Shown: in pieces, positions 1 through 64,000 of the stretch
Layout: every line of letters begins with the position of its first letter
Numbering within the stretch: the stretch's first letter is position 1
DNA from: an uncultured Verrucomicrobiota bacterium
Lineage (GTDB): Bacteria; Verrucomicrobiota; Kiritimatiellia; CAIVKH01
Assembly: GCA_937872895.1 (NCBI GenBank)
Contig: CALMUP010000009.1
Span: 1-64,000 of the forward strand
Length of the DNA stretch: 64,000 bases
Reading direction: 5' to 3'
Notes under the pieces: generated by a model
Told to the model about the DNA's origin: nothing
The model's database searches: none
What the model saw: only the letters and a program-made list of their open reading frames with translations
Program-made: the position numbers and the translations under genes

Positions 1-684
1 GGCGCACCGGAGGACCTTCCCGAGACGCTGAACGCGAGCAAGACGCTGGGCGAGGTGCTGAGCAAGGTCGCCTCGTTCGCTCCGTCGGCGCCTGCAGGCG
101 CCGCTACAGCCAAGGTCCCCGTTTCGGCACCGGTAGCCGCGCCCGTTGGCGCGGTAGCCGTCGACCACAAGGCGCGGTTGTTGGCACTGGTGGCGGAGCG
201 TACCGGGTATCCGACCGACATGCTGGACCTGAACCTGAACATCGAGGCCGATCTCGGGATCGACTCGATCAAGCGGCTGGAAATCCTGATTGCGTTCGCG
301 AAGGAAATCCCGGGCGCACCGGAGGACCTTCCCGAGACGCTGAACGCGAGCAAGACGCTGGGCGAGGTGCTGAGCAAGGTCGCCTCGTTCGCTCCGTCGG
401 CGCCTGCAGGCGCCGCTACAGCCAAGGTCCCCGTTTCGGCACCGGTAGCCGCGCCCGTTGGCGCGGTAGCCGTCGACCACAAGGCGCGGTTGTTGGCACT
501 GGTGGCGGAGCGTACCGGGTATCCGACCGACATGCTGGACCTGAACCTGAACATCGAGGCCGATCTCGGGATCGACTCGATCAAGCGGCTGGAAATCCTG
601 ATTGCGTTCGCGAAGGAAATCCCGGGCGCACCGGAGGACCTTCCCGAGACGCTGAACGCGAGCAAGACGCTGGGCGAGGTGCTG
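1..684 (+). repeat. 312-bp direct tandem repeat encoding ACP domains
   Basis: Bases 1-312 recur at 313-624 and the first 60 bases recur again at 625-684. I found no mismatch by eye. Each unit encodes 104 residues: one carrier domain plus its linker. After 684 the sequence diverges into the KR linker. The array may extend upstream of the window, so the true ACP number is unknown. Confidence 0.93.
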
Positions 685-2343
685 GCGAAGGTCGGCTCTT
701 TTTCCTCTCCGGCCTCGATACCGGCTCCGGTTCGCGATGGGGGCACTGCAGCTCCAACGCCGGCCGCACCTGCGCCCAAGCTTGCCGGCGTGTACCGCAA
801 CCTGATCAGCTTGAAGCCTTCGCCGTTGCCGCAAGTGGATGCGAGCATCAAGCCCTCCGGCCTGGTGATCGTGACCGATGACGGGGAAGGATTCTCGGAC
901 GCCATGGTGAAGGCGTTGAAGAAACAGGGCACGGCAACCCGGCTGATCGGTCCGGTCGCCCGCGCCGGGGTCGAGGTGGTCGCATTGCACGACATCAAGG
1001 CGGTGACCGCCTGGATCGATGCCGTGCGGGCTTCCGAGGGTGCCATCGGCGGGGTGATCCATCTCCTGCCCCTGCGCAAGGCCCCGGCCATGGATAGCCT
1101 GAAACTCGCCGACTGGCAGAAGCTGGTCGATGAGGAAGTGAAAGGCCTGTTCTACCTTCTCAAGGCGGTGTCCCCGGACCTCAAGAAGGGCACGGGCAAG
1201 GTTGTGCTCGCGGCGACCGCGCTCGGCAAGTCCGGCCGCGACGGCCTGCTCCCGCAACCGGCCAACCCGTGGCGCGGCGGTATCATGGGCCTGATGAAGA
1301 GTGTGGCCGATGAATGGCCGAACGCCGTCTGCAAGGTGATCGACCTGTCCGGCGAAAGTTCGGCCCATGCGATTCCGTCGCTGCTGGCCGAAACCGCGGC
1401 CGCCCAGAAACAGAAGGAAATCTATTACCGCTCCGGCCATCGGTTCGTGACCGAAACGCGCACCGTCGCCCTCGACCGCGCCAAGGCCCGCCTGACCTTC
1501 TCGCGCGACGACGTGATCCTCGTGATCGGCGGCGCCCGCGGCATCACCTCGCTGATCGCCCAGGAAATCGCCCGCCGCCACCAGCCGACCCTCGTGCTGG
1601 CTGGCCGCTCCCCGTGGCCCGAGCAGGCCGAGTCGCCCGCGACGTCGAACCTGGCCGATCCCGCCGCGATCAAGAAAGTCCTGTTCGAGCAGGCCAAGGC
1701 CGCCGGCCGTGCGATGACCCCGAAGGAGGTCGAGCGCGAATGCCAGCGCATCCTCGCCGACCGGACGATGCGCGCCAACCGTGCCGCGATGGAGAAGTCC
1801 GGTTCGCGGGTCGCCTACTATCCGGTGGATGTGACCGACGAGGCCGGCATGACCGCGATGATCAAGGATATCTACGCGACGTTCGGCCGCCTCGACGGCG
1901 TGATCAACGGCGCCGGTATCATCGAGGACAAGCTGATCGAGGACAAGACCCCCGAGTCGTTCGACCGCGTGTTCGACAACAAGGTCAAGTCCGTGTACCT
2001 GCTCAGCCGCCTGCTCAAGCCCGAGTCGCTCAAGTTCCTCGTGCTCTTCTCGTCGATCGCCGGCTGGTTCGGCAACCGCGGCCAGTCCGACTACGCCGCC
2101 GCGAACGAAGTCCTGAACCGCATGGCCATGTACCTCGACGAGCGCTGGAACAACCGCGTCGTGGCGATCGACTGGGGCCCGTGGGACCAGCTCGGCATGG
2201 CCTCGGAGCAGGTAAAGAAGCAGTTCCAGGAACGCGGGGTCGGCTTGATCGATCCCGTGGCCGGCCGCGACTACATGCTCGACGAGCTGATGTACGGCGA
2301 ACGCTCGCAGGCGATCATCGTGGCCGAAGGCGAACTGCTCTGA
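1..2343 (+). CDS. PUFA-synthase-like polyketide synthase, tandem ACPs plus ketoreductase (5' partial)
   Basis: The frame is open from base 1, so the N-terminus (probably KS and AT modules) lies upstream. Visible part is 780 residues. It begins inside an acyl-carrier domain, then has two complete ACPs with the pantetheine-site motif LGIDSIKRLEIL (serine codons at 265 and 577), separated by Ala/Pro-rich linkers. A C-terminal reductase region follows: NADPH loop GGARGIT near 1528-1545 and catalytic region SDYAAANEVLNR near 2090-2120. Tandem ACPs followed by KR is the order known for PfaA-type PUFA and secondary-lipid synthases. The ketosynthase and AT-dehydratase genes downstream fit one iterative lipid synthase split over several proteins. 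The exact lipid product cannot be read from the sequence. The ACP repeats look identical at DNA level, which is unusual. Confidence 0.88.
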   Translation, partial: GAPEDLPETLNASKTLGEVLSKVASFAPSAPAGAATAKVPVSAPVAAPVGAVAVDHKARLLALVAERTGYPTDMLDLNLNIEADLGIDSIKRLEILIAFAKEIPGAPEDLPETLNASKTLGEVLSKVASFAPSAPAGAATAKVPVSAPVAAPVGAVAVDHKARLLALVAERTGYPTDMLDLNLNIEADLGIDSIKRLEILIAFAKEIPGAPEDLPETLNASKTLGEVLAKVGSFSSPASIPAPVRDGGTAAPTPAAPAPKLAGVYRNLISLKPSPLPQVDASIKPSGLVIVTDDGEGFSDAMVKALKKQGTATRLIGPVARAGVEVVALHDIKAVTAWIDAVRASEGAIGGVIHLLPLRKAPAMDSLKLADWQKLVDEEVKGLFYLLKAVSPDLKKGTGKVVLAATALGKSGRDGLLPQPANPWRGGIMGLMKSVADEWPNAVCKVIDLSGESSAHAIPSLLAETAAAQKQKEIYYRSGHRFVTETRTVALDRAKARLTFSRDDVILVIGGARGITSLIAQEIARRHQPTLVLAGRSPWPEQAESPATSNLADPAAIKKVLFEQAKAAGRAMTPKEVERECQRILADRTMRANRAAMEKSGSRVAYYPVDVTDEAGMTAMIKDIYATFGRLDGVINGAGIIEDKLIEDKTPESFDRVFDNKVKSVYLLSRLLKPESLKFLVLFSSIAGWFGNRGQSDYAAANEVLNRMAMYLDERWNNRVVAIDWGPWDQLGMASEQVKKQFQERGVGLIDPVAGRDYMLDELMYGERSQAIIVAEGELL

Positions 2344-2371
2344 CCTCGGCCGATGATCAGGACCCCGACAC

Positions 2372-2803
2372 ATGAGCTTATTGTCGATGCTGCTGGTGGC
2401 GGCGCAGGCCCTGCTCCTCTTCGCCCTGGCGATGAGCGGCCCATTGCTGCCGCGCGGGTGGCCCGTGTTCCCGGTCCTCGCCGGAACACTCCTCGGTCTC
2501 TGGTCCGTGTGGGCCATGCGCCGTTCGAAGCTGCGCATCCATCCCGAGCCACATCCCGAAGCCGCGCTGGTGCAACACGGCCCGTACCGGTGGATCCGGC
2601 ATCCGATGTACAGCGCCGTCCTGCTCGTCGCGGCGGGCTGGGTTTTCGCCGCACCCGCTGTGTGGCGGGTCCTTGCCGGGTGCTTGTTGGTGGCGGTGCT
2701 GCTGGCCAAGCTCTGTCGCGAGGAGCGACTGTGGAGCGACCGGATGCCCGCATACCGGGACTACATGAAACGCACCAAACGCCTGATCCCTTTCCTGTAT
2801 TGA
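2372..2803 (+). CDS. Membrane methyltransferase, isoprenylcysteine carboxyl methyltransferase-like
   Basis: 143 residues with about three or four hydrophobic helices. The signature of the ICMT/phospholipid-methyltransferase superfamily is clear: GPYRWIRHPMYSAVLL near residues 70-85 (the RHPxY cofactor-binding motif) and, near the C-terminus, EERLWSDRMPAYRDYMKRT, which matches the EE...Y..Y element. Such enzymes methylate carboxyl, phenol or lipid groups at the membrane using SAM. It lies 28 bp after the ACP-KR gene and 66 bp before the ketosynthase gene, so it probably tailors the polyketide/lipid product. The substrate is not deducible. The start ATG at 2372 gives the first hydrophobic segment immediately. 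Confidence 0.8.
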   Translation: MSLLSMLLVAAQALLLFALAMSGPLLPRGWPVFPVLAGTLLGLWSVWAMRRSKLRIHPEPHPEAALVQHGPYRWIRHPMYSAVLLVAAGWVFAAPAVWRVLAGCLLVAVLLAKLCREERLWSDRMPAYRDYMKRTKRLIPFLY

Positions 2804-2842
2804 TGGAGCCGCGGTGCCCCCTGGCCGGGCAGGCCCACCGCG
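2804..2842 (+). repeat. Hairpin beginning TGGAGCCGCGGTG in the intergenic gap
   Basis: Directly after the methyltransferase stop codon, CGCGGTG (2810-2816) pairs with CACCGCG (2836-2842) around a GC-rich loop. The leading TGGAG plus stem resembles the elements at 5911-5935 and 28256-28306. There is no T-run, so it is not a classical terminator. It may be a member of a dispersed hairpin family. Confidence 0.45.
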
Positions 2843-2869
2843 TCCTGCCGCTGAACGGATGATGTTTCA

Positions 2870-4276
2870 ATGACGACCAACCACGACCACGATATCGCGA
2901 TTGTCGGCATGGCCTGCATGTTCGCCCAGGCACCCGATGTCGCAACCTACTGGGACCGCATCCTGGCCGGCGCGGTCGCCATCGGCGATCACCCCGACCC
3001 GGACATCCTGCGCTATTTCGATCCGGACTCCGAGGCCTTCGAGCGCATCTACACCAAGCGAGGCGCGTTCCTCGGCGATCTCGCGAAGTTCAATCCGCTG
3101 GAGTTCGGCGTGATGCCCGATTCGCTCGATGGCGTGGAGCCCGATCATTTCCTCGCGCTGAAGGTCGCCAAGGCCGCGCTCGACGATGCCGGCTGGCAGC
3201 GGCAGAAAAACTTTCCGCGCGAGCGCACCGACATCATCATCGGCCACGGCGTGTACGTGAACCCGAGCAACGTGAACTGGATACAGCACGGCCTTGTGCT
3301 CGACCAGACGGTCGCCCTGCTCGGCGAGATCAACCCGAACTGGACCGCCGCCGAGCTGCAGGACATCCACCGCAAGCTCAAGGCCCAGCTTCCGCCGCTA
3401 AACGCTGCGATCATCCCTTCGATGATCCCGAACATCATCGCCGGCCGCATCGCCAACCGCCTCGACCTGATGGGCGCGAACTACATCGTCGATGCCGCCT
3501 GCGCCTCGTCGATCGTCGCCATCACCCACGGCGTGAACAACCTGCTGCTGAACCGCTGCGACGCCGCGCTGGTCGGGGGTGTGCAGGCCTGCATGTTGCC
3601 GCAGGACCTGATGACCTTCTGCCAGATCGATGCCTTGTCGCGCCGCAACGATTCGCCGCGCCCGTTCGATGCCGATGCCGACGGCACGCTGTTCGGCGAG
3701 GGCGTGGGCATGGCCGTGCTGAAGCGCCGCAAGGATGCCGAACGCGACGGCGACCGCATCTACGCGGTCATCAAGGGCTACGGCCTGGCCAGCGACGGCA
3801 AGTCGTCCGGCCTGCTTGCCCCGCGCCTCGAGGGGGAGATCCTCGCCATCCGCCGCGCCTACGAGACGTCCGGCATCGACCCCGCCACCGTCGGCATGCT
3901 CGAGGCCCACGCCACCGGCATCCCGCTGGGCGATGCGACCGAGATCAAGGCCTACCGCGAAGTGTTCGGTCCGGGCGCGAAGTCCGGTCCGCGCTGCGCC
4001 GTCGGCTCGGTGAAGTCGATGATCGGCCACTGCGTACCCGCCGCCGGCATCGGCAGCACCATCAAGGCGGTGATGGCCCTGCACCAGAAAATCATCCCGC
4101 CCACCGCGAACTTCGCCAAACCTCATCCGACCCTCGGCCTGGCCGACACTCCGTTCTACATCAGCACGGAGACCCGTCCGTGGATCCATGCCGGCCGCGC
4201 CCCGCGCCGCGCCGGGGTCAGCGCGATGGGCTTCGGCGGCATCAATTCGCACCTGCTGCTCGAGGAGGTCGCATGA
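2870..4276 (+). CDS. Stand-alone beta-ketoacyl synthase of the lipid PKS
   Basis: 468 residues covering one complete ketosynthase. N-terminal IAIVGMACMF is the usual KS opening. The nucleophile is in VDAACASS (Cys211); the two catalytic histidines are in EAHATGIPLGD (His347) and KSMIGHC (His387). It catalyses decarboxylative Claisen condensation of malonyl-ACP with the growing chain. No AT, ACP or chain-length-factor domain follows; these are on the flanking proteins. The stop codon overlaps the next gene's ATG (ATGA at 4273-4276), which implies translational coupling and a fixed ratio with the AT-dehydratase protein. The insert after residue 100 (KNFPRERTDIIIGHG) resembles PfaA/HglE-type KSs more than FabF, by eye. 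Confidence 0.92.
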   Translation: MTTNHDHDIAIVGMACMFAQAPDVATYWDRILAGAVAIGDHPDPDILRYFDPDSEAFERIYTKRGAFLGDLAKFNPLEFGVMPDSLDGVEPDHFLALKVAKAALDDAGWQRQKNFPRERTDIIIGHGVYVNPSNVNWIQHGLVLDQTVALLGEINPNWTAAELQDIHRKLKAQLPPLNAAIIPSMIPNIIAGRIANRLDLMGANYIVDAACASSIVAITHGVNNLLLNRCDAALVGGVQACMLPQDLMTFCQIDALSRRNDSPRPFDADADGTLFGEGVGMAVLKRRKDAERDGDRIYAVIKGYGLASDGKSSGLLAPRLEGEILAIRRAYETSGIDPATVGMLEAHATGIPLGDATEIKAYREVFGPGAKSGPRCAVGSVKSMIGHCVPAAGIGSTIKAVMALHQKIIPPTANFAKPHPTLGLADTPFYISTETRPWIHAGRAPRRAGVSAMGFGGINSHLLLEEVA

Positions 4277-7200
4277 TCACCCCGCGCGCCCGTCCCTGCG
4301 AATTGTTCCTGCTCAGCGCGGCCGACCGTGCCGCCCTGATCGCCGCGGTCACCGCGCTCGAGGGCAAGGTCGCGAACGACACCCTTCCGGAACTGGCCGC
4401 CGCCTGCGCGCGCGGATGGAATCCGGCTGCCCCCACGCTGGCCTTCATCGCCGCCGACGCGGCCGACCTCGCCAAGAAACTGGCCTTCGCCCGCGAAAAG
4501 CTCGCCGAGCCGGACCGCACGAAGATCCAGTCCAAGGGCGGCGTGTTCTATTTCGAGGACCGGATCGGCCCCAAGGGCCGCACCGCGTTCATCTTCCCCG
4601 GCGAAGGTGCGCAGTACCTGAACATGCTGTCCGACCTCGCCGTGTATTTCCCCGAGGTCCGCGCCGCGTTCGATCTCGTTGACCACGCCTGCCTCGAGGC
4701 CGGCGGCGATTACCGCCCCAGCGCCCGCGTGTTCCCGGTGTCGGGCACGCCCGAGGAGCAGCACAAGGCGCTGTTCGAGATGGAGACCGCGGTGGAGGCG
4801 GTCTCCGCCGCCAACCTCGGCCTGTCCGCATTGTTTGCCAGTCTCGGCATCAAGGCCGATGCCGTGGTCGGTCACAGCAGCGGTGAATTCATCGCGCTCG
4901 ACGCCTCCGGGGTCGTGCGCTTCACCGACGCGGCGCAACGCGGTGCGTTCATCCGCGACGGATTCCTCGGCGTCAAGAAACTGGTCAGCCGCACCGACAT
5001 CCCGCGCGGGATCCTGATCACCGTCGGCGGCGTCGCCCGCGACAAGGTCGATGCGGTGATGAAGCCGCACGGCGCGGACGTGCTGATCGCGATGGACAAT
5101 TGTCCGCACCAGGTGGTTTTGTGCGCGAAACCCGAACTGGTCGAAACGGTGATGAAAGGCCTTTCCGCGCAGGGGGCGATTGTCGGACAACTCGAATTCG
5201 ACCGTCCGTACCACACGCCATGGTTCACCCCGGCGCTCGATGGCTTGCGCGAGCTGTTCGACACCTACGGCGTGTTTCCCCCGCGCATCGAGACCTGGTC
5301 GTGCCTCACCGCCCAACCGTTTCCGCAGGACCCCGAGGCGATCAAGCAGACCGCGGTCGGACAGTGGGCCGGCGCGGTACGTTTCCGCGAGACCATCGAG
5401 AACATGTACGCCGCCGGGGTCCGCACCTTCATCGAGATCGGACCGCGCGGCAACCTCACCGCGTTCGTCAACGACATCCTCAAGGACCGCGAGGTGCTAG
5501 CCATCGCCGCCAACCGGATGCAGAAGTCCGGCTGGGAACACCTCGTGTTCAACCTCGCCATGCTGGCCGCGCACGGCGTGGTGTTCAATCCGTCGATCCT
5601 GTTCGCGGGTCGCGTGCGCACCGAAGCCGAGCCCGTCAGGAAGGGCAAGGACTACGCCTTCTATTCCTACACGCCGCGGCTCAAGGGCACAGGCATCACG
5701 CTCGCGATTCCCAAGGCGGCACCGGTATCCGGCGGCGAATCTACCGTCGTTGAAACGGACCGCAGCCATTGGACGGTGCACCCGGACGACGCCGAACCGC
5801 TGCGCCCGGCCCTGATGGCCTACCTGAATACCATGGAGCAGTTCCTGCACCTGCAGGAGGAGATCATGGGGAGTGTGCTGGAGCAGGCGGGGGGTGCAAC
5901 GCCGTCTGGATGGAGCCGCGGCGCCCTCGCCGCGGAAATCGCCGCCCCGCGTCCGCCCGTGACCCCGATGATCCACGACTTCGTGACCTACGAGGCCGGG
6001 AAGTCGATGGAGGCGCTGGCCCATTACTCCGTCAAGGAGCATGTGTTCCTGCTCGACCATGCGCTCGGGCAGGGCGATGTCGCGGTGGGGGATCGCGCCT
6101 TGCGCGGATTTGCCGTGATGCCGCTGACCATGAGCCTGAACACCTTGTCGGAGGCGGCGCGTTCGTTGTTCCCCGGCAAGGTGGTGATCGGGTTGCGCGA
6201 CATCCGTGCAAACAAGTGGGTGAGTTTCGAGAATGGCACGCGCACGGTGCGGCTGGTCGCGACGGTGAAGTCGACCGGTGCGTTCACCGAGGTGCATGCG
6301 GCGATGCGCGAGGAGGATCCGTCCGATCCGCGCGCCGCGTTCCGGCCGCCGATGAACGAGGCGATCATCCAACTCGCCGACGCCTATCCGCCCGCTCCAC
6401 CCGCGCCGTCGTTTGCGCTGGAAAAACCGCGCCCGTGCCACTGGACCGGGGCCGCGATTTATCCGACCCGCCTGTTCCACGGCAAGATGTTCCAGGGCAT
6501 CACGTCGATCAACGGCTGGGGTGAAAACGGCGTCACCGGCACGGTCGAGGTGCTCGACCGCACGAAGCTGCTCGCCTCCAATCCGAAACCGGATTTCGCC
6601 ATCGACGGCATCCTGCTCGACACCGTGGGCGGAACGCTCGGCCTCTGGGGTGCGTACGACACCTACGACGGTTTTGTGTATCTGCCGTTCCGCATCGCCG
6701 GCGTGCAGTTCTACCAGGGTCTGCTTCCGGCCGGCACGGCGTTCGATTTGCACCTGAAGGTCACGCGCCGTACCGAGGTCAGCGCCGCCGCCGACATCTA
6801 TGCCTTTGACAAGCAGGGGCGGGTGGCGGTGGGCATCCAGGGTTGGGAAGACCGCGACTTCAACGTCACGCCCGCCTTGCACCGGCTCACCCACGAACCG
6901 CTGGTTTATCCGTTCTGCGAAGCGGTGCCGGACGATGGAAGCGGCCGGGTCGCGGCGATCACGCCGGAGCTTCCGGCGGATTACTTCGAGAGCGGCCACC
7001 GGGTGTGGGAGCATGTGCTGCGCCTGATCGTGCTGTCGCGCGCCGAACGGGCGGCGTGGGGGGCGGTGCCGGTCGCGCAGCGCCGGACCTGGCTGCTCGC
7101 CCGCACGGCGGCCAAGGATGCGGTGCGGATGTTCCTGGCTTCCGCCTACGATCTGCGGGTCGGCGCCGCGGATATCGACCTTGAGCCGGAGGGAGCCGAC

Positions 7201-7305
7201 CACTTCGTCCCGCTGGGTTCCTGGCTCTCCCGGATCCCGGTCACCCCGCGGGTCGCGATCCACTGGCGCGATCAACGCGCCGTGGCCACGTTGCTGGTGT
7301 CCTGA
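4273..7305 (+). CDS. Acyltransferase-dehydratase protein with PPTase-like C-terminus
   Basis: 1010 residues from the ATG at 4273, preceded by GAGGAGG and overlapping the KS stop codon. Upstream in-frame starts lie inside the KS gene and lack the conserved context. Residues about 85-400 are a malonyl-type acyltransferase: FIFPGEGAQYLNM, then the nucleophile motif VVGHSSGEF (Ser202). Residues about 580-880 look like a polyketide dehydratase hot-dog pair, with VFLLDHALG (candidate catalytic His596) and VMPLTMSLNTLSEAA. The last ~130 residues contain WLLARTAAKDAVR (from residue 939), which resembles the Mg-binding helix of Sfp-type phosphopantetheinyl transferases (W-x3-R-x-AAKDAVR). The upstream PPTase half is not recognisable, so this tail may be structural or degenerate. 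It would complete a split iterative lipid synthase with the KS and ACP-KR proteins. Confidence 0.88.
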   Translation: MITPRARPCELFLLSAADRAALIAAVTALEGKVANDTLPELAAACARGWNPAAPTLAFIAADAADLAKKLAFAREKLAEPDRTKIQSKGGVFYFEDRIGPKGRTAFIFPGEGAQYLNMLSDLAVYFPEVRAAFDLVDHACLEAGGDYRPSARVFPVSGTPEEQHKALFEMETAVEAVSAANLGLSALFASLGIKADAVVGHSSGEFIALDASGVVRFTDAAQRGAFIRDGFLGVKKLVSRTDIPRGILITVGGVARDKVDAVMKPHGADVLIAMDNCPHQVVLCAKPELVETVMKGLSAQGAIVGQLEFDRPYHTPWFTPALDGLRELFDTYGVFPPRIETWSCLTAQPFPQDPEAIKQTAVGQWAGAVRFRETIENMYAAGVRTFIEIGPRGNLTAFVNDILKDREVLAIAANRMQKSGWEHLVFNLAMLAAHGVVFNPSILFAGRVRTEAEPVRKGKDYAFYSYTPRLKGTGITLAIPKAAPVSGGESTVVETDRSHWTVHPDDAEPLRPALMAYLNTMEQFLHLQEEIMGSVLEQAGGATPSGWSRGALAAEIAAPRPPVTPMIHDFVTYEAGKSMEALAHYSVKEHVFLLDHALGQGDVAVGDRALRGFAVMPLTMSLNTLSEAARSLFPGKVVIGLRDIRANKWVSFENGTRTVRLVATVKSTGAFTEVHAAMREEDPSDPRAAFRPPMNEAIIQLADAYPPAPPAPSFALEKPRPCHWTGAAIYPTRLFHGKMFQGITSINGWGENGVTGTVEVLDRTKLLASNPKPDFAIDGILLDTVGGTLGLWGAYDTYDGFVYLPFRIAGVQFYQGLLPAGTAFDLHLKVTRRTEVSAAADIYAFDKQGRVAVGIQGWEDRDFNVTPALHRLTHEPLVYPFCEAVPDDGSGRVAAITPELPADYFESGHRVWEHVLRLIVLSRAERAAWGAVPVAQRRTWLLARTAAKDAVRMFLASAYDLRVGAADIDLEPEGADHFVPLGSWLSRIPVTPRVAIHWRDQRAVATLLVS
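5911..5935 (+). repeat. TGGAG plus 8-bp hairpin inside the AT-DH coding region
   Basis: TGGAG is followed by CCGCGGCG, a CCCT loop and CGCCGCGG: a perfect 8-bp stem with 4-nt loop. The intergenic element at 28256-28280 has the same layout (TGGAG, 8-bp stem, TCCT loop). Here it encodes part of the linker between AT and DH domains (WSRGALAAE), where an in-frame insertion would be tolerated. Confidence 0.5.
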
Positions 7306-7401
7306 ATTGCGTGGCAAGGGCCGTTTGTTTTCAAGCGGGAAACGGTGGAAAAGGCAACATGAGGAAATGATGAATCCACAGGTTGCATGGGAGTGCTCGT
7401 C

Positions 7402-9030
7402 ATGGCGCGCGTGAACCTGATCCTGTCATCGATCAGTCTTTTCCTGGCGATCGGCGTCACACAGGTTCGTGCCAACACGGTGTTCATCCACCCCGTGCCG
7501 GTCCTTCATGCTGCGTTGCCAACGGGAACGACCCATCAGGTGGAACTCTCCACCAACGGGATCGGTTGGACGCCTTCGGGGGTGCTGGTGGCAGGCAGCG
7601 GAACGACGAATTCCGTTCGGCTGGATGTGTTGCCGGCGAATGTCCAGTTCCGCTACGTCCTGGTTGGCGCCACCTCGGTGGTCTTTCCCGCGGTGTCGAC
7701 CACCCTCAGCCTCAGCAATTACTTCAAGTCGGCCGTGGAGGTGCACATCCAAACCACGACCTCGCTGGTCCAGCATAGTTGGACGCTCCGGCGCATCACC
7801 TTTCCCGATCTCAACGGTCATTTCCTGCACGCCTTCCGCTTTCCGACGCAGCAGGTCGAGGCCATCCGCGCCTACGAACCCGGGAATCCGATGGTGCTGG
7901 CCACGGTCGCGAATTATTCGCCGAATCCCTCCGGCGCGAGCCTCGGCGGATTCGGGCCGGTGGCCGATGACATGCCGCCGCTATACCGCGACGGTTTCAT
8001 GGCCACGGCCTGCGACTGGTTCTTTCATCGGGACGGAACCAACGCCGCAGCCGCCGGGGAGTGTTACGAATTCGCCGGACCCTTGGGCCTGACCACGGTC
8101 ATGGTCTCCGATGTGGCGTTCGCCCCGACCGGAACCTGTGCGAGCGGGCGGAGCTACTTCGATATCGGACAAGCCGCCTATACCAACCTGTTTGCCGAGT
8201 CGGGCGGTTACGGGACGGCCACCTACCGGCTGGTGCCCGCGCCGGTGACAGGAAGCGTGAAGATGTTCGTTGCTTCCGCCGGATTGTTCACCTTTTCCCT
8301 GACTCCGTACAACCACCGCGCTGGAGTGCGTTCGCTGGAGGTGCAGTTCGCGGGGGGGACCTGGTCCAACCTGCCGCGGTCCCTGGGGAACCGATTCGAT
8401 TACGTCGGCCTATACACAGGATTTCCCATGCAGGTGCGGATCACCAGCCGCTTCGGCGAGGTCGTGACCTTTCCTCCCATCAACGTGATCACGACCGGGG
8501 CCCGGTATGTCGCATCGAGCCAATTCGCGGTGTTCCCGGATCTGGAAACGAAGCCGGAATGGATCCTGTCGCCGATCTACGTGAACGACTTCAGCCGGAT
8601 CCTGGGCGACCGGTGGTCCGTCACGCCGTTCGGCGGCGTGGCGTTCAATCCAACCAACCCCGGCGCCGCGTTTCAGGGGTCGGCCGGCTTGTCGATCACC
8701 AACCTGGCCACCTCAAGCGGATTCATTCTTGGTGCGCCGCGCCGGTTTTCCACGCCTCCCGATGGCCTGCTGGAGTTCGCGGTCCGTTCCGGCACGACCG
8801 GAGTCCTTGATAACGTGAACCTTCGCGTGGATGGCTTCACGTCCACCGGTACCAGTACCAATTCCAGCCTGATCCGATTGCCGACGATCACCACCAACTG
8901 GCAGGTCCTGCGCATCCCGCTCGAACCGGCGAGGACACCGCCACGCATCGGTTCGATCTTCGTGATCAACCATTCCGCATCATCCAGCGCCTCGCTCCGT
9001 CTGGATTCCATCTTCTTCCGCCAACCATGA
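7402..9030 (+). CDS. Secreted expansin-like protein with C-terminal carbohydrate-binding-like domain
   Basis: 542 residues. The start at 7402 has GGGAG just upstream and gives a clean signal peptide (hydrophobic to QVRA, then NTVF); the ATG at 7387 is an alternative. After an unassigned N-terminal beta-rich part, residues about 200-370 follow the two-domain plan of bacterial expansins (EXLX1 type). A double-psi-barrel domain has GPLGLTTVMVSD (Asp237) and SYFDIGQAAY (Asp254), equivalent to the conserved VTD and LDLS aspartates. The second domain has NHRAGVRSLEV, TWSNLPRSLGNRFDY and FPMQVRITSRFGEVV. Residues about 390-542 resemble a jelly-roll carbohydrate-binding module (WQVLRIPL and a LRLDSIFF end). 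Expansins loosen cellulose or peptidoglycan without hydrolysis. Assignment rests on motif order read by eye. Confidence 0.68.
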   Translation: MARVNLILSSISLFLAIGVTQVRANTVFIHPVPVLHAALPTGTTHQVELSTNGIGWTPSGVLVAGSGTTNSVRLDVLPANVQFRYVLVGATSVVFPAVSTTLSLSNYFKSAVEVHIQTTTSLVQHSWTLRRITFPDLNGHFLHAFRFPTQQVEAIRAYEPGNPMVLATVANYSPNPSGASLGGFGPVADDMPPLYRDGFMATACDWFFHRDGTNAAAAGECYEFAGPLGLTTVMVSDVAFAPTGTCASGRSYFDIGQAAYTNLFAESGGYGTATYRLVPAPVTGSVKMFVASAGLFTFSLTPYNHRAGVRSLEVQFAGGTWSNLPRSLGNRFDYVGLYTGFPMQVRITSRFGEVVTFPPINVITTGARYVASSQFAVFPDLETKPEWILSPIYVNDFSRILGDRWSVTPFGGVAFNPTNPGAAFQGSAGLSITNLATSSGFILGAPRRFSTPPDGLLEFAVRSGTTGVLDNVNLRVDGFTSTGTSTNSSLIRLPTITTNWQVLRIPLEPARTPPRIGSIFVINHSASSSASLRLDSIFFRQP

Positions 9031-9133
9031 CGGTGTTGCGCTGACACCGCTGCATCTGGAGTCGCACCGCACGCGGTCGTGGATACAGCCTTGCTTGACA
9101 TGCCAAACGAGTGGATGCATTGTAATCGCGCCG

Positions 9134-9544
9134 ATGAACTTAGATGTCTTTTACCATTTGTTGTACGAGCACAGCCGCGGGTTGCGGGACCTGGCATTGT
9201 ACACGATTGACCCGGTGCAGCGCGAGGCCGTGGAGGTGGAGTTGCGCGGGGAAGGGGTGGACTACCTGTTCCGTCCGATCGAGGACGGGCGGATGAACGT
9301 CTATTTCGGGCACCGGGCCTGCGTGGAGGTGGTGCGTTCGTTCGGGTCGTGCCCGCATTGCCGGCTGACGCCGGAGCAGGATTTCATGCTGGGCATCATG
9401 CTCGGCTACGACCGCACGCGGCAGTGCGAACGGTACATGGGCCGCCGCCAGCAGGCGATGGCCGGATTGGGCGGCGCGTGCGCGGTGCAGGCAACGGGTT
9501 CGGGATGTCTTCCGGAACCCGATGCCGAACACGCGCTCGGTTGA
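9134..9544 (+). CDS. DUF2023 family protein
   Basis: 136 residues from ATG 9134; an in-frame ATG at 9095 would add 13 residues not typical of the family. The sequence opens MNLDVFYHLLYEHSRGLRDL, continues with NVYFGHRACVEVVRSFG, and has LTPEQDFMLGIMLGYDR followed by QCERY, the hallmark of DUF2023. Cysteines at SCPHC and QC could bind metal. The function is unknown; from memory, family members are often encoded near flavodoxin or ferredoxin genes. Here the gene faces a ferredoxin gene, with only 6 bp between the two stop codons. The C-terminal ~25 residues after the conserved part look unstructured. Confidence 0.8.
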   Translation: MNLDVFYHLLYEHSRGLRDLALYTIDPVQREAVEVELRGEGVDYLFRPIEDGRMNVYFGHRACVEVVRSFGSCPHCRLTPEQDFMLGIMLGYDRTRQCERYMGRRQQAMAGLGGACAVQATGSGCLPEPDAEHALG

Positions 9545-9550
9545 TCGTGC

Positions 9551-9751
9551 CTAGCGGTGCGGAATGTGGATGATCGCACCGGCTTCCGGGCAAACCGGAA
9601 TGCAGCGGGGGCCGCCCATCACGTTCGAGCAATCGTTGCAGGCATCCTTCTTCACCTGGTACACCGGCTCGGCTTTCACAATCGCCTTGGTCGGGCACAC
9701 CGGACGGCAGGCATCACACGCAGTGCATCGGTCGGTAATACTGAATGACAT
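9551..9751 (-). CDS. Small 2[4Fe-4S] ferredoxin-like protein
   Basis: 66 residues. The start is set by a good ribosome-binding site (AAGGAG, 7 nt spacing) before the ATG at 9751; the longer upstream frame lacks one. Two cluster motifs are visible: [12 protein letters not shown], and [10 protein letters not shown]...CIPVCP, where the middle spacing of the second motif is widened. It is a cytoplasmic low-potential electron carrier. It is convergent with the DUF2023 gene, so the pair may act in one redox process, but no enzyme partner is in the window. Confidence 0.85.
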
Positions 9752-10010
9752 GGCGGGGCTCCTTCTTTGATGTGATCCATCGTATGCCGCTCCGGCAATG
9801 GTGGCGAGTAAAAAAAAGGCGCAAGCCCTTGAATACAAATGTATTATGAATGATTCGTGCGAGTGGTCACTCATCCGGGACGTCCGTCCAAGGATCGTAT
9901 GGTTGATAGCCAAACCGGACGAATCATGAAGATTCGAACCCTCCCCGGATAGGGTTGACAGACCCACCCCCGACCCCTAACCTTCCCCTAACAATTCGCA
10001 AGGGGGTTGT
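9752..10010. promoter_or_regulatory. Divergent control region of ferredoxin and PEP-CTERM genes
   Basis: No gene here. AATACA-AA-TGTATT (9832-9845) is a perfect 6-bp inverted repeat about 80 bp upstream of the ferredoxin start and could be an operator. TTGACA at 9955-9960 matches a -35 box for the rightward gene, but the -10 (TAACCT near 9978) is poor. AAGGGGG ahead of the ATG at 10011 is a plausible ribosome-binding site. Confidence 0.35.
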
Positions 10011-11957
10011 ATGAGCTACACGAATAATATCCGTCATAGTCGGATGCTTGCACGGTTTGTCGTACTTGCTGCACTAATCTGCTTCTCTGCGAGTAGTAAC
10101 GGGCAGACGACCTATACCTGGACCGGGTTGGGAGCCAGTAGCAACGCAAACGATACCGGAAACTGGGCTGGTAATGTGAATGGTCAGGTATTCGGCATCC
10201 AGGTGTTTACGGGCGGTACCCGGACGGATCCCTTCATTACCGCCAACCTCGATACCCATCGGTTTATTTTCACCAACGCGCAATCCTTCGTGATCAGTGG
10301 TGCGCGGATCACGTTCTTCGACAACGGCGGGACAGATCCGGTGATCCGCAACTGGAGCACCAATGTCCAGACCATCATGAACCAGATTCGCGGCGATGAC
10401 ACTTTCGCAAACGACCCGCTGCTGGTGCAGGCGAACAACGGAGATATTGTGCTGATGGGCATGGTCAGCAACCGAGGCTCCACCCTCGTCATTACCGGTG
10501 GCAGCGATGATCGGTATGTTGCCTTCGGTGGTGAAGTAAAGGGCACAAACGTGAATGTGGACAGCGGGCAGATGCGCCTGCTGGAAGGCGGAAGTATTGA
10601 TGGTATCAACAACAATGCCTCCATGGGTATTGGATCGAGCTCAACCACCAACACGGCGGCCGCCTTCTACATTGCCGATATGGACGGGGGGACGGTGGTC
10701 AACAAGAACATCAACATCAACCGGGGCAATGGCACCGGAGGCAACCGGGTGGTTGGTGGCATGAATACGAGTGGCACCAATGTCTTTAACGGCAGCATTG
10801 TTCGTGGTACCGAGGGACACCGGGCAACGACCCTCAGCGCGGCGGCGGGCGGGACGGTTGACTTCAATGGCAACATCACCGGTGATCACGGGGTCATTGT
10901 CCGGGGGCCGGGAACCGTCCGGTTTGGCGGCAACAATTCCTATGCCGCCTATACCTCCATCGAGTCCGGCCAGTTGCACATCAAGCAAGGGGCGACCCTG
11001 TCCGCGGCGGGGCAAACGGTATTCGTGGGATCCGGTGCCACGCCGTCGGTCGCGGCGGGCCTGTTCATCGCGGATGAGGATGGCGGAACGGTCGTCGGGC
11101 AGGATATCCAGATCAATCCCGGCGAAGCATCCAACCGCACCCTTGGCGGGTTGAACACCAGCGGGGTCAACACCTTTGCCGGCCAGGTTAGCATGGCGGC
11201 CGAGAACCGAAGTGCAACCCTTCATGCCGAAACAGGTGGAACGGTGGCCTTCTCCGGAATCCTCTCGGGCGATGGCGGGGTGACCAAGACCGGAGGCGGG
11301 GTGGTACGTTACGACAACCACAACACCTACTATGGAAATACCGTGATCGAGTCCGGCACCTTGCTGGTCAGCGCATCGGGATCGGTCAGCAACTCGGCGG
11401 TGATTGACGTGAAGGCCGGAGCCACGTTCGAGGTCGAGACGGGACTGAATCTCCGCAGTGGCCAGAAATTGACGGGAAGTGGAACGGTTTCCGGTTCGAT
11501 GACCCTGCAGGCCGGTTCGCGTCTGGCCCCCGGCAACAGCCCGGGTTTGCTGACGCTGGACACGGATTTAACCCTGGAGGCCGATTCCTTCTTCGAGATC
11601 GAACTGGCCGGAACCCAGGCGGGCATTTCCTACGACCAGGTGTTCATGGATAATGGCAGCACCTTCATCAACCAGGGCGCAAACCTGGAGGTGATCTTCC
11701 TCGATGGCTTCGAGTACAGCGTGGCATTGAATACGGTCTTCACCATCGTGCGGGGTGCCCACTCCGGTTCATTCAACGGGTTGGCCGAAGGTGACACGAT
11801 CACTGCGGCCGGCGTGATCCTTGCCATTTCGTACAACGGTGGCCAGGACGTCACCCTCACCGTCGTACCCGAACCGGCCACGTTGCTGATGCTCGCGTCG
11901 GGTCTGCTGGGCCTGGGTTTCCTGCGCCGCCGCGCGTCCCGGCCGTTCGCCCGGTAA
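10011..11957 (+). CDS. PEP-CTERM protein with autotransporter-associated beta-strand repeats
   Basis: 648 residues, exported. N-terminal signal peptide (MLARFVVLAALICFSASSNG region), then a long Gly/Asn/Thr-rich beta-helix-like body. Copies of the autotransporter-associated strand motif are visible, such as GVTKTGGGVVRYDNHNTYYG with TVIESGTLLVS, and GPGTVRFGGNNSY with TSIESGQLHI. A low-repeat domain follows (SRLAPGNSPGLLTLDTDL onwards). The C-terminus is a textbook PEP-CTERM signal: VPEPATLLMLASGLLGLGF then RRR. Such proteins are sorted by exosortase and associated with exopolysaccharide or surface matrices. No exosortase gene is in the window. Confidence 0.9.
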   Translation: MSYTNNIRHSRMLARFVVLAALICFSASSNGQTTYTWTGLGASSNANDTGNWAGNVNGQVFGIQVFTGGTRTDPFITANLDTHRFIFTNAQSFVISGARITFFDNGGTDPVIRNWSTNVQTIMNQIRGDDTFANDPLLVQANNGDIVLMGMVSNRGSTLVITGGSDDRYVAFGGEVKGTNVNVDSGQMRLLEGGSIDGINNNASMGIGSSSTTNTAAAFYIADMDGGTVVNKNININRGNGTGGNRVVGGMNTSGTNVFNGSIVRGTEGHRATTLSAAAGGTVDFNGNITGDHGVIVRGPGTVRFGGNNSYAAYTSIESGQLHIKQGATLSAAGQTVFVGSGATPSVAAGLFIADEDGGTVVGQDIQINPGEASNRTLGGLNTSGVNTFAGQVSMAAENRSATLHAETGGTVAFSGILSGDGGVTKTGGGVVRYDNHNTYYGNTVIESGTLLVSASGSVSNSAVIDVKAGATFEVETGLNLRSGQKLTGSGTVSGSMTLQAGSRLAPGNSPGLLTLDTDLTLEADSFFEIELAGTQAGISYDQVFMDNGSTFINQGANLEVIFLDGFEYSVALNTVFTIVRGAHSGSFNGLAEGDTITAAGVILAISYNGGQDVTLTVVPEPATLLMLASGLLGLGFLRRRASRPFAR

Positions 11958-11976
11958 CCGGACCTCGGAGTAAACG

Positions 11977-12013
11977 AAAAGGCGCAGGGCCATGCGGCAC
12001 CTGCGCCTTTTTT
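11977..12013. terminator. Bidirectional intrinsic terminator
   Basis: AAAAGGCGCAG (11977-11987) pairs with CTGCGCCTTTT (12001-12011), an 11-bp stem with a 13-nt loop, flanked by A-run and T-run. It lies between the stop codons of the PEP-CTERM gene and lpd and can serve both strands. Confidence 0.85.
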
Positions 12014-12034
12014 ATTCCGGATTTGGAGCCGGGA

Positions 12035-13450
12035 TTATTTCTTGCCGATGGAGTGGGTGCCGTGGCCGAAGAAGATTTCGGCGGCTTCCATCATCGTCTC
12101 GGACAGGGTCGGGTGGGCGTGGATGGTCGCCTTGAGGTCGGAGGCGCGGGCGGCCATTTCCACGGCCAGCACGCCTTCGGCGATCAGTTCACCGGCGCCA
12201 ACGCCGGCGATGCCGACGCCGAGGATCTGCTCGGTGTGGGGGTCGAGGATCATCTTGGTGAGGCCGTCGTTGCGGCCGAGGGTGGTGGCGCGGCCGGAGG
12301 CCTTCCACGGGAAGGACACGATCTTGACGGTGCGTCCATCCTGCTTCGCCTGGTTCTCCGTCAGTCCGCACCAGGCCATTTCCGGATCGGTGAAGACGAC
12401 GGCGGGAATCGCGCGCGGGTCGAAGATCGACGGCTGGCCGGCGATGGCTTCCACGGCGACGCGGCCTTCGTGCGAGGCCTTGTGGGCGAGCATCGGTTCA
12501 CCGGCGATGTCGCCGATGGCGAAGATGTTCGGCTCGGCGGTGCGGCGCTGTTTGTCCACCTTGATGAAGCCCTTCTCGTCGAGCTGGATGCGGGTGTTTT
12601 CCAGGCCGATGCCGTCGGAGTTCGGGCGGCGGCCGATGGAGATCAGCACGCGGTCGAACTCGCGGACCGGTTCCTTCACGTGCAGGCCTTCGAGGGTGAC
12701 CTTGACCGCGGAGCCGGTGTCCTCGAGGGACAGGACCTTGGTCTTGACCAGCACTTCGGAGAACTTCTCGTGCAGGCGGCGGGAGACGACGTCGGCGAGG
12801 TCGCGGTCGGGACCGGGGAGCAGGCCGGCGGTCATCTCGACCATCGTCACCTTGCTGCCGAGCGCGGCATAGACGCTGCCGAGTTCGCAGCCGATGTAGC
12901 CGCCGCCGATCACCAGCAGGCGGGCGGGGATGTCCTCGATGTTCAGCGCGCCGGTCGAGTCCATCACGCGCGGCGAGTTGATCGCGAACACGGGCGGGAC
13001 GGTCGGGCGGGAGCCGGTCGAGACGATCGCGTAGTCGAAGGTCATCTCGCTTTCGCTGCCGTCGCCCTTCACGATCTTCAGCGTCGAGCTATTCTTGAAC
13101 GAGGCGCGGCCCTTCACGTAGGTGATCTTGCGGGCCTTGCTCAGCGAGCCGAGGCCGCCGGTCAGGGTCGAGATGACCTTGTTCTTCCAGGAGCGCATCT
13201 TGTCGAGGTCGATCTTCGGCTCGGTGTAGGTCAGGCCCCACTCGGTCGCCTCGCGCGATTCATCGATCACGCGGGCCACGTGCAGCAGCGCCTTGGACGG
13301 GATGCAGCCGCGGTAGAGGCAGACGCCGCCGGGATTGTCCTCGAGTTCGATGATCGTGACCTGGAAGCCCATGTCGGCGGCGAGGAAGGCCGCCGGGTAG
13401 CCGCCCGGTCCGCCGCCGATCACGGCGATTTGTGCATGTGTGGTCGTCAC
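12035..13450 (-). CDS. lpd: Dihydrolipoyl dehydrogenase (E3 of pyruvate dehydrogenase)
   Basis: 471 residues, full length for E3. FAD-binding IGGGPGGYPAA near the N-terminus; redox disulfide in GGVCLYRGCIPSK (CxxxxC); NAD-binding VIGGGYIGCELG; second FAD motif FAIGDIAGEPMLAH; C-terminal catalytic HAHPTLSE dyad region. It reoxidises dihydrolipoamide on E2 and passes electrons to NAD. Last gene of the aceE-aceF-lpd operon, 3 bp after the E2 stop codon. The Tyr-Arg variant inside the redox motif (usual: NVG) is seen in some bacterial E3s. Confidence 0.96.
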   Translation of the reverse strand: MTTTHAQIAVIGGGPGGYPAAFLAADMGFQVTIIELEDNPGGVCLYRGCIPSKALLHVARVIDESREATEWGLTYTEPKIDLDKMRSWKNKVISTLTGGLGSLSKARKITYVKGRASFKNSSTLKIVKGDGSESEMTFDYAIVSTGSRPTVPPVFAINSPRVMDSTGALNIEDIPARLLVIGGGYIGCELGSVYAALGSKVTMVEMTAGLLPGPDRDLADVVSRRLHEKFSEVLVKTKVLSLEDTGSAVKVTLEGLHVKEPVREFDRVLISIGRRPNSDGIGLENTRIQLDEKGFIKVDKQRRTAEPNIFAIGDIAGEPMLAHKASHEGRVAVEAIAGQPSIFDPRAIPAVVFTDPEMAWCGLTENQAKQDGRTVKIVSFPWKASGRATTLGRNDGLTKMILDPHTEQILGVGIAGVGAGELIAEGVLAVEMAARASDLKATIHAHPTLSETMMEAAEIFFGHGTHSIGKK

Positions 13451-13453
13451 GGA

Positions 13454-14764
13454 TTAACCCTCCAGGGAAAGAAGAACGGGTTGCTGGATCGCGTCGGTGA
13501 TCCACCGCAGGAAGCGGGCGGCATCGGCGCCGTCGATCACGCGGTGGTCGAACGAGAGCGAAAGCGGGAGCATCAGGCGCGGCTGGAAGAAGCCGTTGAC
13601 CAGCATGGGCTGGTGGGTGGCGCGTCCGACCCCGAGGATCGCGACTTCGGGGAAGTTCACGATCGGGGTGAAGAACTGGCCGGCCATCGCGCCGATGTTG
13701 GTGATGGTGATGCTGCCGCCGGCCATGTCCTCGGGGCCGATCTTGCGGGCCTTGGCGCGGTCGGCGAACTTGCCGAGCTCCTGGGCGATCTTGATCACGT
13801 TCAACGTGTCCACGTTGCGCATGACCGGGACGAGCAGGCCGCGGTCGGTGTCGATGGCCACGCCGACGTTGACGTACTTCTTGTAGATCAACTGGTTGTT
13901 GGCGAGGTCGAGGCTGCTGTTGAACTTCGGGTGGTTCTTCAGCGCGGAGGCGAGGATCTTGATCAGGAACGCGGTCAGGGTCAGCTTGGCCCCGGCGGCT
14001 TCGGCCTTGGCCTTGGTGGCCTTGCGCAGGGACTCGATTTCGGTGATGTCGACCGACTCGTGGATGGTGACATGCACGACGTTGCTCCAGGACACGGCCA
14101 TGTGCTGGGCGGTGGCGAGGCGCACGTTGGAGAGTGGCTCGACCTCGATGTCGCCGAAGCGGGTGAAGTCGGGCAGGGTGGCCGGGAGCGGTCCGCCACC
14201 GCCGCCGGAGCTGCGGTGTTCGCGGGAGTAGCGCTTCACGTCCTCGATGGAGACGCGGCCGCCGGATTCGGTGCCGGTCACGTCGTTGATGTCCACGCCG
14301 ATTTCGCGGGCGAACTGGCGGGTGGACGGGGCGGCGGGGACGGAGGCGGTGCTCTTGCCGACGACCGGGGCAGCGGCCGGCGCAGCCGGCTTCGGGGCCG
14401 GAGCGGCTTTCGGCGCGGCGGGGGCCGGGGCCGGTTCAGCGGCCGGGGCGGGCGCGGGCGCGGGAGCGGCGGCTTTCTTCTCTTCCTTCTTCGCCGGGGC
14501 CTTGGCGGCCGGGGCGGCGCCGGCGGCGGCTTCGTCGATGGTCATGACCACCTGGCCGACCTTCGCCTTTTCGCCTTCCTTCACGAGGATGGCGGTCACG
14601 ACGCCGGAGGCCGGGCTGGGGATTTCCACGGTGGCCTTGCCGGCTTCGATCTCCAGCAGGTTCTGGTTGGCTTTGACGGTGTCGCCGACCTTCACGAGGA
14701 TGCCGGTGACGCTGCCTTCCTTCGCGTTCTCGCTCAATTCGGGAAGTTTGATTTCAGTAGCCAT
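13454..14764 (-). CDS. aceF: Dihydrolipoyl acetyltransferase (E2 of pyruvate dehydrogenase)
   Basis: 436 residues. The start at 14764 (MATEIKLPELSE) is chosen because AAAGGA precedes it and the lipoyl domain begins there; the longer open frame overlaps aceE. One lipoyl domain (residues 1-75, modified Lys in EAGKATVEIPSP), a long Ala/Pro-rich linker, a peripheral-subunit-binding domain (TRQFAREIGVDINDV), and the catalytic acyltransferase core ending with SFDHRVIDGADAARF (catalytic His in HRVxxG). It transfers acetyl from E1 to CoA. Sits 29 bp downstream of aceE. A lipoate ligase gene elsewhere in the window (44754) could lipoylate it. Confidence 0.95.
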   Translation of the reverse strand: MATEIKLPELSENAKEGSVTGILVKVGDTVKANQNLLEIEAGKATVEIPSPASGVVTAILVKEGEKAKVGQVVMTIDEAAAGAAPAAKAPAKKEEKKAAAPAPAPAPAAEPAPAPAAPKAAPAPKPAAPAAAPVVGKSTASVPAAPSTRQFAREIGVDINDVTGTESGGRVSIEDVKRYSREHRSSGGGGGPLPATLPDFTRFGDIEVEPLSNVRLATAQHMAVSWSNVVHVTIHESVDITEIESLRKATKAKAEAAGAKLTLTAFLIKILASALKNHPKFNSSLDLANNQLIYKKYVNVGVAIDTDRGLLVPVMRNVDTLNVIKIAQELGKFADRAKARKIGPEDMAGGSITITNIGAMAGQFFTPIVNFPEVAILGVGRATHQPMLVNGFFQPRLMLPLSLSFDHRVIDGADAARFLRWITDAIQQPVLLSLEG

Positions 14765-14793
14765 GGGGTGTCCTTTCACATCGATCAAATGGA

Positions 14794-17478
14794 TCAGTCG
14801 GTCAGGGGGTTGGGTTTGTCGGGGTTGATCTCGAGGTCCTTGATCGCCTGGGCGACCACCGAGGTCTTGATCTTGCCGTCGCGGGCGAGGGCATGCAGCG
14901 TGGCGATGACCACGTAGCGGTGATCGACCTCGAAGAAATCGCGGAGCGACTTGCGGTTCTCGCTGCGGCCATAACCTTCGGTGCCGAGGCTGATGATCGG
15001 GCGCGGGATCCAGCGGCCGACCATGTCCGACAGCGCCTTCACGTTGTCGGAAGCCGCGATGATCACGCCTTCGGTCGGGCCGAGCACCTGGGTGATGTAC
15101 GGGACCTTCGGGGTCTTCTCGGGGTTCAGCAGGTTGTGGCGGTCGCACTCCATGCCGTCGCGGCGCAGTTCCTTGTAGCTGGTCGCCGACCACACGTCGC
15201 AGGCCACGCCATACTTCTCCTCGAGCACGGCGGCGCCCTTGACCACTTCGTTCAGGATCGCGCCGCTGCCGATCAGCTGGGCCCGCTGCTTGCCCTTGGC
15301 GTTGGCCGAGGCGGACAGCTTGTAGATGCCCTTGAGGATGCCTTCCTCGCAACCGGCGGGCATCGGCGGGTGGGTGTAGTTCTCGTTGCCCACGGTCAGG
15401 TAGTAGAAGATCGCCTCCTGGTCGTGGTACATCCGCTTGATGCCTTCCTGGATGATGACGGCCAGCTCGTAGGCGTAGGCCGGATCGTAGGTCATCAGGT
15501 TCGGTACGGGGTAGGCGAGCAGGTGGCTGTGGCCGTCCTGGTGCTGGAGGCCTTCGCCGGCCAGCGTGGTGCGGCCCGCGGTGCCGCCGAGCAGGAAGCC
15601 GCGGCAGCGGAGGTCGCCGGCCGCCCAGATCAGGTCGCCGACGCGCTGGAAGCCGAACATCGAGTAGTAGATGAAGAACGGGATCATGTTCACCGCGTAG
15701 TTCGCGTACGAACAGCCGGCGGCGATGAACGAGCAGAGCGAACCGGCCTCGGTGATGCCTTCCTCGAGGATCTGGCCGTCCTTGGCTTCCTTGTAGTAGA
15801 GCAGGCTCTCGCTATCGACCGGCTCGTAGAGCTGGCCGGTGTGGGCGTAGATGCCGCACTGGCGGAACAGGGCTTCCATGCCGAAGGTGCGGGCCTCGTC
15901 GGGCACGATCGGGACGATCAGTTTGCCGATTTCCTTGTCCTTCAGCATCTTGGTGAGCATGCGGACGAAGGCCATGGTGGTGGAGACCTCGCGGCCTTCG
16001 GTGCCCTTGTTGAATTCGTCGAACAGGGACGGGTCGGGCGGATTCAGCTTGGGCGCGGCTTCGATGCGGCGCGGCAGGAACCCGCCGAGCTGGCGGCGGC
16101 GCTCGAGCAGGTACTTCATCTCGATGCTGTCCTTGGCCGGGCGGTAGAACGGGGCGTTGCCGATGTCGTCCTCGGAGATCGGGATGTCGAAGCGGCGGCG
16201 GAAGGTGCGCAGTTCATCCTCGTTCAGCTTCTTCTGCTGGTGGGTGATGTTCTTGCCTTCGCCGGCTTCGCCGAGGCCGTAGCCCTTGACGGTGCGGGCG
16301 AGGATGACCGTGGGGGCGCCCGAGGTGTTGTTGTAGGCGGCGCGGAATGCGGCGAAGACCTTCTCCGGGTCGTGACCGCCCATGCGCATGTGGGTGAGTT
16401 GCTCGTCGGTCAGGTGCTCGACCATCTTCAGTGTTTCGGGGTATTTGCCGAAGAAGTTCTTGCGGATGTAGGCGCCGTCCTCGGTCGAGTACTTCTGGAA
16501 CTCGCCGTCGACGACTTCGCCCATGCGCTTGACCAGCATGCCGTCATGGTCCTTGGCGAACAGGGCATCCCAGTCGCTGCCCCAGATGACCTTGATGACG
16601 TTCCAGCCGTTGCCGCGGAAGTTGGCCTCGAGCTCCTGGATGATCTGGCCGTTGCCACGCACCGGGCCATCGAGGCGCTGGAGGTTGCAGTTGATGACGA
16701 AGATCAGGTTGTCGAGCTTCTCGCGGGTGGCGAGGGAGATGGCGCCGAGCGATTCGGGCTCGTCGGTCTCGCCGTCGCCGAGGAACGCGATGACCTTCGA
16801 GTCGGACTCGGGGATCAGGCCGCGGTCTTCCAGGTAGCGGATGAAGCGGGCCTGGTAGATGGCCATGATCGGGCCGAGGCCCATCGACACGGTCGGGAAC
16901 TGCCAGAAGTCCGGCATCAGCCACGGGTGCGGGTAGGACGACAAGCCGCCGCCGGGGGCCAGTTCGCGGCGGAAGTTCTCAAGGTTCTTCGGGCTCAGGC
17001 GGCCTTCGAGGAAGGCGCGGGCATAGATGCCGGGGGAGGCATGGCCCTGGAAATAGATGAAATCGCCGAGATGGTTGTCCGAGCGGCCACGGAAGAAGTG
17101 GTTGAAGCCGACTTCGTAGAGGGTGGCGGCGGAGGCGAAGGTCGAGATGTGGCCGCCGACACTGGGGTCCTGGCGGTTCGCGCGGACGACCATGGCCATG
17201 GCGTTCCAGCGGATCAGCGACTTGATGCGGCGCTCGATCTCGCGGTCGCCCGGGAAGGCCGGTTGGTGTTCAATGGAAATCGTGTTCGTGTAAGGGGTTA
17301 CGGAGGTGGCGGGCAGCTTGACGCCACGTTTCTGGGCGCGGATCTGCATGCTCTGGAGGATGTCCCGGGCGCGGTCCTTGCCGCGGCGGGCGATCACTTC
17401 ATCCATCGAATCCAGCCAGTCCTTGGTCTCCAGCTTGTCCAGTTCCAACTGCTCGTCCGAAAGGTTCGATTCGGTCAT
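14794..17478 (-). CDS. aceE: Pyruvate dehydrogenase E1 component, homodimeric type
   Basis: 894 residues, the normal length of the single-chain (AceE) E1. Thiamine-diphosphate region FLGDGETDEPESLGA with the NCNLQRLDGPVRGN continuation; pyrimidine-domain markers EGITEAGSLCSFIAAG and GGTAGRTTLAGEGLQHQDGH. It decarboxylates pyruvate and acetylates the lipoyl group of E2. First gene of the operon; AGAAAGG precedes the ATG at 17478. Homodimeric E1 together with a matching E2 and E3 indicates a proteobacterial-style complex rather than the alpha/beta form. Confidence 0.97.
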   Translation of the reverse strand: MTESNLSDEQLELDKLETKDWLDSMDEVIARRGKDRARDILQSMQIRAQKRGVKLPATSVTPYTNTISIEHQPAFPGDREIERRIKSLIRWNAMAMVVRANRQDPSVGGHISTFASAATLYEVGFNHFFRGRSDNHLGDFIYFQGHASPGIYARAFLEGRLSPKNLENFRRELAPGGGLSSYPHPWLMPDFWQFPTVSMGLGPIMAIYQARFIRYLEDRGLIPESDSKVIAFLGDGETDEPESLGAISLATREKLDNLIFVINCNLQRLDGPVRGNGQIIQELEANFRGNGWNVIKVIWGSDWDALFAKDHDGMLVKRMGEVVDGEFQKYSTEDGAYIRKNFFGKYPETLKMVEHLTDEQLTHMRMGGHDPEKVFAAFRAAYNNTSGAPTVILARTVKGYGLGEAGEGKNITHQQKKLNEDELRTFRRRFDIPISEDDIGNAPFYRPAKDSIEMKYLLERRRQLGGFLPRRIEAAPKLNPPDPSLFDEFNKGTEGREVSTTMAFVRMLTKMLKDKEIGKLIVPIVPDEARTFGMEALFRQCGIYAHTGQLYEPVDSESLLYYKEAKDGQILEEGITEAGSLCSFIAAGCSYANYAVNMIPFFIYYSMFGFQRVGDLIWAAGDLRCRGFLLGGTAGRTTLAGEGLQHQDGHSHLLAYPVPNLMTYDPAYAYELAVIIQEGIKRMYHDQEAIFYYLTVGNENYTHPPMPAGCEEGILKGIYKLSASANAKGKQRAQLIGSGAILNEVVKGAAVLEEKYGVACDVWSATSYKELRRDGMECDRHNLLNPEKTPKVPYITQVLGPTEGVIIAASDNVKALSDMVGRWIPRPIISLGTEGYGRSENRKSLRDFFEVDHRYVVIATLHALARDGKIKTSVVAQAIKDLEINPDKPNPLTD

Positions 17479-17534
17479 AATTCAGGCCTTTCTCTAAAAA
17501 ATACGGCCGTACCCGGCCAATCAGCGGGGGAAAT

Positions 17535-17553
17535 CTTCAGGAAAACCCTGAAG
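17535..17553. promoter_or_regulatory. Palindrome upstream of aceE, possible operator
   Basis: CTTCAGG-AAAAC-CCTGAAG is a perfect 7-bp inverted repeat, centred about 66 bp before the aceE start. Position and symmetry suit a dimeric repressor or a leader hairpin. No regulator gene for it is identified. Confidence 0.4.
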
Positions 17554-17582
17554 TGACGGGTAGTAAAGGTCAAATACCCCAC

Positions 17583-17739
17583 CTAAAACGCGTAGACGGT
17601 ACTGGTTGGCAGGGTAAAACGCAAGTGCGTTTGGGGGCAAACCAGCAGGGTGAGGGATGATAGGGAGAGGTGGAGCACACCATCGCCATGTCGGAGGGCC
17701 GGGGTGGTGTGGTGTGCTCCGTAAAGGTAAGGGGATGGG
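17583..17739 (-). other. MipA downstream region: hairpins and a stray strand-like tail
   Basis: GGAGCACACCA (17672-17682) pairs perfectly with TGGTGTGCTCC (17710-17720), a likely end-of-transcript hairpin though without a T-run. AAACGC-AAGT-GCGTTT (17617-17632) is a second hairpin. On the minus strand, bases 17583-17603 read STVYAF-stop, very like the VVYAF-stop that ends the OmpV-like gene at 17740. This may be a leftover of a duplicated gene end, or chance. Confidence 0.4.
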
Positions 17740-18573
17740 TCAGAAAGCGTAGACGACGGAGAGGCCGATTTCGCCTTCGTAGTCGTTGCGGGCAATCGGG
17801 CTGTCGCCGATGTCGCTGTTGTACCACTCGATCCCGGCCTGGCCGATGATCATGATGGCGTCGGTGATCCAGCGGCGGTCGATGAGGGTGAGGCCGGTGG
17901 AGCGGTAACCGCCATCGAGGTCGGTCTCGGCAAGGCCGGAGTTCGCGGCATCCTCGGCGCTGACCCCGAAGTCCTTGTTGATGAAGTCATCGGTGCCGAA
18001 GGTCGAGAAGACGAACACCTCGGTGCCGGTACCGTCCCGCGCAGCGCCGAACCGGTGGCCGGCGGCGAGCACGCCCAACCAGCCGAAACCGCTTTCGCCG
18101 CCCATGACCCGGCCCCCGATCCAGTTGCGCCAGTCGCCATCCAGGGCCTGGCGCGCTTCGAGGAAGCCGACGAGGTGGGAGTCGCGCTTTTCGATGCCGT
18201 CGAGCCGGCCGTCGTCCGAGTCATCCGGTTCCAGTCCCGATTCGTACCGGGCTCCGGCCTGGAGCAACAACCGGTCGTTGGCGAGTCCGCGCCAGCCGAG
18301 TTCGGTTCCCTCCCAGAACAGGAGGTTGTTCCCGGTGCGCCATTGGATGGCCCCGGCCGGGTCGAGTTCGATTTCGTATTCATCCGAACCGTCGTAGGCG
18401 GCTTCGTATTCCACCCCGCCGCCGAGGGCGATGCCCCAGCCTTGGCCGTCGGTGAAATCCAGCACCGAGGGCAAGGGGACCAGCGCCTCCCGTCGGGTGG
18501 GTTCCTCGGCCCGGGCCACGAACGAGGCCCCGGTGATCGTCGCCAGCATGAGCATGTACGGCATCTTCTTCAT
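17740..18573 (-). CDS. MipA/OmpV-family outer-membrane protein
   Basis: 277 residues with a signal peptide (MKKMPYMLMLATITGASFVARA). The mature part alternates hydrophobic and polar residues as an outer-membrane barrel and ends in the aromatic YAF. The opening (GWGIALGGGVEYEAAYDGSDEYE, given here as two overlapping parts: GWGIALGGGVEYE and AAYDGSDEYE) is characteristic of MipA/OmpV, as is the late ITDAIMIIGQAGIEWYNSD strand. Family members are scaffolds or pores of the outer membrane; the specific role is unknown. Divergent from the LytTR regulator at 18736, with a candidate LytTR site between, so it is probably under that regulator's control. Confidence 0.82.
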   Translation of the reverse strand: MKKMPYMLMLATITGASFVARAEEPTRREALVPLPSVLDFTDGQGWGIALGGGVEYEAAYDGSDEYEIELDPAGAIQWRTGNNLLFWEGTELGWRGLANDRLLLQAGARYESGLEPDDSDDGRLDGIEKRDSHLVGFLEARQALDGDWRNWIGGRVMGGESGFGWLGVLAAGHRFGAARDGTGTEVFVFSTFGTDDFINKDFGVSAEDAANSGLAETDLDGGYRSTGLTLIDRRWITDAIMIIGQAGIEWYNSDIGDSPIARNDYEGEIGLSVVYAF

Positions 18574-18655
18574 CGTGTTTCTCCTGGTTTGGTTGTGCGC
18601 AGCCTATGCGCGCGTCTCCATCCATCGCACGAGGCCCGGAAAGATAAAACCGCGT

Positions 18656-18688
18656 TTGCACGAACGGGACGGCTATTGCACGAACGGG
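18656..18688. promoter_or_regulatory. Perfect direct repeat, candidate LytTR operator
   Basis: TTGCACGAACGGG occurs at 18656-18668 and again at 18676-18688, start-to-start 20 bp. LytTR-domain regulators typically bind two direct repeats about two helical turns apart. The site lies between the divergent OmpV-like gene and a LytTR gene, 48 bp before the latter's ATG. A weaker partial match (TCGCACGA, 18625-18632) lies further left. Confidence 0.65.
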
Positions 18689-18735
18689 CCGGATTGGCGG
18701 TTGAATGGACGGGCCGGCATGGTAGGTTGGCGGCG

Positions 18736-19557
18736 ATGCAAGACCTGTTCAAGACGGGGGCGGTATCGCCGCTCCGTTATTTTGGTGTCGCCGCGCTGGT
18801 GCTGGGCGTGCTGTTCGCCCTGTTGAATCCGGAAGGGACGACCGATCGGGGATTCGTACTGGCCCTGGTACAGTGGTTGGCCCAGGCGGTCCTGCCGATG
18901 GCGCTTGGCATCGGCGCACACCGGGTGCTCCACCGCAGCCGGCGGTTCGACCAATGGAATCCGTGGCTCAAACTGGCCATGTCGGGGGCGGTGGCCGCGG
19001 TGGTCTTCGCCCCGGTCTCCTTCGGGATCGATGTCCTGGTGGGGGCGGACGAGGGTCCACTGAATGGGTGGGAATTGCTGGACGAGGTCGGCGGCGTGCT
19101 GTTGCCGGTTACCTTCGCCTGGGTGGCCATCAATGCGCCGTTTGTCCTGGGCTACCGCTGGGAACGCCACGCGGCCCGGGAGGTAACCGTCCCGGTCACC
19201 GATCCGGTGGGCACGGTTCAGCCGCCGCCTCAACCGGCGATGGAACCGTTTTTCCTCTCCCTGGTTCCCGCCGAGCGGCGGGGCGAGGTCATCAGCCTGA
19301 AGGCGGAGTTGCACTATCTGACCGTCGTGACGACCCGGGGCCGCAGCATGATCCTGTATGCGCTGGGCGATGCCATCGGGGAACTTTCCCCGGATTCCGG
19401 AATCCAGACGCACCGCTCCTACTGGGTCGCCCGCAACCATGCGGTCGCGCTGGTGCGGAAAGGCCGCGGAGCGGAGGTAACGTTGAGCGATGGGTCGTCG
19501 GTGCCGGTCAGCCGCAACCGGTTGGCCGAGGTCAAGACCGCGCTGAAACCCGACTAA
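18736..19557 (+). CDS. Membrane-anchored LytTR-domain transcriptional regulator
   Basis: 273 residues from ATG 18736; the longer open frame to the left only shadows the OmpV-like gene. Residues 1-150 hold about four membrane helices (first YFGVAALVLGVLFALL). After a Pro-rich linker, residues ~170-270 are a LytTR DNA-binding domain: ISLKAELHYLTVVTTRGRSM, IQTHRSYWVARNHAV and VPVSRNRLAEVKTAL. No receiver domain is present, so this is a one-component membrane regulator of the type found alone in Gram-negative genomes. It probably senses a membrane signal and controls itself and the divergent OmpV-like gene through the direct repeat at 18656-18688. Confidence 0.85.
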   Translation: MQDLFKTGAVSPLRYFGVAALVLGVLFALLNPEGTTDRGFVLALVQWLAQAVLPMALGIGAHRVLHRSRRFDQWNPWLKLAMSGAVAAVVFAPVSFGIDVLVGADEGPLNGWELLDEVGGVLLPVTFAWVAINAPFVLGYRWERHAAREVTVPVTDPVGTVQPPPQPAMEPFFLSLVPAERRGEVISLKAELHYLTVVTTRGRSMILYALGDAIGELSPDSGIQTHRSYWVARNHAVALVRKGRGAEVTLSDGSSVPVSRNRLAEVKTALKPD

Positions 19558-19582
19558 CCCGCGTTGGCGCAGCCGGCCGGGA

Positions 19583-20893
19583 TCAGCGATGCGTTTCCGC
19601 GTCGCGGAGTACTTCCTCGACCAGTGCCGCGGCCATCGCGTCGAGATCGGCCTCCGTACTGACCAGCGGCGGCATCAGGTAGAGGACCGGGCCGAGCGGG
19701 CGGAGCAGGATCCCGCGGGCAAGCAGGGCGCGCCGGATCCGGTGGGCGCGGGTGGGCTGGCCGGGCGGCGGGGGTGGTTCGGCCTGCAGTTCGACCGCGG
19801 TCATCAGGCCGAGGTGGCGGATCGCACGGACCCGCGGATGGTTGTCCAGGGGTTGGACACCGGCGCGCAGCCGTTGTCCAAGGAGTGGAACGCGCTCGAT
19901 CACGCCCCCGGCATACAGGTCGAGGGCGGCGAGGGCGGCGGCGCAGGCGATCGGATTCCCGCAGAAGGTGTGGCCGTGCTGCAGGGTGTGGTCGCGCGGC
20001 AGGTCGCGGAACGAATCGTAGATCGCATCGCGCACGATGGTCGCGCTGATCGGCAGCGTCCCGCCCGAGAGGCCCTTGCCGACGCAGACGATGTCGGGAT
20101 CGATCCGCGCCTGCTCGTAGGCGAACCAGGTGCCGGTGCGGCCGAACCCGGTGGCGATTTCATCGAGGATCAGGATCACCCCGTTCGTGCGGCACCAGGA
20201 GGCGAGGGCGTTGAGCCAGCAGGCCGAATAGAGACGCATGCCCGAGGCGCCCTGCAGCAACGGCTCGACCACGACGGCGGTGAGTTCGCGGGCGTGGATG
20301 TCGAGGAGTGCGCGCGCTTCGCTGAAGTCGTCCGCCGCCGGAAACGGCAGGCGCACCACCGGGAACAAATGCTTCTTGTAGGGAAGGTGGAACTGCTCGA
20401 GGTACCCGAGGGCCATCGCACCGAGGGTGTCGCCGTGGTACGCGCCGTCGAGGCAGGCGACGAGGGTGCGTGTGGTGTCGCCGGTATTGGCGCGGTGCTG
20501 GATGGCGATCTTCACCGCCTGTTCGATCGCGCTCGATCCGTCCGAGGCGAACAACACGTGGCGATCGGGCGTGGGCATCAGGCGGGCCAGGCGCCCGGCG
20601 AGTTCGATCGCGCCGGGATGGGTCAGGTTGCCGAGGATGCTGTGCTGCAGCGTGGCGGCCTGGCGCTGGATGGCCTCGATGATCTCGCGGCAGCCGTGTC
20701 CGAGGTTCACGCACCACCATGAGGAAATCGCATCGACGTAGCGCGTGCCGTCGGCGGCGATCAGGTGGATGCCCTCGGCCGCCGTGATCGCCGGGATCCC
20801 TTCGTCGGTCAGCGTGGATCGTCGCGTGTAGGGATGCCACACGTGGGCGAGGTCGCGCTGGAGGTCGTCATGCATCGCCCGAAGCTGCTCCAT
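19583..20893 (-). CDS. bioA: Adenosylmethionine-8-amino-7-oxononanoate aminotransferase
   Basis: 436 residues, normal length for BioA. It begins VWHPYTRRSTLTDE after a short leader, has WWCVNLGHGCREI, YHGDTLGAMALGY, and the PLP-lysine region ILDEIATGFGRTGT followed by DIVCVGKGLSGG. These features separate BioA from other class III aminotransferases. It makes 7,8-diaminopelargonate in biotin synthesis, using SAM as amino donor. No other biotin gene is nearby; it is isolated and divergent from the M42 peptidase. An internal ATG at 20875 is an alternative start. Confidence 0.93.
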   Translation of the reverse strand: MEQLRAMHDDLQRDLAHVWHPYTRRSTLTDEGIPAITAAEGIHLIAADGTRYVDAISSWWCVNLGHGCREIIEAIQRQAATLQHSILGNLTHPGAIELAGRLARLMPTPDRHVLFASDGSSAIEQAVKIAIQHRANTGDTTRTLVACLDGAYHGDTLGAMALGYLEQFHLPYKKHLFPVVRLPFPAADDFSEARALLDIHARELTAVVVEPLLQGASGMRLYSACWLNALASWCRTNGVILILDEIATGFGRTGTWFAYEQARIDPDIVCVGKGLSGGTLPISATIVRDAIYDSFRDLPRDHTLQHGHTFCGNPIACAAALAALDLYAGGVIERVPLLGQRLRAGVQPLDNHPRVRAIRHLGLMTAVELQAEPPPPPGQPTRAHRIRRALLARGILLRPLGPVLYLMPPLVSTEADLDAMAAALVEEVLRDAETHR

Positions 20894-20965
20894 TTGTCCA
20901 TTGATGAGGCATGGGCCGCATGGTACACACAAAACCGGTCCGGAATCACAAGGAAATTTACCGCC

Positions 20966-22201
20966 ATGAAAAAGACCAAACACGAGCCGTGGAACCAACC
21001 GATGCCGGAGAAGCAGTTTGACTGGATGCGCACCATCCTGGCTGCGCCCAGCCCGATCGGCCTCGAGGCGGCCATGTCGTTCGGCGTGCTCAAGCCGGCC
21101 TTCGAGAAGCTGAAGCGGAAGGGGTGGGGCATCCACACCTTCAAGGGCAATGCCGGCATCGTGCTCGACACCCATCCCGGCCGTGATGATCTGACCTCGG
21201 TCATGCTGGTCGGTCATGCCGACAAGATCCGCATGCAGGTCCGGCAGGTCGGCGATGACGGCAAGGTCTGGATCAACAGCGATTCGTTCCTGCCCTGCAC
21301 GCTCATCGGCCACGAGGTCGTGATCTACAGCGAACACACCACCTTCAACGGCGAGTACCGGGCGATCGAGGGCGGCACGGTCGAGGCCATCGGCGCGATC
21401 CATTTCGCTCCTCCGGACATGCGCACCGGCTCAAAAGGCATCCGCCCTGAATCCCTGTACGTCGAATTGCAGGCCCACGGCAAGAACGCCGGATCGCAGA
21501 TCAAGCGGCAGGGCATCAAGGAGGGCGATGCGGTGATCCTCAAGCGCCCGATCCGCCGTGGGTTCAGCGACAACACCTTCTACGGGGCCTACCTCGACAA
21601 CGGGCTCGGTTGTTTCATCGTGACCGAACTCGCTCGCCTGGTCGCCGAGGCGGGCGGCCTGAAGAACCTCCGAGTGCTGTTCTCGATCGCGACCTACGAG
21701 GAGATCGGCCGCTACGGCAGCCGCGTGCTGGCCGGCCTCTTCAAGCCCGACGTGCTGATCGGCATCGACGTGGACCACGACTACAAGGCGGCACCCGGTG
21801 TGGGTGACCAGCGCTATCCGCAGATCGAGATCGGCGGCGGCTTCACCCTAACCACCGGCGCGGTGACCAGCGAACACGTCAACCGGATCATCGACAACGC
21901 CTGCCGCGACCATTCCATCAAGTACCAGCGCAGCCCGAGCGGGCGCGACACCGGCACCGACGCGATGGCCGCGGTGCTGGCCAGCATCGACGCCGCCGCC
22001 GTGTCGGTCGGCATCCCGGTCCGCAACATGCACACCATCTCCGAGGTCGCCCACACCGACGACGTGCTCGGCTGCCTGCATGCCCTCGATTTCGCCCTGC
22101 ACGCCATGGACAAGGCCAACAAGGGCAAGGGGCTCACCCGTGACGACCTCCGCACCGGCCACCCGCGCCTCGACCAGGTCGTCCCGTTCGAGAAGATCTA
22201 A
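20966..22201 (+). CDS. M42-family metallo-aminopeptidase
   Basis: 411 residues from ATG 20966 with AAGGAAA upstream. The dinuclear-metal ligands of M42 peptidases are recognisable in order: VGHADKI, YLDNGLGC (bridging Asp), TYEEIGRYGS (catalytic Glu pair), IGIDVDHD, and the C-terminal ISEVAHTDDV. Typical M42 enzymes are 340-370 residues, so this one is somewhat long, mainly in the N-terminal third. It is a cytoplasmic TET-like aminopeptidase that clips oligopeptides. It ends exactly where the large inverted repeat at 22201 starts. Confidence 0.87.
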   Translation: MKKTKHEPWNQPMPEKQFDWMRTILAAPSPIGLEAAMSFGVLKPAFEKLKRKGWGIHTFKGNAGIVLDTHPGRDDLTSVMLVGHADKIRMQVRQVGDDGKVWINSDSFLPCTLIGHEVVIYSEHTTFNGEYRAIEGGTVEAIGAIHFAPPDMRTGSKGIRPESLYVELQAHGKNAGSQIKRQGIKEGDAVILKRPIRRGFSDNTFYGAYLDNGLGCFIVTELARLVAEAGGLKNLRVLFSIATYEEIGRYGSRVLAGLFKPDVLIGIDVDHDYKAAPGVGDQRYPQIEIGGGFTLTTGAVTSEHVNRIIDNACRDHSIKYQRSPSGRDTGTDAMAAVLASIDAAAVSVGIPVRNMHTISEVAHTDDVLGCLHALDFALHAMDKANKGKGLTRDDLRTGHPRLDQVVPFEKI

Positions 22202-22321
22202 CCACCCGCTTCGCTAGAGGGCACAGAGGACACCGAGAATCCCCGAACCTGCAACCATGATTTTTTGATACTGATCATTCTTACCTCCGTGTCCTCTGTG
22301 CCCTCTAGCGAAGCGGGTGGT
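22201..22321. repeat. Long perfect inverted repeat, 33-bp arms
   Basis: Bases 22201-22233 (starting ACCACCCGCTTCGCTAGAGG) are the exact reverse complement of 22289-22321. The 55-nt loop contains a run of six T (22261-22266). The left arm includes the last A of the M42 stop codon. The transcript would form a very stable hairpin that could terminate transcription or protect the 3' end; it could also be a miniature dispersed element. CACAGAGGACAC within the arm is the kind of phrase that recurs in intergenic repeats of PVC genomes (from memory). Confidence 0.85.
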
Positions 22322-22342
22322 TTATTTCCGGATTTCACCCCC

Positions 22343-22370
22343 TTGATCGTTCCGCACGGCTGCATATAAT
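22343..22370 (+). promoter_or_regulatory. Sigma70-type promoter of htpG
   Basis: TTGATC (22343-22348), 16-bp spacer, and a perfect TATAAT (22365-22370), 25 bp before the htpG ATG. GGAGA precedes the start. No heat-shock CIRCE element (TTAGCACTC-type repeat) is visible. Confidence 0.7.
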
Positions 22371-22395
22371 AGACGCTCGTTTTCAGGAGAACATC

Positions 22396-24291
22396 ATGAC
22401 CACTGCACAAACCCATCCGTTCAAGACCGAAGTCCGGCAGTTGCTGGACCTGGTGATCCATTCCCTCTATTCGAAGAAGGAAATCTTCCTGCGCGAGCTG
22501 GTGTCGAACGCGTCCGACGCGATCGACCGTGCCCGGTTCGAGGCGCTGACCCATCCGTCGCTCCAGCGCGGCGAGGATGCGTGGAAGATCGCGATCACGG
22601 TCGACACGAAGAACCAGACCCTCACCGTGTCCGACAACGGCATCGGCATGACCGCGCACGAGATCGAGCAGAACATCGGCACGATCGCCAGCTCGGGCAC
22701 CCGGCGCTTCATGGAGTCGCTGAAGAACGACCCGAAGGCCGCGACCAATCCGGAGATGATCGGCCGCTTCGGTGTCGGCTTCTATTCCGCATTCATGGTC
22801 GCCTCCGACGTGACCGTGGTGACGAAGCGCGGCGGCGTCGACGAACCCGCCCTGAAGTGGGTGTCCAACGGCGACGACTCCTACACGCTGGAGGAGACCA
22901 CGCGCGACGGCTTCGGCACCGACGTCACCCTGAAGCTGCGCGAGGGCATGGACGAGTTCCTCCAGGCGTGGCGCATCAAGTCGATCATCAAGCACTACTC
23001 CGACTACATCAGCTTCCCGATCACGCTGACCGTCATCGATGCCGAGGGCAAGGAGGAGCCGAAGGACGAGGTGATCAACTCGCGCAAGGCGATCTGGAAG
23101 AAGAGCGCCGCGGAGATCACCGAGGACGAGTACCACGCCTTCTACCGCCACATCAGCCACGCCTCGGACAATCCGGCGAAGGTGATCCACTACAACGCCG
23201 AGGGCACCACCGAGTTCAAGGCGTTGCTCTTCGTGCCCAGCCAGGCCCCGTACGACCTCTTCATGCGCGAGGGCCAGAAGGGGATCCACCTCTACGTGCG
23301 CAACGTGTTCATCACCGACGACTGCAAGGACCTCCTGCCCGCCTACCTGCGCTTCCTGCGCGGGGTGGTGGATTCCAGCGACCTGCCATTGAATGTCTCG
23401 CGCGAGATGCTGCAGGACGACGCGGTCATCCGCCGCATGCGGAAGAGCCTGACCACCAAGGTGCTCTCCGTGCTCGCCGAGATGAAGCAGAAGCAGGAGA
23501 AGGAGTACCGCACGTTCTTCGACACCTTCGGCCGGGTGATCAAGGAAGGCGTGCACATGGACTTCGAGAACAAGCAGAAGCTGGCCGATCTGCTGCTGTT
23601 CACCACCACGAAGACCGAGGCGGGGTTGCCGATTGATCTCAAGGCCTACGTGGACCGGATGCCGTCCGAGCAGAAGGACATCTACTACATCGCCGGCGAA
23701 TCGGTGGCTGCGCTGAAGGCGTCGCCACTGCTCGAGGCCTTCGAGCGCCGCGGTTACGAGGTCATCCTGCTCGCCGATCCGATCGACGAGTGGGTCACGA
23801 TGAGCCTGACCGAGTATGGCGGCAAGAAGCTGGTCGCGATCGACCGTGGCGACATCGACCTCGGCACCGAGGACGAGAAGAAGGCCGCGCAGGAGAAGAA
23901 GAAGGAGCAGGAGGAGAAGGTCAAGGACCTGCTTGGCGCGTTGCAGAAGCACCTCGACGCCGACATCAAGGAAGTGCGCCTCTCCTCGCGCCTCACCGAT
24001 TCGGCCTGCTGCCTGGTCAACGACGACGGCGCGATGTCGGCCCACATGGAACGGATCCTCAAGGCGATGGACCAGGACGTGCCGGCGAGCAAGCGCATCC
24101 TCGAGATCAACGCCGAACACCCGCTCGTCGCCAAGCTCGATGCAGCCTTCAAGGCCGACGCCGGGGATGCCCGGATCGCCGACTACGCCGACCTGCTGAT
24201 GGCCCAGGCCCTGATCGCCGAAGGCAGCCCGGTCAAGAACCCGGCCCGCTTCACCAGGCTGGTCAGCGAGCTGATGACCAAGGCGATGTGA
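22396..24291 (+). CDS. htpG: Molecular chaperone Hsp90
   Basis: 631 residues, full length. N-terminal GHKL ATPase: ELVSNASDAIDRARFE, DNGIGMTAHEIE, GTIASSGTRRFM and GRFGVGFYSAFMV. Middle-domain catalytic segment LPLNVSREMLQDD, and a C-terminal dimerisation part ending LMTKAM. It hydrolyses ATP to remodel client proteins in the cytoplasm. It stands alone behind its own promoter; heptamer arrays begin 8 bp after the stop codon. Confidence 0.97.
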   Translation: MTTAQTHPFKTEVRQLLDLVIHSLYSKKEIFLRELVSNASDAIDRARFEALTHPSLQRGEDAWKIAITVDTKNQTLTVSDNGIGMTAHEIEQNIGTIASSGTRRFMESLKNDPKAATNPEMIGRFGVGFYSAFMVASDVTVVTKRGGVDEPALKWVSNGDDSYTLEETTRDGFGTDVTLKLREGMDEFLQAWRIKSIIKHYSDYISFPITLTVIDAEGKEEPKDEVINSRKAIWKKSAAEITEDEYHAFYRHISHASDNPAKVIHYNAEGTTEFKALLFVPSQAPYDLFMREGQKGIHLYVRNVFITDDCKDLLPAYLRFLRGVVDSSDLPLNVSREMLQDDAVIRRMRKSLTTKVLSVLAEMKQKQEKEYRTFFDTFGRVIKEGVHMDFENKQKLADLLLFTTTKTEAGLPIDLKAYVDRMPSEQKDIYYIAGESVAALKASPLLEAFERRGYEVILLADPIDEWVTMSLTEYGGKKLVAIDRGDIDLGTEDEKKAAQEKKKEQEEKVKDLLGALQKHLDADIKEVRLSSRLTDSACCLVNDDGAMSAHMERILKAMDQDVPASKRILEINAEHPLVAKLDAAFKADAGDARIADYADLLMAQALIAEGSPVKNPARFTRLVSELMTKAM

Positions 24292-24298
24292 CGAAGCG

Positions 24299-24457
24299 CA
24301 ACGTTCAACTTCCAACATTCAACTTCCAACGTCCAGAAGTTGGATCCGCGCCGCCTTCGCTGGTCTCGCCGTAGCAATTCGATGGCGGGTGGAAGCAATT
24401 GCGCAGGCGTCGCGGCTACACCTTGAATGTTGGCGGTTGAATGTCGAGTGTTGGCCG
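24299..24457. repeat. Inverted pair of heptamer arrays (CAACNTC / TTGAATG type)
   Basis: 24299-24333 holds five consecutive 7-mers of the form CAACNTY (CAACGTT, CAACTTC, CAACATT, CAACTTC, CAACGTC). 24423-24457 holds five 7-mers of the opposite orientation (TTGAATG, TTGGCGG, TTGAATG, TCGAGTG, TTGGCCG). The 89-bp centre has GTAGC...GCTAC and AATT-centred short repeats but no ORF. Fills most of the gap between htpG and the next gene. Confidence 0.8.
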
Positions 24458-24464
24458 TTGTTTC

Positions 24465-24863
24465 CTAGATGATCAACCCGCCCTTGCCGCCGGTGTGTCC
24501 GCCGCCGCCGAGCCCGCCGAGTTCGCCGGGGGTCACGATGCGGGAGGCCTGTTCGCGCTGGTATTCCTGGACGCGGCGGACCATGTCATCGACGGCCTGC
24601 TTCACGGCGGCGGGGAACTTGTCCACCGCCTCGGCGAGGTTTTTCGCGTCGATCGGCGCGGAGACCGGGATCATGCCGGCCTGTGACATCAGTTCGGTCT
24701 GGCAGATGAACATCGGGGCGCGCATCGGGTCGGCGCTGCCGTCCTTGGTGATCGGGTGCAACACCTTGATCGTGCCGGTACGGAGGTCGGTGATCGTCTC
24801 CTCGCGGAACAGGTTCGCGGCGTCGAATTCTATATCATCGAGTTGTTTGCGTTCTGCGTTCAT
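24465..24863 (-). CDS. Hypothetical protein with glycine-rich C-terminal tail
   Basis: 132 residues; GAGGAA 8 nt before the ATG supports the start. I do not recognise the family. The N-terminal 40 residues are charged (DDIEFDAANLFREETITDLR), followed by TIKVLHPITKDGS, MFICQTELMSQAG and an amphipathic helix (AVKQAVDDMVRRVQEYQ). The last 20 residues are almost only Gly with a few His, Lys and Leu (GELGGLGGGGHTGGKGGLII). No signal peptide or membrane segment. It is the last gene of the minus-strand transport cluster and lies between two heptamer arrays. It might be a cytoplasmic accessory protein. Confidence 0.7.
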   Translation of the reverse strand: MNAERKQLDDIEFDAANLFREETITDLRTGTIKVLHPITKDGSADPMRAPMFICQTELMSQAGMIPVSAPIDAKNLAEAVDKFPAAVKQAVDDMVRRVQEYQREQASRIVTPGELGGLGGGGHTGGKGGLII

Positions 24864-24879
24864 TTGCGAAATTCCTCAA

Positions 24880-24914
24880 TTGAATGTTGGATGTTGATTG
24901 TTGGAAGTTGAACG
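24880..24914. repeat. Heptamer array, TTGAATG type
   Basis: Five 7-mers in register: TTGAATG, TTGGATG, TTGATTG, TTGGAAG, TTGAACG. Same unit family and orientation as 24423-24457. It occupies the gap between the LolD-type ATPase gene and the glycine-tailed protein gene. Confidence 0.8.
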
Positions 24915-24924
24915 TTGCGCCGCG

Positions 24925-25647
24925 CTACTTGACGGTTCCCAGCTTGATGTTCAGGTCCTCGCGGCGTTCGAGGCGGTCCTTGCGGCCGTCCTTGATCCAG
25001 AGGATGCGGTCGGAGGTGGCGAGCATCTTGTGGTCGTGGGTGGCGGAGATGATGGTCACGCCCATCTCGCGGCTGAGCGAGCTGAGCAGGGCGATGATTT
25101 CCTCGCCGGTGTGGAGGTCGAGGTTGCCGGTCGGTTCGTCGGCGAGCACGATGGCGGGTTCGTTTGCGAGGGCGCGGGCGATGGCCACGCGTTGCTGCTG
25201 GCCGCCGGACAGCTCGTCCGGGCGGTGGGTCAGGCGGTGGCCGAGGCCGACCTTCTTCAGCACCTCCTGGGCTCGGTTCAGGGCCTTCTCCTGTTCCCAC
25301 CCGCTGAACACCAGCGGCATGGCCACGTTCTCGGTCGCGTTGTAGGCGGGCAGCAGGTTGAACTGCTGGAAGACATAGCCGATGTGCTTGCCGCGGAAGT
25401 AGGCCAGTTCGCGGCTGGTCAGCTCGGCCAGGCTCACTCCGGCGACCTTGATCGAGCCGGAGGTCGGTTTGTCCAGCGCGCCGATCATGTTGAACAGCGT
25501 GCTCTTGCCGGAGCCGGACGGGCCCATGATCGACAGGTACTCGCCGCGGTGGATGTCCAGGTCGACTTCCTTCAAGGCATGCACCTGGATCTTGCCGAGG
25601 TCGAAGACCTTGCTGACTTTGCGGATCTCTATGAGGGTTTCAGGCAT
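24925..25647 (-). CDS. LolD/MacB-type ABC transporter ATP-binding protein
   Basis: 240 residues. Walker [11 protein letters not shown]-loop [10 protein letters not shown], signature [15 protein letters not shown], Walker [13 protein letters not shown] and H-loop SATHDHKM. The Ser/Gly-rich signature and NLD after Walker B are typical of LolD/MacB/FtsE-like ATPases that drive FtsX-fold permeases. Its start overlaps the four-helix-bundle gene by 8 bp. Partner is probably one of the two FtsX-type proteins in the cluster (28314 or 34569), which would couple ATP hydrolysis to extraction or release of a substrate on the periplasmic side. Confidence 0.93.
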
Positions 25648-26170
25648 AGGAGTGGGTTTCGGGTGTCGGGTTTCGGGTGTCGGGATGGAGAGAGGAATCA
25701 GGTGTCGGGTTTCGGGTGTCGGTGAAAATCATTTCATAAGGAGAATGTTCCTGCCGATCTTCGCGAACCACATTCCACCGTTGCTCTTTTTCCGGCAACT
25801 TTTCCTCAAGTTTGCGTTCGAGCCCGTTGAGCATTCGTATGCACTGTTTGTATTTCGAGCGATACGCTTCAAAGGTCTTTGAGTCTACGTATCCCTTTCT
25901 GCTGGCCATGTACAAATGATGGATGGTTTCCGCGGCTTCGCCCCGGGCCCGGTTGATACCTTCCACCTTGTTGCGAACATGCCGGTCATCGTTCTTCTCG
26001 GCCAACTGCGCGGGCGCACTATTTGACGAACGGCGGATCTGGCTACCCAACTCGTAGATTTCCTCTTTGGGCCACCTTGACGAAAGGGCACACACCTCCA
26101 GATGCAGATCGCACAGCATGCGATACACATCTAAGTCCTCAACATCCAAATATGTTTTCTCGCTTGTCAT
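25640..26170 (-). CDS. Four-helix-bundle protein (23S rRNA intervening-sequence / Avd-like family)
   Basis: 176 residues. Core (residues ~10-125): DLDVYRMLCDLHLEVC, ELGSQIRRSSNSAPAQLAE, RGEAAETIHHLYMA and YKQCIRMLNGLERKL, the helical pattern of the S23/IVP family (PF05635-like). The function of such proteins is unknown; relatives include the Avd protein of diversity-generating retroelements. The last ~27 residues ([24 protein letters not shown]) are encoded by the heptamer array at 25658-25724, so the array has been read into the gene end. The gene lies between inverted arrays (25658 and 26194) and immediately precedes the LolD-type ATPase gene, overlapping it by 8 bp. Confidence 0.85.
   Translation of the reverse strand: MTSEKTYLDVEDLDVYRMLCDLHLEVCALSSRWPKEEIYELGSQIRRSSNSAPAQLAEKNDDRHVRNKVEGINRARGEAAETIHHLYMASRKGYVDSKTFEAYRSKYKQCIRMLNGLERKLEEKLPEKEQRWNVVREDRQEHSPYEMIFTDTRNPTPDSSLHPDTRNPTPETHSYA
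25658..25724. repeat. Heptamer array (K)TCGGGT, left partner
   Basis: TTCGGGT, GTCGGGT, TTCGGGT and GTCGGGA run without break from 25658 to 25685. After a short interruption GTCGGGT, TTCGGGT and GTCGGTG follow (25704-25724). Seventeen bases at 25654-25670 (GGGTTTCGGGTGTCGGG) recur as exact reverse complement in the right partner at 26194-26223. Confidence 0.85.
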
Positions 26171-26193
26171 GCCTTAAGAAGACGTTCCTCTTC

Positions 26194-26223
26194 CCCGACA
26201 CCCGACACCCGAAACCCGAAACC
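26194..26223. repeat. Heptamer array (ACCCGAM), right partner in inverse orientation
   Basis: CCCGACA, CCCGACA, CCCGAAA and CCCGAAA-like units lie between the four-helix-bundle start and the OPT stop codon. With 25654-25684 it forms an inverted pair bracketing the four-helix-bundle gene. Confidence 0.82.
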
Positions 26224-26227
26224 AACC

Positions 26228-26251
26228 GTTGCCGTTCCTCAGAACGGCAAC
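26228..26251 (-). terminator. Perfect hairpin at the end of the OPT gene
   Basis: GTTGCCGTTC (26228-26237), CTCA loop and GAACGGCAAC (26242-26251) form a 10-bp perfect stem that spans the OPT stop codon. There is no T-run, so termination would be partial at best; it may be an mRNA-stabilising hairpin inside the operon. Confidence 0.45.
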
Positions 26252-28236
26252 GGTAACGCCGCCTTGCTCAGGAACGTGATGCCGACGCCGACCGTGGTGA
26301 CCAGGCCCATGCCGCAGGCGAAGCCGGCGCTGACCACCGGGATGTACTGGCGCCATTTCAGGCCCAGGCGTTTCTGGAAATAGTAGCGGCCGAGCAGGGC
26401 GCCGATGAACTGGGGGATGACCGAGTGGGGCATGGTCTGGCCGAGACCGCGGACCACGCCGTAGGTCAGCATGACCGGGGCGCCGACGATGCTCATGACC
26501 CAGAACAGCAGCACCCCGAAGACGGTGCCGATGCCGATGAACAGGGCGTTGAAGGCCTCCTCGAAGATCGAGAACTCGCCGAGGGTCGCGGTGAACATGA
26601 TGCAGGCGTTCTCGGCGTGGAGTTTCCACATCTCCTCGGCGAACGGATAGACCGCCGACGGGACCTCGTTCAGGCTCCAGATGAAGTTCATGAAGAAGAT
26701 CGAGCTGACCAGGATGATCGGGAACAGGGCGACCTGGGTCTTCCAGATGCTGGAGAATTTCGTTCCGGTCAGTTCGCACTGCTTGTAGAACACGCACATC
26801 TGGCCGTAGTTGGCGATCGGGATGGGGAGGAACCAGACGGCTACGCCCTGGTAGCCGGACATGATCAGGGTGGCCTCGCGGATGAACGGGACCTCGACGA
26901 CCTGGCCGACCATGCCCTCGAGGCGGGCGGTGACGTAGCTGATCAGCGGGGTGTAGACGAAGCCGAGGAAGAACAGCACGGCCATGACGCCGCGGTGCCA
27001 GTCGATCAGCCAGCCCGAGACGAGGATGTAGGTGATGGTCACGGCGAAGTACACCAGCACGACGAACCAGGTCTGGATGTCGCCGCGGCCCTTCGGCAGT
27101 TCATCGGCGAACGAGCCGGTCGAGGCGGCGCGGGCGGCGGCGTTGGCGCGGTGGCCGCGCACGCTGCGGATCACCTGGAGGATGCCGCCGAGGGCGACGG
27201 CGAGGGCGATGCCGATCTGGAAGCTGAAGTAGAAATCGATGTTGTTCTTGTACAGGGTGGTTATGGTCGAGTCGCCGACCGTCCAGGACTGCAGGATGCC
27301 GCCGGCCTGAAGCAGCGGGTTCATGACAAAGGTGGCGATCAGGCCGATGAAGCTGCCGACCATGGCGAAGTAGGGCAGGACCATGCCGAAGATCAGGTTG
27401 CCGAGATCCCACGACATTCCGGTGGCGACGGCGCGCATGAAGCTCAGTTCGCCGGTCTGCGGGGTGAAATCGGAGAACGGGATCGGGAAGATCTGGATCG
27501 GGCTGCCGGTCAGCGCGCCGCTCAGGGTGGGCAGCAGCAGGTAGAGCAGGCCGAAGCCGAGGCCGATCGCGCCGCCGATGGAGAAGACGCGCCAGCGCCA
27601 TTTGTCCTCGGCGTTCCTGATGGATTTCTCGTCGGCATCCTCGGCGAGGGCCATGATGCCCTGGGCGCCGATCGGGGCCATCGGGAACGGGAGTTTCTCG
27701 ACATCGCTGGCCACGCGGAACAGGCCATAGCCTAGGACCATGCTGGCGAGCTGGCCGAAGAAGGTGCCGAAGATGACCATGCCGATGACCGGCAGCCAGT
27801 CCACATGAAAGAAGGTGCGGGCGGCGTAGGATTCCGAGCCGGGGGGCGGGGCGAACCAGGCGGGGAGCTGGTCGGCGATGCCGTTGGCGATGGCGGCGTC
27901 GCTGCGGATGAAGAACTGGTTCCAGAGCAGGCCGTTGAACGGCATGCCCATGGCCGCGCCGGCCATGAAGAAGAGCACGAAGATCTCCGGTTTCTTCAGG
28001 GTTTTCTGGGCGCGCTTGGCGACTTCGATGAATAGGATCACCGTCACCCACTGGGAGGCCGAGCCGATGCTGTCGATGCCGGCGAGCAGGCCCATGTAGA
28101 TCGCGCCGGGCACCATCAGCAGGGCGATGAAGATCGCGCCGAGCAGGGAGGTCCAGTTGAACCCGTCCTCGAACGAGGAGGGAACTTCCATCACCTGCCG
28201 GAATTCCTCTAACTCTTTGTCAATTTTTTGACTCAT
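26239..28236 (-). CDS. OPT-family oligopeptide/metal-chelate transporter-like protein
   Basis: 665 residues from ATG 28236 (AAGAGG upstream); the longer frame to the left is not needed. About 14-16 membrane helices. N-terminal SFEDGFNWTSLLGAIFIALL, then PEIFVLFFMAGAAMGMPFNG and, late, GVVRGLGQTMPHSVIPQFIG with GRYYFQKRLGLKWRQYIP, consistent with OPT-type secondary transporters. Known OPT members import oligopeptides, siderophores or metal-nicotianamine with protons. The substrate here is unknown. It lies between the fused FtsX protein and the four-helix-bundle gene in the minus-strand transport cluster. Confidence 0.78.
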   Translation of the reverse strand: MSQKIDKELEEFRQVMEVPSSFEDGFNWTSLLGAIFIALLMVPGAIYMGLLAGIDSIGSASQWVTVILFIEVAKRAQKTLKKPEIFVLFFMAGAAMGMPFNGLLWNQFFIRSDAAIANGIADQLPAWFAPPPGSESYAARTFFHVDWLPVIGMVIFGTFFGQLASMVLGYGLFRVASDVEKLPFPMAPIGAQGIMALAEDADEKSIRNAEDKWRWRVFSIGGAIGLGFGLLYLLLPTLSGALTGSPIQIFPIPFSDFTPQTGELSFMRAVATGMSWDLGNLIFGMVLPYFAMVGSFIGLIATFVMNPLLQAGGILQSWTVGDSTITTLYKNNIDFYFSFQIGIALAVALGGILQVIRSVRGHRANAAARAASTGSFADELPKGRGDIQTWFVVLVYFAVTITYILVSGWLIDWHRGVMAVLFFLGFVYTPLISYVTARLEGMVGQVVEVPFIREATLIMSGYQGVAVWFLPIPIANYGQMCVFYKQCELTGTKFSSIWKTQVALFPIILVSSIFFMNFIWSLNEVPSAVYPFAEEMWKLHAENACIMFTATLGEFSIFEEAFNALFIGIGTVFGVLLFWVMSIVGAPVMLTYGVVRGLGQTMPHSVIPQFIGALLGRYYFQKRLGLKWRQYIPVVSAGFACGMGLVTTVGVGITFLSKAALPLPF

Positions 28237-28255
28237 GCCTCTTGCTTCCACATGG

Positions 28256-28306
28256 TGGAGCCGCGACGTCCTCGTCGCGGTCCGGGGCGAAGGCGCCCCG
28301 GCTCCA
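28256..28306. repeat. Three-way-junction hairpin element in the OPT-permease gap
   Basis: Outer arms TGGAG (28256-28260) and CTCCA (28302-28306) enclose two perfect 8-bp hairpins with 4-nt loops: CCGCGACG-TCCT-CGTCGCGG (28261-28280) and CCGGGGCG-AAGG-CGCCCCGG (28282-28301). It is too small and lacks the features of a tRNA. Partial copies at 5911-5935 and possibly 2804-2842 suggest a dispersed family. Confidence 0.8.
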
Positions 28307-28313
28307 TTTTCCA

Positions 28314-31300
28314 TTACCCGTTCATCGTCTTCATCGCGGCCAGCGTTTCCTGACGGTACATCTCCATCGTCTCGCGGGGCAGCGATCGCCACAACAAAAA
28401 TTGGGTGCGCAGGTCGTTGAACAGGGCCTTGTTCAGCCGGACCCAGTCCTTGGGCTGGCCGGACTTGCGGACGAGGCGGATCTTCACCTCGTCGATGCCC
28501 TTGATCTCGCTGGGGGCGCTGCGCAACTCGAACTGCTGGGTTACGCCGAGGTCGAACGGGGCGAGGGCGAGGTGGGCGGAGAGGCCGAGGCTGCGGTCCT
28601 CGTAGGTCAGCAGTTTCGCGTCCCTGGCCATGAAGGCCCCGAGGCCGGTGTCGCTGAAATTGTTGAAGTGCTCCTTCAGGAAGCTGACCACGCCGGTCAG
28701 GTCGTATTCGGACACGGTGAACGGGAACACGATGTCGTACACATCATCCTTCGGGGCGGGCGGGCGCCACGAGCGCAGCAGGCCGGGGTTGGCGCTGCGC
28801 GAGGCCTTGATCGCCGGGAAGATCGCGGAGACGAGCACGGTGGCCATGACGATCAGGATGGTCACGATCGCGTTGGTGGAGGAGTAGTTCATCTCCGGGA
28901 CCTGGAGCAGGCCGTAGGAGGCGAGCACGGTGAGGACCTTCATCGTGCCCTGGGCGATCAGGTAGCCGCCCATGCCGCCGATGACCGAGTACACGAGGGC
29001 TTCGGCGAAGAACAGGCTGGCCACGTGGGGCGGGGCGAGGCCGAGGGCGCTGAAGGTGTAGATCTCCTTCTCGCGGTCGGCGACGGAGCCGAGCATGGTG
29101 CCGAAGATCACCAGGCCGCCGAGCAGGATGGGGAAGAGCAGGTCGCCGACGCCGCTGGCCGCGACCACGGTGCCCTGGATGTGGCGGTACACGCCGTCGG
29201 CGCGGGGGGCGAGCACGGGGCGCTTGTCGAGCATGCGGGCGAGGTCCTCGGCGATCAGTCCCGCCTGTTCGGCATCGCGGGTGTAGAAGGTCACCACGGT
29301 CGGTTTGCCGCCGGCCTTGAGGGTGTTCCGCGCGCCGGTGATGACCACGGAATCGGTGGGGAGGTTGGCCCAGGTACCCTGTTCGGTGAGGAGGTCCTCG
29401 GGGGACTGCTCGGTGGCGGCCTGGGTGCCCTGCATCTGGGCGTAGTCGACGGGGATGATGCTCGAGGAGTCCATGTCGCGCATCGCGGCGAAGGCCGAGG
29501 CGTTCACCAGCGGGCCGACGGTCAGGCGCTGGCCCTTCACGAGCACGGTGGCGCCGGGCTGGATCTTCAGCAACTCGGCGACGGCCTCGGTCATGAACAC
29601 GTGGGTGTCGATCAGGGCGGGATCATCGATGCCGAGCAGTTTCATGAAGTCGGCGCGGTAGGCCAGTTCCTCGGGCGGGATGCCGAGCATGCCCTTCACG
29701 GTCACGGGGTTCGAGCCGTCCTCGTGGGCGGCCACGAAATCGGGGTCGCCCTGGAATTCCGGGCAGAGCCAGTAGCGGACGGTGATGGAGGCGTCGTTGT
29801 TCCAGCGGCCCTTCAGGATCTCGACGAACTCGGGATTGTAGGTGCCCCAGTTCGGGCTGTGGAGGAGCACGCCGGTGTAGCCGGGGGAGGGGGAGGAGAA
29901 GAAGCGGATGATGCCGCGCTGGGTGTCGAACGAGGCGAAGCAGAGGATGGTGAAGGTGAGCAGGCAGATGGTGATCGCGGTCAGCGCGGTGCGCAGCGGG
30001 CGGCGGCGCATGGTCGAGATGCCCATGCTCATCGCGGCCATGATGGTGTTGAAGCGGGAGATGTCGGAGGCGTGCACGGTCGAGGTCATGCCCTGCATGG
30101 CCTTCAGCTCGACCTCGAACTTCTGCATGATGATGAAGATGACGAGGCCGGAGAGGGAGACGACGGCGAAGCCGAGGAAGATGATGATCGGGGTCTGGGC
30201 GATGGCGAAGGCGGGGTGCGAGACGTAGAGCAGGATGAAGGTGGCGATGAAGAAGGCCACGAACCAGGAGACCTGCTTGTAGATCAGGCTGGAGCCGATG
30301 AGCAGGCGCTCGAGGGCGAAGGCGAAGGGGATGCAGAGGGCGAGGAGGACGAGCACGGCGGTGACGAGGTCGTCCATGCTGGCGCGGATCATCTCGTAGA
30401 TCGGCATGGAGGCGAGCAGGCCGGAGGCGGCGAGGGCTTCGGCGCGCACCGGTTCGGCGGTCGCGTCCGATTCGTCGAGGAGGTCGCGCACGCGGCCGTG
30501 CAGTTCCTCGAGCGACGAGTTCAGGATGTCCTTGGCGCGGAGCAGGGCGAGGCGGGATTCGTTCAGGCGCCAGAGGTCCCACGCGCCCAGCGACGCGGTG
30601 GGGATGGTCAGCCAGTTCGAGTCGATCGGGAGTCCGCTGCCGAGGGAGTCGCGCCAGTCAGCGCTGCCGGCGACCTTGCGGTTGTCGAGGGCGATGGCGG
30701 AATTGATCTCGAACAGCTTCACCGCATCGACCTTCCGTTCGGCGTAGATCACGGCGAGGCCGTCGGTGGTTTCGGCGTAGGCGCGTTCGGAGGTGTTGGC
30801 GGAGAGGCGGCCGTTGCCGAGGGCGTCGAGGAACACGGTGGCGTTGGGCCAGAGGCGCGGCGGCAGCATCATGGCGGCGCCGCGGACGCGGATCATGTTC
30901 AGGCGGGTCTTGATGGTCTCGCGCGACTTGAGGTCGGAGACCTGGAGCACGCGGCCGTCGGCATCGAACTGGGCGGCGAAGCCGCGGGGCACCGGCGTCG
31001 AGTCGTCGCGGGGCAGCGCGCCGATGGCGTAGCTGCCGTTCTGGTCGGACATGATGACATCGAACTGCTCGTAGCCGGGGGCCTTCACCGGGTTGGCATA
31101 GGGCCAGAACGACTGGTTCCACGGGGCGTTGCGGGTCACCTGGATGACCACGCCGGGCAGGCGCTGGTTGGGGATCGAGCTGCCGCTGTGGCGGCCCATG
31201 ACGAGGGCGCCGGCGGATTCGACGCCGCGGAAGCGGGGGTTGATGAACTGGTAGTCGGTGGCGATGACGCGGCGCAGGGAAAGGCCGCGCTGGTCGGCGA

Positions 31301-33143
31301 CGGCCTCGACCTCGGCGAATTCGGCCTGCTGGTTGCCGACCGCGGTGAGCATGCGGGCAATCTCGTCGATCTTGCCGGCGATGACTTCGGTGTTGATCCG
31401 GTCGAGGGTGTCGGACGGGGTGCCTTCGCGGGACATCGTCTCGTGCATCGTGCCGAGCACGACGTTGTAGATGCCGAAACGACCGGCGACATCGCCGCTG
31501 TGGACGAGGGCGGGAGCGGCCCAGAGCAGGCGGGGCTGGCTGAGCGAACCATCGACCGAGGCGACTTCGAAGCGGGTAATCGGGGCGGGGGTCCTGGACA
31601 GGGTGGTGTAGGCGCGGAGGAAACTCTGCTGGACGCGGCCGTAGAGGCCGGGTTGGTCGTAGAGGGTGGAGCGGATTTCCGAGTCGCCGCCGATGATCAC
31701 GCCCCAGCGTTCGGTGGCATCGCCGAGGATCAGGGAGGTGTGCAGGGCGATCCAGCGGTTGGTGAGCAGATTGGCCACGCGGGCCGAGGATTGCAGCATG
31801 GCTTCCTCGCGGCCGAGTTCGGCGATGCGGGCGGCGAGTTCGGCGGAGACCTTGGTGATCACCAAGTCCATCTTTTCACGCCGTGCCTCGAGCAGGGCGA
31901 GACCGTCGGTGTTCGGCCGGTTCAGGCCGCGGCGGACCTGGTTCCAATCGTCGAATTCGGCCTCATCGGCGGCGATGCGGGCGGTGAGCGATTCGATCCG
32001 CGATTCGTCGACCGGGTCGGATTTTCTGGCCTGATTCAGGTTCTGGCGATGCTCGATCAGGTCGCCGCGCTTCTCGAGCGCCTGGTCGCGCGCCTGGTCG
32101 GCGAGACGGCGGAGCAGTTGCTGGCCGGTGCTGCCGGTCAGGTTGGCGACGGGATCGGGTTGGCCGATCATCCCGGCCATGGCCTGGAGGAAGGTGGCTT
32201 CGTCGCGATTCGATCGCAAGCGGGCGGTGACGCTGGCTTCGGGATCGCGTTGCTCGAGGGCCCAGTAGAAGGCGACGGTGCCGGCATGGGAGCGGGCCTG
32301 GTTATCGGCGAAGAGCAGCAGGACATCGCGGCGCGGGCGGTTCTCCTTGAGGATCTCGGCGAGGCGGAGCAGGCCGGCGACGTTGACGGCCTGGCGGGCG
32401 GCCGGGCTTCGTTCGGGAATGTCGCCGAATGAATCGAGCGGGGCGGCGAGCACGATCACTTCGGGGCGGCCGAGCTCGAAGGTCGGGTTGGTGCCCTTGA
32501 GGAAGCCGATGACGTTGCGGCCGGTGGCGCGGTTCCAGACGATGCGGCTGTGCAGGGTGCCGCGGCCGGTCAGGGCGGTGCGGTCGCCGTCGAAGAAATA
32601 GCGGGGCAGGTTGCCGTTGGCGCGGGCGTAGTGGTGGTTGCGGGCATCGGCCGGGCCGTTGTTCACGAAGATCACGGCCTTGGCGCCGAGGCGGAAGGCC
32701 TTGAGCCATTGCATGCCGGCGTTGTAGTCCATGACCACGATGCGCTCGCGGATGGCGAGGGCGTTCAACCGCTCGTCGCTGCCGTCGCCGGCGTCGACGA
32801 GTTCGCCGGTGAGGCCTTCGGGCGGGGTTACCGGGGCGATGATGCCGTTCGGGCGGGCGGGGACGAGGGGCAGGGTGACGCCGCCGTCCAGCACGAGTTC
32901 GCACTGGAGGGTGGTGTGCTGGGTCATCGGGAACTCCTGCACGATGACGTCGTCAACGCCGATGGCGCGCAGGCGGGCGGCCACGTGGTCGGCGGCGGCC
33001 TGCAGTTCGGGGGTGCCGGCGAGGCGGTGCGGCGCGGCGGTCAGGGCCTGGGCATCGGCGAGGAGCTGGTCGGCGCGGGCGGGGGAGATCGAGATGTTCA
33101 ACGCAAAGGCGGAAAGGGAAACGGAAGCCGCAACGTTCAACAT
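28314..33143 (-). CDS. FtsX-type ABC permease fused to a degenerate M28-peptidase-like domain
   Basis: 1609 residues from ATG 33143; an in-frame ATG at 33242, 11 bp after the ATPase stop codon, would add 33 residues. The signal-like start (MLNVAASVSLSAFALNIS then SPARA) partly derives from the heptamer array at 33131. Residues ~20-320 resemble an M28 aminopeptidase with PA domain (HRLAGTPELQAAADHVAARL at the start). The metal sites look lost: AAPLDSFGD where HxD is expected and AARQAVNVAG where the DN-containing motif is expected. A long extracytoplasmic part follows, then about ten membrane helices including two FtsX-like blocks (SMGISTMRRRPLRTALTAIT; DREKEIYTFSALGLAPPHVA). Partner ATPase is probably 33254, directly upstream. 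Substrate unknown. Confidence 0.82.
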   Translation of the reverse strand: MLNVAASVSLSAFALNISISPARADQLLADAQALTAAPHRLAGTPELQAAADHVAARLRAIGVDDVIVQEFPMTQHTTLQCELVLDGGVTLPLVPARPNGIIAPVTPPEGLTGELVDAGDGSDERLNALAIRERIVVMDYNAGMQWLKAFRLGAKAVIFVNNGPADARNHHYARANGNLPRYFFDGDRTALTGRGTLHSRIVWNRATGRNVIGFLKGTNPTFELGRPEVIVLAAPLDSFGDIPERSPAARQAVNVAGLLRLAEILKENRPRRDVLLLFADNQARSHAGTVAFYWALEQRDPEASVTARLRSNRDEATFLQAMAGMIGQPDPVANLTGSTGQQLLRRLADQARDQALEKRGDLIEHRQNLNQARKSDPVDESRIESLTARIAADEAEFDDWNQVRRGLNRPNTDGLALLEARREKMDLVITKVSAELAARIAELGREEAMLQSSARVANLLTNRWIALHTSLILGDATERWGVIIGGDSEIRSTLYDQPGLYGRVQQSFLRAYTTLSRTPAPITRFEVASVDGSLSQPRLLWAAPALVHSGDVAGRFGIYNVVLGTMHETMSREGTPSDTLDRINTEVIAGKIDEIARMLTAVGNQQAEFAEVEAVADQRGLSLRRVIATDYQFINPRFRGVESAGALVMGRHSGSSIPNQRLPGVVIQVTRNAPWNQSFWPYANPVKAPGYEQFDVIMSDQNGSYAIGALPRDDSTPVPRGFAAQFDADGRVLQVSDLKSRETIKTRLNMIRVRGAAMMLPPRLWPNATVFLDALGNGRLSANTSERAYAETTDGLAVIYAERKVDAVKLFEINSAIALDNRKVAGSADWRDSLGSGLPIDSNWLTIPTASLGAWDLWRLNESRLALLRAKDILNSSLEELHGRVRDLLDESDATAEPVRAEALAASGLLASMPIYEMIRASMDDLVTAVLVLLALCIPFAFALERLLIGSSLIYKQVSWFVAFFIATFILLYVSHPAFAIAQTPIIIFLGFAVVSLSGLVIFIIMQKFEVELKAMQGMTSTVHASDISRFNTIMAAMSMGISTMRRRPLRTALTAITICLLTFTILCFASFDTQRGIIRFFSSPSPGYTGVLLHSPNWGTYNPEFVEILKGRWNNDASITVRYWLCPEFQGDPDFVAAHEDGSNPVTVKGMLGIPPEELAYRADFMKLLGIDDPALIDTHVFMTEAVAELLKIQPGATVLVKGQRLTVGPLVNASAFAAMRDMDSSSIIPVDYAQMQGTQAATEQSPEDLLTEQGTWANLPTDSVVITGARNTLKAGGKPTVVTFYTRDAEQAGLIAEDLARMLDKRPVLAPRADGVYRHIQGTVVAASGVGDLLFPILLGGLVIFGTMLGSVADREKEIYTFSALGLAPPHVASLFFAEALVYSVIGGMGGYLIAQGTMKVLTVLASYGLLQVPEMNYSSTNAIVTILIVMATVLVSAIFPAIKASRSANPGLLRSWRPPAPKDDVYDIVFPFTVSEYDLTGVVSFLKEHFNNFSDTGLGAFMARDAKLLTYEDRSLGLSAHLALAPFDLGVTQQFELRSAPSEIKGIDEVKIRLVRKSGQPKDWVRLNKALFNDLRTQFLLWRSLPRETMEMYRQETLAAMKTMNG

Positions 33144-33228
33144 CCAACGTCCAACACGCAACTTCCAGGGATGGATAGGCGACTGCGCGTTTCCTTTGCG
33201 CGTTGAATGTTGAACGTTGGACGTTGGA
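33131..33228. repeat. Inverted pair of heptamer arrays overlapping a gene start
   Basis: 33131-33165: CAACGTT, CAACATC, CAACGTC, CAACACG, CAACTTC. 33201-33228: CGTTGAA, TGTTGAA, CGTTGGA, CGTTGGA. GTTGGACGTTGGATGT in the right array is exactly complementary to the left. The 35-bp centre contains GCGCG..CGCGC-like short repeats. The pair sits inside the open 5' end of the permease-fusion gene. Confidence 0.85.
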
Positions 33229-33253
33229 TGTGGTGTCTTCATCGCGGTCTTCA

Positions 33254-34024
<771 letters not shown>

Positions 34025-34040
34025 GAAGAATGGTTGATGG

Positions 34041-34517
34041 TTAATGGGTGATGAGTGAAGAAGAATGGTTGATGATTGATGAGGCAACTTCGTACTGCGC
34101 CGTGTCCTCCCGGACTGCTCCGGGTTTTGACTTGCCGTGCATGCGCACTTTCCGCTCGATGCTGGCGATCAGTTTGGCCAGTTCTTCCAACGCGGCTTCA
34201 TACGGTTCAACCAATGCGTTGACCGTTGCCAAAGGCAAAGCCTCGACGTCGCTGCCGTATTTCAGATGGGTCATGGTTTCCCGCGCTTCCCGGCGGCATC
34301 GATAGAGGCATTGAATATACTCGGTGCTGTATTGCGAATAGAAACCCTCCGCCATGTTGGCTATCACCGATTCGGATGAACGAAGCGACTGAATCCGCAA
34401 CCAGGTAAAGTCCTTGGGAATGTCGCGGGTGAGCCGGGCAATCCGGATGGCTAATTCGTAAAGCCGAACATAGACCGGCATGTCTTCGACGCGCGTTATG
34501 GCATTCTTTGATTCCAT
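34041..34517 (-). CDS. Four-helix-bundle protein (23S rRNA intervening-sequence / Avd-like family), second gene
   Basis: 158 residues from ATG 34517 (AAGGGA four bases upstream). Core motif order matches the S23/IVP family: DMPVYVRLYELAIRIA, LRIQSLRSSESVIANMAEGF, YRCRREARETMTHLKYG and YEAALEELAKLIASIERKV. The variant RSSESVIANMAEG is the usual signature region. The C-terminal residues SSIINHSSSLITH come from heptamer units. It is only distantly similar to the protein at 25640, so the two are not a recent duplication. The same context recurs: bracketed by inverted heptamer arrays and directly upstream (16 bp) of a LolD-type ATPase gene. Confidence 0.87.
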   Translation of the reverse strand: MESKNAITRVEDMPVYVRLYELAIRIARLTRDIPKDFTWLRIQSLRSSESVIANMAEGFYSQYSTEYIQCLYRCRREARETMTHLKYGSDVEALPLATVNALVEPYEAALEELAKLIASIERKVRMHGKSKPGAVREDTAQYEVASSIINHSSSLITH

Positions 34518-34523
34518 GTTCCC

Positions 34524-34565
34524 TTCATCAACCATAAACCATCAACCATTAACCATTAACCATCT
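34524..34565. repeat. Heptamer array, ACCATNA type, inverse partner of 33994-34084
   Basis: TTCATCA, ACCATAA, ACCATCA, ACCATTA, ACCATTA, ACCATCT in register: the reverse complement of the GATGGTT family. It fills the gap between the FtsX permease gene and the four-helix-bundle gene. Confidence 0.87.
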
Positions 34566-34568
34566 GCC

Positions 34569-36038
34569 TCACTCGATCCGCATGGCCTCCATGGGGGCGA
34601 GGCGGGCGGCGCGCAGGGAGGGGTAGACGGCGGAGATGGCGGCGAGCAGCACGCCGATGACGATGGAGAGCAGGCTGGCCGAAACGAGGGCGGCGAGCGG
34701 GATCGATTCGAGGAGCAGGCCGCGGAAGAGGCCGAGCATGCGCAGCAGGGCGATGACCAGGCCCATGACGGTGCCGGCGATGCCGCCGACGAGGCCGAGG
34801 ATGGAGGCTTCGATCAGGAACACGGTCATGATGAAGCCGTCGAGGGCGCCGAGGCACTTGAGGGTGGCGATCTCGCGGAAGCGTTCGGTCACCGACATCA
34901 GCATGGCGTTGGCGATACCGACGGCGCAGACCAGCATCGAGACGAAGGCCAGCCAGGTCATGCGCTGGCCGATGCCCATCAGGCCGCCGCCGGTTTCCAT
35001 GGTGGCGCGTTCGGCCTGCTTGAGCAGTTGGGCGCGAGCGCGGCTGTCGGCGAGGGCGATGACATCGTCGGGCTGCCAGCCGGAGGCGGCGAAGCCCTTT
35101 TCGTTCATTACGCCGATGTACCAGGCGGCGTGTTCGCGGTCGCCGAGCAGCGACCAGAGGCGGGAGGGGGTGACGTCACCGGGCAGGATGTCGAGGCGGG
35201 CGGCGATGGCCTGGCGGATATCGGCCTGGTTCATCGCGGCTTCGATCAGGGCGGTGTCGGCGACGGCGCCGACCTTGGCGGACAGGTGTTCGGCCTCGGC
35301 GGGGGACAGGTTGAAGCCGGCGTCGCGGATGACCTCGCCGAAGGGGCCTTCGGCGGCGCGCAGGGACTGCATCAGGGTGCGGCCGTTGAGGTTGTCCTGC
35401 ACGGTGCGGATGGCGGCGGCCTGCCCCTCGCGAATCCGTTCGGTGTAGGCGCGCAGGACGGGCCAGTCATTGAGCCAGGCGTCGAAGGTGTCGGTTTCGG
35501 TGACGAAGCGGACTGTCTTCATTTCGGCCAGGCGGGCGAAGAAGGTCTCGCGGGTGGCGGGATCCTGCAGTCGGTCGAAGATCGCGGTCGATTCGGCGCT
35601 GCCGACCAGTACGCGGCGGCGGCCGTAGTTCAGGTCGTTGAAGAAGGTGAGGTAGGTGTCTGCGGCGGCGGCGAGTTCCTGAAGGCGGGCGAGTTCGGTG
35701 TCGTCTAGCTGGCCGAGGGTGCGGAGGTTCTCGAGCTCGGCCGGTTCACCGGCGCGGGCGGCGGAAGCGATGATCTCGGCGGTGGTGGGCGGGATGGAGA
35801 GGCGGGCGATCCAGCGGTCGACCAGCCGCATCTCGGCGATCTGGTCCTTGGCCGTGGCGGCCACGGTCATCTTGATCAGGCTTTCGGCGAGGATGTTCAT
35901 CAGGAACGCCATGGCCACGGTGATCACCGCCACGGTCACGAGGGCGCGGAACAGGCGGTACTTCACGCCGGAAAGGGCGATGCGCAGGGTCCGGGCGAAC
36001 CCGAGCAGCGGCTGGGGTTGGACGTCGATCGTCTTCAT
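34569..36038 (-). CDS. FtsX/MacB-type ABC transporter permease
   Basis: 489 residues. One N-terminal helix (FRALVTVAVITVAMAFLMNI), a ~300-residue extracytoplasmic region predicted largely helical, then three C-terminal helices with the FtsX-domain hallmark VTERFREIATLKCLGA and the C-terminal SLRAARLAPMEAMRIE. This four-helix topology is that of LolC/MacB-like permeases, which work mechanically on lipoproteins, peptides or lipids at the outer face of the inner membrane. Start ATG at 36038 overlaps the stop of the DUF6785-like gene (ATGA), so the two are translationally coupled. Confidence 0.9.
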   Translation of the reverse strand: MKTIDVQPQPLLGFARTLRIALSGVKYRLFRALVTVAVITVAMAFLMNILAESLIKMTVAATAKDQIAEMRLVDRWIARLSIPPTTAEIIASAARAGEPAELENLRTLGQLDDTELARLQELAAAADTYLTFFNDLNYGRRRVLVGSAESTAIFDRLQDPATRETFFARLAEMKTVRFVTETDTFDAWLNDWPVLRAYTERIREGQAAAIRTVQDNLNGRTLMQSLRAAEGPFGEVIRDAGFNLSPAEAEHLSAKVGAVADTALIEAAMNQADIRQAIAARLDILPGDVTPSRLWSLLGDREHAAWYIGVMNEKGFAASGWQPDDVIALADSRARAQLLKQAERATMETGGGLMGIGQRMTWLAFVSMLVCAVGIANAMLMSVTERFREIATLKCLGALDGFIMTVFLIEASILGLVGGIAGTVMGLVIALLRMLGLFRGLLLESIPLAALVSASLLSIVIGVLLAAISAVYPSLRAARLAPMEAMRIE

Positions 36039-38146
36039 GTCGGCATCACCACGAACGGTTTCGGCGGGTCGCCGGTCATGAGGTAGTAGATCAGGCTGAC
36101 GAACATCGGGAGCAGGCCGCCGAGCATTTCCCCGGCGATCAGGCCGAACATCAGCGGCTTGAACTGCTGGTAGATCTTCGCGCCGCCGTACTTGGTCACG
36201 CCGACCTTGATCAGCCAGCCGATCAGGAACGATTGGGCGAAGGCGTTGCCGGCATAGGTGGACCAGACGAGGAACATCACCGGGTGGAGCGGCCAGTTGG
36301 CGAAGCGCAGGCGCAGGCCGGAGAAGACGAGCACGAGGGCGGCGGAGATCAGGAAGGTGGCGATGGCCTGGCCGTTCGGGGAGGCGTTCAGGAAGCGGGC
36401 GAGCCCGGTCGCCGCGCCGGCGTCCTCGAGTTGGCCCTGGGCGTCGAGGCGCTGCATGATGGTGATGACATCGTTGAACGGCACCTTGGTCTGGTTGATC
36501 TGCCACGAGGAGACGTCCACGCCGCGTTCGTACTGGAAGAACAGGGTCACCGGGATGCCGACAGCGAGGCCGACGATCAGGGCGAGGGCGATGGCCCCGG
36601 CGGTGCGTCCGATCTTCTGCTGGCAGTCATCGGCCAGTTTCAGGGCGTTGATCACATACGGCATCAGCGCTTCGCGGGTGTCGTAGAACAGCACGATGCA
36701 GAACATGAAGAGGATCAGCATGATCTGCGGGCCGAGGGCGTGGGCGCCGAAGACGGCCCAGAGGATGGTGGCTGGGGTGCCGGTGGTGACGATGAAGAAC
36801 AGGCCGGTCTCGGCGAGCAGGCGGCTCATCACGAGGTACACCGCCACGCAGCCGAGGGCGAAGAGCAGGGCGATCGGCCAGTCGAGCTGGGCCACGATGG
36901 CGGTGTAGGTCACGAACAGGACCATCGCGGCGAGGAACACCCGGGCGCCCCAGATGGCCGAGCCTTCGATCGTATCTTTGCCGCCGACCCCGAAGGCGCG
37001 TTTGAACACGGTCAGGTAGTAGTGGCGGCCGGTGTAGATCAGCACGACCAGCATGGCGAAGTAGGCGCCCATGATCATCATGCTTTCGCGGGTCAGGCCG
37101 AACGGCCAGCCGCCCTGCCAGCCGGTGGTGCCGATGCCGTAGGTGGCCAGCGTGCCGGCCACGAAGATCCACAGGAACGGGCCGATACCGAGCGAAAGGG
37201 AGACATCCTTCGGCAGGAAGTACGCCACGGCGATCACCGTGAAGTAAAGGGTGTAGAACCCGCTGAGGAAGCCTTCGCCGCCACCCTTGGTGAAGGTGTC
37301 GGACAGGACGGCCAGCGAACTGTAATCCACGCCCAGCGGGATCTTGCCGAGGGTATAGTCGGGAAACCAGGTGTTCAGGTAGTTATAGGTGTGGATCAGG
37401 AATACCGCGCCGAGGCCGAGCCAGAAGATGCGGTTCTGGAAGATCGGGCTGCGTTCGCCATTCTCGCTGGGGAACAGGGATTTGGTGAAGGTGACGATCG
37501 GGTAGGGCAGGTGTTCGTGATCGGACCATTGTCGGTGGACGACGGTGGACAGGCCGACCATGGCCAGCCAGAGGCTGAGGATGATCGGGATCCAGAAGAT
37601 CATCGGGCCGGACCAGGCTTCCCATGGGACATCGGACCAGGAAATGCCCTGGTCGCCTTCGCCCAGGCCGCGGGTGAATCCGCTGAGTACCCGTTCCTCG
37701 TCGCCCTCGATGTCGGTCAGCATCCCGTCGGGGACCATCTGCATGACACCTTGCTTCTGCCAACCGGGTTCGGTCTTCTCGAACCGGTGGGGCATGACCA
37801 GTGACGGGGTGAACAGGCGGAGCAGGTTCGAGCCGGGAATGGCACAGGAAGCCAGGACCATGCCGAGGATCACCGCCAGTTCGCCGGGGCGAAGGGCCAG
37901 GGAGCGGTGGACGCGGGCCAGCAGGGGATACAGGAATGCCAGAAACAGGACGAGGAAGCCATAGACCGAAATGGGCATGAAATTGCCCACGAACATGGTC
38001 TGGCGCATGATCCAGTCGTTAAAGTAGGTGTAACAACAGACAAATACGACACCCACCAGCCCGAGCATGACTGATCGCAACGTCAAGCAAGTCTCCAAAA
38101 AATCAGAAGTTACGGACCGCACCCGTTCGGTCCTGTTGTCCCGCAA
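36035..38146 (-). CDS. Large polytopic membrane protein, DUF6785/DUF6784-like
   Basis: 703 residues in the longest frame, which opens with TTG at 38146 right after the PqqD-like stop codon. A TTG at 38086 (GGAG upstream) or the ATG at 38068 are alternatives, so the start is uncertain. About 14 membrane helices; PYPIVTFTKSLFP after WSDHEHL, RLLAETGLFFIV, and near the end NWPLHPVMFLVWSTYAGNAF and LIKVGVTKYGGAKIYQ. These resemble PVC-type DUF6785/DUF6784 proteins, distant relatives of OPT transporters, recognised from memory and by eye. The function is unknown. Coupled to the FtsX permease gene downstream. Confidence 0.72.
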   Translation of the reverse strand: MRDNRTERVRSVTSDFLETCLTLRSVMLGLVGVVFVCCYTYFNDWIMRQTMFVGNFMPISVYGFLVLFLAFLYPLLARVHRSLALRPGELAVILGMVLASCAIPGSNLLRLFTPSLVMPHRFEKTEPGWQKQGVMQMVPDGMLTDIEGDEERVLSGFTRGLGEGDQGISWSDVPWEAWSGPMIFWIPIILSLWLAMVGLSTVVHRQWSDHEHLPYPIVTFTKSLFPSENGERSPIFQNRIFWLGLGAVFLIHTYNYLNTWFPDYTLGKIPLGVDYSSLAVLSDTFTKGGGEGFLSGFYTLYFTVIAVAYFLPKDVSLSLGIGPFLWIFVAGTLATYGIGTTGWQGGWPFGLTRESMMIMGAYFAMLVVLIYTGRHYYLTVFKRAFGVGGKDTIEGSAIWGARVFLAAMVLFVTYTAIVAQLDWPIALLFALGCVAVYLVMSRLLAETGLFFIVTTGTPATILWAVFGAHALGPQIMLILFMFCIVLFYDTREALMPYVINALKLADDCQQKIGRTAGAIALALIVGLAVGIPVTLFFQYERGVDVSSWQINQTKVPFNDVITIMQRLDAQGQLEDAGAATGLARFLNASPNGQAIATFLISAALVLVFSGLRLRFANWPLHPVMFLVWSTYAGNAFAQSFLIGWLIKVGVTKYGGAKIYQQFKPLMFGLIAGEMLGGLLPMFVSLIYYLMTGDPPKPFVVMPT

Positions 38147-38521
38147 CTAGATAGCCACGGCGAACACACCGCGCTTCACCAGTTCTTTGAGGTAAGTGGT
38201 AACAGAAACACGGCTTTCATGGAACGTCAAATTGTGTTTGCGGGCAAATAATTCGATAACCTGTTCCACACGGTTTTTGCCGTCGCACCAGATCCAGAGG
38301 TCGGTGGCGACCGGATCGAGCACGAAGGACCGGTAGGCGGGCGGGCGGATGATCAGGGTGAGGGGCGGGATCAGGTAGTCGGGTTTCTTGGTGGGAACCT
38401 TGAGGGTGACGCGGGTCCGGTCCGGGTTCCATTCCGCGATGACCTTGAGGTTGGGGTGCAGCACGGCGGTGAGCATGTCACGCCAGGTGGCGACCGGGCG
38501 GGAGGGGCCGGCGGGCATCAT
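38147..38521 (-). CDS. PqqD-like small protein
   Basis: 124 residues (start ATGATG at 38521/38518, overlapping the upstream stop codon). The C-terminal half, from LDPVATDLWIWCDGKNRVEQVIELF (split here: LDPVATDLWIWCDG, NRVEQVIELFARKH) to VTTYLKELVKRGVFAV, follows the PqqD fold signature: Lxxx(g)xxIWxxcDG, then xxxVxxxLxxLxxxGLL. PqqD-type domains bind peptides for modification, or serve other, unknown roles. No radical-SAM, YcaO or other modifying enzyme is in the window, so a peptide-natural-product role is not supported. It precedes the DUF6785-like gene with no gap. Confidence 0.75.
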   Translation of the reverse strand: MMPAGPSRPVATWRDMLTAVLHPNLKVIAEWNPDRTRVTLKVPTKKPDYLIPPLTLIIRPPAYRSFVLDPVATDLWIWCDGKNRVEQVIELFARKHNLTFHESRVSVTTYLKELVKRGVFAVAI

Positions 38522-39414
38522 GGCGTCCACCGGGGGGTGAAGTCGGGAGCGGCGGCGAGCAGGTCGCCGGGGGCGGCCGCCTCGGCGGGGTGCTGGCCGC
38601 GGCGACGCACGGTGACCGCGTAGAGGCGGCCGTCGGCCGGTTCGATCCAGGCGTTGGCGGCGAGGTGCCCGCGCCGCAGGTGCAGGGCCCGGGGTTTGAA
38701 GGAAGCTTCGGCGAGGACGACGGCATGGCCGCTGCGGGTGGTTGTGGTGAGCCGCAGGTCGTGCAGGCCGGTTCCGAGGTGGTGGGTCAGCCAGGCCGGG
38801 AGGTCGCCGGTGAACCAGTTCGGGACCATGCCGAGGCGCTCGAACTGCCAGGTGGTGCCGGTTTTCGGGTTGCTGAAGGAGAAGGAGGCCTTGGCCGGTT
38901 GCAGGGTGCAGCCTTCGAGGGCGGCGACCCCGGGCACGTTCAGGTCGAGCCCGGCGGCCCGCCACCGTTGATGGCCGCGGGTATCGGGCGGAGAGGCCGC
39001 CATGGACGCGATGACCTGGTGTTCGAGGGCCTCGTCGCGCCGGTCGGTCCACAGGAAGACGCCCTCCACCAGGCACCCCAGGGCGGGCAGGTAGCGGCCG
39101 AGCCGGGTGGTGGGGGTACCGGAAACCGTGCCGGTGAAGCCGTGCCAGCCGGCGTGGCGGAGGCGGACCAGGTCCGAGCCGGCCTTCTCGCGCTCGAGCT
39201 TGCCCATGTAATCGCCGACCATGCGGTCGTAGTCGGGTTCGCCCTTGACGATCGACCAGCTCAACTCGAACCGGTACTGGTACCGGTCGGCGAAAGCGCA
39301 GCGGCCGCGGGTGTAGTCGGTCGAGAACTGGAGCATTTCCCAAGTGCCGGGCAGGCGGACGGTGATCCCGCGCCAGATCCACACGACGAATGGAGTTGAA
39401 GGAACCTGTCCCAT
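38518..39414 (-). CDS. Unknown protein, first gene of the transport cluster
   Basis: 298 residues from ATG 39414; a TTG further left would add 24 residues rich in Arg. I recognise no family. It begins VPSTPFVVWIWRGITVRLPGTWEMLQFS and continues with several Trp/Gly-containing beta-like segments (GWHGFTGTVSGT, TGTTWQFERLGMVPNWF). No signal peptide or membrane helix. It shares a four-base overlap with the PqqD-like gene, so the two probably act together. Quoted opening is split: VPSTPFVVWIWRG and ITVRLPGTWEML. Confidence 0.7.
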   Translation of the reverse strand: MGQVPSTPFVVWIWRGITVRLPGTWEMLQFSTDYTRGRCAFADRYQYRFELSWSIVKGEPDYDRMVGDYMGKLEREKAGSDLVRLRHAGWHGFTGTVSGTPTTRLGRYLPALGCLVEGVFLWTDRRDEALEHQVIASMAASPPDTRGHQRWRAAGLDLNVPGVAALEGCTLQPAKASFSFSNPKTGTTWQFERLGMVPNWFTGDLPAWLTHHLGTGLHDLRLTTTTRSGHAVVLAEASFKPRALHLRRGHLAANAWIEPADGRLYAVTVRRRGQHPAEAAAPGDLLAAAPDFTPRWTP

Positions 39415-39512
39415 GAGCGCACGGAGGCTAAAGCGGAACCGTGCGCGATTCAATGCCCAAAGATGCAGGGGCGCGACCACCCGCAACCCGGCACGCGTGG
39501 TGCGCCCGGCAC

Positions 39513-39971
39513 CTACATCAGGTCATGCATGTCCACCAGGTCGCGGGAGAGTTTCATCCGGTCCCGGGTGGTCTGCTTGAGCAGTTGCTCGAATACCTCC
39601 TTGACCTTGACCGAGACGGCCTGGTCGGCGGCATTCTTGTAGAGGACCAGGAACTGGTTCTCGAGTTGAATGGCGATCGCCATCAGGTCGTCGAGGCTGG
39701 GTTCCGGCCGGATATGCACGGCCGCGATGGCTTCATCCATCGACACCCCGGCATTGAACTTGAACCAGGTGTCGGCCACCTCCGCCGCGATATCCTCTTC
39801 GTACCGGGCCAGCGCATGTTCCATCCGCTGCTCGTGCTGGGCGAGGTAGTCGAGGATGAGCTGGAGTTGCGGCTGCTCGAGCCGGCCGCGCAGGCCCTCG
39901 TAGAAGGCCTGGAGTTGCTGGTGGAAGTAGCGGGCCTGGTCGAGGATCCCGCGCGTGGTTTGCGTTGTCAT
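39513..39971 (-). CDS. Ferritin-like helical protein
   Basis: 152 residues; strong ribosome-binding site (GGAGG) before ATG 39971. All-helical, four predicted helices with Glu/His-rich faces: LDYLAQHEQRMEHALARYEE, LENQFLVLYKNAADQ and VFEQLLKQTTRDRMKLSRDL. The layout suggests the ferritin/rubrerythrin superfamily, with E..H-type ligand candidates on helices 2 and 4, but the canonical ExxH pairs are incomplete, so metal binding is uncertain. Divergent from the aldo/keto reductase gene. Confidence 0.6.
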   Translation of the reverse strand: MTTQTTRGILDQARYFHQQLQAFYEGLRGRLEQPQLQLILDYLAQHEQRMEHALARYEEDIAAEVADTWFKFNAGVSMDEAIAAVHIRPEPSLDDLMAIAIQLENQFLVLYKNAADQAVSVKVKEVFEQLLKQTTRDRMKLSRDLVDMHDLM

Positions 39972-40000
39972 GACCCACCTCCGGAGTTGTCGGTTTGTCT

Positions 40001-40017
40001 TTCCTTCGCTGAAGGAA
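40001..40017. promoter_or_regulatory. Short perfect hairpin in the divergent control region
   Basis: TTCCTTC-GCT-GAAGGAA lies 30 bp upstream of the ferritin-like gene and 133 bp upstream of the aldo/keto reductase. It could be an operator. I saw no convincing promoter boxes in 39972-40149. Confidence 0.3.
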
Positions 40018-40149
40018 GGATACGGGATTCTGCCGATGCATGCAGGCTCAATCGGTGCGATGCACGCCGTTCATCACTTCCCCGATGCGGTCCTAGCTCC
40101 GGAGGATTCGGCTACAGACAGGAGCGTGGCCTTGTGGCATACCAGTGCC

Positions 40150-41070
40150 ATGAAACAGCTACTCCTCGGGTATGACGGACCGGCCGTGCCGGTGTTGATG
40201 CTGGGCTGCATGCGGTTGAGCGGGATGGCGGACGATGCCGCGGCGCGTACCATCGGCGCGGCGCTGGACTGCGGCATCACCGCGTTCGACCATGCCGACA
40301 TCTACGGGAACGGCGAATCGGAACGGGTGTTCGCCCGGGCGATCCGGCACCTCGGCCGGGCGCGCTCGTCGCTGTTCCTTCAATCGAAGTGCGGCATCGT
40401 GCGCGGCGGGTATTTCGATTTTTCGCGCGACCACATCACCGGTTCGGTGGACGGGATCCTCCAGCGGCTGGAGACGGACCACCTCGACGCGCTGCTGCTG
40501 CACCGTCCGGATGCACTGATGGAACCGGAAGAGGTCGCGGCCGCGTTTGACGCGCTGCACCGGGCCGGCAAGGTCCGGCACTTCGGCGTGAGCAACCAGC
40601 ATCCGGGCCAGATCGCGCTGCTGCAGGCCTCGGTGCGCCAGCGGCTGATCGTCAACCAGGTGCAGATGAGCCTGGCCCATGCGCCGGGCATCGAGCACGG
40701 CTTCAACGTGAACATGCTGGTGGACGGGGCGGTGGACCGCGACGGCGGTCTGATCGAGTATTGCCGCCTGCACCGGATCACGCTGCAACCGTGGTCGCCG
40801 CTGCAGCACGGATTCTTCAAGGGTGTGTTCCTCGATCATCCGGCCTTCGCGCCGTTGAATGATGTGTTGCGCCGGATCTCCGGCGAGCAGGGGGTCGCGC
40901 CGGCCGCGGTGGCCATCGCCTGGCTGCTGCGGCATCCCGCCGGATTCCAGCCGATCCTCGGCTCGATGAACCCCGACCGCATCCGCGAGATGGCCCGGGC
41001 ACCCGAAGTGACCCTGTCGCGGCCCCAGTGGTACGAATTGTACCGCGCAGCGGGCCGCGTCCTGCCTTGA
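40150..41070 (+). CDS. Aldo/keto reductase, YdhF-like
   Basis: 306 residues from ATG 40150; upstream frame lacks family similarity. (beta/alpha)8 reductase with the AKR tetrad in order: FDHADIYG (Asp47, Tyr52), FLQSKCG (Lys80) and LLLHRPDALM (His118). NADPH-binding end ILGSMNPDRIREMARA. The order and spacing match the YdhF subgroup, which reduces unspecified carbonyls in the cytoplasm. It is followed after 7 bp by the SGNH hydrolase gene, so the two are probably co-transcribed. Confidence 0.92.
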   Translation: MKQLLLGYDGPAVPVLMLGCMRLSGMADDAAARTIGAALDCGITAFDHADIYGNGESERVFARAIRHLGRARSSLFLQSKCGIVRGGYFDFSRDHITGSVDGILQRLETDHLDALLLHRPDALMEPEEVAAAFDALHRAGKVRHFGVSNQHPGQIALLQASVRQRLIVNQVQMSLAHAPGIEHGFNVNMLVDGAVDRDGGLIEYCRLHRITLQPWSPLQHGFFKGVFLDHPAFAPLNDVLRRISGEQGVAPAAVAIAWLLRHPAGFQPILGSMNPDRIREMARAPEVTLSRPQWYELYRAAGRVLP

Positions 41071-41077
41071 CCCTGCC

Positions 41078-42172
41078 ATGCCGGAGGCAAGGCCAGTCGG
41101 ATATGCGGACAGGGCGGGAATCCTCGCCAGGTTCGGCCTGTTCGGCGTCAGCCTGCTGCTCTTCCTGCTGCTGTTGGAGGCCGGGTTGCGGGTGGTGCAG
41201 GTTGCCCCATCGAACCTGATGTTCGATGCCCTGACCAACCAGATGCATCAGGTGCACCTGGACACGTTCGCCGCGCTGGTGCGCAACGACCCGGAGTTGT
41301 TCTGGGTCCTCGCCCCCCATCAAACGCTTCCGGAGGACAGCCCGAAACTGCGCGGCCTGATCTCCAACGGCGCGGGATTGCGGGAGGAGCGGGACATTCC
41401 CTTCGCCAAGCCCGCCGGACAGTTCCGTGTACTGTTCGTCGGCGATTCCTGCACGTTCGGGTTTGGCGTGACCCACCGCGAAACCTTTGTCGAGGGCGTG
41501 GAGCGGAGGTTGCGCGCGCGGTTTCCGGAGCGCGACATCGCGTGCATCAATGCCGGTGTGCCGGGCTACACCCTCGCGCAGGGCTGGGCCTACCTGCGTC
41601 GCGAGGGGCTCCGCTACCAGCCGGACATCGTGCTGTGCGCCTTCGGCTGGAATGACCAGCGGCGCTGGTCCAGCTTCGACGATCTCACCCGCATGGAGCA
41701 GGCGCGACGGGCCACACCTCCGGGATTGCTGCGGTGGAGTGAGGTGTGCCGTCAGGCGTGGAGCCTGTCTGTGCAGTGGAAGCATCCGGAAACCTCCAAC
41801 AAGGTGGCGCGGGTGTCCGCGCCGACCTTCGCCCGGTTGCTCGACGGGATGCATGAGTTGTGCGCGAACAAGGGGGCGCACTTCATCCCGATGGTATGGC
41901 CGGTGGAGGCGAATGTGAAGAAGGCGGATGCCGGATGGACCGCCTACCAGAAAGCCACGGCCCTGTTCCAGCCGCCTCCGCCGCGCGCCGAGCCTTCGGT
42001 GATCGACCTGCTGCCGGCCATCGAGCGCGCTTTGATGGACGGCTGGACGGTCCGCGACCTGTTCATGGACGGCGTACACCCGACGGCACGCGCGCATGAC
42101 TACATCGCCGAGCGCATTGCCGATGCGCTCGCGCCCCTGCTGGCCGATGCACGACCGGTTACGCTACCATGA
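41078..42172 (+). CDS. Membrane-anchored SGNH/GDSL hydrolase
   Basis: 364 residues. One N-terminal membrane helix (FGLFGVSLLLFLLLLEAGL), then an SGNH hydrolase domain: block I VGDSCTFGFGV (nucleophile Ser), block II NAGVPGYT, block III FGWND and block V DGVHPTARAH (catalytic Asp and His). Periplasm-facing esterases of this kind deacylate or deacetylate polysaccharides and lipids. It is convergent with the H1-like gene, 15 bp between stop codons. Confidence 0.88.
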   Translation: MPEARPVGYADRAGILARFGLFGVSLLLFLLLLEAGLRVVQVAPSNLMFDALTNQMHQVHLDTFAALVRNDPELFWVLAPHQTLPEDSPKLRGLISNGAGLREERDIPFAKPAGQFRVLFVGDSCTFGFGVTHRETFVEGVERRLRARFPERDIACINAGVPGYTLAQGWAYLRREGLRYQPDIVLCAFGWNDQRRWSSFDDLTRMEQARRATPPGLLRWSEVCRQAWSLSVQWKHPETSNKVARVSAPTFARLLDGMHELCANKGAHFIPMVWPVEANVKKADAGWTAYQKATALFQPPPPRAEPSVIDLLPAIERALMDGWTVRDLFMDGVHPTARAHDYIAERIADALAPLLADARPVTLP

Positions 42173-42187
42173 ACGTGCGGCGGCGGA

Positions 42188-42523
42188 TCAACCCGCAGCG
42201 GGGGTCGGCGGTTCGCCGGTGACCGGTGCGGCGGCGGGAGGCGCGGCGATCGCGGACGACGCGCGCGCGGGCTTCCGAACAGCCGGTTTCGCCTTCGCGA
42301 CGGGTGCTTTCTTCACCTTGGACGCCGCTTGCTTGGCGGTTTTCCTGGCGGCGGCCTTGGCTTCCTTTTTGGCCAGCTTCAACGCCTTCTTCGCGGCCTT
42401 GTATTTGGCCTTGGCGAGCTGGGCGGCCTTGTGCAGGGCCTCGACGGCCTTCTCGGCGGCCTTGATGTTCTTCAGGCTGGATGGGTCGATCTTGCTTGGA
42501 GCGCGGGAGGATTTTTTCGGCAT
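42188..42523 (-). CDS. Histone H1-like lysine/alanine-rich DNA-binding protein
   Basis: 111 residues. A short N-terminal segment (MPKKSSRAPSKIDPSSLKNI) is followed by a long helix-forming run of Lys and Ala (AKYKAAKKALKLAKKEAKA) and a Lys/Pro/Ala tail (PVAKAKPAVRKPARASS), like the C-terminal domain of histone H1 and bacterial Hc1/AlgP-type proteins. No globular domain. AAGGA precedes the ATG at 42523. Probably compacts DNA. Low-complexity composition makes family assignment loose. Confidence 0.72.
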   Translation of the reverse strand: MPKKSSRAPSKIDPSSLKNIKAAEKAVEALHKAAQLAKAKYKAAKKALKLAKKEAKAAARKTAKQAASKVKKAPVAKAKPAVRKPARASSAIAAPPAAAPVTGEPPTPAAG

Positions 42524-42698
42524 GACAGTGTCCTTTCGTACAACCCCACGCCCCAGAAGGTACCGAATCGGCCTCCGGGGGTGTCAAGCCGGGTAGTGTT
42601 AGAAGTTGGTGACGGAATTTTGCGCGACCTTCCGCGCGGGATGTCGGATGGTGTTGCGTTTGACCGGTTCGTCGCATCGCCCGACGGGAAATTAGTCG

Positions 42699-42726
42699 TT
42701 GCCCGGTATGGCCTCGCGTTTACACT
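42699..42726 (+). promoter_or_regulatory. Probable promoter of acs
   Basis: TTGCCC (42699-42704), 16-bp spacer, TACACT (42721-42726), 34 bp before the acs start; GGAGG lies nine bases before the ATG. The rest of the gap 42524-42698 shows no further gene or clear signal. Confidence 0.5.
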
Positions 42727-42760
42727 GTCGCCCTGAACACAACCTGTGGAGGATTGCCCG

Positions 42761-44752
<1,992 letters not shown>

Positions 44753-44753
44753 C

Positions 44754-45530
44754 GTGCGGCTGATCCTTTCCAGCAGCGCCGACGTGTACGAGAACCTCGC
44801 CGCCGAGGAGTCGCTGCTCGATGCCGCGCCGCCGGAGCCGGTGGTGTTCATCTACATCAACGACCCGGCGATTGTGCTCGGCAAGAACCAGAACCCGTGG
44901 CGCGAGTGCGCGGTCTCGCGGCTCAAGGCGCTAGGCGTAAAACTCGCCCGCCGGATCAGCGGCGGCGGCACGGTCTACCACGACCGCGGCAACCTCAACA
45001 TTGCCTGCATCCTGCCCCGCGAGCATTACCGGCGCGACGACGTGCTGCGCCTCTACCTCGACGGACTCGCCCGTGCGGGGGTCGCGGCGGAGATCACCGG
45101 CGGCACCAGCCTCGCGGTGAATGGCCGCAAGGTCTCCGGCAACGCCTTCTGCTTCCGCCGCGACCATGTCCTGCACCACGGCACGTTGCTGTGGGAGGCC
45201 GACCTGGAAAGGCTCCGCGCCGCCCTCGTGCCGGATCTGCCGGACGTGGAAACGCGCGCCGTCGCCTCCAACCCGATGCCGGTGGTCAACCTGCGCGACC
45301 TCCTGCCCGGCCATACGATGGAGACGCTGCGCGACGCGATGGTCGCGGCACTCGCCGCGGCGTGGGGGCCGACGGTGCGCGGCGGGACGATGCCGGAGCT
45401 AGGTGACCGCGTGACGAAGCTGAAAAGCTGGGAGTGGATCTACGGCGCGACGCCGGATTTCTCCGTGGGTGCCGTTCAGGTGCACCGGGGTTTGGTGGTC
45501 GGCGTTGGGGAACCGTTCACGATCAAGTGA
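44754..45530 (+). CDS. lplA: Lipoate-protein ligase A
   Basis: 258 residues, starting with GTG at 44754 one base after the acs stop codon. Lipoate-ligase motifs: VLGKNQNPWREC, RRISGGGTVYHDRGNLN and KVSGNAFCFRRDHVLHHGTL (the GRKxxG and HHGTLL elements). It activates lipoate as lipoyl-AMP and attaches it to lipoyl domains such as that of AceF (13454). The C-terminal accessory domain is short (ending EPFTIK), as in split or truncated LplA forms. Confidence 0.92.
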   Translation: MRLILSSSADVYENLAAEESLLDAAPPEPVVFIYINDPAIVLGKNQNPWRECAVSRLKALGVKLARRISGGGTVYHDRGNLNIACILPREHYRRDDVLRLYLDGLARAGVAAEITGGTSLAVNGRKVSGNAFCFRRDHVLHHGTLLWEADLERLRAALVPDLPDVETRAVASNPMPVVNLRDLLPGHTMETLRDAMVAALAAAWGPTVRGGTMPELGDRVTKLKSWEWIYGATPDFSVGAVQVHRGLVVGVGEPFTIK

Positions 45531-45584
45531 ATGGCGCAGCAGACAAGGCCAGTTCGCAGGGATGTCCGGTTCGATGCGATCGGG

Positions 45585-47543
45585 TTAAAGCTGTTTGTCG
45601 CTGTAACCCGTCTTGGTGCCGAAATGATACCACTTGCCTGTTTTCTGGTTGTATACAGCTAAATCGGCCATCCCATCACCATCGAAATCTGCTGGTACTG
45701 CCTCCACGCCTGGAAATCCAAAAGAGACTGCCTTGAAGCCGGACGTGGACCCGAAGATGAACCAGGCACCATTACGGTGATCAAATACGCATAGATCATC
45801 TTTTCCATCGCCATCAAAATCAGCTGCTTTGGGCGCTACACCTGGATATCCAAACTGATCAATACGGAATCCGGTCTGTGAGCCAAATCGATACCACACA
45901 CCTAGCTCCCGATCATAAACGGCCAGGTCCGTGATGTTATCGCCATCGAAGTCGTGCGGTACAGCCTCGGTACCAGGGTAGCCGAATTGGGTGACGGAAA
46001 AACCTTTGGTCGACGAAAAAATATACCAGAGGCCGTTCGACTCATCATAAACCGCCAAATCGGAGCGGCCATCACCGTCATAGTCCGACATAACAGGCTT
46101 GACGCCCGGGTAGCCGAATTGATCCGTGCGCAGTCGCTTTGCCTCTGAATGAAAACTGTTCCAGACGCCCGAGAGCGGGTCATACACCGTAATGTCTGCC
46201 TTGCCATCACCGTCATAATCGGATGGAACGGCTTGGATCCCGTTATAACCAAAGGCGACGGTATTGAATCCGTTGCTCGAGTAATGATTGAACCAGGTGG
46301 CCAACTGGTCCTCAAATAAACTGGGATCGCTTATTCCATCACCGTCGAAATCGACCGTATTGATTTCGGCCTGGGGCAGGTTAATGTCTAGGCGAACCAG
46401 TCCGGCACCGCTCACCAGAACGAAAGAATTGTTGTTGAACTTGATGCCGGTTGTGGAGTCTCCAAGGTATACATTGGGGTCCAGGCTAAAGTAGGTTGGA
46501 TTTCCAGAAATTGCTCTGGGTAGATAACCGTAAAGCGGGCTGTTGGCGCCGAACTTAAGCAGCAGGTTTCCCCGGTGCAGTCCGATGGCATCGATTGTGG
46601 TCGCGGTTACAGAAGCGCCATTTACGATCAGATTCTCGCCATAGCCGAGGAGAAATTCCTCTCTGAGCACGCCCCCGCTGTATCGGTAGACGCTTGAATA
46701 GAGCCCTGCACCGGCCCATATGAGCAAGGCTAATTCATTGCCATCTACAATCATACCGTGAACCTCAGTGCCGTATACCCCGGGTTGGGAGCGAGGCGTG
46801 ATTCGATGAAGGTGTCGAAGTTGACCGTTCTTCCACTCGTACTGATCGATGTTTGGAGGAGATTCACAGCATGGTATTTGATAGTTGACGGTAACAAGGT
46901 AAATGGCGTCCGGCCCGATGCTGTAGTTGACCAAGTTGGTTAGCGATGGGCCATCTCCGGCAAGCGGTGCTCCGGTGAAACACAGATTGGTGGCAGTCGT
47001 CCCATCGAACCGTACGATATGGCCGACTTTGCCCGTGATCCCGCAATAGAGATAGGTAGAGCCCCTGTAGACCTTGGGTGCGGAAAGGTCGGTAATCACG
47101 TTTGTCGTGCCTGGAACAAGGTCGCCACGTGAAATGAGTGTGCTTAGCACCCCATTCGACCAAACGTAGTAGCGATTTGCCGATGAGAACCCCGGGCCGA
47201 ATGTTGGAGAGGTCGATGCGCCGAAAACAACGGTTTGTTGATTTGCAACCACATCCACAAAGCCTTGAATTTCTGGTGCCTTGGCATCCCGATTTGAAAC
47301 GATGAGTGAGTTCACTCCGTCTCGATGCCGGTACAGGCTCTTGCCTGCGTCGGCTATGTAATAGACATCGTTTCCGTCGATAACTGGAGCGAACCCGGCA
47401 AAGTAAGGAAAAGGTCCCACATCGGGCTTGCTGGGGGCCAGAATGGTCGCCTGAAACTTGATTTCTTGGGCATGAACCAAGCTGGTAGATGCGGTCAGGC
47501 AGATCATCCGAATCATTAGCTTGATGGATGCAATTCTCATCAT
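45585..47543 (-). CDS. Secreted FG-GAP/VCBS repeat protein
   Basis: 652 residues; GAGGAG precedes ATGATG at 47543. Signal peptide (LMIRMICLTASTSLVHAQ). Residues ~25-390 resemble a beta-propeller-like sensor or adhesin part. Residues ~395-652 are about five tandem ~48-residue repeats: D(F/Y)DGDGxxDxAVYD, GxWYxFxS, GFxxxQFGYPGV, AVP, each carrying a calcium-binding-type DxDxDG loop, as in integrin-like FG-GAP repeats. Extracellular adhesion is likely. The gene and the region beyond it are clearly richer in A/T than the neighbours, which suggests horizontal acquisition. Confidence 0.85.
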   Translation of the reverse strand: MMRIASIKLMIRMICLTASTSLVHAQEIKFQATILAPSKPDVGPFPYFAGFAPVIDGNDVYYIADAGKSLYRHRDGVNSLIVSNRDAKAPEIQGFVDVVANQQTVVFGASTSPTFGPGFSSANRYYVWSNGVLSTLISRGDLVPGTTNVITDLSAPKVYRGSTYLYCGITGKVGHIVRFDGTTATNLCFTGAPLAGDGPSLTNLVNYSIGPDAIYLVTVNYQIPCCESPPNIDQYEWKNGQLRHLHRITPRSQPGVYGTEVHGMIVDGNELALLIWAGAGLYSSVYRYSGGVLREEFLLGYGENLIVNGASVTATTIDAIGLHRGNLLLKFGANSPLYGYLPRAISGNPTYFSLDPNVYLGDSTTGIKFNNNSFVLVSGAGLVRLDINLPQAEINTVDFDGDGISDPSLFEDQLATWFNHYSSNGFNTVAFGYNGIQAVPSDYDGDGKADITVYDPLSGVWNSFHSEAKRLRTDQFGYPGVKPVMSDYDGDGRSDLAVYDESNGLWYIFSSTKGFSVTQFGYPGTEAVPHDFDGDNITDLAVYDRELGVWYRFGSQTGFRIDQFGYPGVAPKAADFDGDGKDDLCVFDHRNGAWFIFGSTSGFKAVSFGFPGVEAVPADFDGDGMADLAVYNQKTGKWYHFGTKTGYSDKQL

Positions 47544-47903
47544 TTAGCTCCTCGACTGAATCGATGACTGCGACTTGTTGGAAAACGATCGATTCAAGAC
47601 CTCGTGTCGAAGTGTGAAGCTTGATCCGGCACGTGTCAAATTGCTTAGTGCACTTCCTGTTTTTAGGGGTCGGCGAATGCCTATGTTATTGGTCCATTGA
47701 GCGGATCTTCCTTGTTGGTCCGGGTGGGGGCTTTCCTGTGACAGGCGTCGGATCATGATACCTGCTATGCACCATGAGGCATCATCTATGTCACCGCGCG
47801 GGGAATTGACCGGATGGCATTCCCATCTGCGATATCTGCGTAATCTGCGGTTTCCTCTGTTCAGGTTTTCGGCCTCACTAATGGCTGGTTAAGCAACGAT
47901 GTG

Positions 47904-47954
47904 GCCGGGATAAACCCGGCTCTACGGCGCATGTAGAGCCGACGTTGCGTCGGC
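47904..47954. repeat. Three adjacent hairpins (dispersed-element-like)
   Basis: GCCGGG-ATAAA-CCCGGC (47904-47920), TCTAC-GGCGCAT-GTAGA (47921-47937) and GCCGACG-TTG-CGTCGGC (47938-47954) follow each other without gaps. The chain of perfect short hairpins is reminiscent of the element at 28256-28306, although the bases differ. Confidence 0.7.
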
Positions 47955-48067
47955 TGAAGCAGGATGATCGGCATGCTGTTTGTTGATGGGCACGGGATCG
48001 TTGTGGACCCCTCTGTTCCCTCCGTTTCGTCCGTTTTCCCGCCCGTTTTTCCGTATTGCTTATTTTG

Positions 48068-48114
48068 TCCAATCGTTGGAAATTAACGGATTGGATTTCT
48101 CCAATCGCTGGAAA
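48068..48114. repeat. Two TCCAATCGYTGGAAA near-palindromes upstream of kdsA
   Basis: TCCAATCGTTGGAAA (48068-48082) and TCCAATCGCTGGAAA (48100-48114), 32 bp apart, differ at one base; each is close to a perfect TTCCAA..TTGGAA dyad. The second ends nine bases before the kdsA ATG, where it would overlap or replace the ribosome-binding site. Confidence 0.75.
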
Positions 48115-48122
48115 CATTTTCT

Positions 48123-48941
48123 ATGACCACAGTTGTGAACATGGGCGGGGTGAAAATCGGGGGTAAGGCGCCGCTGGCGCTGATCGCCGGGCCGTGTGTG
48201 ATCGAGAGCCGGAAGGGCTGCCTCGATCTGGCGCGTCGCCTGGTGGAACTCGCTGCGGCGGAGAAGATTCCGCTGGTGTTCAAGGCGTCGTACGACAAGG
48301 CGAACCGGTCGTCGGTGGACGGGTTCCGCGGCCCCGGGCTGAAGGCCGGCCTCGAGGTGCTGGCCGAGGTGCGGGCGACCTTCCAGGTACCGGTGCTGAC
48401 CGATGTCCACCGCGCCGAGGATGTCCCGGCGGTGGCGGCGGTGGTCGACGTGTTGCAGATCCCGGCGTTCCTGTGCCGCCAGACCGACCTGCTGATCGCG
48501 GCGGGGGAGTCGGGCAAGGTGGTCAACGTGAAGAAGGGCCAGTTCCTCGCCCCGTGGGACATGAAGCACGTGATCGGCAAGGTGCTGAGCACGGGCAACC
48601 GTTCGATCATCCTGACCGAGCGCGGCAGCACGTTCGGCTACAACAACCTGGTGGCCGACATGCGCAGCCTGCTGGAGATGCGCGAGCTGGGGTATCCGGT
48701 CGTGTTCGACGCGACGCACAGCGTGCAGCGGCCGGGCGGCGGCGGGAATTACACGGCCGGCGACGGCAAGTGGGCCCCGTACCTCGCGCGGGCCGCGGTC
48801 GCGGCGGGTTGCGACGGCGTGTTCATCGAGACGCACGTCTATCCGGCCAAGGCGCTGTCCGACAAGGAGAACGCCGTTCCGTTCCAGAAGATGCGCGCCT
48901 TGTGGCGGCAGTTGCGGGGGATCGATGACCTCGTCGGCTGA
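48123..48941 (+). CDS. kdsA: 3-deoxy-8-phosphooctulonate synthase
   Basis: 272 residues. Condenses arabinose-5-phosphate with PEP to Kdo-8-phosphate, the first step of Kdo formation for LPS. Motifs: LIAGPCVIESRKG, FKASYDKANRSSVDGFRGPG, QIPAFLCRQTDLL and VVFDATHSVQRPGG. The cysteine in AGPCVIES is the metal ligand of metal-dependent KdsA enzymes (replaced by Asn in the metal-independent type), so this is probably the metal form. It heads the Kdo/LPS-export block; kdsC starts 17 bases before its end. Confidence 0.95.
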   Translation: MTTVVNMGGVKIGGKAPLALIAGPCVIESRKGCLDLARRLVELAAAEKIPLVFKASYDKANRSSVDGFRGPGLKAGLEVLAEVRATFQVPVLTDVHRAEDVPAVAAVVDVLQIPAFLCRQTDLLIAAGESGKVVNVKKGQFLAPWDMKHVIGKVLSTGNRSIILTERGSTFGYNNLVADMRSLLEMRELGYPVVFDATHSVQRPGGGGNYTAGDGKWAPYLARAAVAAGCDGVFIETHVYPAKALSDKENAVPFQKMRALWRQLRGIDDLVG

Positions 48942-49461
48942 ACAACGCGCCGCGAAGGTCAAGGCGCTCATCCTCGATGTGGATGGCGTGCTGACCGATG
49001 GCGGGTTGTGGTATGGTCCGGGCGGCGAGGCCAAGCTCTTCAACGTGCGGGATGGACACGGCATCGTGATGGCCCGGCTGGCCGGGATCAAGACGGCGTT
49101 CCTCACCGGGCGGTCGTCCGAGGCGATGCGCCGCCGCGCCACGGAGTTGAAAATCGACCAGGTGCGTGAGGGCGTGGTGCGCAAGGGCGAGGCGTTGGCC
49201 GAGTTGCTTTCCGCGCTCGGGGTCACCGCCGAGGAAACCTGTTATGCCGGCGACGATCTGGTAGACTTGCCGGTGTTGCGGAAGGTCGGATTCCCGGCCA
49301 CGGTGGCCGATGCGGTTCCGGAGGTGAGAGCTGCGGCGGTGTTCGTCACCACGGCCGGTGGCGGCCACGGTGCGGTGCGCGAACTGGTTGAATGTATATT
49401 GAGGGCCAAGGGCGTTTGGTCCGGCATGGTCGAGCGCCACGAGCAGGAGCAGTACGGATGA
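48925..49461 (+). CDS. kdsC: 3-deoxy-D-manno-octulosonate-8-phosphate phosphatase (KdsC-type HAD)
   Basis: 178 residues. HAD nucleophile motif LILDVDGVLTDGGLWYG, second-motif TGRSSEAMRRRATEL, and GDDLVDLPVLRKVGF (motif IV). C0-type HAD with tetramer-forming tail, as in KdsC. It hydrolyses Kdo-8-phosphate to Kdo. It overlaps kdsA by 17 bp and lptC by 4 bp. Confidence 0.93.
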   Translation: MTSSAEQRAAKVKALILDVDGVLTDGGLWYGPGGEAKLFNVRDGHGIVMARLAGIKTAFLTGRSSEAMRRRATELKIDQVREGVVRKGEALAELLSALGVTAEETCYAGDDLVDLPVLRKVGFPATVADAVPEVRAAAVFVTTAGGGHGAVRELVECILRAKGVWSGMVERHEQEQYG

Positions 49462-49952
49462 ACAGGGTCGGTTGGACAATGGTTGGACTGTGGTTGGTGC
49501 TGTCGGTCGGGATGCTCCGGGCGGCGGATCCGACATCGGACGGCATGGGCGCGTTGAACCTCGGCGAGGATGCCCAGATCAAGAACTTCCGCGTGCCGAA
49601 TTTCGATGAGAAGTCGGTCATGAATTCACAGATCTTCGGCGAGTACGCGCGGGTGCTTCCCGACGGCAATATCGAGATCACCAACCTGCGTCTCGAGTTT
49701 TATTCCTACGAGGGCGAAGAACGGATCATCGATATGACCGTTACCTCGCCGATGTGCTACTACAATCGCGCCAACGGCGTCGCCATTTCCGAATCGGATG
49801 TGCGAATCAGCCGGGACGACCTGATCGTCACCGGACGCGGTTTCATTTTCCATAACGGGCGTCAGGAATTGCGCATCCTGAACGACTCGCGGGTGGTGCT
49901 CCGGGGCGCTTCGAAGAAAACCGCGCAGGTGGGGGAAATGAACAATGAATAA
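49458..49952 (+). CDS. lptC: LptC-like LPS export protein
   Basis: 164 residues from ATG 49458 (ATGA overlap with kdsC). N-terminal hydrophobic segment (MVGLWLVLSVGMLRAA) acts as signal or anchor. The rest alternates short beta-strands (IEITNLRLEFYSYEG, MCYYNRANGVAISESDVRIS, LIVTGRGFIFHNGRQELRIL), the OstA/LptC fold. Placement directly before lptA and lptB supports LptC over LptA, although similarity alone is weak. It would carry LPS from the inner-membrane LptBFG to the LptA bridge. Confidence 0.8.
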   Translation: MNRVGWTMVGLWLVLSVGMLRAADPTSDGMGALNLGEDAQIKNFRVPNFDEKSVMNSQIFGEYARVLPDGNIEITNLRLEFYSYEGEERIIDMTVTSPMCYYNRANGVAISESDVRISRDDLIVTGRGFIFHNGRQELRILNDSRVVLRGASKKTAQVGEMNNE

Positions 49953-50467
49953 ACGAACCATGGCATGGGGCTGCCGGATGGCCGCGCTGGTGTGGTTGGT
50001 CGCCGGCAACGTCTCGGCCCAGACCAAGCCGGCCAAATCCGCACCGGCCGGGGACTCCGATGTCACCGTCATCACGTCCGACAAGCTGACCTTCGACTAC
50101 ATGAAGCAGTACGCCTTCTTCGAGAAGAACGTGGTCGTGGTCGATCCGCAGATGAAGATCTTCGCCGACACGATGATGGTGCTGTTCGACAGCGACAACA
50201 AGGCCAAGAACATCAAGGCCGAAGGCAACGTGATCATCGTCCAGGAGGACAAGCGCGCTCGTGCCGCGGTAGCCGAGTACAATGTTGCAACCGGGGTGAT
50301 CACCCTGACCGGCGAGCCGATGGTCACGCAAGACAAGAACATCCTCACCGGTGATGTGATCAAGTTCTTCCGGGACGAAAATCGCGTGAAGGTCGAGCCG
50401 CGCTCGCGCCTCGTCATCTATCCGGAAGGCGACAGTCGACGCGAAAGCCTTTTCAGGGAGCCGAAAC

Positions 50468-50475
<8 letters not shown>
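49945..50475 (+). CDS. lptA: LptA-like periplasmic LPS transport protein
   Basis: 176 residues with signal peptide (MAALVWLVAGNVSA). OstA-like strand repeats: TVITSDKLTFDYMKQYAFFE, VIIVQEDKRARAAVAEYN and LTGEPMVTQDKNILTGDVIK. LptA forms the periplasmic bridge for LPS. Overlaps lptC by 8 bp and lptB by 8 bp, so the set is translationally linked. Confidence 0.88.
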
Positions 50476-51202
<727 letters not shown>

Positions 51203-51227
51203 GTGGATCGTTCCTTGTCTTCCCTGA

Positions 51228-51248
51228 ACACCGAAACCTGAAACCCGA
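51228..51248. repeat. Short degenerate heptamer array before hprK
   Basis: ACACCGA, AACCTGA, AACCCGA in register, then CACCCC. It is the ACCCGAM unit of the array at 26194, here only about three units long and outside the transport cluster. It fills most of the gap between lptB and hprK. Confidence 0.55.
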
Positions 51249-51261
51249 CACCCCTTCCCCG

Positions 51262-52203
51262 ATGAGCATCACCCTTCGCCAATTCTACGAGGCCGGAAAA
51301 GACAGCCTCAAGCTGACCATCGAGTCGGGCGAGGCCTACCTCGACCACGACATCGGCGAAACCTCGATCAACCGCCCCGGCCTCGCCCTCGCCGGCTTCT
51401 TCCAGTACTTCGCCCGCCGCCGCATCCAGGTCTTCGGCCTGGCCGAATTCACCTACCTGCGCAGCCTCGACAACGAACAGCGCATGCTCCGTCTGGAACA
51501 GCTCTTCAAGCACCGGGTCCCGGCGGTGGTCAGCACCCGCAATCGCAAGGTGCCCAAGGAAATCCGCGAACTGGCCACCCGCTACAAGATTCCGGTCTTG
51601 CGCACCCCGATGATCACCGGCCCGTTCATGAACGACGCCACGGTGCTGATGGACCAGTTGTCCGCTCCGAGTACCCGCGTGCACGGCACGACGGTGGACA
51701 TCCTCGGGGTGGGGGTGTTGATCGAGGGGGAACCGGGTATCGGCAAGAGCGAAGCCGCGCTGGCCCTGATCGAGCGCGGACACAGCCTGGTCGCCGACGA
51801 CATCACGGTGTTGCGCCGGGATGGGGGCGATGTTATAAGCGCCACCTCCGTGGAGATCACCCGGTACCACATGGAGATCCGCGGACTGGGCATCATCCAT
51901 GTTCCCAGCCTGTTCGGCGTGGCCGCCGTGCGGACCGATGTCCGCCTTGACCTGATCGTGCGGCTGCAGCGGCCATCCCCGCAGGTGGAACTGGACCGTA
52001 CCGGGCTGAACACGATGTACCGCAATGTGTTCGGGGTGAACGTTCCGCTGGTGACGTTGCCGGTGGATGCGGGACGCGACCTCGCGCATGTGATCGAGGT
52101 GGCTGCGTTGAACCAGCGCCTGAAGATGCTGGGGCATGATGCGGCGAAGGAACTGGACGAGAAGTTGATTGGCATACTGAGCAAACGGCGGAGGGCCTCC
52201 TGA
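51262..52203 (+). CDS. hprK: HPr kinase/phosphorylase
   Basis: 313 residues. P-loop GEPGIGKSEAALALI, LVADDITVLRRDGG, and the HprK signature MEIRGLGIIHVPSLFGV; C-terminal AALNQRLKMLGHDAA. It phosphorylates and dephosphorylates the regulatory serine of HPr. Followed by ptsH and ptsI with no EII permease, which points to a regulatory rather than sugar-transporting PTS, as in many PVC and proteobacterial genomes. Confidence 0.95.
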   Translation: MSITLRQFYEAGKDSLKLTIESGEAYLDHDIGETSINRPGLALAGFFQYFARRRIQVFGLAEFTYLRSLDNEQRMLRLEQLFKHRVPAVVSTRNRKVPKEIRELATRYKIPVLRTPMITGPFMNDATVLMDQLSAPSTRVHGTTVDILGVGVLIEGEPGIGKSEAALALIERGHSLVADDITVLRRDGGDVISATSVEITRYHMEIRGLGIIHVPSLFGVAAVRTDVRLDLIVRLQRPSPQVELDRTGLNTMYRNVFGVNVPLVTLPVDAGRDLAHVIEVAALNQRLKMLGHDAAKELDEKLIGILSKRRRAS

Positions 52204-52232
52204 CCGGGAACCCGGGACGGGAAGCGGCGGTT

Positions 52233-52505
52233 ATGAAGACCATCGAGCGCGAATACAAGATCCTGAACAAGTTCGGCATCCATGCCCGTCCAGCTGCGCT
52301 GTTTGTCAAGACCGTGGGCCAGTTCCAGTCCGATATCCAGGTTATCAAGGACGGAAACTTCGCCTCCGGCCGCAGCATCATGAGCCTGCTGACCCTCGAA
52401 GGCTATTGCGGCTCGACCCTGAAGGTGTCCGCGACCGGGCCCGACGCCGAAGAGGCGCTCGACGCCATCGGCGACCTGATCAAGAACAAGTTTTTCGAGG
52501 ACTAG
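52233..52505 (+). CDS. ptsH: HPr phosphocarrier protein
   Basis: 90 residues. The enzyme-I-phosphorylated histidine is in FGIHARPAAL (His17), and the HprK site is in GRSIMSLLTL (Ser48, the Ser46 equivalent). Both sites are intact, so it can receive phosphate from PtsI and be switched by HprK, whose gene ends 29 bp upstream. Confidence 0.96.
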   Translation: MKTIEREYKILNKFGIHARPAALFVKTVGQFQSDIQVIKDGNFASGRSIMSLLTLEGYCGSTLKVSATGPDAEEALDAIGDLIKNKFFED

Positions 52506-52514
52506 ACGGGCGTC

Positions 52515-54290
52515 ATGGAACAACCGGCCGCCAAGGAAATCATGCTGAAGGGGATCGGCGTCTCGTCGGGCGTCGCCACCGGCCCGGTGTTCCTGCTGAC
52601 CACCGAGGCGGAGGACCGGGTGGTCGAGCGCGACATCGTCGAGGACGAGATCGCCCGCGAGATCGCCCGCTTCGAGGAATCGCTGATCGCGACCCGCCAC
52701 CAGATCCACGAGATCCAGAAGCAGGTAGAGGCCGCACTCGGCCCGGAAAGCGCGAGCATCTTCGATGCGCACCTGCTCGTCGTCGATGACCGCGCCCTGG
52801 TCGAGGAAGTCATCCGCGGCCTCAAGGTCCACAAGAAGAATGTCGAGACCGTGCTGCGCATGGTCGCCGACCGCTACGCGGAAGCCCTGCTGAAGGTGCA
52901 GGACGACTACCTGCGCGAGCGTGCGGTGGACGTGAAGGACGTCACCCGCCGCATCCTGCGCAACCTGTCCGGCGCGAGCAGCACCAGCCTGGCCCAGTTG
53001 ACCACGCCGCACATCCTCGTCGCCAACGACCTGGCCCCCTCCGAGGCGGCCACCCTGGACAAGACGAAGATCCTCGGTTTCGCCACCGACCTGGGCAGCC
53101 CGACCTCCCACACCGCGATCATGGCCCGCGCCCTCGGCATCCCCGCCGTGGTGGGCATGCACGACATCAGCGTGCGCGTGAACAGCGGCGAGCCGCTGCT
53201 GATCGACGGCAACACCGGGGTGGTGCTGATCCACCCCTCCCACGAGTCGCTCGAACGCTACGGCAAGGTCGAGGCCTCGCGCCGTGTCATCCTGAACCAG
53301 CTCGAGGAACTCAAGTCGCAGCCTGCGGAAACGCGCGATGGCTACGCGGTCGCCCTGTCGTGCAACATCGAGTTGCCGGCCGATGTCGAGATGGTCCGGC
53401 GCGTCGGCGGTTCCGGCGTCGGGCTGTTCCGCACCGAATACCTCTACCTTGCCCAGAAGGGGCTGCCCACCGAGGATGACCAGGCCGCCATCTACCAGCA
53501 GGTCGCCGCCGACCTCGCCCCCGGCCCGGCGGTCATCCGCACCCTCGACCTCGGCGGCGACAAATTCCTCTCCCAGCTCAAGACGCCGGCCGAGATCAAT
53601 CCCTTCATGGGCTGGCGGGCCATCCGCTTCTGCCTGGCCCAGCCCGAGATCTTCAAGACCCAGCTGCGGGCCATCCTGCGCGCCAGCACCAACGAGAACG
53701 TCAAGATCATGTACCCGATGATCAGCAACCTCGACGAACTGCTGCGCGCCAACCAGCTGCTCGACGAGTGCAAGCTCGAGCTCGACGCGAAGAAGATCCC
53801 GTTCAATCCGGAGATCGACATCGGCATCATGATCGAGGTCCCCTCCGCCGCGCTGACCGCCCACCTGCTCGCCCCGCATGTCCGGTTCTTCAGCCTCGGC
53901 ACCAACGACCTCGTCCAGTACACCCTCGCCGTGGACCGGGTCAACGAACGCATCGCCTACCTGTACGAGCCGACCCACCCGGCCATCCTGCGCCTGATCA
54001 AGAACACCATCGACGTCGGCCACGAGCACGGCATCTGGACCGGCATCTGCGGCGAAATGGCCGGCAACCCCCTGCTGGTCCCGTTGCTGATCGGCCTCGG
54101 GGTGGACGAATTCAGCGTCAGCCCCAGCTCGGTCCTGGTGGTCAAGGATGTCATCCGCAAGCTCCGCTACTCACAGGCCGAGGAACTGGCCGATGCGGTC
54201 ATGGCCTCCGGGACGGGGTCCGATGTCGTGTCCCGCTGCCGGGACCTGGTCCGGGAGATCGCGCCAGAAATTCTTGAATTGGTCAGTTGA
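52515..54290 (+). CDS. ptsI: PTS enzyme I (phosphoenolpyruvate-protein phosphotransferase)
   Basis: 591 residues, full length. Phosphohistidine motif GSPTSHTAIMARALGIPAVV, PEP-binding FRTEYLYL and MYPMISN, and the C-terminal GICGEMAGNP with the catalytic Cys. It uses PEP to phosphorylate HPr. It starts 9 bp after ptsH. Confidence 0.96.
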   Translation: MEQPAAKEIMLKGIGVSSGVATGPVFLLTTEAEDRVVERDIVEDEIAREIARFEESLIATRHQIHEIQKQVEAALGPESASIFDAHLLVVDDRALVEEVIRGLKVHKKNVETVLRMVADRYAEALLKVQDDYLRERAVDVKDVTRRILRNLSGASSTSLAQLTTPHILVANDLAPSEAATLDKTKILGFATDLGSPTSHTAIMARALGIPAVVGMHDISVRVNSGEPLLIDGNTGVVLIHPSHESLERYGKVEASRRVILNQLEELKSQPAETRDGYAVALSCNIELPADVEMVRRVGGSGVGLFRTEYLYLAQKGLPTEDDQAAIYQQVAADLAPGPAVIRTLDLGGDKFLSQLKTPAEINPFMGWRAIRFCLAQPEIFKTQLRAILRASTNENVKIMYPMISNLDELLRANQLLDECKLELDAKKIPFNPEIDIGIMIEVPSAALTAHLLAPHVRFFSLGTNDLVQYTLAVDRVNERIAYLYEPTHPAILRLIKNTIDVGHEHGIWTGICGEMAGNPLLVPLLIGLGVDEFSVSPSSVLVVKDVIRKLRYSQAEELADAVMASGTGSDVVSRCRDLVREIAPEILELVS

Positions 54291-54333
54291 AACAGGCAGT
54301 ATCCGCCGCTTAAACCAGTAAGGGAGCCCCTAT

Positions 54334-55512
54334 ATGTCGATCAGTAACTTTGTCTTCACGTCCGAGTCGGTGACCGAAGGTCATCCCGACAAACTGTGCG
54401 ATGGCGTTTCCGACGCGATTGTCGACGCCCTGCTCGCCCAGGACCCGAAGAGCCGCATCGCCTGCGAGACGCTGGCCAAGACCGGCATGATCCTCGTCGC
54501 CGGTGAAATCACCACCAAGGCCACCATCAATTATGCCGAGATCGCCCGCAAGAAAGTCGAGAAGATCGGGTACGTCAGTTCCGAGATGGGCTTCGACGCC
54601 AACACCTGCGCGGTGATGGTCGCCCTCGACCGCCAGTCCCCGGACATCAGTCAGGGCGTGGATGCGAAGAAGGCCGAAGGCAAAGCCACCGCCGAGCAGG
54701 GTGCCGGCGACCAGGGCATGATGTTCGGTTACGCCTGCGATGAAACCGCCGAGCTGATGCCGCTGCCCATCCTGCTGTCCCACAAGCTGGCCCAGGGCCT
54801 GACCGATGCCCGCCGCTCCGGCAAGCTTCCGTTCCTCCGCCCCGACGGCAAGTCGCAGGTGAGCGTGGTGTACGAGAACAACCGCCCGGTCCGCATCGAC
54901 ACCGTGGTCATCTCGTCGCAGCACGCCCCCGACGTCTCCCACAAGAAGCTCTCCGAGGGCATCATCGAGGAAGTCGTCAAGAAGTACGCCCCGGCCAAGC
55001 TGATCGACAAGAAGACCCGCTACCTGATCAATCCCACCGGCCGTTTCGTGACCGGCGGCCCGCAGGGCGATTGCGGTCTCACCGGCCGCAAGATCATCGT
55101 CGACACCTACGGCGGCATGGGTCGCCACGGCGGCGGTGCCTTCTCCGGCAAGGACCCGAGCAAGGTGGACCGCAGCGCCGCCTACATGGCCCGCTACGTC
55201 GCCAAGAACGTGGTCGCGGCCGGCCTGGCCAAGCGCTGCGAAGTGCAGCTCGCCTACGCCATCGGCTATCCCGAGCCGGTCTCCGTCCTCGTGGATCCTT
55301 TCGGCACCGGCACGGTCAGCAACGAGAAGCTGGCCAAGGCGGTCCGCGCGGTGTTCGGCCTGAAGCCGGCCCAGATCGTCAGCCAGCTCGACCTGCTGCG
55401 CCCGATCTACGAGCCGACCTCGGCCTACGGCCACTTCGGCCGCAAGCCGGTCAAGGGTCTGTTCCCCTGGGAACGCACCGACCGCGCCGAGGCCCTCAAG
55501 GCCGCCGTCTAA
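54334..55512 (+). CDS. metK: S-adenosylmethionine synthetase
   Basis: 392 residues. [20 protein letters not shown] opening (quoted to 20), [14 protein letters not shown] and [12 protein letters not shown] with GGGAFSGKD, all standard MetK motifs. Makes SAM, the donor for the several methyltransferases and BioA in this window. AAGGGAG precedes the ATG; only 43 bp separate it from ptsI, too short for a SAM riboswitch. Its stop codon overlaps that of the convergent TVP38-like gene. Confidence 0.97.
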
Positions 55513-56288
55513 GCGACCGGTTCATCCGGCCTGCGCAACACCCCCGGTTCGCCGGGGGTGTTTTGTTTTGGCGCGGCGGTCGCGAGCAAGCCGCGCCGCC
55601 GTAGCAACACGGCTGTCATCAAGCCGAGCAATCCCATCGCAGCCAAGGCCGCGATGGCGGTGACGATGCGTTGTTGGTCCGATGCGCCGGAAAGGCTGCT
55701 CCCCAGCATCGTGGCCGGGATCGCCGAGGGCAGCGCCCCCAGCGCCGTGCCGAACAGGAAACAACGGGTCCGCACCGCGGAAATCCCGAAAAGCAGGTTG
55801 GTGAGGAAACCGGGACTGGGAAGCTGCCGGATCAGGGCCACGCTCAGGAAGCCGCGGGCATCCAGCCGGGTGGACAGGCGGGCGAGGGCCGGCCATTTCT
55901 TCATCACCAGGCTCCGCCCCGCCCACCGCGCATACTGGAACGTGGTGAACGCCCCGGCCACCGTCGCGATCATCGACCACAGCAGACCCGGCACCAGGCC
56001 GAAGGCCATGCCCGCCACCGGATACAACGCCATGCGCGGGAAACCCGACGCGGTTAATCCGGTCATCACTACTATGAACACCGCCGGAGCCCAACCGCCC
56101 AACCGCGCCAGGTCTTCGCGCAAGGCCGTGGCATGCGTGAGGTGTTCGCTCAACGGCGAGAGGTAGGTCGCAATCAGCGCGGCGGCGATGGCTGCCAGCC
56201 AGGTCCACTCGCGCAAGGAGACCACGGACTCCCGCGCCGCGACATCGACCGGGCCGGGTGACGTGCCATCTGGATGGGGCTGTACCAT
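55509..56288 (-). CDS. TVP38/TMEM64 (DedA-related) membrane protein
   Basis: 259 residues, about six helices. SNARE-associated-domain pattern: [36 protein letters not shown] and [17 protein letters not shown], typical of TVP38/YdjX proteins; from memory, members act in lipid or membrane homeostasis. The start has no strong ribosome-binding site. The last 20 residues overlap the metK terminator and stop codon, so the C-terminus is variable sequence. Confidence 0.82.
55537..55568 (+). terminator. Strong intrinsic terminator after metK
   Basis: AACACCCCCGG (55537-55547), TTCG tetraloop, CCGGGGGTGTT (55552-55562), then TTGTTTT. Closes the kdsA-metK block. It lies inside the C-terminal coding part of the convergent TVP38-like gene (codons for NTPGEPG). 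Confidence 0.92.
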
Positions 56289-56331
56289 GGACTGAATCTA
56301 GGTGAATCCACCGGAAACGCAACCGCTCGAT

Positions 56332-56349
56332 CCTTACGGGATTGTAAGG
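56332..56349. promoter_or_regulatory. Inverted repeat CCTTAC-N6-GTAAGG before the ArnT-like gene
   Basis: Perfect 6-bp arms, 45 bp ahead of the ArnT-like ATG. GTAAGG also occurs in the control region between the response regulator and yceI (near 59751). Operator role is a guess. Confidence 0.3.
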
Positions 56350-56393
56350 CTATTCCCATCGAACCATGACCGTCCCGACCCATACTGAATACC

Positions 56394-57986
56394 ATGATGC
56401 AAAAGCCCATACCGGTCTGGCTACTCGTGTTGCTCGGAGTTTTGCTGTGGGGCGGCGAATACGTCCGCCGTGACCTTTGGGCCCCCGATGAAGCCCGTTT
56501 TGCCCTGGTTTCCCAGGAGATGCGCGAGGGACACTGGCTGGTTCCCTACCGGCAGGGCGAGTTCTACACCCACAAGCCCCCGCTGATGTTCTGGCTGACC
56601 AACCTGTTCTCCGTCGTGACCGGCGGGACGATCGGCAACGTGGCACCCCGCCTGCCCAGTTTCCTGGGTGCGATGCTCGCCCTCTGGGCCGCCACCCGCC
56701 TCGCCACCCGCTGGTTCTCGCCGCGTGCCGGATGGCTGACCGCCCTGATCCTTCCGACCTCCTTCCTGTTCTGGAACAAGGGCGGCTTCGGCCAGATCGA
56801 CATGCTGCTGTGCGGCCTTTCCATGACCGCCCTCTATTTTTTCTTCACCTCGTGCGAAGCCTCCTGCCCCCGCCGGTTGGCCGCGGCCTATGCGTCCATG
56901 GGGTTGGCCGTACTGGCCAAGGGCCCCGTCGGCTTCCTCGTGCCCTGGGGCGTCTTTCTCACCGCCACCTGGGCGTCCGGTGAATGGGTCGGGCACCGCC
57001 GGTCCCACCTCCTGTGGGGCCCGTTGATCACCCTCGCCTTTCCGGCCGCCTGGCTCCTGCTGGCCTGGTGGCAGGGTGCCCCGGATGGATTTTTCCAGGA
57101 GTTGTTGTTTCACCAGAATGTCGGCCGGGTCACCGGCGAGTTCGGCGGACACCTGAAGCCGTTCTACTATTTCCTGATGTACTTCCCGATCGACTTCCTG
57201 CCCTGGACGCTGGCGCTGCCGCTGGCCTGGCATGTGTTGCGGCGCGTTCCCGAGGTCGATTGCGCGCGGGTGCGCCTGGTCGCGTGGATCGTGTTTGTCA
57301 TAGGGTTTTTCACCCTCAGTGCCAGCAAACGCAACCTCTACATCCTGCTTGCCTATCCGGCGGCGGCGATGATGGTCGCCGCCGCCGCCGATCGGCTGGT
57401 CCAGGCCGATGCGGGTTGGATCCGCCGGACCCGCATGGCCTTGCTGGGTTTGATGGCGCTGCTGGGGTCGGGCATGGTGATCGCGCCGCTGCTGCCGGGG
57501 CTTCCCTTCGATGCCCGGTGGCTTGTTCCCGGAGGGCTGTTGCTCCTGGCCGGAACCGTGGTCACCACACGCATCGGCAGGGAGGATCCGCACACCCCCG
57601 GCTGGGTCGCCGCGGCCGCGGTCAGCCTGCTCCTCGCCTTTGCCGCGACCGGGGCGCTGGTCTATCCCGCCTTCGACGATCTGAAGACGCCCGACGAAGT
57701 CATCGCCAAGGCGCAGCGCATGCTCGGTCCCCGCGACCGGATCCTGATGTACCGCATGCACGGGGAGATCTTTTCGCTCTACACCGGGCGGAAAGGCTAC
57801 ATGGCGTTTACCGATGAGGACGCGCAGGCCTTCTTGCGCGAAGGGACCCAGACCAACCACCTGATCATCACGCTGGAGCGCGATCTGCCCTCCATCGATG
57901 CCTGGCTGGACCTGCCGACGAACCTGGTGCACTTCACCTCGGGCAGCAAGAAGCTCGTCGCGATTCCCGTGACCGACGCGCTGTAG
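56394..57986 (+). CDS. ArnT-like glycosyltransferase (GT-C, family 39/83)
   Basis: 530 residues with about 12 membrane helices. Catalytic first-loop motif DLWAPDEARFALVSQEM (D-E-x-R), then YTHKPPLMFWL and NKGGFGQIDMLL, as in ArnT/PMT-type enzymes that transfer a sugar from a polyprenyl carrier on the periplasmic side. ArnT adds aminoarabinose to lipid A; no arn operon is here, so donor and acceptor remain open. A soluble C-terminal domain of ~110 residues ends the protein. The adjacent two-component system may regulate it. Confidence 0.85.
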   Translation: MMQKPIPVWLLVLLGVLLWGGEYVRRDLWAPDEARFALVSQEMREGHWLVPYRQGEFYTHKPPLMFWLTNLFSVVTGGTIGNVAPRLPSFLGAMLALWAATRLATRWFSPRAGWLTALILPTSFLFWNKGGFGQIDMLLCGLSMTALYFFFTSCEASCPRRLAAAYASMGLAVLAKGPVGFLVPWGVFLTATWASGEWVGHRRSHLLWGPLITLAFPAAWLLLAWWQGAPDGFFQELLFHQNVGRVTGEFGGHLKPFYYFLMYFPIDFLPWTLALPLAWHVLRRVPEVDCARVRLVAWIVFVIGFFTLSASKRNLYILLAYPAAAMMVAAAADRLVQADAGWIRRTRMALLGLMALLGSGMVIAPLLPGLPFDARWLVPGGLLLLAGTVVTTRIGREDPHTPGWVAAAAVSLLLAFAATGALVYPAFDDLKTPDEVIAKAQRMLGPRDRILMYRMHGEIFSLYTGRKGYMAFTDEDAQAFLREGTQTNHLIITLERDLPSIDAWLDLPTNLVHFTSGSKKLVAIPVTDAL

Positions 57987-57995
57987 CGGCGTCAT

Positions 57996-59039
57996 CTATC
58001 CCGCCGGCAACGCGATCACGATCGCCGCGCCACCCAGGCGCTCGCTGCGCTCCACCCGGATCGATCCGCCATGCAGCAGGACGATCTCCCGCACGATGGC
58101 CAGGCCAAGGCCGGATCCCCGATGGGTGGAGTGGCGCCCGCGGAAGAACCGGTCAAACACCCGCTCCCGGTCCTCCTCGGGAATGCCCGGCCCCGAATCC
58201 TCGATGCTCCAGACGAGTCGATGGTCCGTGGCCTCCATCAAGGCGACATGGATCTCCCCGCCATCACCCGTGAAGGCATGGGCATTGTCGAACAGGTTCG
58301 AAAAAACCTCGTGCAGCAGGACCTCGTTGCCGCGCACGAGAAGCATGTCCGGCGCGTCCACCGCGGCGGAGAGGTGAATGCCGTCCATCGCCTCGCGTGC
58401 CTCGTCGATCCAGCGGCGGAGCAGCGGGGCAAGGGCCACGGGTTGGAAGGAATCGCGCATCGACCGGTCCAGGCGCGACAGGGCCAGCAGTTGTTCCACC
58501 GTCTCGTTCAGGCGGGCCGTTTGCTCGAGGATCTCCCCGAGGGTCTCGCGGTACTCGTCGGCCGATCGTTCCGCCTGCAGCGCGACATCCGCCGCGCCAC
58601 GGATCGCCGTCAACGGCGTGCGCAACTGGTGCGAGGCATCGGCGCTGAAATGCTCGAGCCGCCGCACCGCGGCCGCATACCGGTCGAACGCCTCGTTGAT
58701 CGTGTCGGCCAGCCGCGCCAGTTCGTCATCATGGGGAAGCGGAGGGATCCGTTCATCCAGATGGCCTTGCCGGATATGCTCCGCCGTGGTCACAACCTTG
58801 TTCAGCGGGCGCAGCAACCTGCCGGCGATGCGCCAGGCAACCAGCAGAACGACCGGCACCGAGGCGGACAGGACCCCCAGGAACGCGACAATCTCGGGGA
58901 TCTCGTTCCGGAAGGGCGTCTGTTCGCTGTGTGCCTCGTGCAACTCGATCGAGGTGATGGTTCCGAGGAGCAGGATGTAGTTGAACGCCAGCAGCAACAG
59001 CAACCAGCCGAAATACCTGCTGCGAAGGGATGTTTTCAT
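57996..59039 (-). CDS. Sensor histidine kinase
   Basis: 347 residues. Two membrane helices (YFGWLLLLLAFNYILLLG and VAFLGVLSASVPVVLLVAW) flank a very short periplasmic loop of about 20 residues, then a HAMP domain, a HisKA box FSADASHQLRTPLTAIRG (phospho-His137) and an ATPase with NLFDNAHAF, EDSGPGIPEEDRERVF and GSGLGLAIVREI. The small loop suggests sensing within the membrane. Coupled to its response regulator by an ATGA overlap. Confidence 0.94.
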   Translation of the reverse strand: MKTSLRSRYFGWLLLLLAFNYILLLGTITSIELHEAHSEQTPFRNEIPEIVAFLGVLSASVPVVLLVAWRIAGRLLRPLNKVVTTAEHIRQGHLDERIPPLPHDDELARLADTINEAFDRYAAAVRRLEHFSADASHQLRTPLTAIRGAADVALQAERSADEYRETLGEILEQTARLNETVEQLLALSRLDRSMRDSFQPVALAPLLRRWIDEAREAMDGIHLSAAVDAPDMLLVRGNEVLLHEVFSNLFDNAHAFTGDGGEIHVALMEATDHRLVWSIEDSGPGIPEEDRERVFDRFFRGRHSTHRGSGLGLAIVREIVLLHGGSIRVERSERLGGAAIVIALPAG

Positions 59040-59731
59040 TCGTCTGCCTTCACCATGAACCCGAGGCCGCGCACGGTGCGGATCAGCTTGTGATCGTGTT
59101 CGCCATCGATCTTGTCCCGCAAGCGGGACATCAACACGTCGATCACATTGTCCATCGAGGTCATGCGCGACTGCACCTTCCAGACATCGCGGCTCAAGGT
59201 CTGCCGGGAGATGGGCTGGCCCAGGTTGGTGACCAGGTACACCAGTACATCGAACTCGCGCGGCGTGCAGTCGATGGTGCGACCGGCGCGTTGCACGGTG
59301 CGGGCGACCAGGTCGATCGAGAGGTCGCCCGTTTGCAGGAGGGAATGCGGGTGCTGGCCGGAGCGGCGCAGGTGCGCCCGGATCCGCGCCGACAATTCCT
59401 GGAAGTCGAACGGCTTGACCAGGTAGTCGTCCGCCCCGAGGTCCAGCCCCGCGACCTTGTCCGTGACCTTGTCCCTCGCGGTAAGCAGGATGACGGGAAG
59501 GGTCGATCCGCCGGATCGCACATCGCGCAGGAGGTCCAGGCCATCCCCGTCGGGCAGGCCCAGGTCGAGCACGACGAGGTCGATTTCCTCGGAAGCCAGC
59601 GCGTGCCGGGCGGCCGCGACCGTATCCGCCGCATGTACATGGAAGCCCATCTCGGACAAGCCCTTGGCCACGGTGCGCCGGATCGCCGCGTCGTCCTCGA
59701 CCAGCAGGATGGTGGCCGATGGCGGGTTCAT
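59036..59731 (-). CDS. OmpR-family response regulator
   Basis: 231 residues. Receiver domain with ILLVEDDAAIRRTV, the phosphoacceptor in VVLDLGLPDGDG (Asp56), and switch Lys in VILLTARDKV. Winged-helix output domain with RTIDCTPREFDVLVYLV and VDVLMSRLRDKI-like VIDVLMSRLRDKI. Divergent from the yceI-led operon, so it may regulate that operon or the ArnT-like gene on the other side. Confidence 0.95.
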   Translation of the reverse strand: MNPPSATILLVEDDAAIRRTVAKGLSEMGFHVHAADTVAAARHALASEEIDLVVLDLGLPDGDGLDLLRDVRSGGSTLPVILLTARDKVTDKVAGLDLGADDYLVKPFDFQELSARIRAHLRRSGQHPHSLLQTGDLSIDLVARTVQRAGRTIDCTPREFDVLVYLVTNLGQPISRQTLSRDVWKVQSRMTSMDNVIDVLMSRLRDKIDGEHDHKLIRTVRGLGFMVKADE

Positions 59732-59815
59732 CGGGCTTCCTGATGAAAACGTAAGGAAATCGCGGTTGTGGTGATGGTCATAAGCGTGGATGGTGGTGTC
59801 ATGGAATCTTGCACC

Positions 59816-60400
59816 ATGACATCAAAACTTCGACGCTTGTTCAATGGCCAATCCATCGCCCCCCTGTTCGTCCTCCTCACCGCCTCCGCCGCGTGGGCCG
59901 CGCCCGGCGTGTCGATCCGCTTTCACGGCGAATCGACGCTGCACGGGTTTGACGGCCATGCCGAAACGGCAGATGTCCACATGGAGGAAACGCCGGAGGG
60001 GGTCGGCCGGATCGTGGCGACCGTTTCCGTGCCCACCATGACCACCGACCACGCAGCCCGGGATCGGCGCATGGCCGCGATGTTCGACGCCGCAACGTTC
60101 CCCATCCTGACCGGAAGCGCCACGGCCGCGGATCTCGTGGCGGCCACGGACGGCAGTACGATGCCCCTTGACGTGGTGATCGCCGGTCATACCAACACCC
60201 TCACCGCGACCTGCCGCGTAATCCCTGGCGAGGCCGCAGATGGCGGGGCAAGCCGCGAATGGTCCTTTCCGGTCTCCCTGCGCGCCTTCGGCTTGAAGGC
60301 TCCTTCCGTGATCGGCTTGATCCGGGTCAGCGATACGGTGGAGGTGACCGCCCGGTTGAATGCCGAGGCATGGAACATGGTGAACGAGGGTGCCCGATGA
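59816..60400 (+). CDS. YceI-like periplasmic lipid-binding protein
   Basis: 194 residues from ATG 59816 (in-frame ATG 59801 is possible). Signal peptide ending ASAAWA. The mature part follows the YceI lipocalin-like pattern: SIRFHGESTLHGFDGHAETA, DHAARDRRMAAMFDAATFP and SFPVSLRAFGLKAP. YceI proteins bind isoprenoid or other amphiphiles in a barrel. First gene of the phenolic-lipid-type operon; its stop codon overlaps the type III PKS start. A carrier for the lipid product or precursor fits. Confidence 0.82.
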   Translation: MTSKLRRLFNGQSIAPLFVLLTASAAWAAPGVSIRFHGESTLHGFDGHAETADVHMEETPEGVGRIVATVSVPTMTTDHAARDRRMAAMFDAATFPILTGSATAADLVAATDGSTMPLDVVIAGHTNTLTATCRVIPGEAADGGASREWSFPVSLRAFGLKAPSVIGLIRVSDTVEVTARLNAEAWNMVNEGAR

Positions 60401-61569
60401 GCGCCCTGATTCACCGCATCGCGACCGCTGTTCCCCCTTTCGCTTATCATCAGGAGTATGCCGCCGACTGCATGAAACGCTGGGTCAAGGACCGGGTCTT
60501 GCAACGCATGGTGCACCACGTGTACCGGCAGTCCGGCATCGAGCGCCGGTTCAGCGTGTTGCCCGACTTCCAGCCCGGCGCGACCGGCGGCATTTTCGGC
60601 GAGCAACCCGATGGCACCCTGGTCGAGCCGACCACCGGCCAGCGGAATGACCTGTACCGGCTGGCCTATCCCGCCCTGGTCGAGGACGCGGTGCGGCGAG
60701 CCTTCGCGCAGACGCCCTGGATCCGTCCCGGGGACGTCACCCACCTGGTCACCGTGTCATGCACCGGATTCTGCAACCCCGGCCCCGATCTCCACATTGC
60801 CGCGACCTTTGGCCTGCGCGCCGATGTCGAGCGTTACCACATCGGTTTCATGGGCTGTTATGCGGCTTTTCCCGCCCTGCGCATGGCCGATCAGTTTTGC
60901 CGCGCCAACCCGGACGCCGTGGTGCTGGTGGTTGGCGTGGAACTGTGCAGCCTGCACCTGCAGATCAAGCCGAGCTCCGACCTGCTGCTTGCCAATGCGC
61001 TGTTCGCCGACGGCGCGGCGGCCGTGCTGGTCAGCGCCCGGCCGCTGCCCGATGGCGCATGCGGGGCGCGGCTCGAGGCGTTCGCCACCCGCCTGGTGCC
61101 CGACAGCGCGCGGGACATGGCCTGGACCCTCGGCGACCGCGGGTTCGACATGGTGCTCAGCAGTTATGTGCCGAAGATCCTCGCCCTGCATGCCAGGCAC
61201 CTCGTCGCCGATCTCCTTGCCGGGTGCCGCGAGGGCGGATCCGGCATCACCGAATGGGCGGTTCACCCCGGCGGCAAGGCCATCCTCCAGGCCTTCGAGC
61301 AGCAGATGGGTTGGTCCGGCGAAACCGGCGCTCTTGCCCATGCCCACCGGATCCTGCGCCGGTATGGCAACATGAGCAGCGTGACCATCCTGTTCGTGCT
61401 GGAGGCCGTGCTGGCCGATCCCGCCTTCGCCGAGGCGACGCAGGTGGGTGCCCTGGCCTTCGGTCCCGGCCTGACCGTGGAGTTCGCCCACCTGACCTTG
61501 TGCGGAACCCGTCCGGTGGCGTTGCCGACCGAACCGTGCGCCACACACCAAAGCGCTTCCCATGCGTAA
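60397..61569 (+). CDS. Type III polyketide synthase
   Basis: 390 residues. Chalcone-synthase-fold catalytic triad: GFMGCYAAFPALRMA (Cys154), WAVHPGGKAIL (His) and RRYGNMSSVTILFVLE (Asn). Bacterial enzymes of this type extend fatty acyl starters with malonyl-CoA to alkylresorcinols or alkylpyrones. The neighbouring methyltransferase-monooxygenase fusion favours the Srs-like phenolic-lipid route. Start overlaps the yceI stop codon; its end overlaps the next gene by 8 bp. Confidence 0.93.
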   Translation: MSALIHRIATAVPPFAYHQEYAADCMKRWVKDRVLQRMVHHVYRQSGIERRFSVLPDFQPGATGGIFGEQPDGTLVEPTTGQRNDLYRLAYPALVEDAVRRAFAQTPWIRPGDVTHLVTVSCTGFCNPGPDLHIAATFGLRADVERYHIGFMGCYAAFPALRMADQFCRANPDAVVLVVGVELCSLHLQIKPSSDLLLANALFADGAAAVLVSARPLPDGACGARLEAFATRLVPDSARDMAWTLGDRGFDMVLSSYVPKILALHARHLVADLLAGCREGGSGITEWAVHPGGKAILQAFEQQMGWSGETGALAHAHRILRRYGNMSSVTILFVLEAVLADPAFAEATQVGALAFGPGLTVEFAHLTLCGTRPVALPTEPCATHQSASHA

Positions 61570-62110
61570 GATCACCGCCACCGCATCGCTCGCCCTGCTC
61601 CTGTTGTCGGCCATTCCCTCGGTCGCCGAAGTGGTGCGCTCCGGCTGGGTGCCCAACCGGCTGATGCCCCAGGGCCAGGTCCAGTTGGTGCGGCAGACCA
61701 ACGGTACCGCCATCGTGGTGCTGCTCGACAGCCGGTTCCTCGACCGCGTCGTGGCCGCGATCGTGGAGAAGGAGCAACGGAACTGGCCCTCGGATCACCC
61801 CGATGCGCGCGCCTACATCGAGGGACTGAAGGCGGCGCGCGAGGCGGTACGCCGGGAAACCGGGGGCCGTGGCCGCGAGACGCTGAAGATCGCCTTCGAG
61901 CTCGATCCGGACGATGGCCGCATCGAGTGGTCCACCGGCGCGGTCGAACGGAATGAACGGCACCTGCTCGCCATGCCGGAACCGCGGATTCTCCTCGCGC
62001 ACCGTCCGGCGCGCGACTACTTAGACCGCAATGCCGTGCTGATCCTCATGGATAGCTTCGGCCTTGCCGACAGCGCGGCCGCGACTCTGCTCGCGGAGGC
62101 ACGGCCATGA
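61562..62110 (+). CDS. Secreted hypothetical protein of the phenolic-lipid operon
   Basis: 182 residues with signal peptide (ATASLALLLLSAIPSVAE). Not recognised. The mature part has QVQLVRQTNGTAIVVLLDSR, a basic helix (GLKAAREAVRRETGGRGR) and KIAFELDPDDGRIEW; it ends LADSAAATLLAEARP. One or two late hydrophobic stretches only. It overlaps both neighbours by 4-8 bp, so it is a co-translated component. Lipid binding or a chalcone-isomerase-like helper role is possible, but no motif supports it. Confidence 0.7.
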   Translation: MRKITATASLALLLLSAIPSVAEVVRSGWVPNRLMPQGQVQLVRQTNGTAIVVLLDSRFLDRVVAAIVEKEQRNWPSDHPDARAYIEGLKAAREAVRRETGGRGRETLKIAFELDPDDGRIEWSTGAVERNERHLLAMPEPRILLAHRPARDYLDRNAVLILMDSFGLADSAAATLLAEARP

Positions 62111-64000
62111 CCGGCCAACCCGCCTACACGACAGCCCAGCGGTGGTTCGCGCTCGGTCTTGGCTGCACCGTGCATGCCCTGTTTGCCGCTTCGGTGGCGA
62201 TGATGGCCTTCGCCCTGTACCACGGCCTGCATGCGGGATGGGGACGGCTGACCGGCGGCTGGGCCTGGCTCGTGAATGGCCTGTTGCTTGTGCAATTCCC
62301 GCTCGCCCACTCCTGGTTGCTCGGAGACCGGGGGCGCGCATGGATGGCCAAGCTCTTGCCCATGAACCTGGGTCGCCCGCTCGCCACCACGACCTTTGCC
62401 GGAATCTCCAGCCTGCAGGTGCTCGCCTGCTTCGCCGGGTGGTCGCCGCTCTCCGATGGCCCGCTATGGACGCCCGGGCCAGGGGTTCACCGGGCCATGA
62501 CCGCCGGGTATGCCGGCGCGTGGCTCCTGCTCGTGCTCGCCATGCGGGAGGCCGGGCTGTCGTTGCAGACCGGCAGCCTCGGCTGGCGTTCGGTCTGGCG
62601 CGGGGAGGCGCCGGCGTTTCCGGCGCTGCCGGTTTCCAAGCCGCTGCACCAGGTGATACGCCAGCCGATTTATGCCGCCTTTGTCCTGATCCTCTGGCTG
62701 GCTCCGGGCTGGACGCCCGAAAAAATCGCCGTGGCTTCGCTCTGGTCGGTGTATTGTGTGGTAGGCTCCTACCGGAAGGAGAAGCGGTTTGTCCGTTACC
62801 ATGGCGATGATTTCCGCGCGTATCAGCAACGAGTCCCGGCGTGGATTCCCCGGTGGCGGCGGAGGCAACCCGTGACGGCCACGCCGTATGATGCGGAGGT
62901 CGCGGTGATCGGTGGTGGTCCGGTCGGCCTCCTGCTGGCCTCCTTGCTGGCCAAGGCCGGTCATGCCGTGCTGGTCTTCGAACCACAGCCCGAGGGGCCG
63001 ACGCGCTCCATGGCGATCGGGATCACGCCGCCCTCCCTCGATATCCTGGATGAACTCGGATTGGCCGGGACGTTTATCCATCGCGGTGTTTCGATTCGAC
63101 AAGCCGTCGTCCATGAGAATGGACGCATGATCGCCCGGCTGGACATGGGTGGAGGCGGGAATGGCGATTCCTGCATCCTTTCGCTTCCCCAGGCCGACAC
63201 GGTGCAGGTGTTGCGCCAGCAGGTGGCGACCCACGACCGGGTGCGCATGATGTCGGGATGGCGGGTCACCGGACTCGCTCAGGATCGCCAGGGTGTCAAC
63301 GTGGTCGCGGTGGAGAGCGAGTATGGTGTACCCAGGAATTTCCGGGTAGCCTTCGCGGCCGGGTGTGATGGGGCCCGTGGCGTGACCGCGACGCTGGCCG
63401 GCATCGGGAGGCGTGTGTCCACCTATGCCCCGCGGTTCCGGATGTTGGACGCGGTGGACCACACGGATCTGGGTGCCGAGGCGCATTTGTTTTTCGGCCG
63501 TGAACGTCCGGTGGAATCCTTCCCGTTGCCGCGCGGGCGACGCCGCTGGATCGTGCGGTCCGGCTGGGGCGGGCGCGATGATCTGGCGGAATCCCTGCCC
63601 GAAGCGATCGCCCGCCTCACCGGGTATGTGATCCATCCGGTGGATGTGCTCGACCATAGCTCCTTCCAGCCGCGCCGCGCCATGGCATCGACCTTTGCGC
63701 GCGGACGGGTGGCCTTGTGCGGCGATGCCGCGCATCTGATGAGTCCGATCGGCGGACAGGGCATGAATACCGGGTTTGGCGATGCCGCGTTCCTCGCGCG
63801 AGCCTATTCCGACATCCTGCGGCATGGCCGTGACCCGGCGCCCTGGATGCATGCCTACAACCGGTGCCGTCGCCGGGCCTTTTGCACGGCGGCCACGCGC
63901 TCCGCCCTGGGTATGCGGCTCGGCGTGTTGCGTGGTTCCGTCGGGTCGTGGTTCCGTCGCCATGCCGTCGTGGTGCTGCTCGGTGCCACCGCCACCCGCC
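62107..64000 (+). CDS. Fusion: membrane ICMT-like methyltransferase and FAD monooxygenase (3' partial)
   Basis: Open from ATG 62107 (ATGA overlap with the previous gene) to the window end: at least 631 residues without a stop codon. Residues 1-255 form about five membrane helices ending in ICMT-like motifs (IRQPIYAAFVLILWL; RYHGDDFRAYQQRVPAWIP). From residue 263 an FAD-dependent aromatic hydroxylase domain starts: VAVIGGGPVGLLLASLLAK (glycine loop at 269), DGARG (Asp421) and LCGDAAHLMSPIGGQGMNTG (Asp540), the three hallmarks of PHBH-type monooxygenases. In Streptomyces griseus the separate SrsB (methyltransferase) and SrsC (FAD hydroxylase) act after type III PKS SrsA on phenolic lipids; here both activities sit on one chain. 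Confidence 0.87.
   Translation, partial: MTGQPAYTTAQRWFALGLGCTVHALFAASVAMMAFALYHGLHAGWGRLTGGWAWLVNGLLLVQFPLAHSWLLGDRGRAWMAKLLPMNLGRPLATTTFAGISSLQVLACFAGWSPLSDGPLWTPGPGVHRAMTAGYAGAWLLLVLAMREAGLSLQTGSLGWRSVWRGEAPAFPALPVSKPLHQVIRQPIYAAFVLILWLAPGWTPEKIAVASLWSVYCVVGSYRKEKRFVRYHGDDFRAYQQRVPAWIPRWRRRQPVTATPYDAEVAVIGGGPVGLLLASLLAKAGHAVLVFEPQPEGPTRSMAIGITPPSLDILDELGLAGTFIHRGVSIRQAVVHENGRMIARLDMGGGGNGDSCILSLPQADTVQVLRQQVATHDRVRMMSGWRVTGLAQDRQGVNVVAVESEYGVPRNFRVAFAAGCDGARGVTATLAGIGRRVSTYAPRFRMLDAVDHTDLGAEAHLFFGRERPVESFPLPRGRRRWIVRSGWGGRDDLAESLPEAIARLTGYVIHPVDVLDHSSFQPRRAMASTFARGRVALCGDAAHLMSPIGGQGMNTGFGDAAFLARAYSDILRHGRDPAPWMHAYNRCRRRAFCTAATRSALGMRLGVLRGSVGSWFRRHAVVVLLGATATR

Follow-up and report, generated by a model that had tools for sequence, protein, structure and literature searches.

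Operons that combine a type III polyketide synthase (PKS), a methyltransferase and an FAD enzyme give alkylquinones in Streptomyces griseus (srsABC) and M. smegmatis (pkqABC) (PMC9927152), SrsB having been called an isoprenylcysteine carboxyl methyltransferase (ICMT) and SrsC a monooxygenase (PMC6669644), and the cyanobacterial hidABC operon makes hierridin B (PMC10896814). In the synthesis of type III PKS phenolic lipids and quinones, it is still open whether methylation or hydroxylation comes first and how greasy intermediates are handed on. Gene fusions reveal which pathway enzymes work side by side. Here we describe a Verrucomicrobiota locus in which a membrane methyltransferase domain and a flavin hydroxylase are encoded as one protein. 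We refer to the analysed DNA as the window; it covers the first 64 kb of contig G000:C9, which is 403 kb long and belongs to a 3.87-Mb assembly with Verrucomicrobia as its nearest named relatives.

Organization of the cluster

The cluster opens with a YceI-like secreted lipid/isoprenoid-binding protein (59816-60400, plus strand; PF04264, E 7.1e-11), whose start at about 59816 was placed by its signal-peptide-like N-terminus, and continues on the same strand with a type III PKS (60397-61569; PF00195, PF02797), a 182-aa protein with a signal-peptide-like N-terminus (61562-62110), the fusion gene (from 62107), a UbiE-like methyltransferase (contig positions 64098-64832) and a second class I methyltransferase (about 64805-65563), which is the last gene of the cluster. 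From the YceI gene to this last methyltransferase, each start overlaps the preceding stop, indicating a single operon. The first-pass annotation had noted a type III PKS and a YceI-type protein nearby, both of which Pfam identifies; it had also placed the fusion directly after the PKS, a position that in fact belongs to the 182-aa protein gene. This small protein has homologues in the same clusters and returned nothing convincing from Pfam or PHROGs. The family extends to assemblies of Desulfuromonadales and Deltaproteobacteria (L102, L053), where its members neighbour a UbiE-like gene.

Divergent from the cluster, on the minus strand, are an OmpR-type response regulator (59036-59731; Pfam Response_reg and Trans_reg_C) and a sensor histidine kinase with HAMP, HisKA and HATPase_c domains (57996-59039; Pfam). 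The sensor kinase is linked to the same cluster in L024, L029, L037, L044 and L057, and the response regulator also does so in L086. Because the pair is conserved beside the cluster in several relatives, this two-component system likely regulates it. Scans of the window found no Rfam match and no promoter or terminator signal above chance.

One reading frame and its occurrence across genomes

An uninterrupted frame runs from the ATG at 62107 past the end of the window at 64000 and, once the sequence is extended as the first-pass annotation had proposed, closes at contig position 64101, giving a product of 664 aa. The annotation's claim that methyltransferase and FAD hydroxylase halves are encoded with no stop between them thus holds, on the evidence of the frame, of domain matches and of full-length homologues. 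In DNA as GC-rich as this, where long frames also occur on the minus strand, openness of the frame is weak proof; the proof is homology, with full-length fused relatives in the same genus (G001, 55% identity) and the same family (G004, 41%), and identities of 41-55% across 12 aligned sequences. The N-terminal half (residues 1-252, 62107-62862, plus strand) holds a membrane methyltransferase domain at residues 1-250, and the C-terminal half (residue 263 on, 62893-64000 and on to contig position 64101) holds a class A flavin monooxygenase at residues 263-645. An AlphaFold model built on the 12 sequences places helices at residues 9-38, 50-72, 93-110, 125-155, 187-198 and 204-232, followed by a low-confidence linker at residues 249-258 (62851-62880) and then the flavin domain.

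In a scan of named genomes, full-length fused relatives were found in Prosthecobacter, in the cultured Brevifollis gellanilyticus NBRC 108608 and in Pontiellaceae. A profile of the methyltransferase half, run over 388 genomes of the phylum, returned 13 close members at 344-403 bits, the next match scoring 105 bits; ten of the 13 lie in frames of at least 663 aa, in which a domain check finds both halves. With duplicates removed, the fusion occurs in at least 19 independent assemblies. Four relatives encode the two parts separately within the same cluster; the genes overlap by 13 bases in different frames in L057 and lie apart from one another in G047, G206 and L086. Such split genes, which the first-pass annotation had regarded as a sign of error, would favour a sequencing or assembly artefact, but the conservation of the fusion in the 19 or more assemblies, that of the cultured Brevifollis among them, rules this out, and we give the idea practically no weight.

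In trees of the hydroxylase half the fused proteins formed one clade in 0 of 200 bootstrap trees, and a single clade was rejected by the AU test (p 1.8e-108); within Verrucomicrobiaceae alone, one fused clade was not rejected (AU test, p 0.10). In the tree of the methyltransferase half, the free forms cluster together (support 90/96) and few changes are needed for the fused forms. These data fit both an old fusion that lost its methyltransferase half several times and separate genes that were joined more than once. Literature searches, made in an open-licence library without most subscription journals, found no description of a fusion of this kind.

Domain assignments and proposed function

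The C-terminal half belongs to the class A flavin monooxygenases. Residues 263-590 match PF01494 (FAD_binding_3) with E 6.5e-45, the flavin motifs GGGPVG, GCDG and CGDAAH (residues 269, 419 and 538) are intact, and the closest fold is that of the 4-nitrophenol monooxygenase PnpA (6ain, E 7.8e-23), an enzyme whose chemistry turns a phenol towards a quinone. The half shares fold and motifs with PnpA, PHBH and UbiH; among the listed class A flavin monooxygenase matches, none carries a membrane methyltransferase domain, in which they differ from the fusion. The PKS has a complete Cys-His-Asn triad (GCYA, HPGG and GNMSS), and its closest solved structures are 4b0n and Pks18 (1ted). It shares with Pks18 a Trp just ahead of HPGG; the position of Trp281 in ArsB is named in PMC9927152. 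As judged from its residues, the PKS may make either a resorcinol or a pyrone.

The N-terminal half is distant from every characterised methyltransferase. Its best curated model is the NCBIfam profile of MddA, a methanethiol S-methyltransferase (NF045656, E 2.5e-17), against which N-halves score 63-98 bits, below the curated equivalog cut-off of 270 bits, whereas true MddA proteins of the same phylum, used as positive controls, score 318-356 bits; identity to MddA proteins is about 22-26%. Pfam searches of this half up to E 10 returned no family, ICMT (PF04140) included. The half nevertheless contains the motifs expected of this superfamily, R185-x-P-x-Y and K224-E225...G233...Y239...P244...P248, and AlphaFold folds it alone into a helical model with a mean pLDDT of 92.7; simple hydropathy marks a single clear membrane segment, and Foldseek gave no significant match to the confident model. 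From these motifs, the helical model and a weak profile match to Ma-ICMT, we assign the N-terminal half to the ICMT/MddA superfamily.

We consider it probable that the fusion is anchored in the membrane and carries out two tailoring reactions in a lipid pathway that starts from a type III PKS; its substrates, the order of its steps, its product and the role of the carrier we infer. The PKS would extend a fatty-acyl starter to a long-chain alkylresorcinol, whose phenolic hydroxyl would be methylated from S-adenosylmethionine by the N-terminal membrane domain and whose ring would be hydroxylated by the cytosolic flavin domain, using NAD(P)H and oxygen, to give a methoxy-hydroquinone that could then be oxidized to an alkylquinone. 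The UbiE-like and second class I methyltransferases would methylate a ring carbon and perhaps also another oxygen, the former step being predicted from the enzyme's family, as in ubiquinone synthesis, and the YceI-like and 182-aa secreted proteins may serve as periplasmic binders or carriers of the product. The motifs, the PnpA fold and the known operons of PKS, methyltransferase and FAD enzyme make it likely that an alkylresorcinol is O-methylated and hydroxylated on its ring at the membrane. Apart from one His-to-Gln change, the PKS catalytic residues, the flavin motifs and the methyltransferase motif are intact. The first-pass annotation had proposed a membrane-bound two-step enzyme for phenolic lipids, a reading that is right in kind: domain searches, motifs, conservation and AlphaFold support the two domain classes, and the two-step activity is what they would imply.

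That single change bears on whether the N-terminal half is catalytic. All 12 fused proteins in the alignment have Gln in place of the His of the RHPxY motif (residues 185-189, window positions 62659-62673), whereas this His is retained in MddA proteins and in two of the three free relatives aligned; the chemistry may be altered, or the half may serve as an anchor. On the latter reading the half, whether plain anchor or degenerate methyltransferase, would only keep the hydroxylase at the membrane near its greasy substrate while the other two methyltransferases do the methylating. We think this improbable: the nine other motif residues (R185, P187, Y189, K224, E225, G233, Y239, P244 and P248) do not vary among 16 diverged sequences, the third free relative has Gln too, and clusters that lack a close UbiE-like gene still keep the fusion. 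Less probable still is a reading of the half as a reductase that uses NADPH and belongs to the steroid 5-alpha-reductase branch of this superfamily. PbSRD5A is indeed the top Foldseek candidate of the right kind (probability 0.51, E 0.16), ahead of Ma-ICMT (E 0.54), but sequence profiles favour methyltransferases, the MddA profile picking nine of nine N-half members (E 1e-17 to 1e-28) and that of isoprenylcysteine methyltransferase matching weakly; moreover, Ma-ICMT, itself a weak profile match, is the only on-topic sequence match in the PDB.

The enzyme could also act as described and yet serve a different end, its product being a methylated, hierridin-like alkylresorcinol that works as a structural or signalling lipid and not as a redox quinone. 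This alternative, which overlaps with our preferred reading as far as the enzyme is concerned, is a substantial possibility, though we rate it below even chances. In its favour, hierridin B is made by the same enzyme classes, and the genome encodes a separate, stronger UbiE match and several UbiA-family genes elsewhere, so that an ordinary prenylquinone is probable and the product of the cluster would probably be additional to it. Against it, a UbiE-like methyltransferase and a YceI protein would be the typical company of quinones. Although no MqnA-type gene was found in this genome, those same UbiE and UbiA-family genes do not support a host without ordinary quinones.

Recurrent fusions and comparison with known systems

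When profiles of the cluster genes were run against all loci, the hydroxylase proved to be joined to other partners elsewhere. Its C-terminus is fused to a UbiE-like methyltransferase in L049 (311-2341, 676 aa) and L069 (7080-9083, 667 aa), one of these two assemblies being labelled Zixiibacteriota, and to the second class I methyltransferase in L030 (6800-8554, minus strand, 584 aa) and L073 (3403-5163, 586 aa). A type III PKS is fused to the hydroxylase N-terminus in L168 (394-2733, 779 aa), a less certain case from one assembly with no second example. All five fusions lie within type III PKS clusters. That the hydroxylase is also fused to these three further enzymes of the pathway speaks for their acting together on one substrate, and four different pathway partners on one hydroxylase go beyond an isolated fusion, which suggests, as far as gene architecture can indicate, that the pathway enzymes form a physical multi-enzyme assembly. 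This wider pattern is more surprising than the single fusion and is the part most worth following. More speculatively, and with rather little confidence, we propose that the hydroxylase may lie at the centre of an assembly bound to the membrane, in which an alkyl-phenol is handed on among the PKS, the hydroxylase and up to three methyltransferases, and that its product, in Verrucomicrobiota and relatives, may be a ring-methylated, methoxylated polyketide quinone serving as a ubiquinone-like electron carrier made without the shikimate/prenyl route. A single-chain membrane enzyme makes both the methylation and the hydroxylation directly testable.

We also looked for relatives of SrsB. An ICMT search of actinobacterial genomes found no PKS-linked member, and a search of plasmids with a free N-half homologue returned only MddA or ICMT-family proteins. 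On a Deinococcus radiodurans plasmid (L144, 4004-6963), a comparable set of three genes, for a PKS, a methyltransferase and an FAD oxidoreductase, is followed by one for a glycosyltransferase.

Among described systems, MddA shares the membrane methyltransferase superfamily of the N-terminal half, but its gene context differs. The hidABC operon and a planctomycetal methyltransferase-oxidoreductase-PKS operon contain the same three enzyme classes as the cluster described here, and that of the planctomycete Saltatorellus ferox also includes a lipoprotein and a lipid/isoprenoid-binding protein; however, no fusion is described in either, their gene order differs, and the planctomycete oxidoreductase is of unassigned role. 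The pkqABC operon of M. smegmatis and Streptomyces sp. MNU77 likewise combines a PKS, a methyltransferase and an oxidoreductase, its alkylquinones serving respiration, but does so with three separate genes, whereas our cluster has a fused protein, two more methyltransferases and secreted proteins. Similar in logic is srsABC, which has a type III PKS, an ICMT-type methyltransferase and an FAD monooxygenase in one operon and produces methylated alkylbenzoquinones; unlike in the window cluster, its genes are separate, and no UbiE-like enzyme, YceI or 182-aa protein is named there. The label "SrsB-SrsC-like", given by the first-pass annotation, is apt by function as described in the literature; the Pfam ICMT model does not recognise the N-terminal half, whose nearest match is MddA. 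The two methyltransferases that follow beyond the window make the pathway richer than SrsABC, and by this analogy of described function the fusion is best read as the logic of SrsB and SrsC in one chain.
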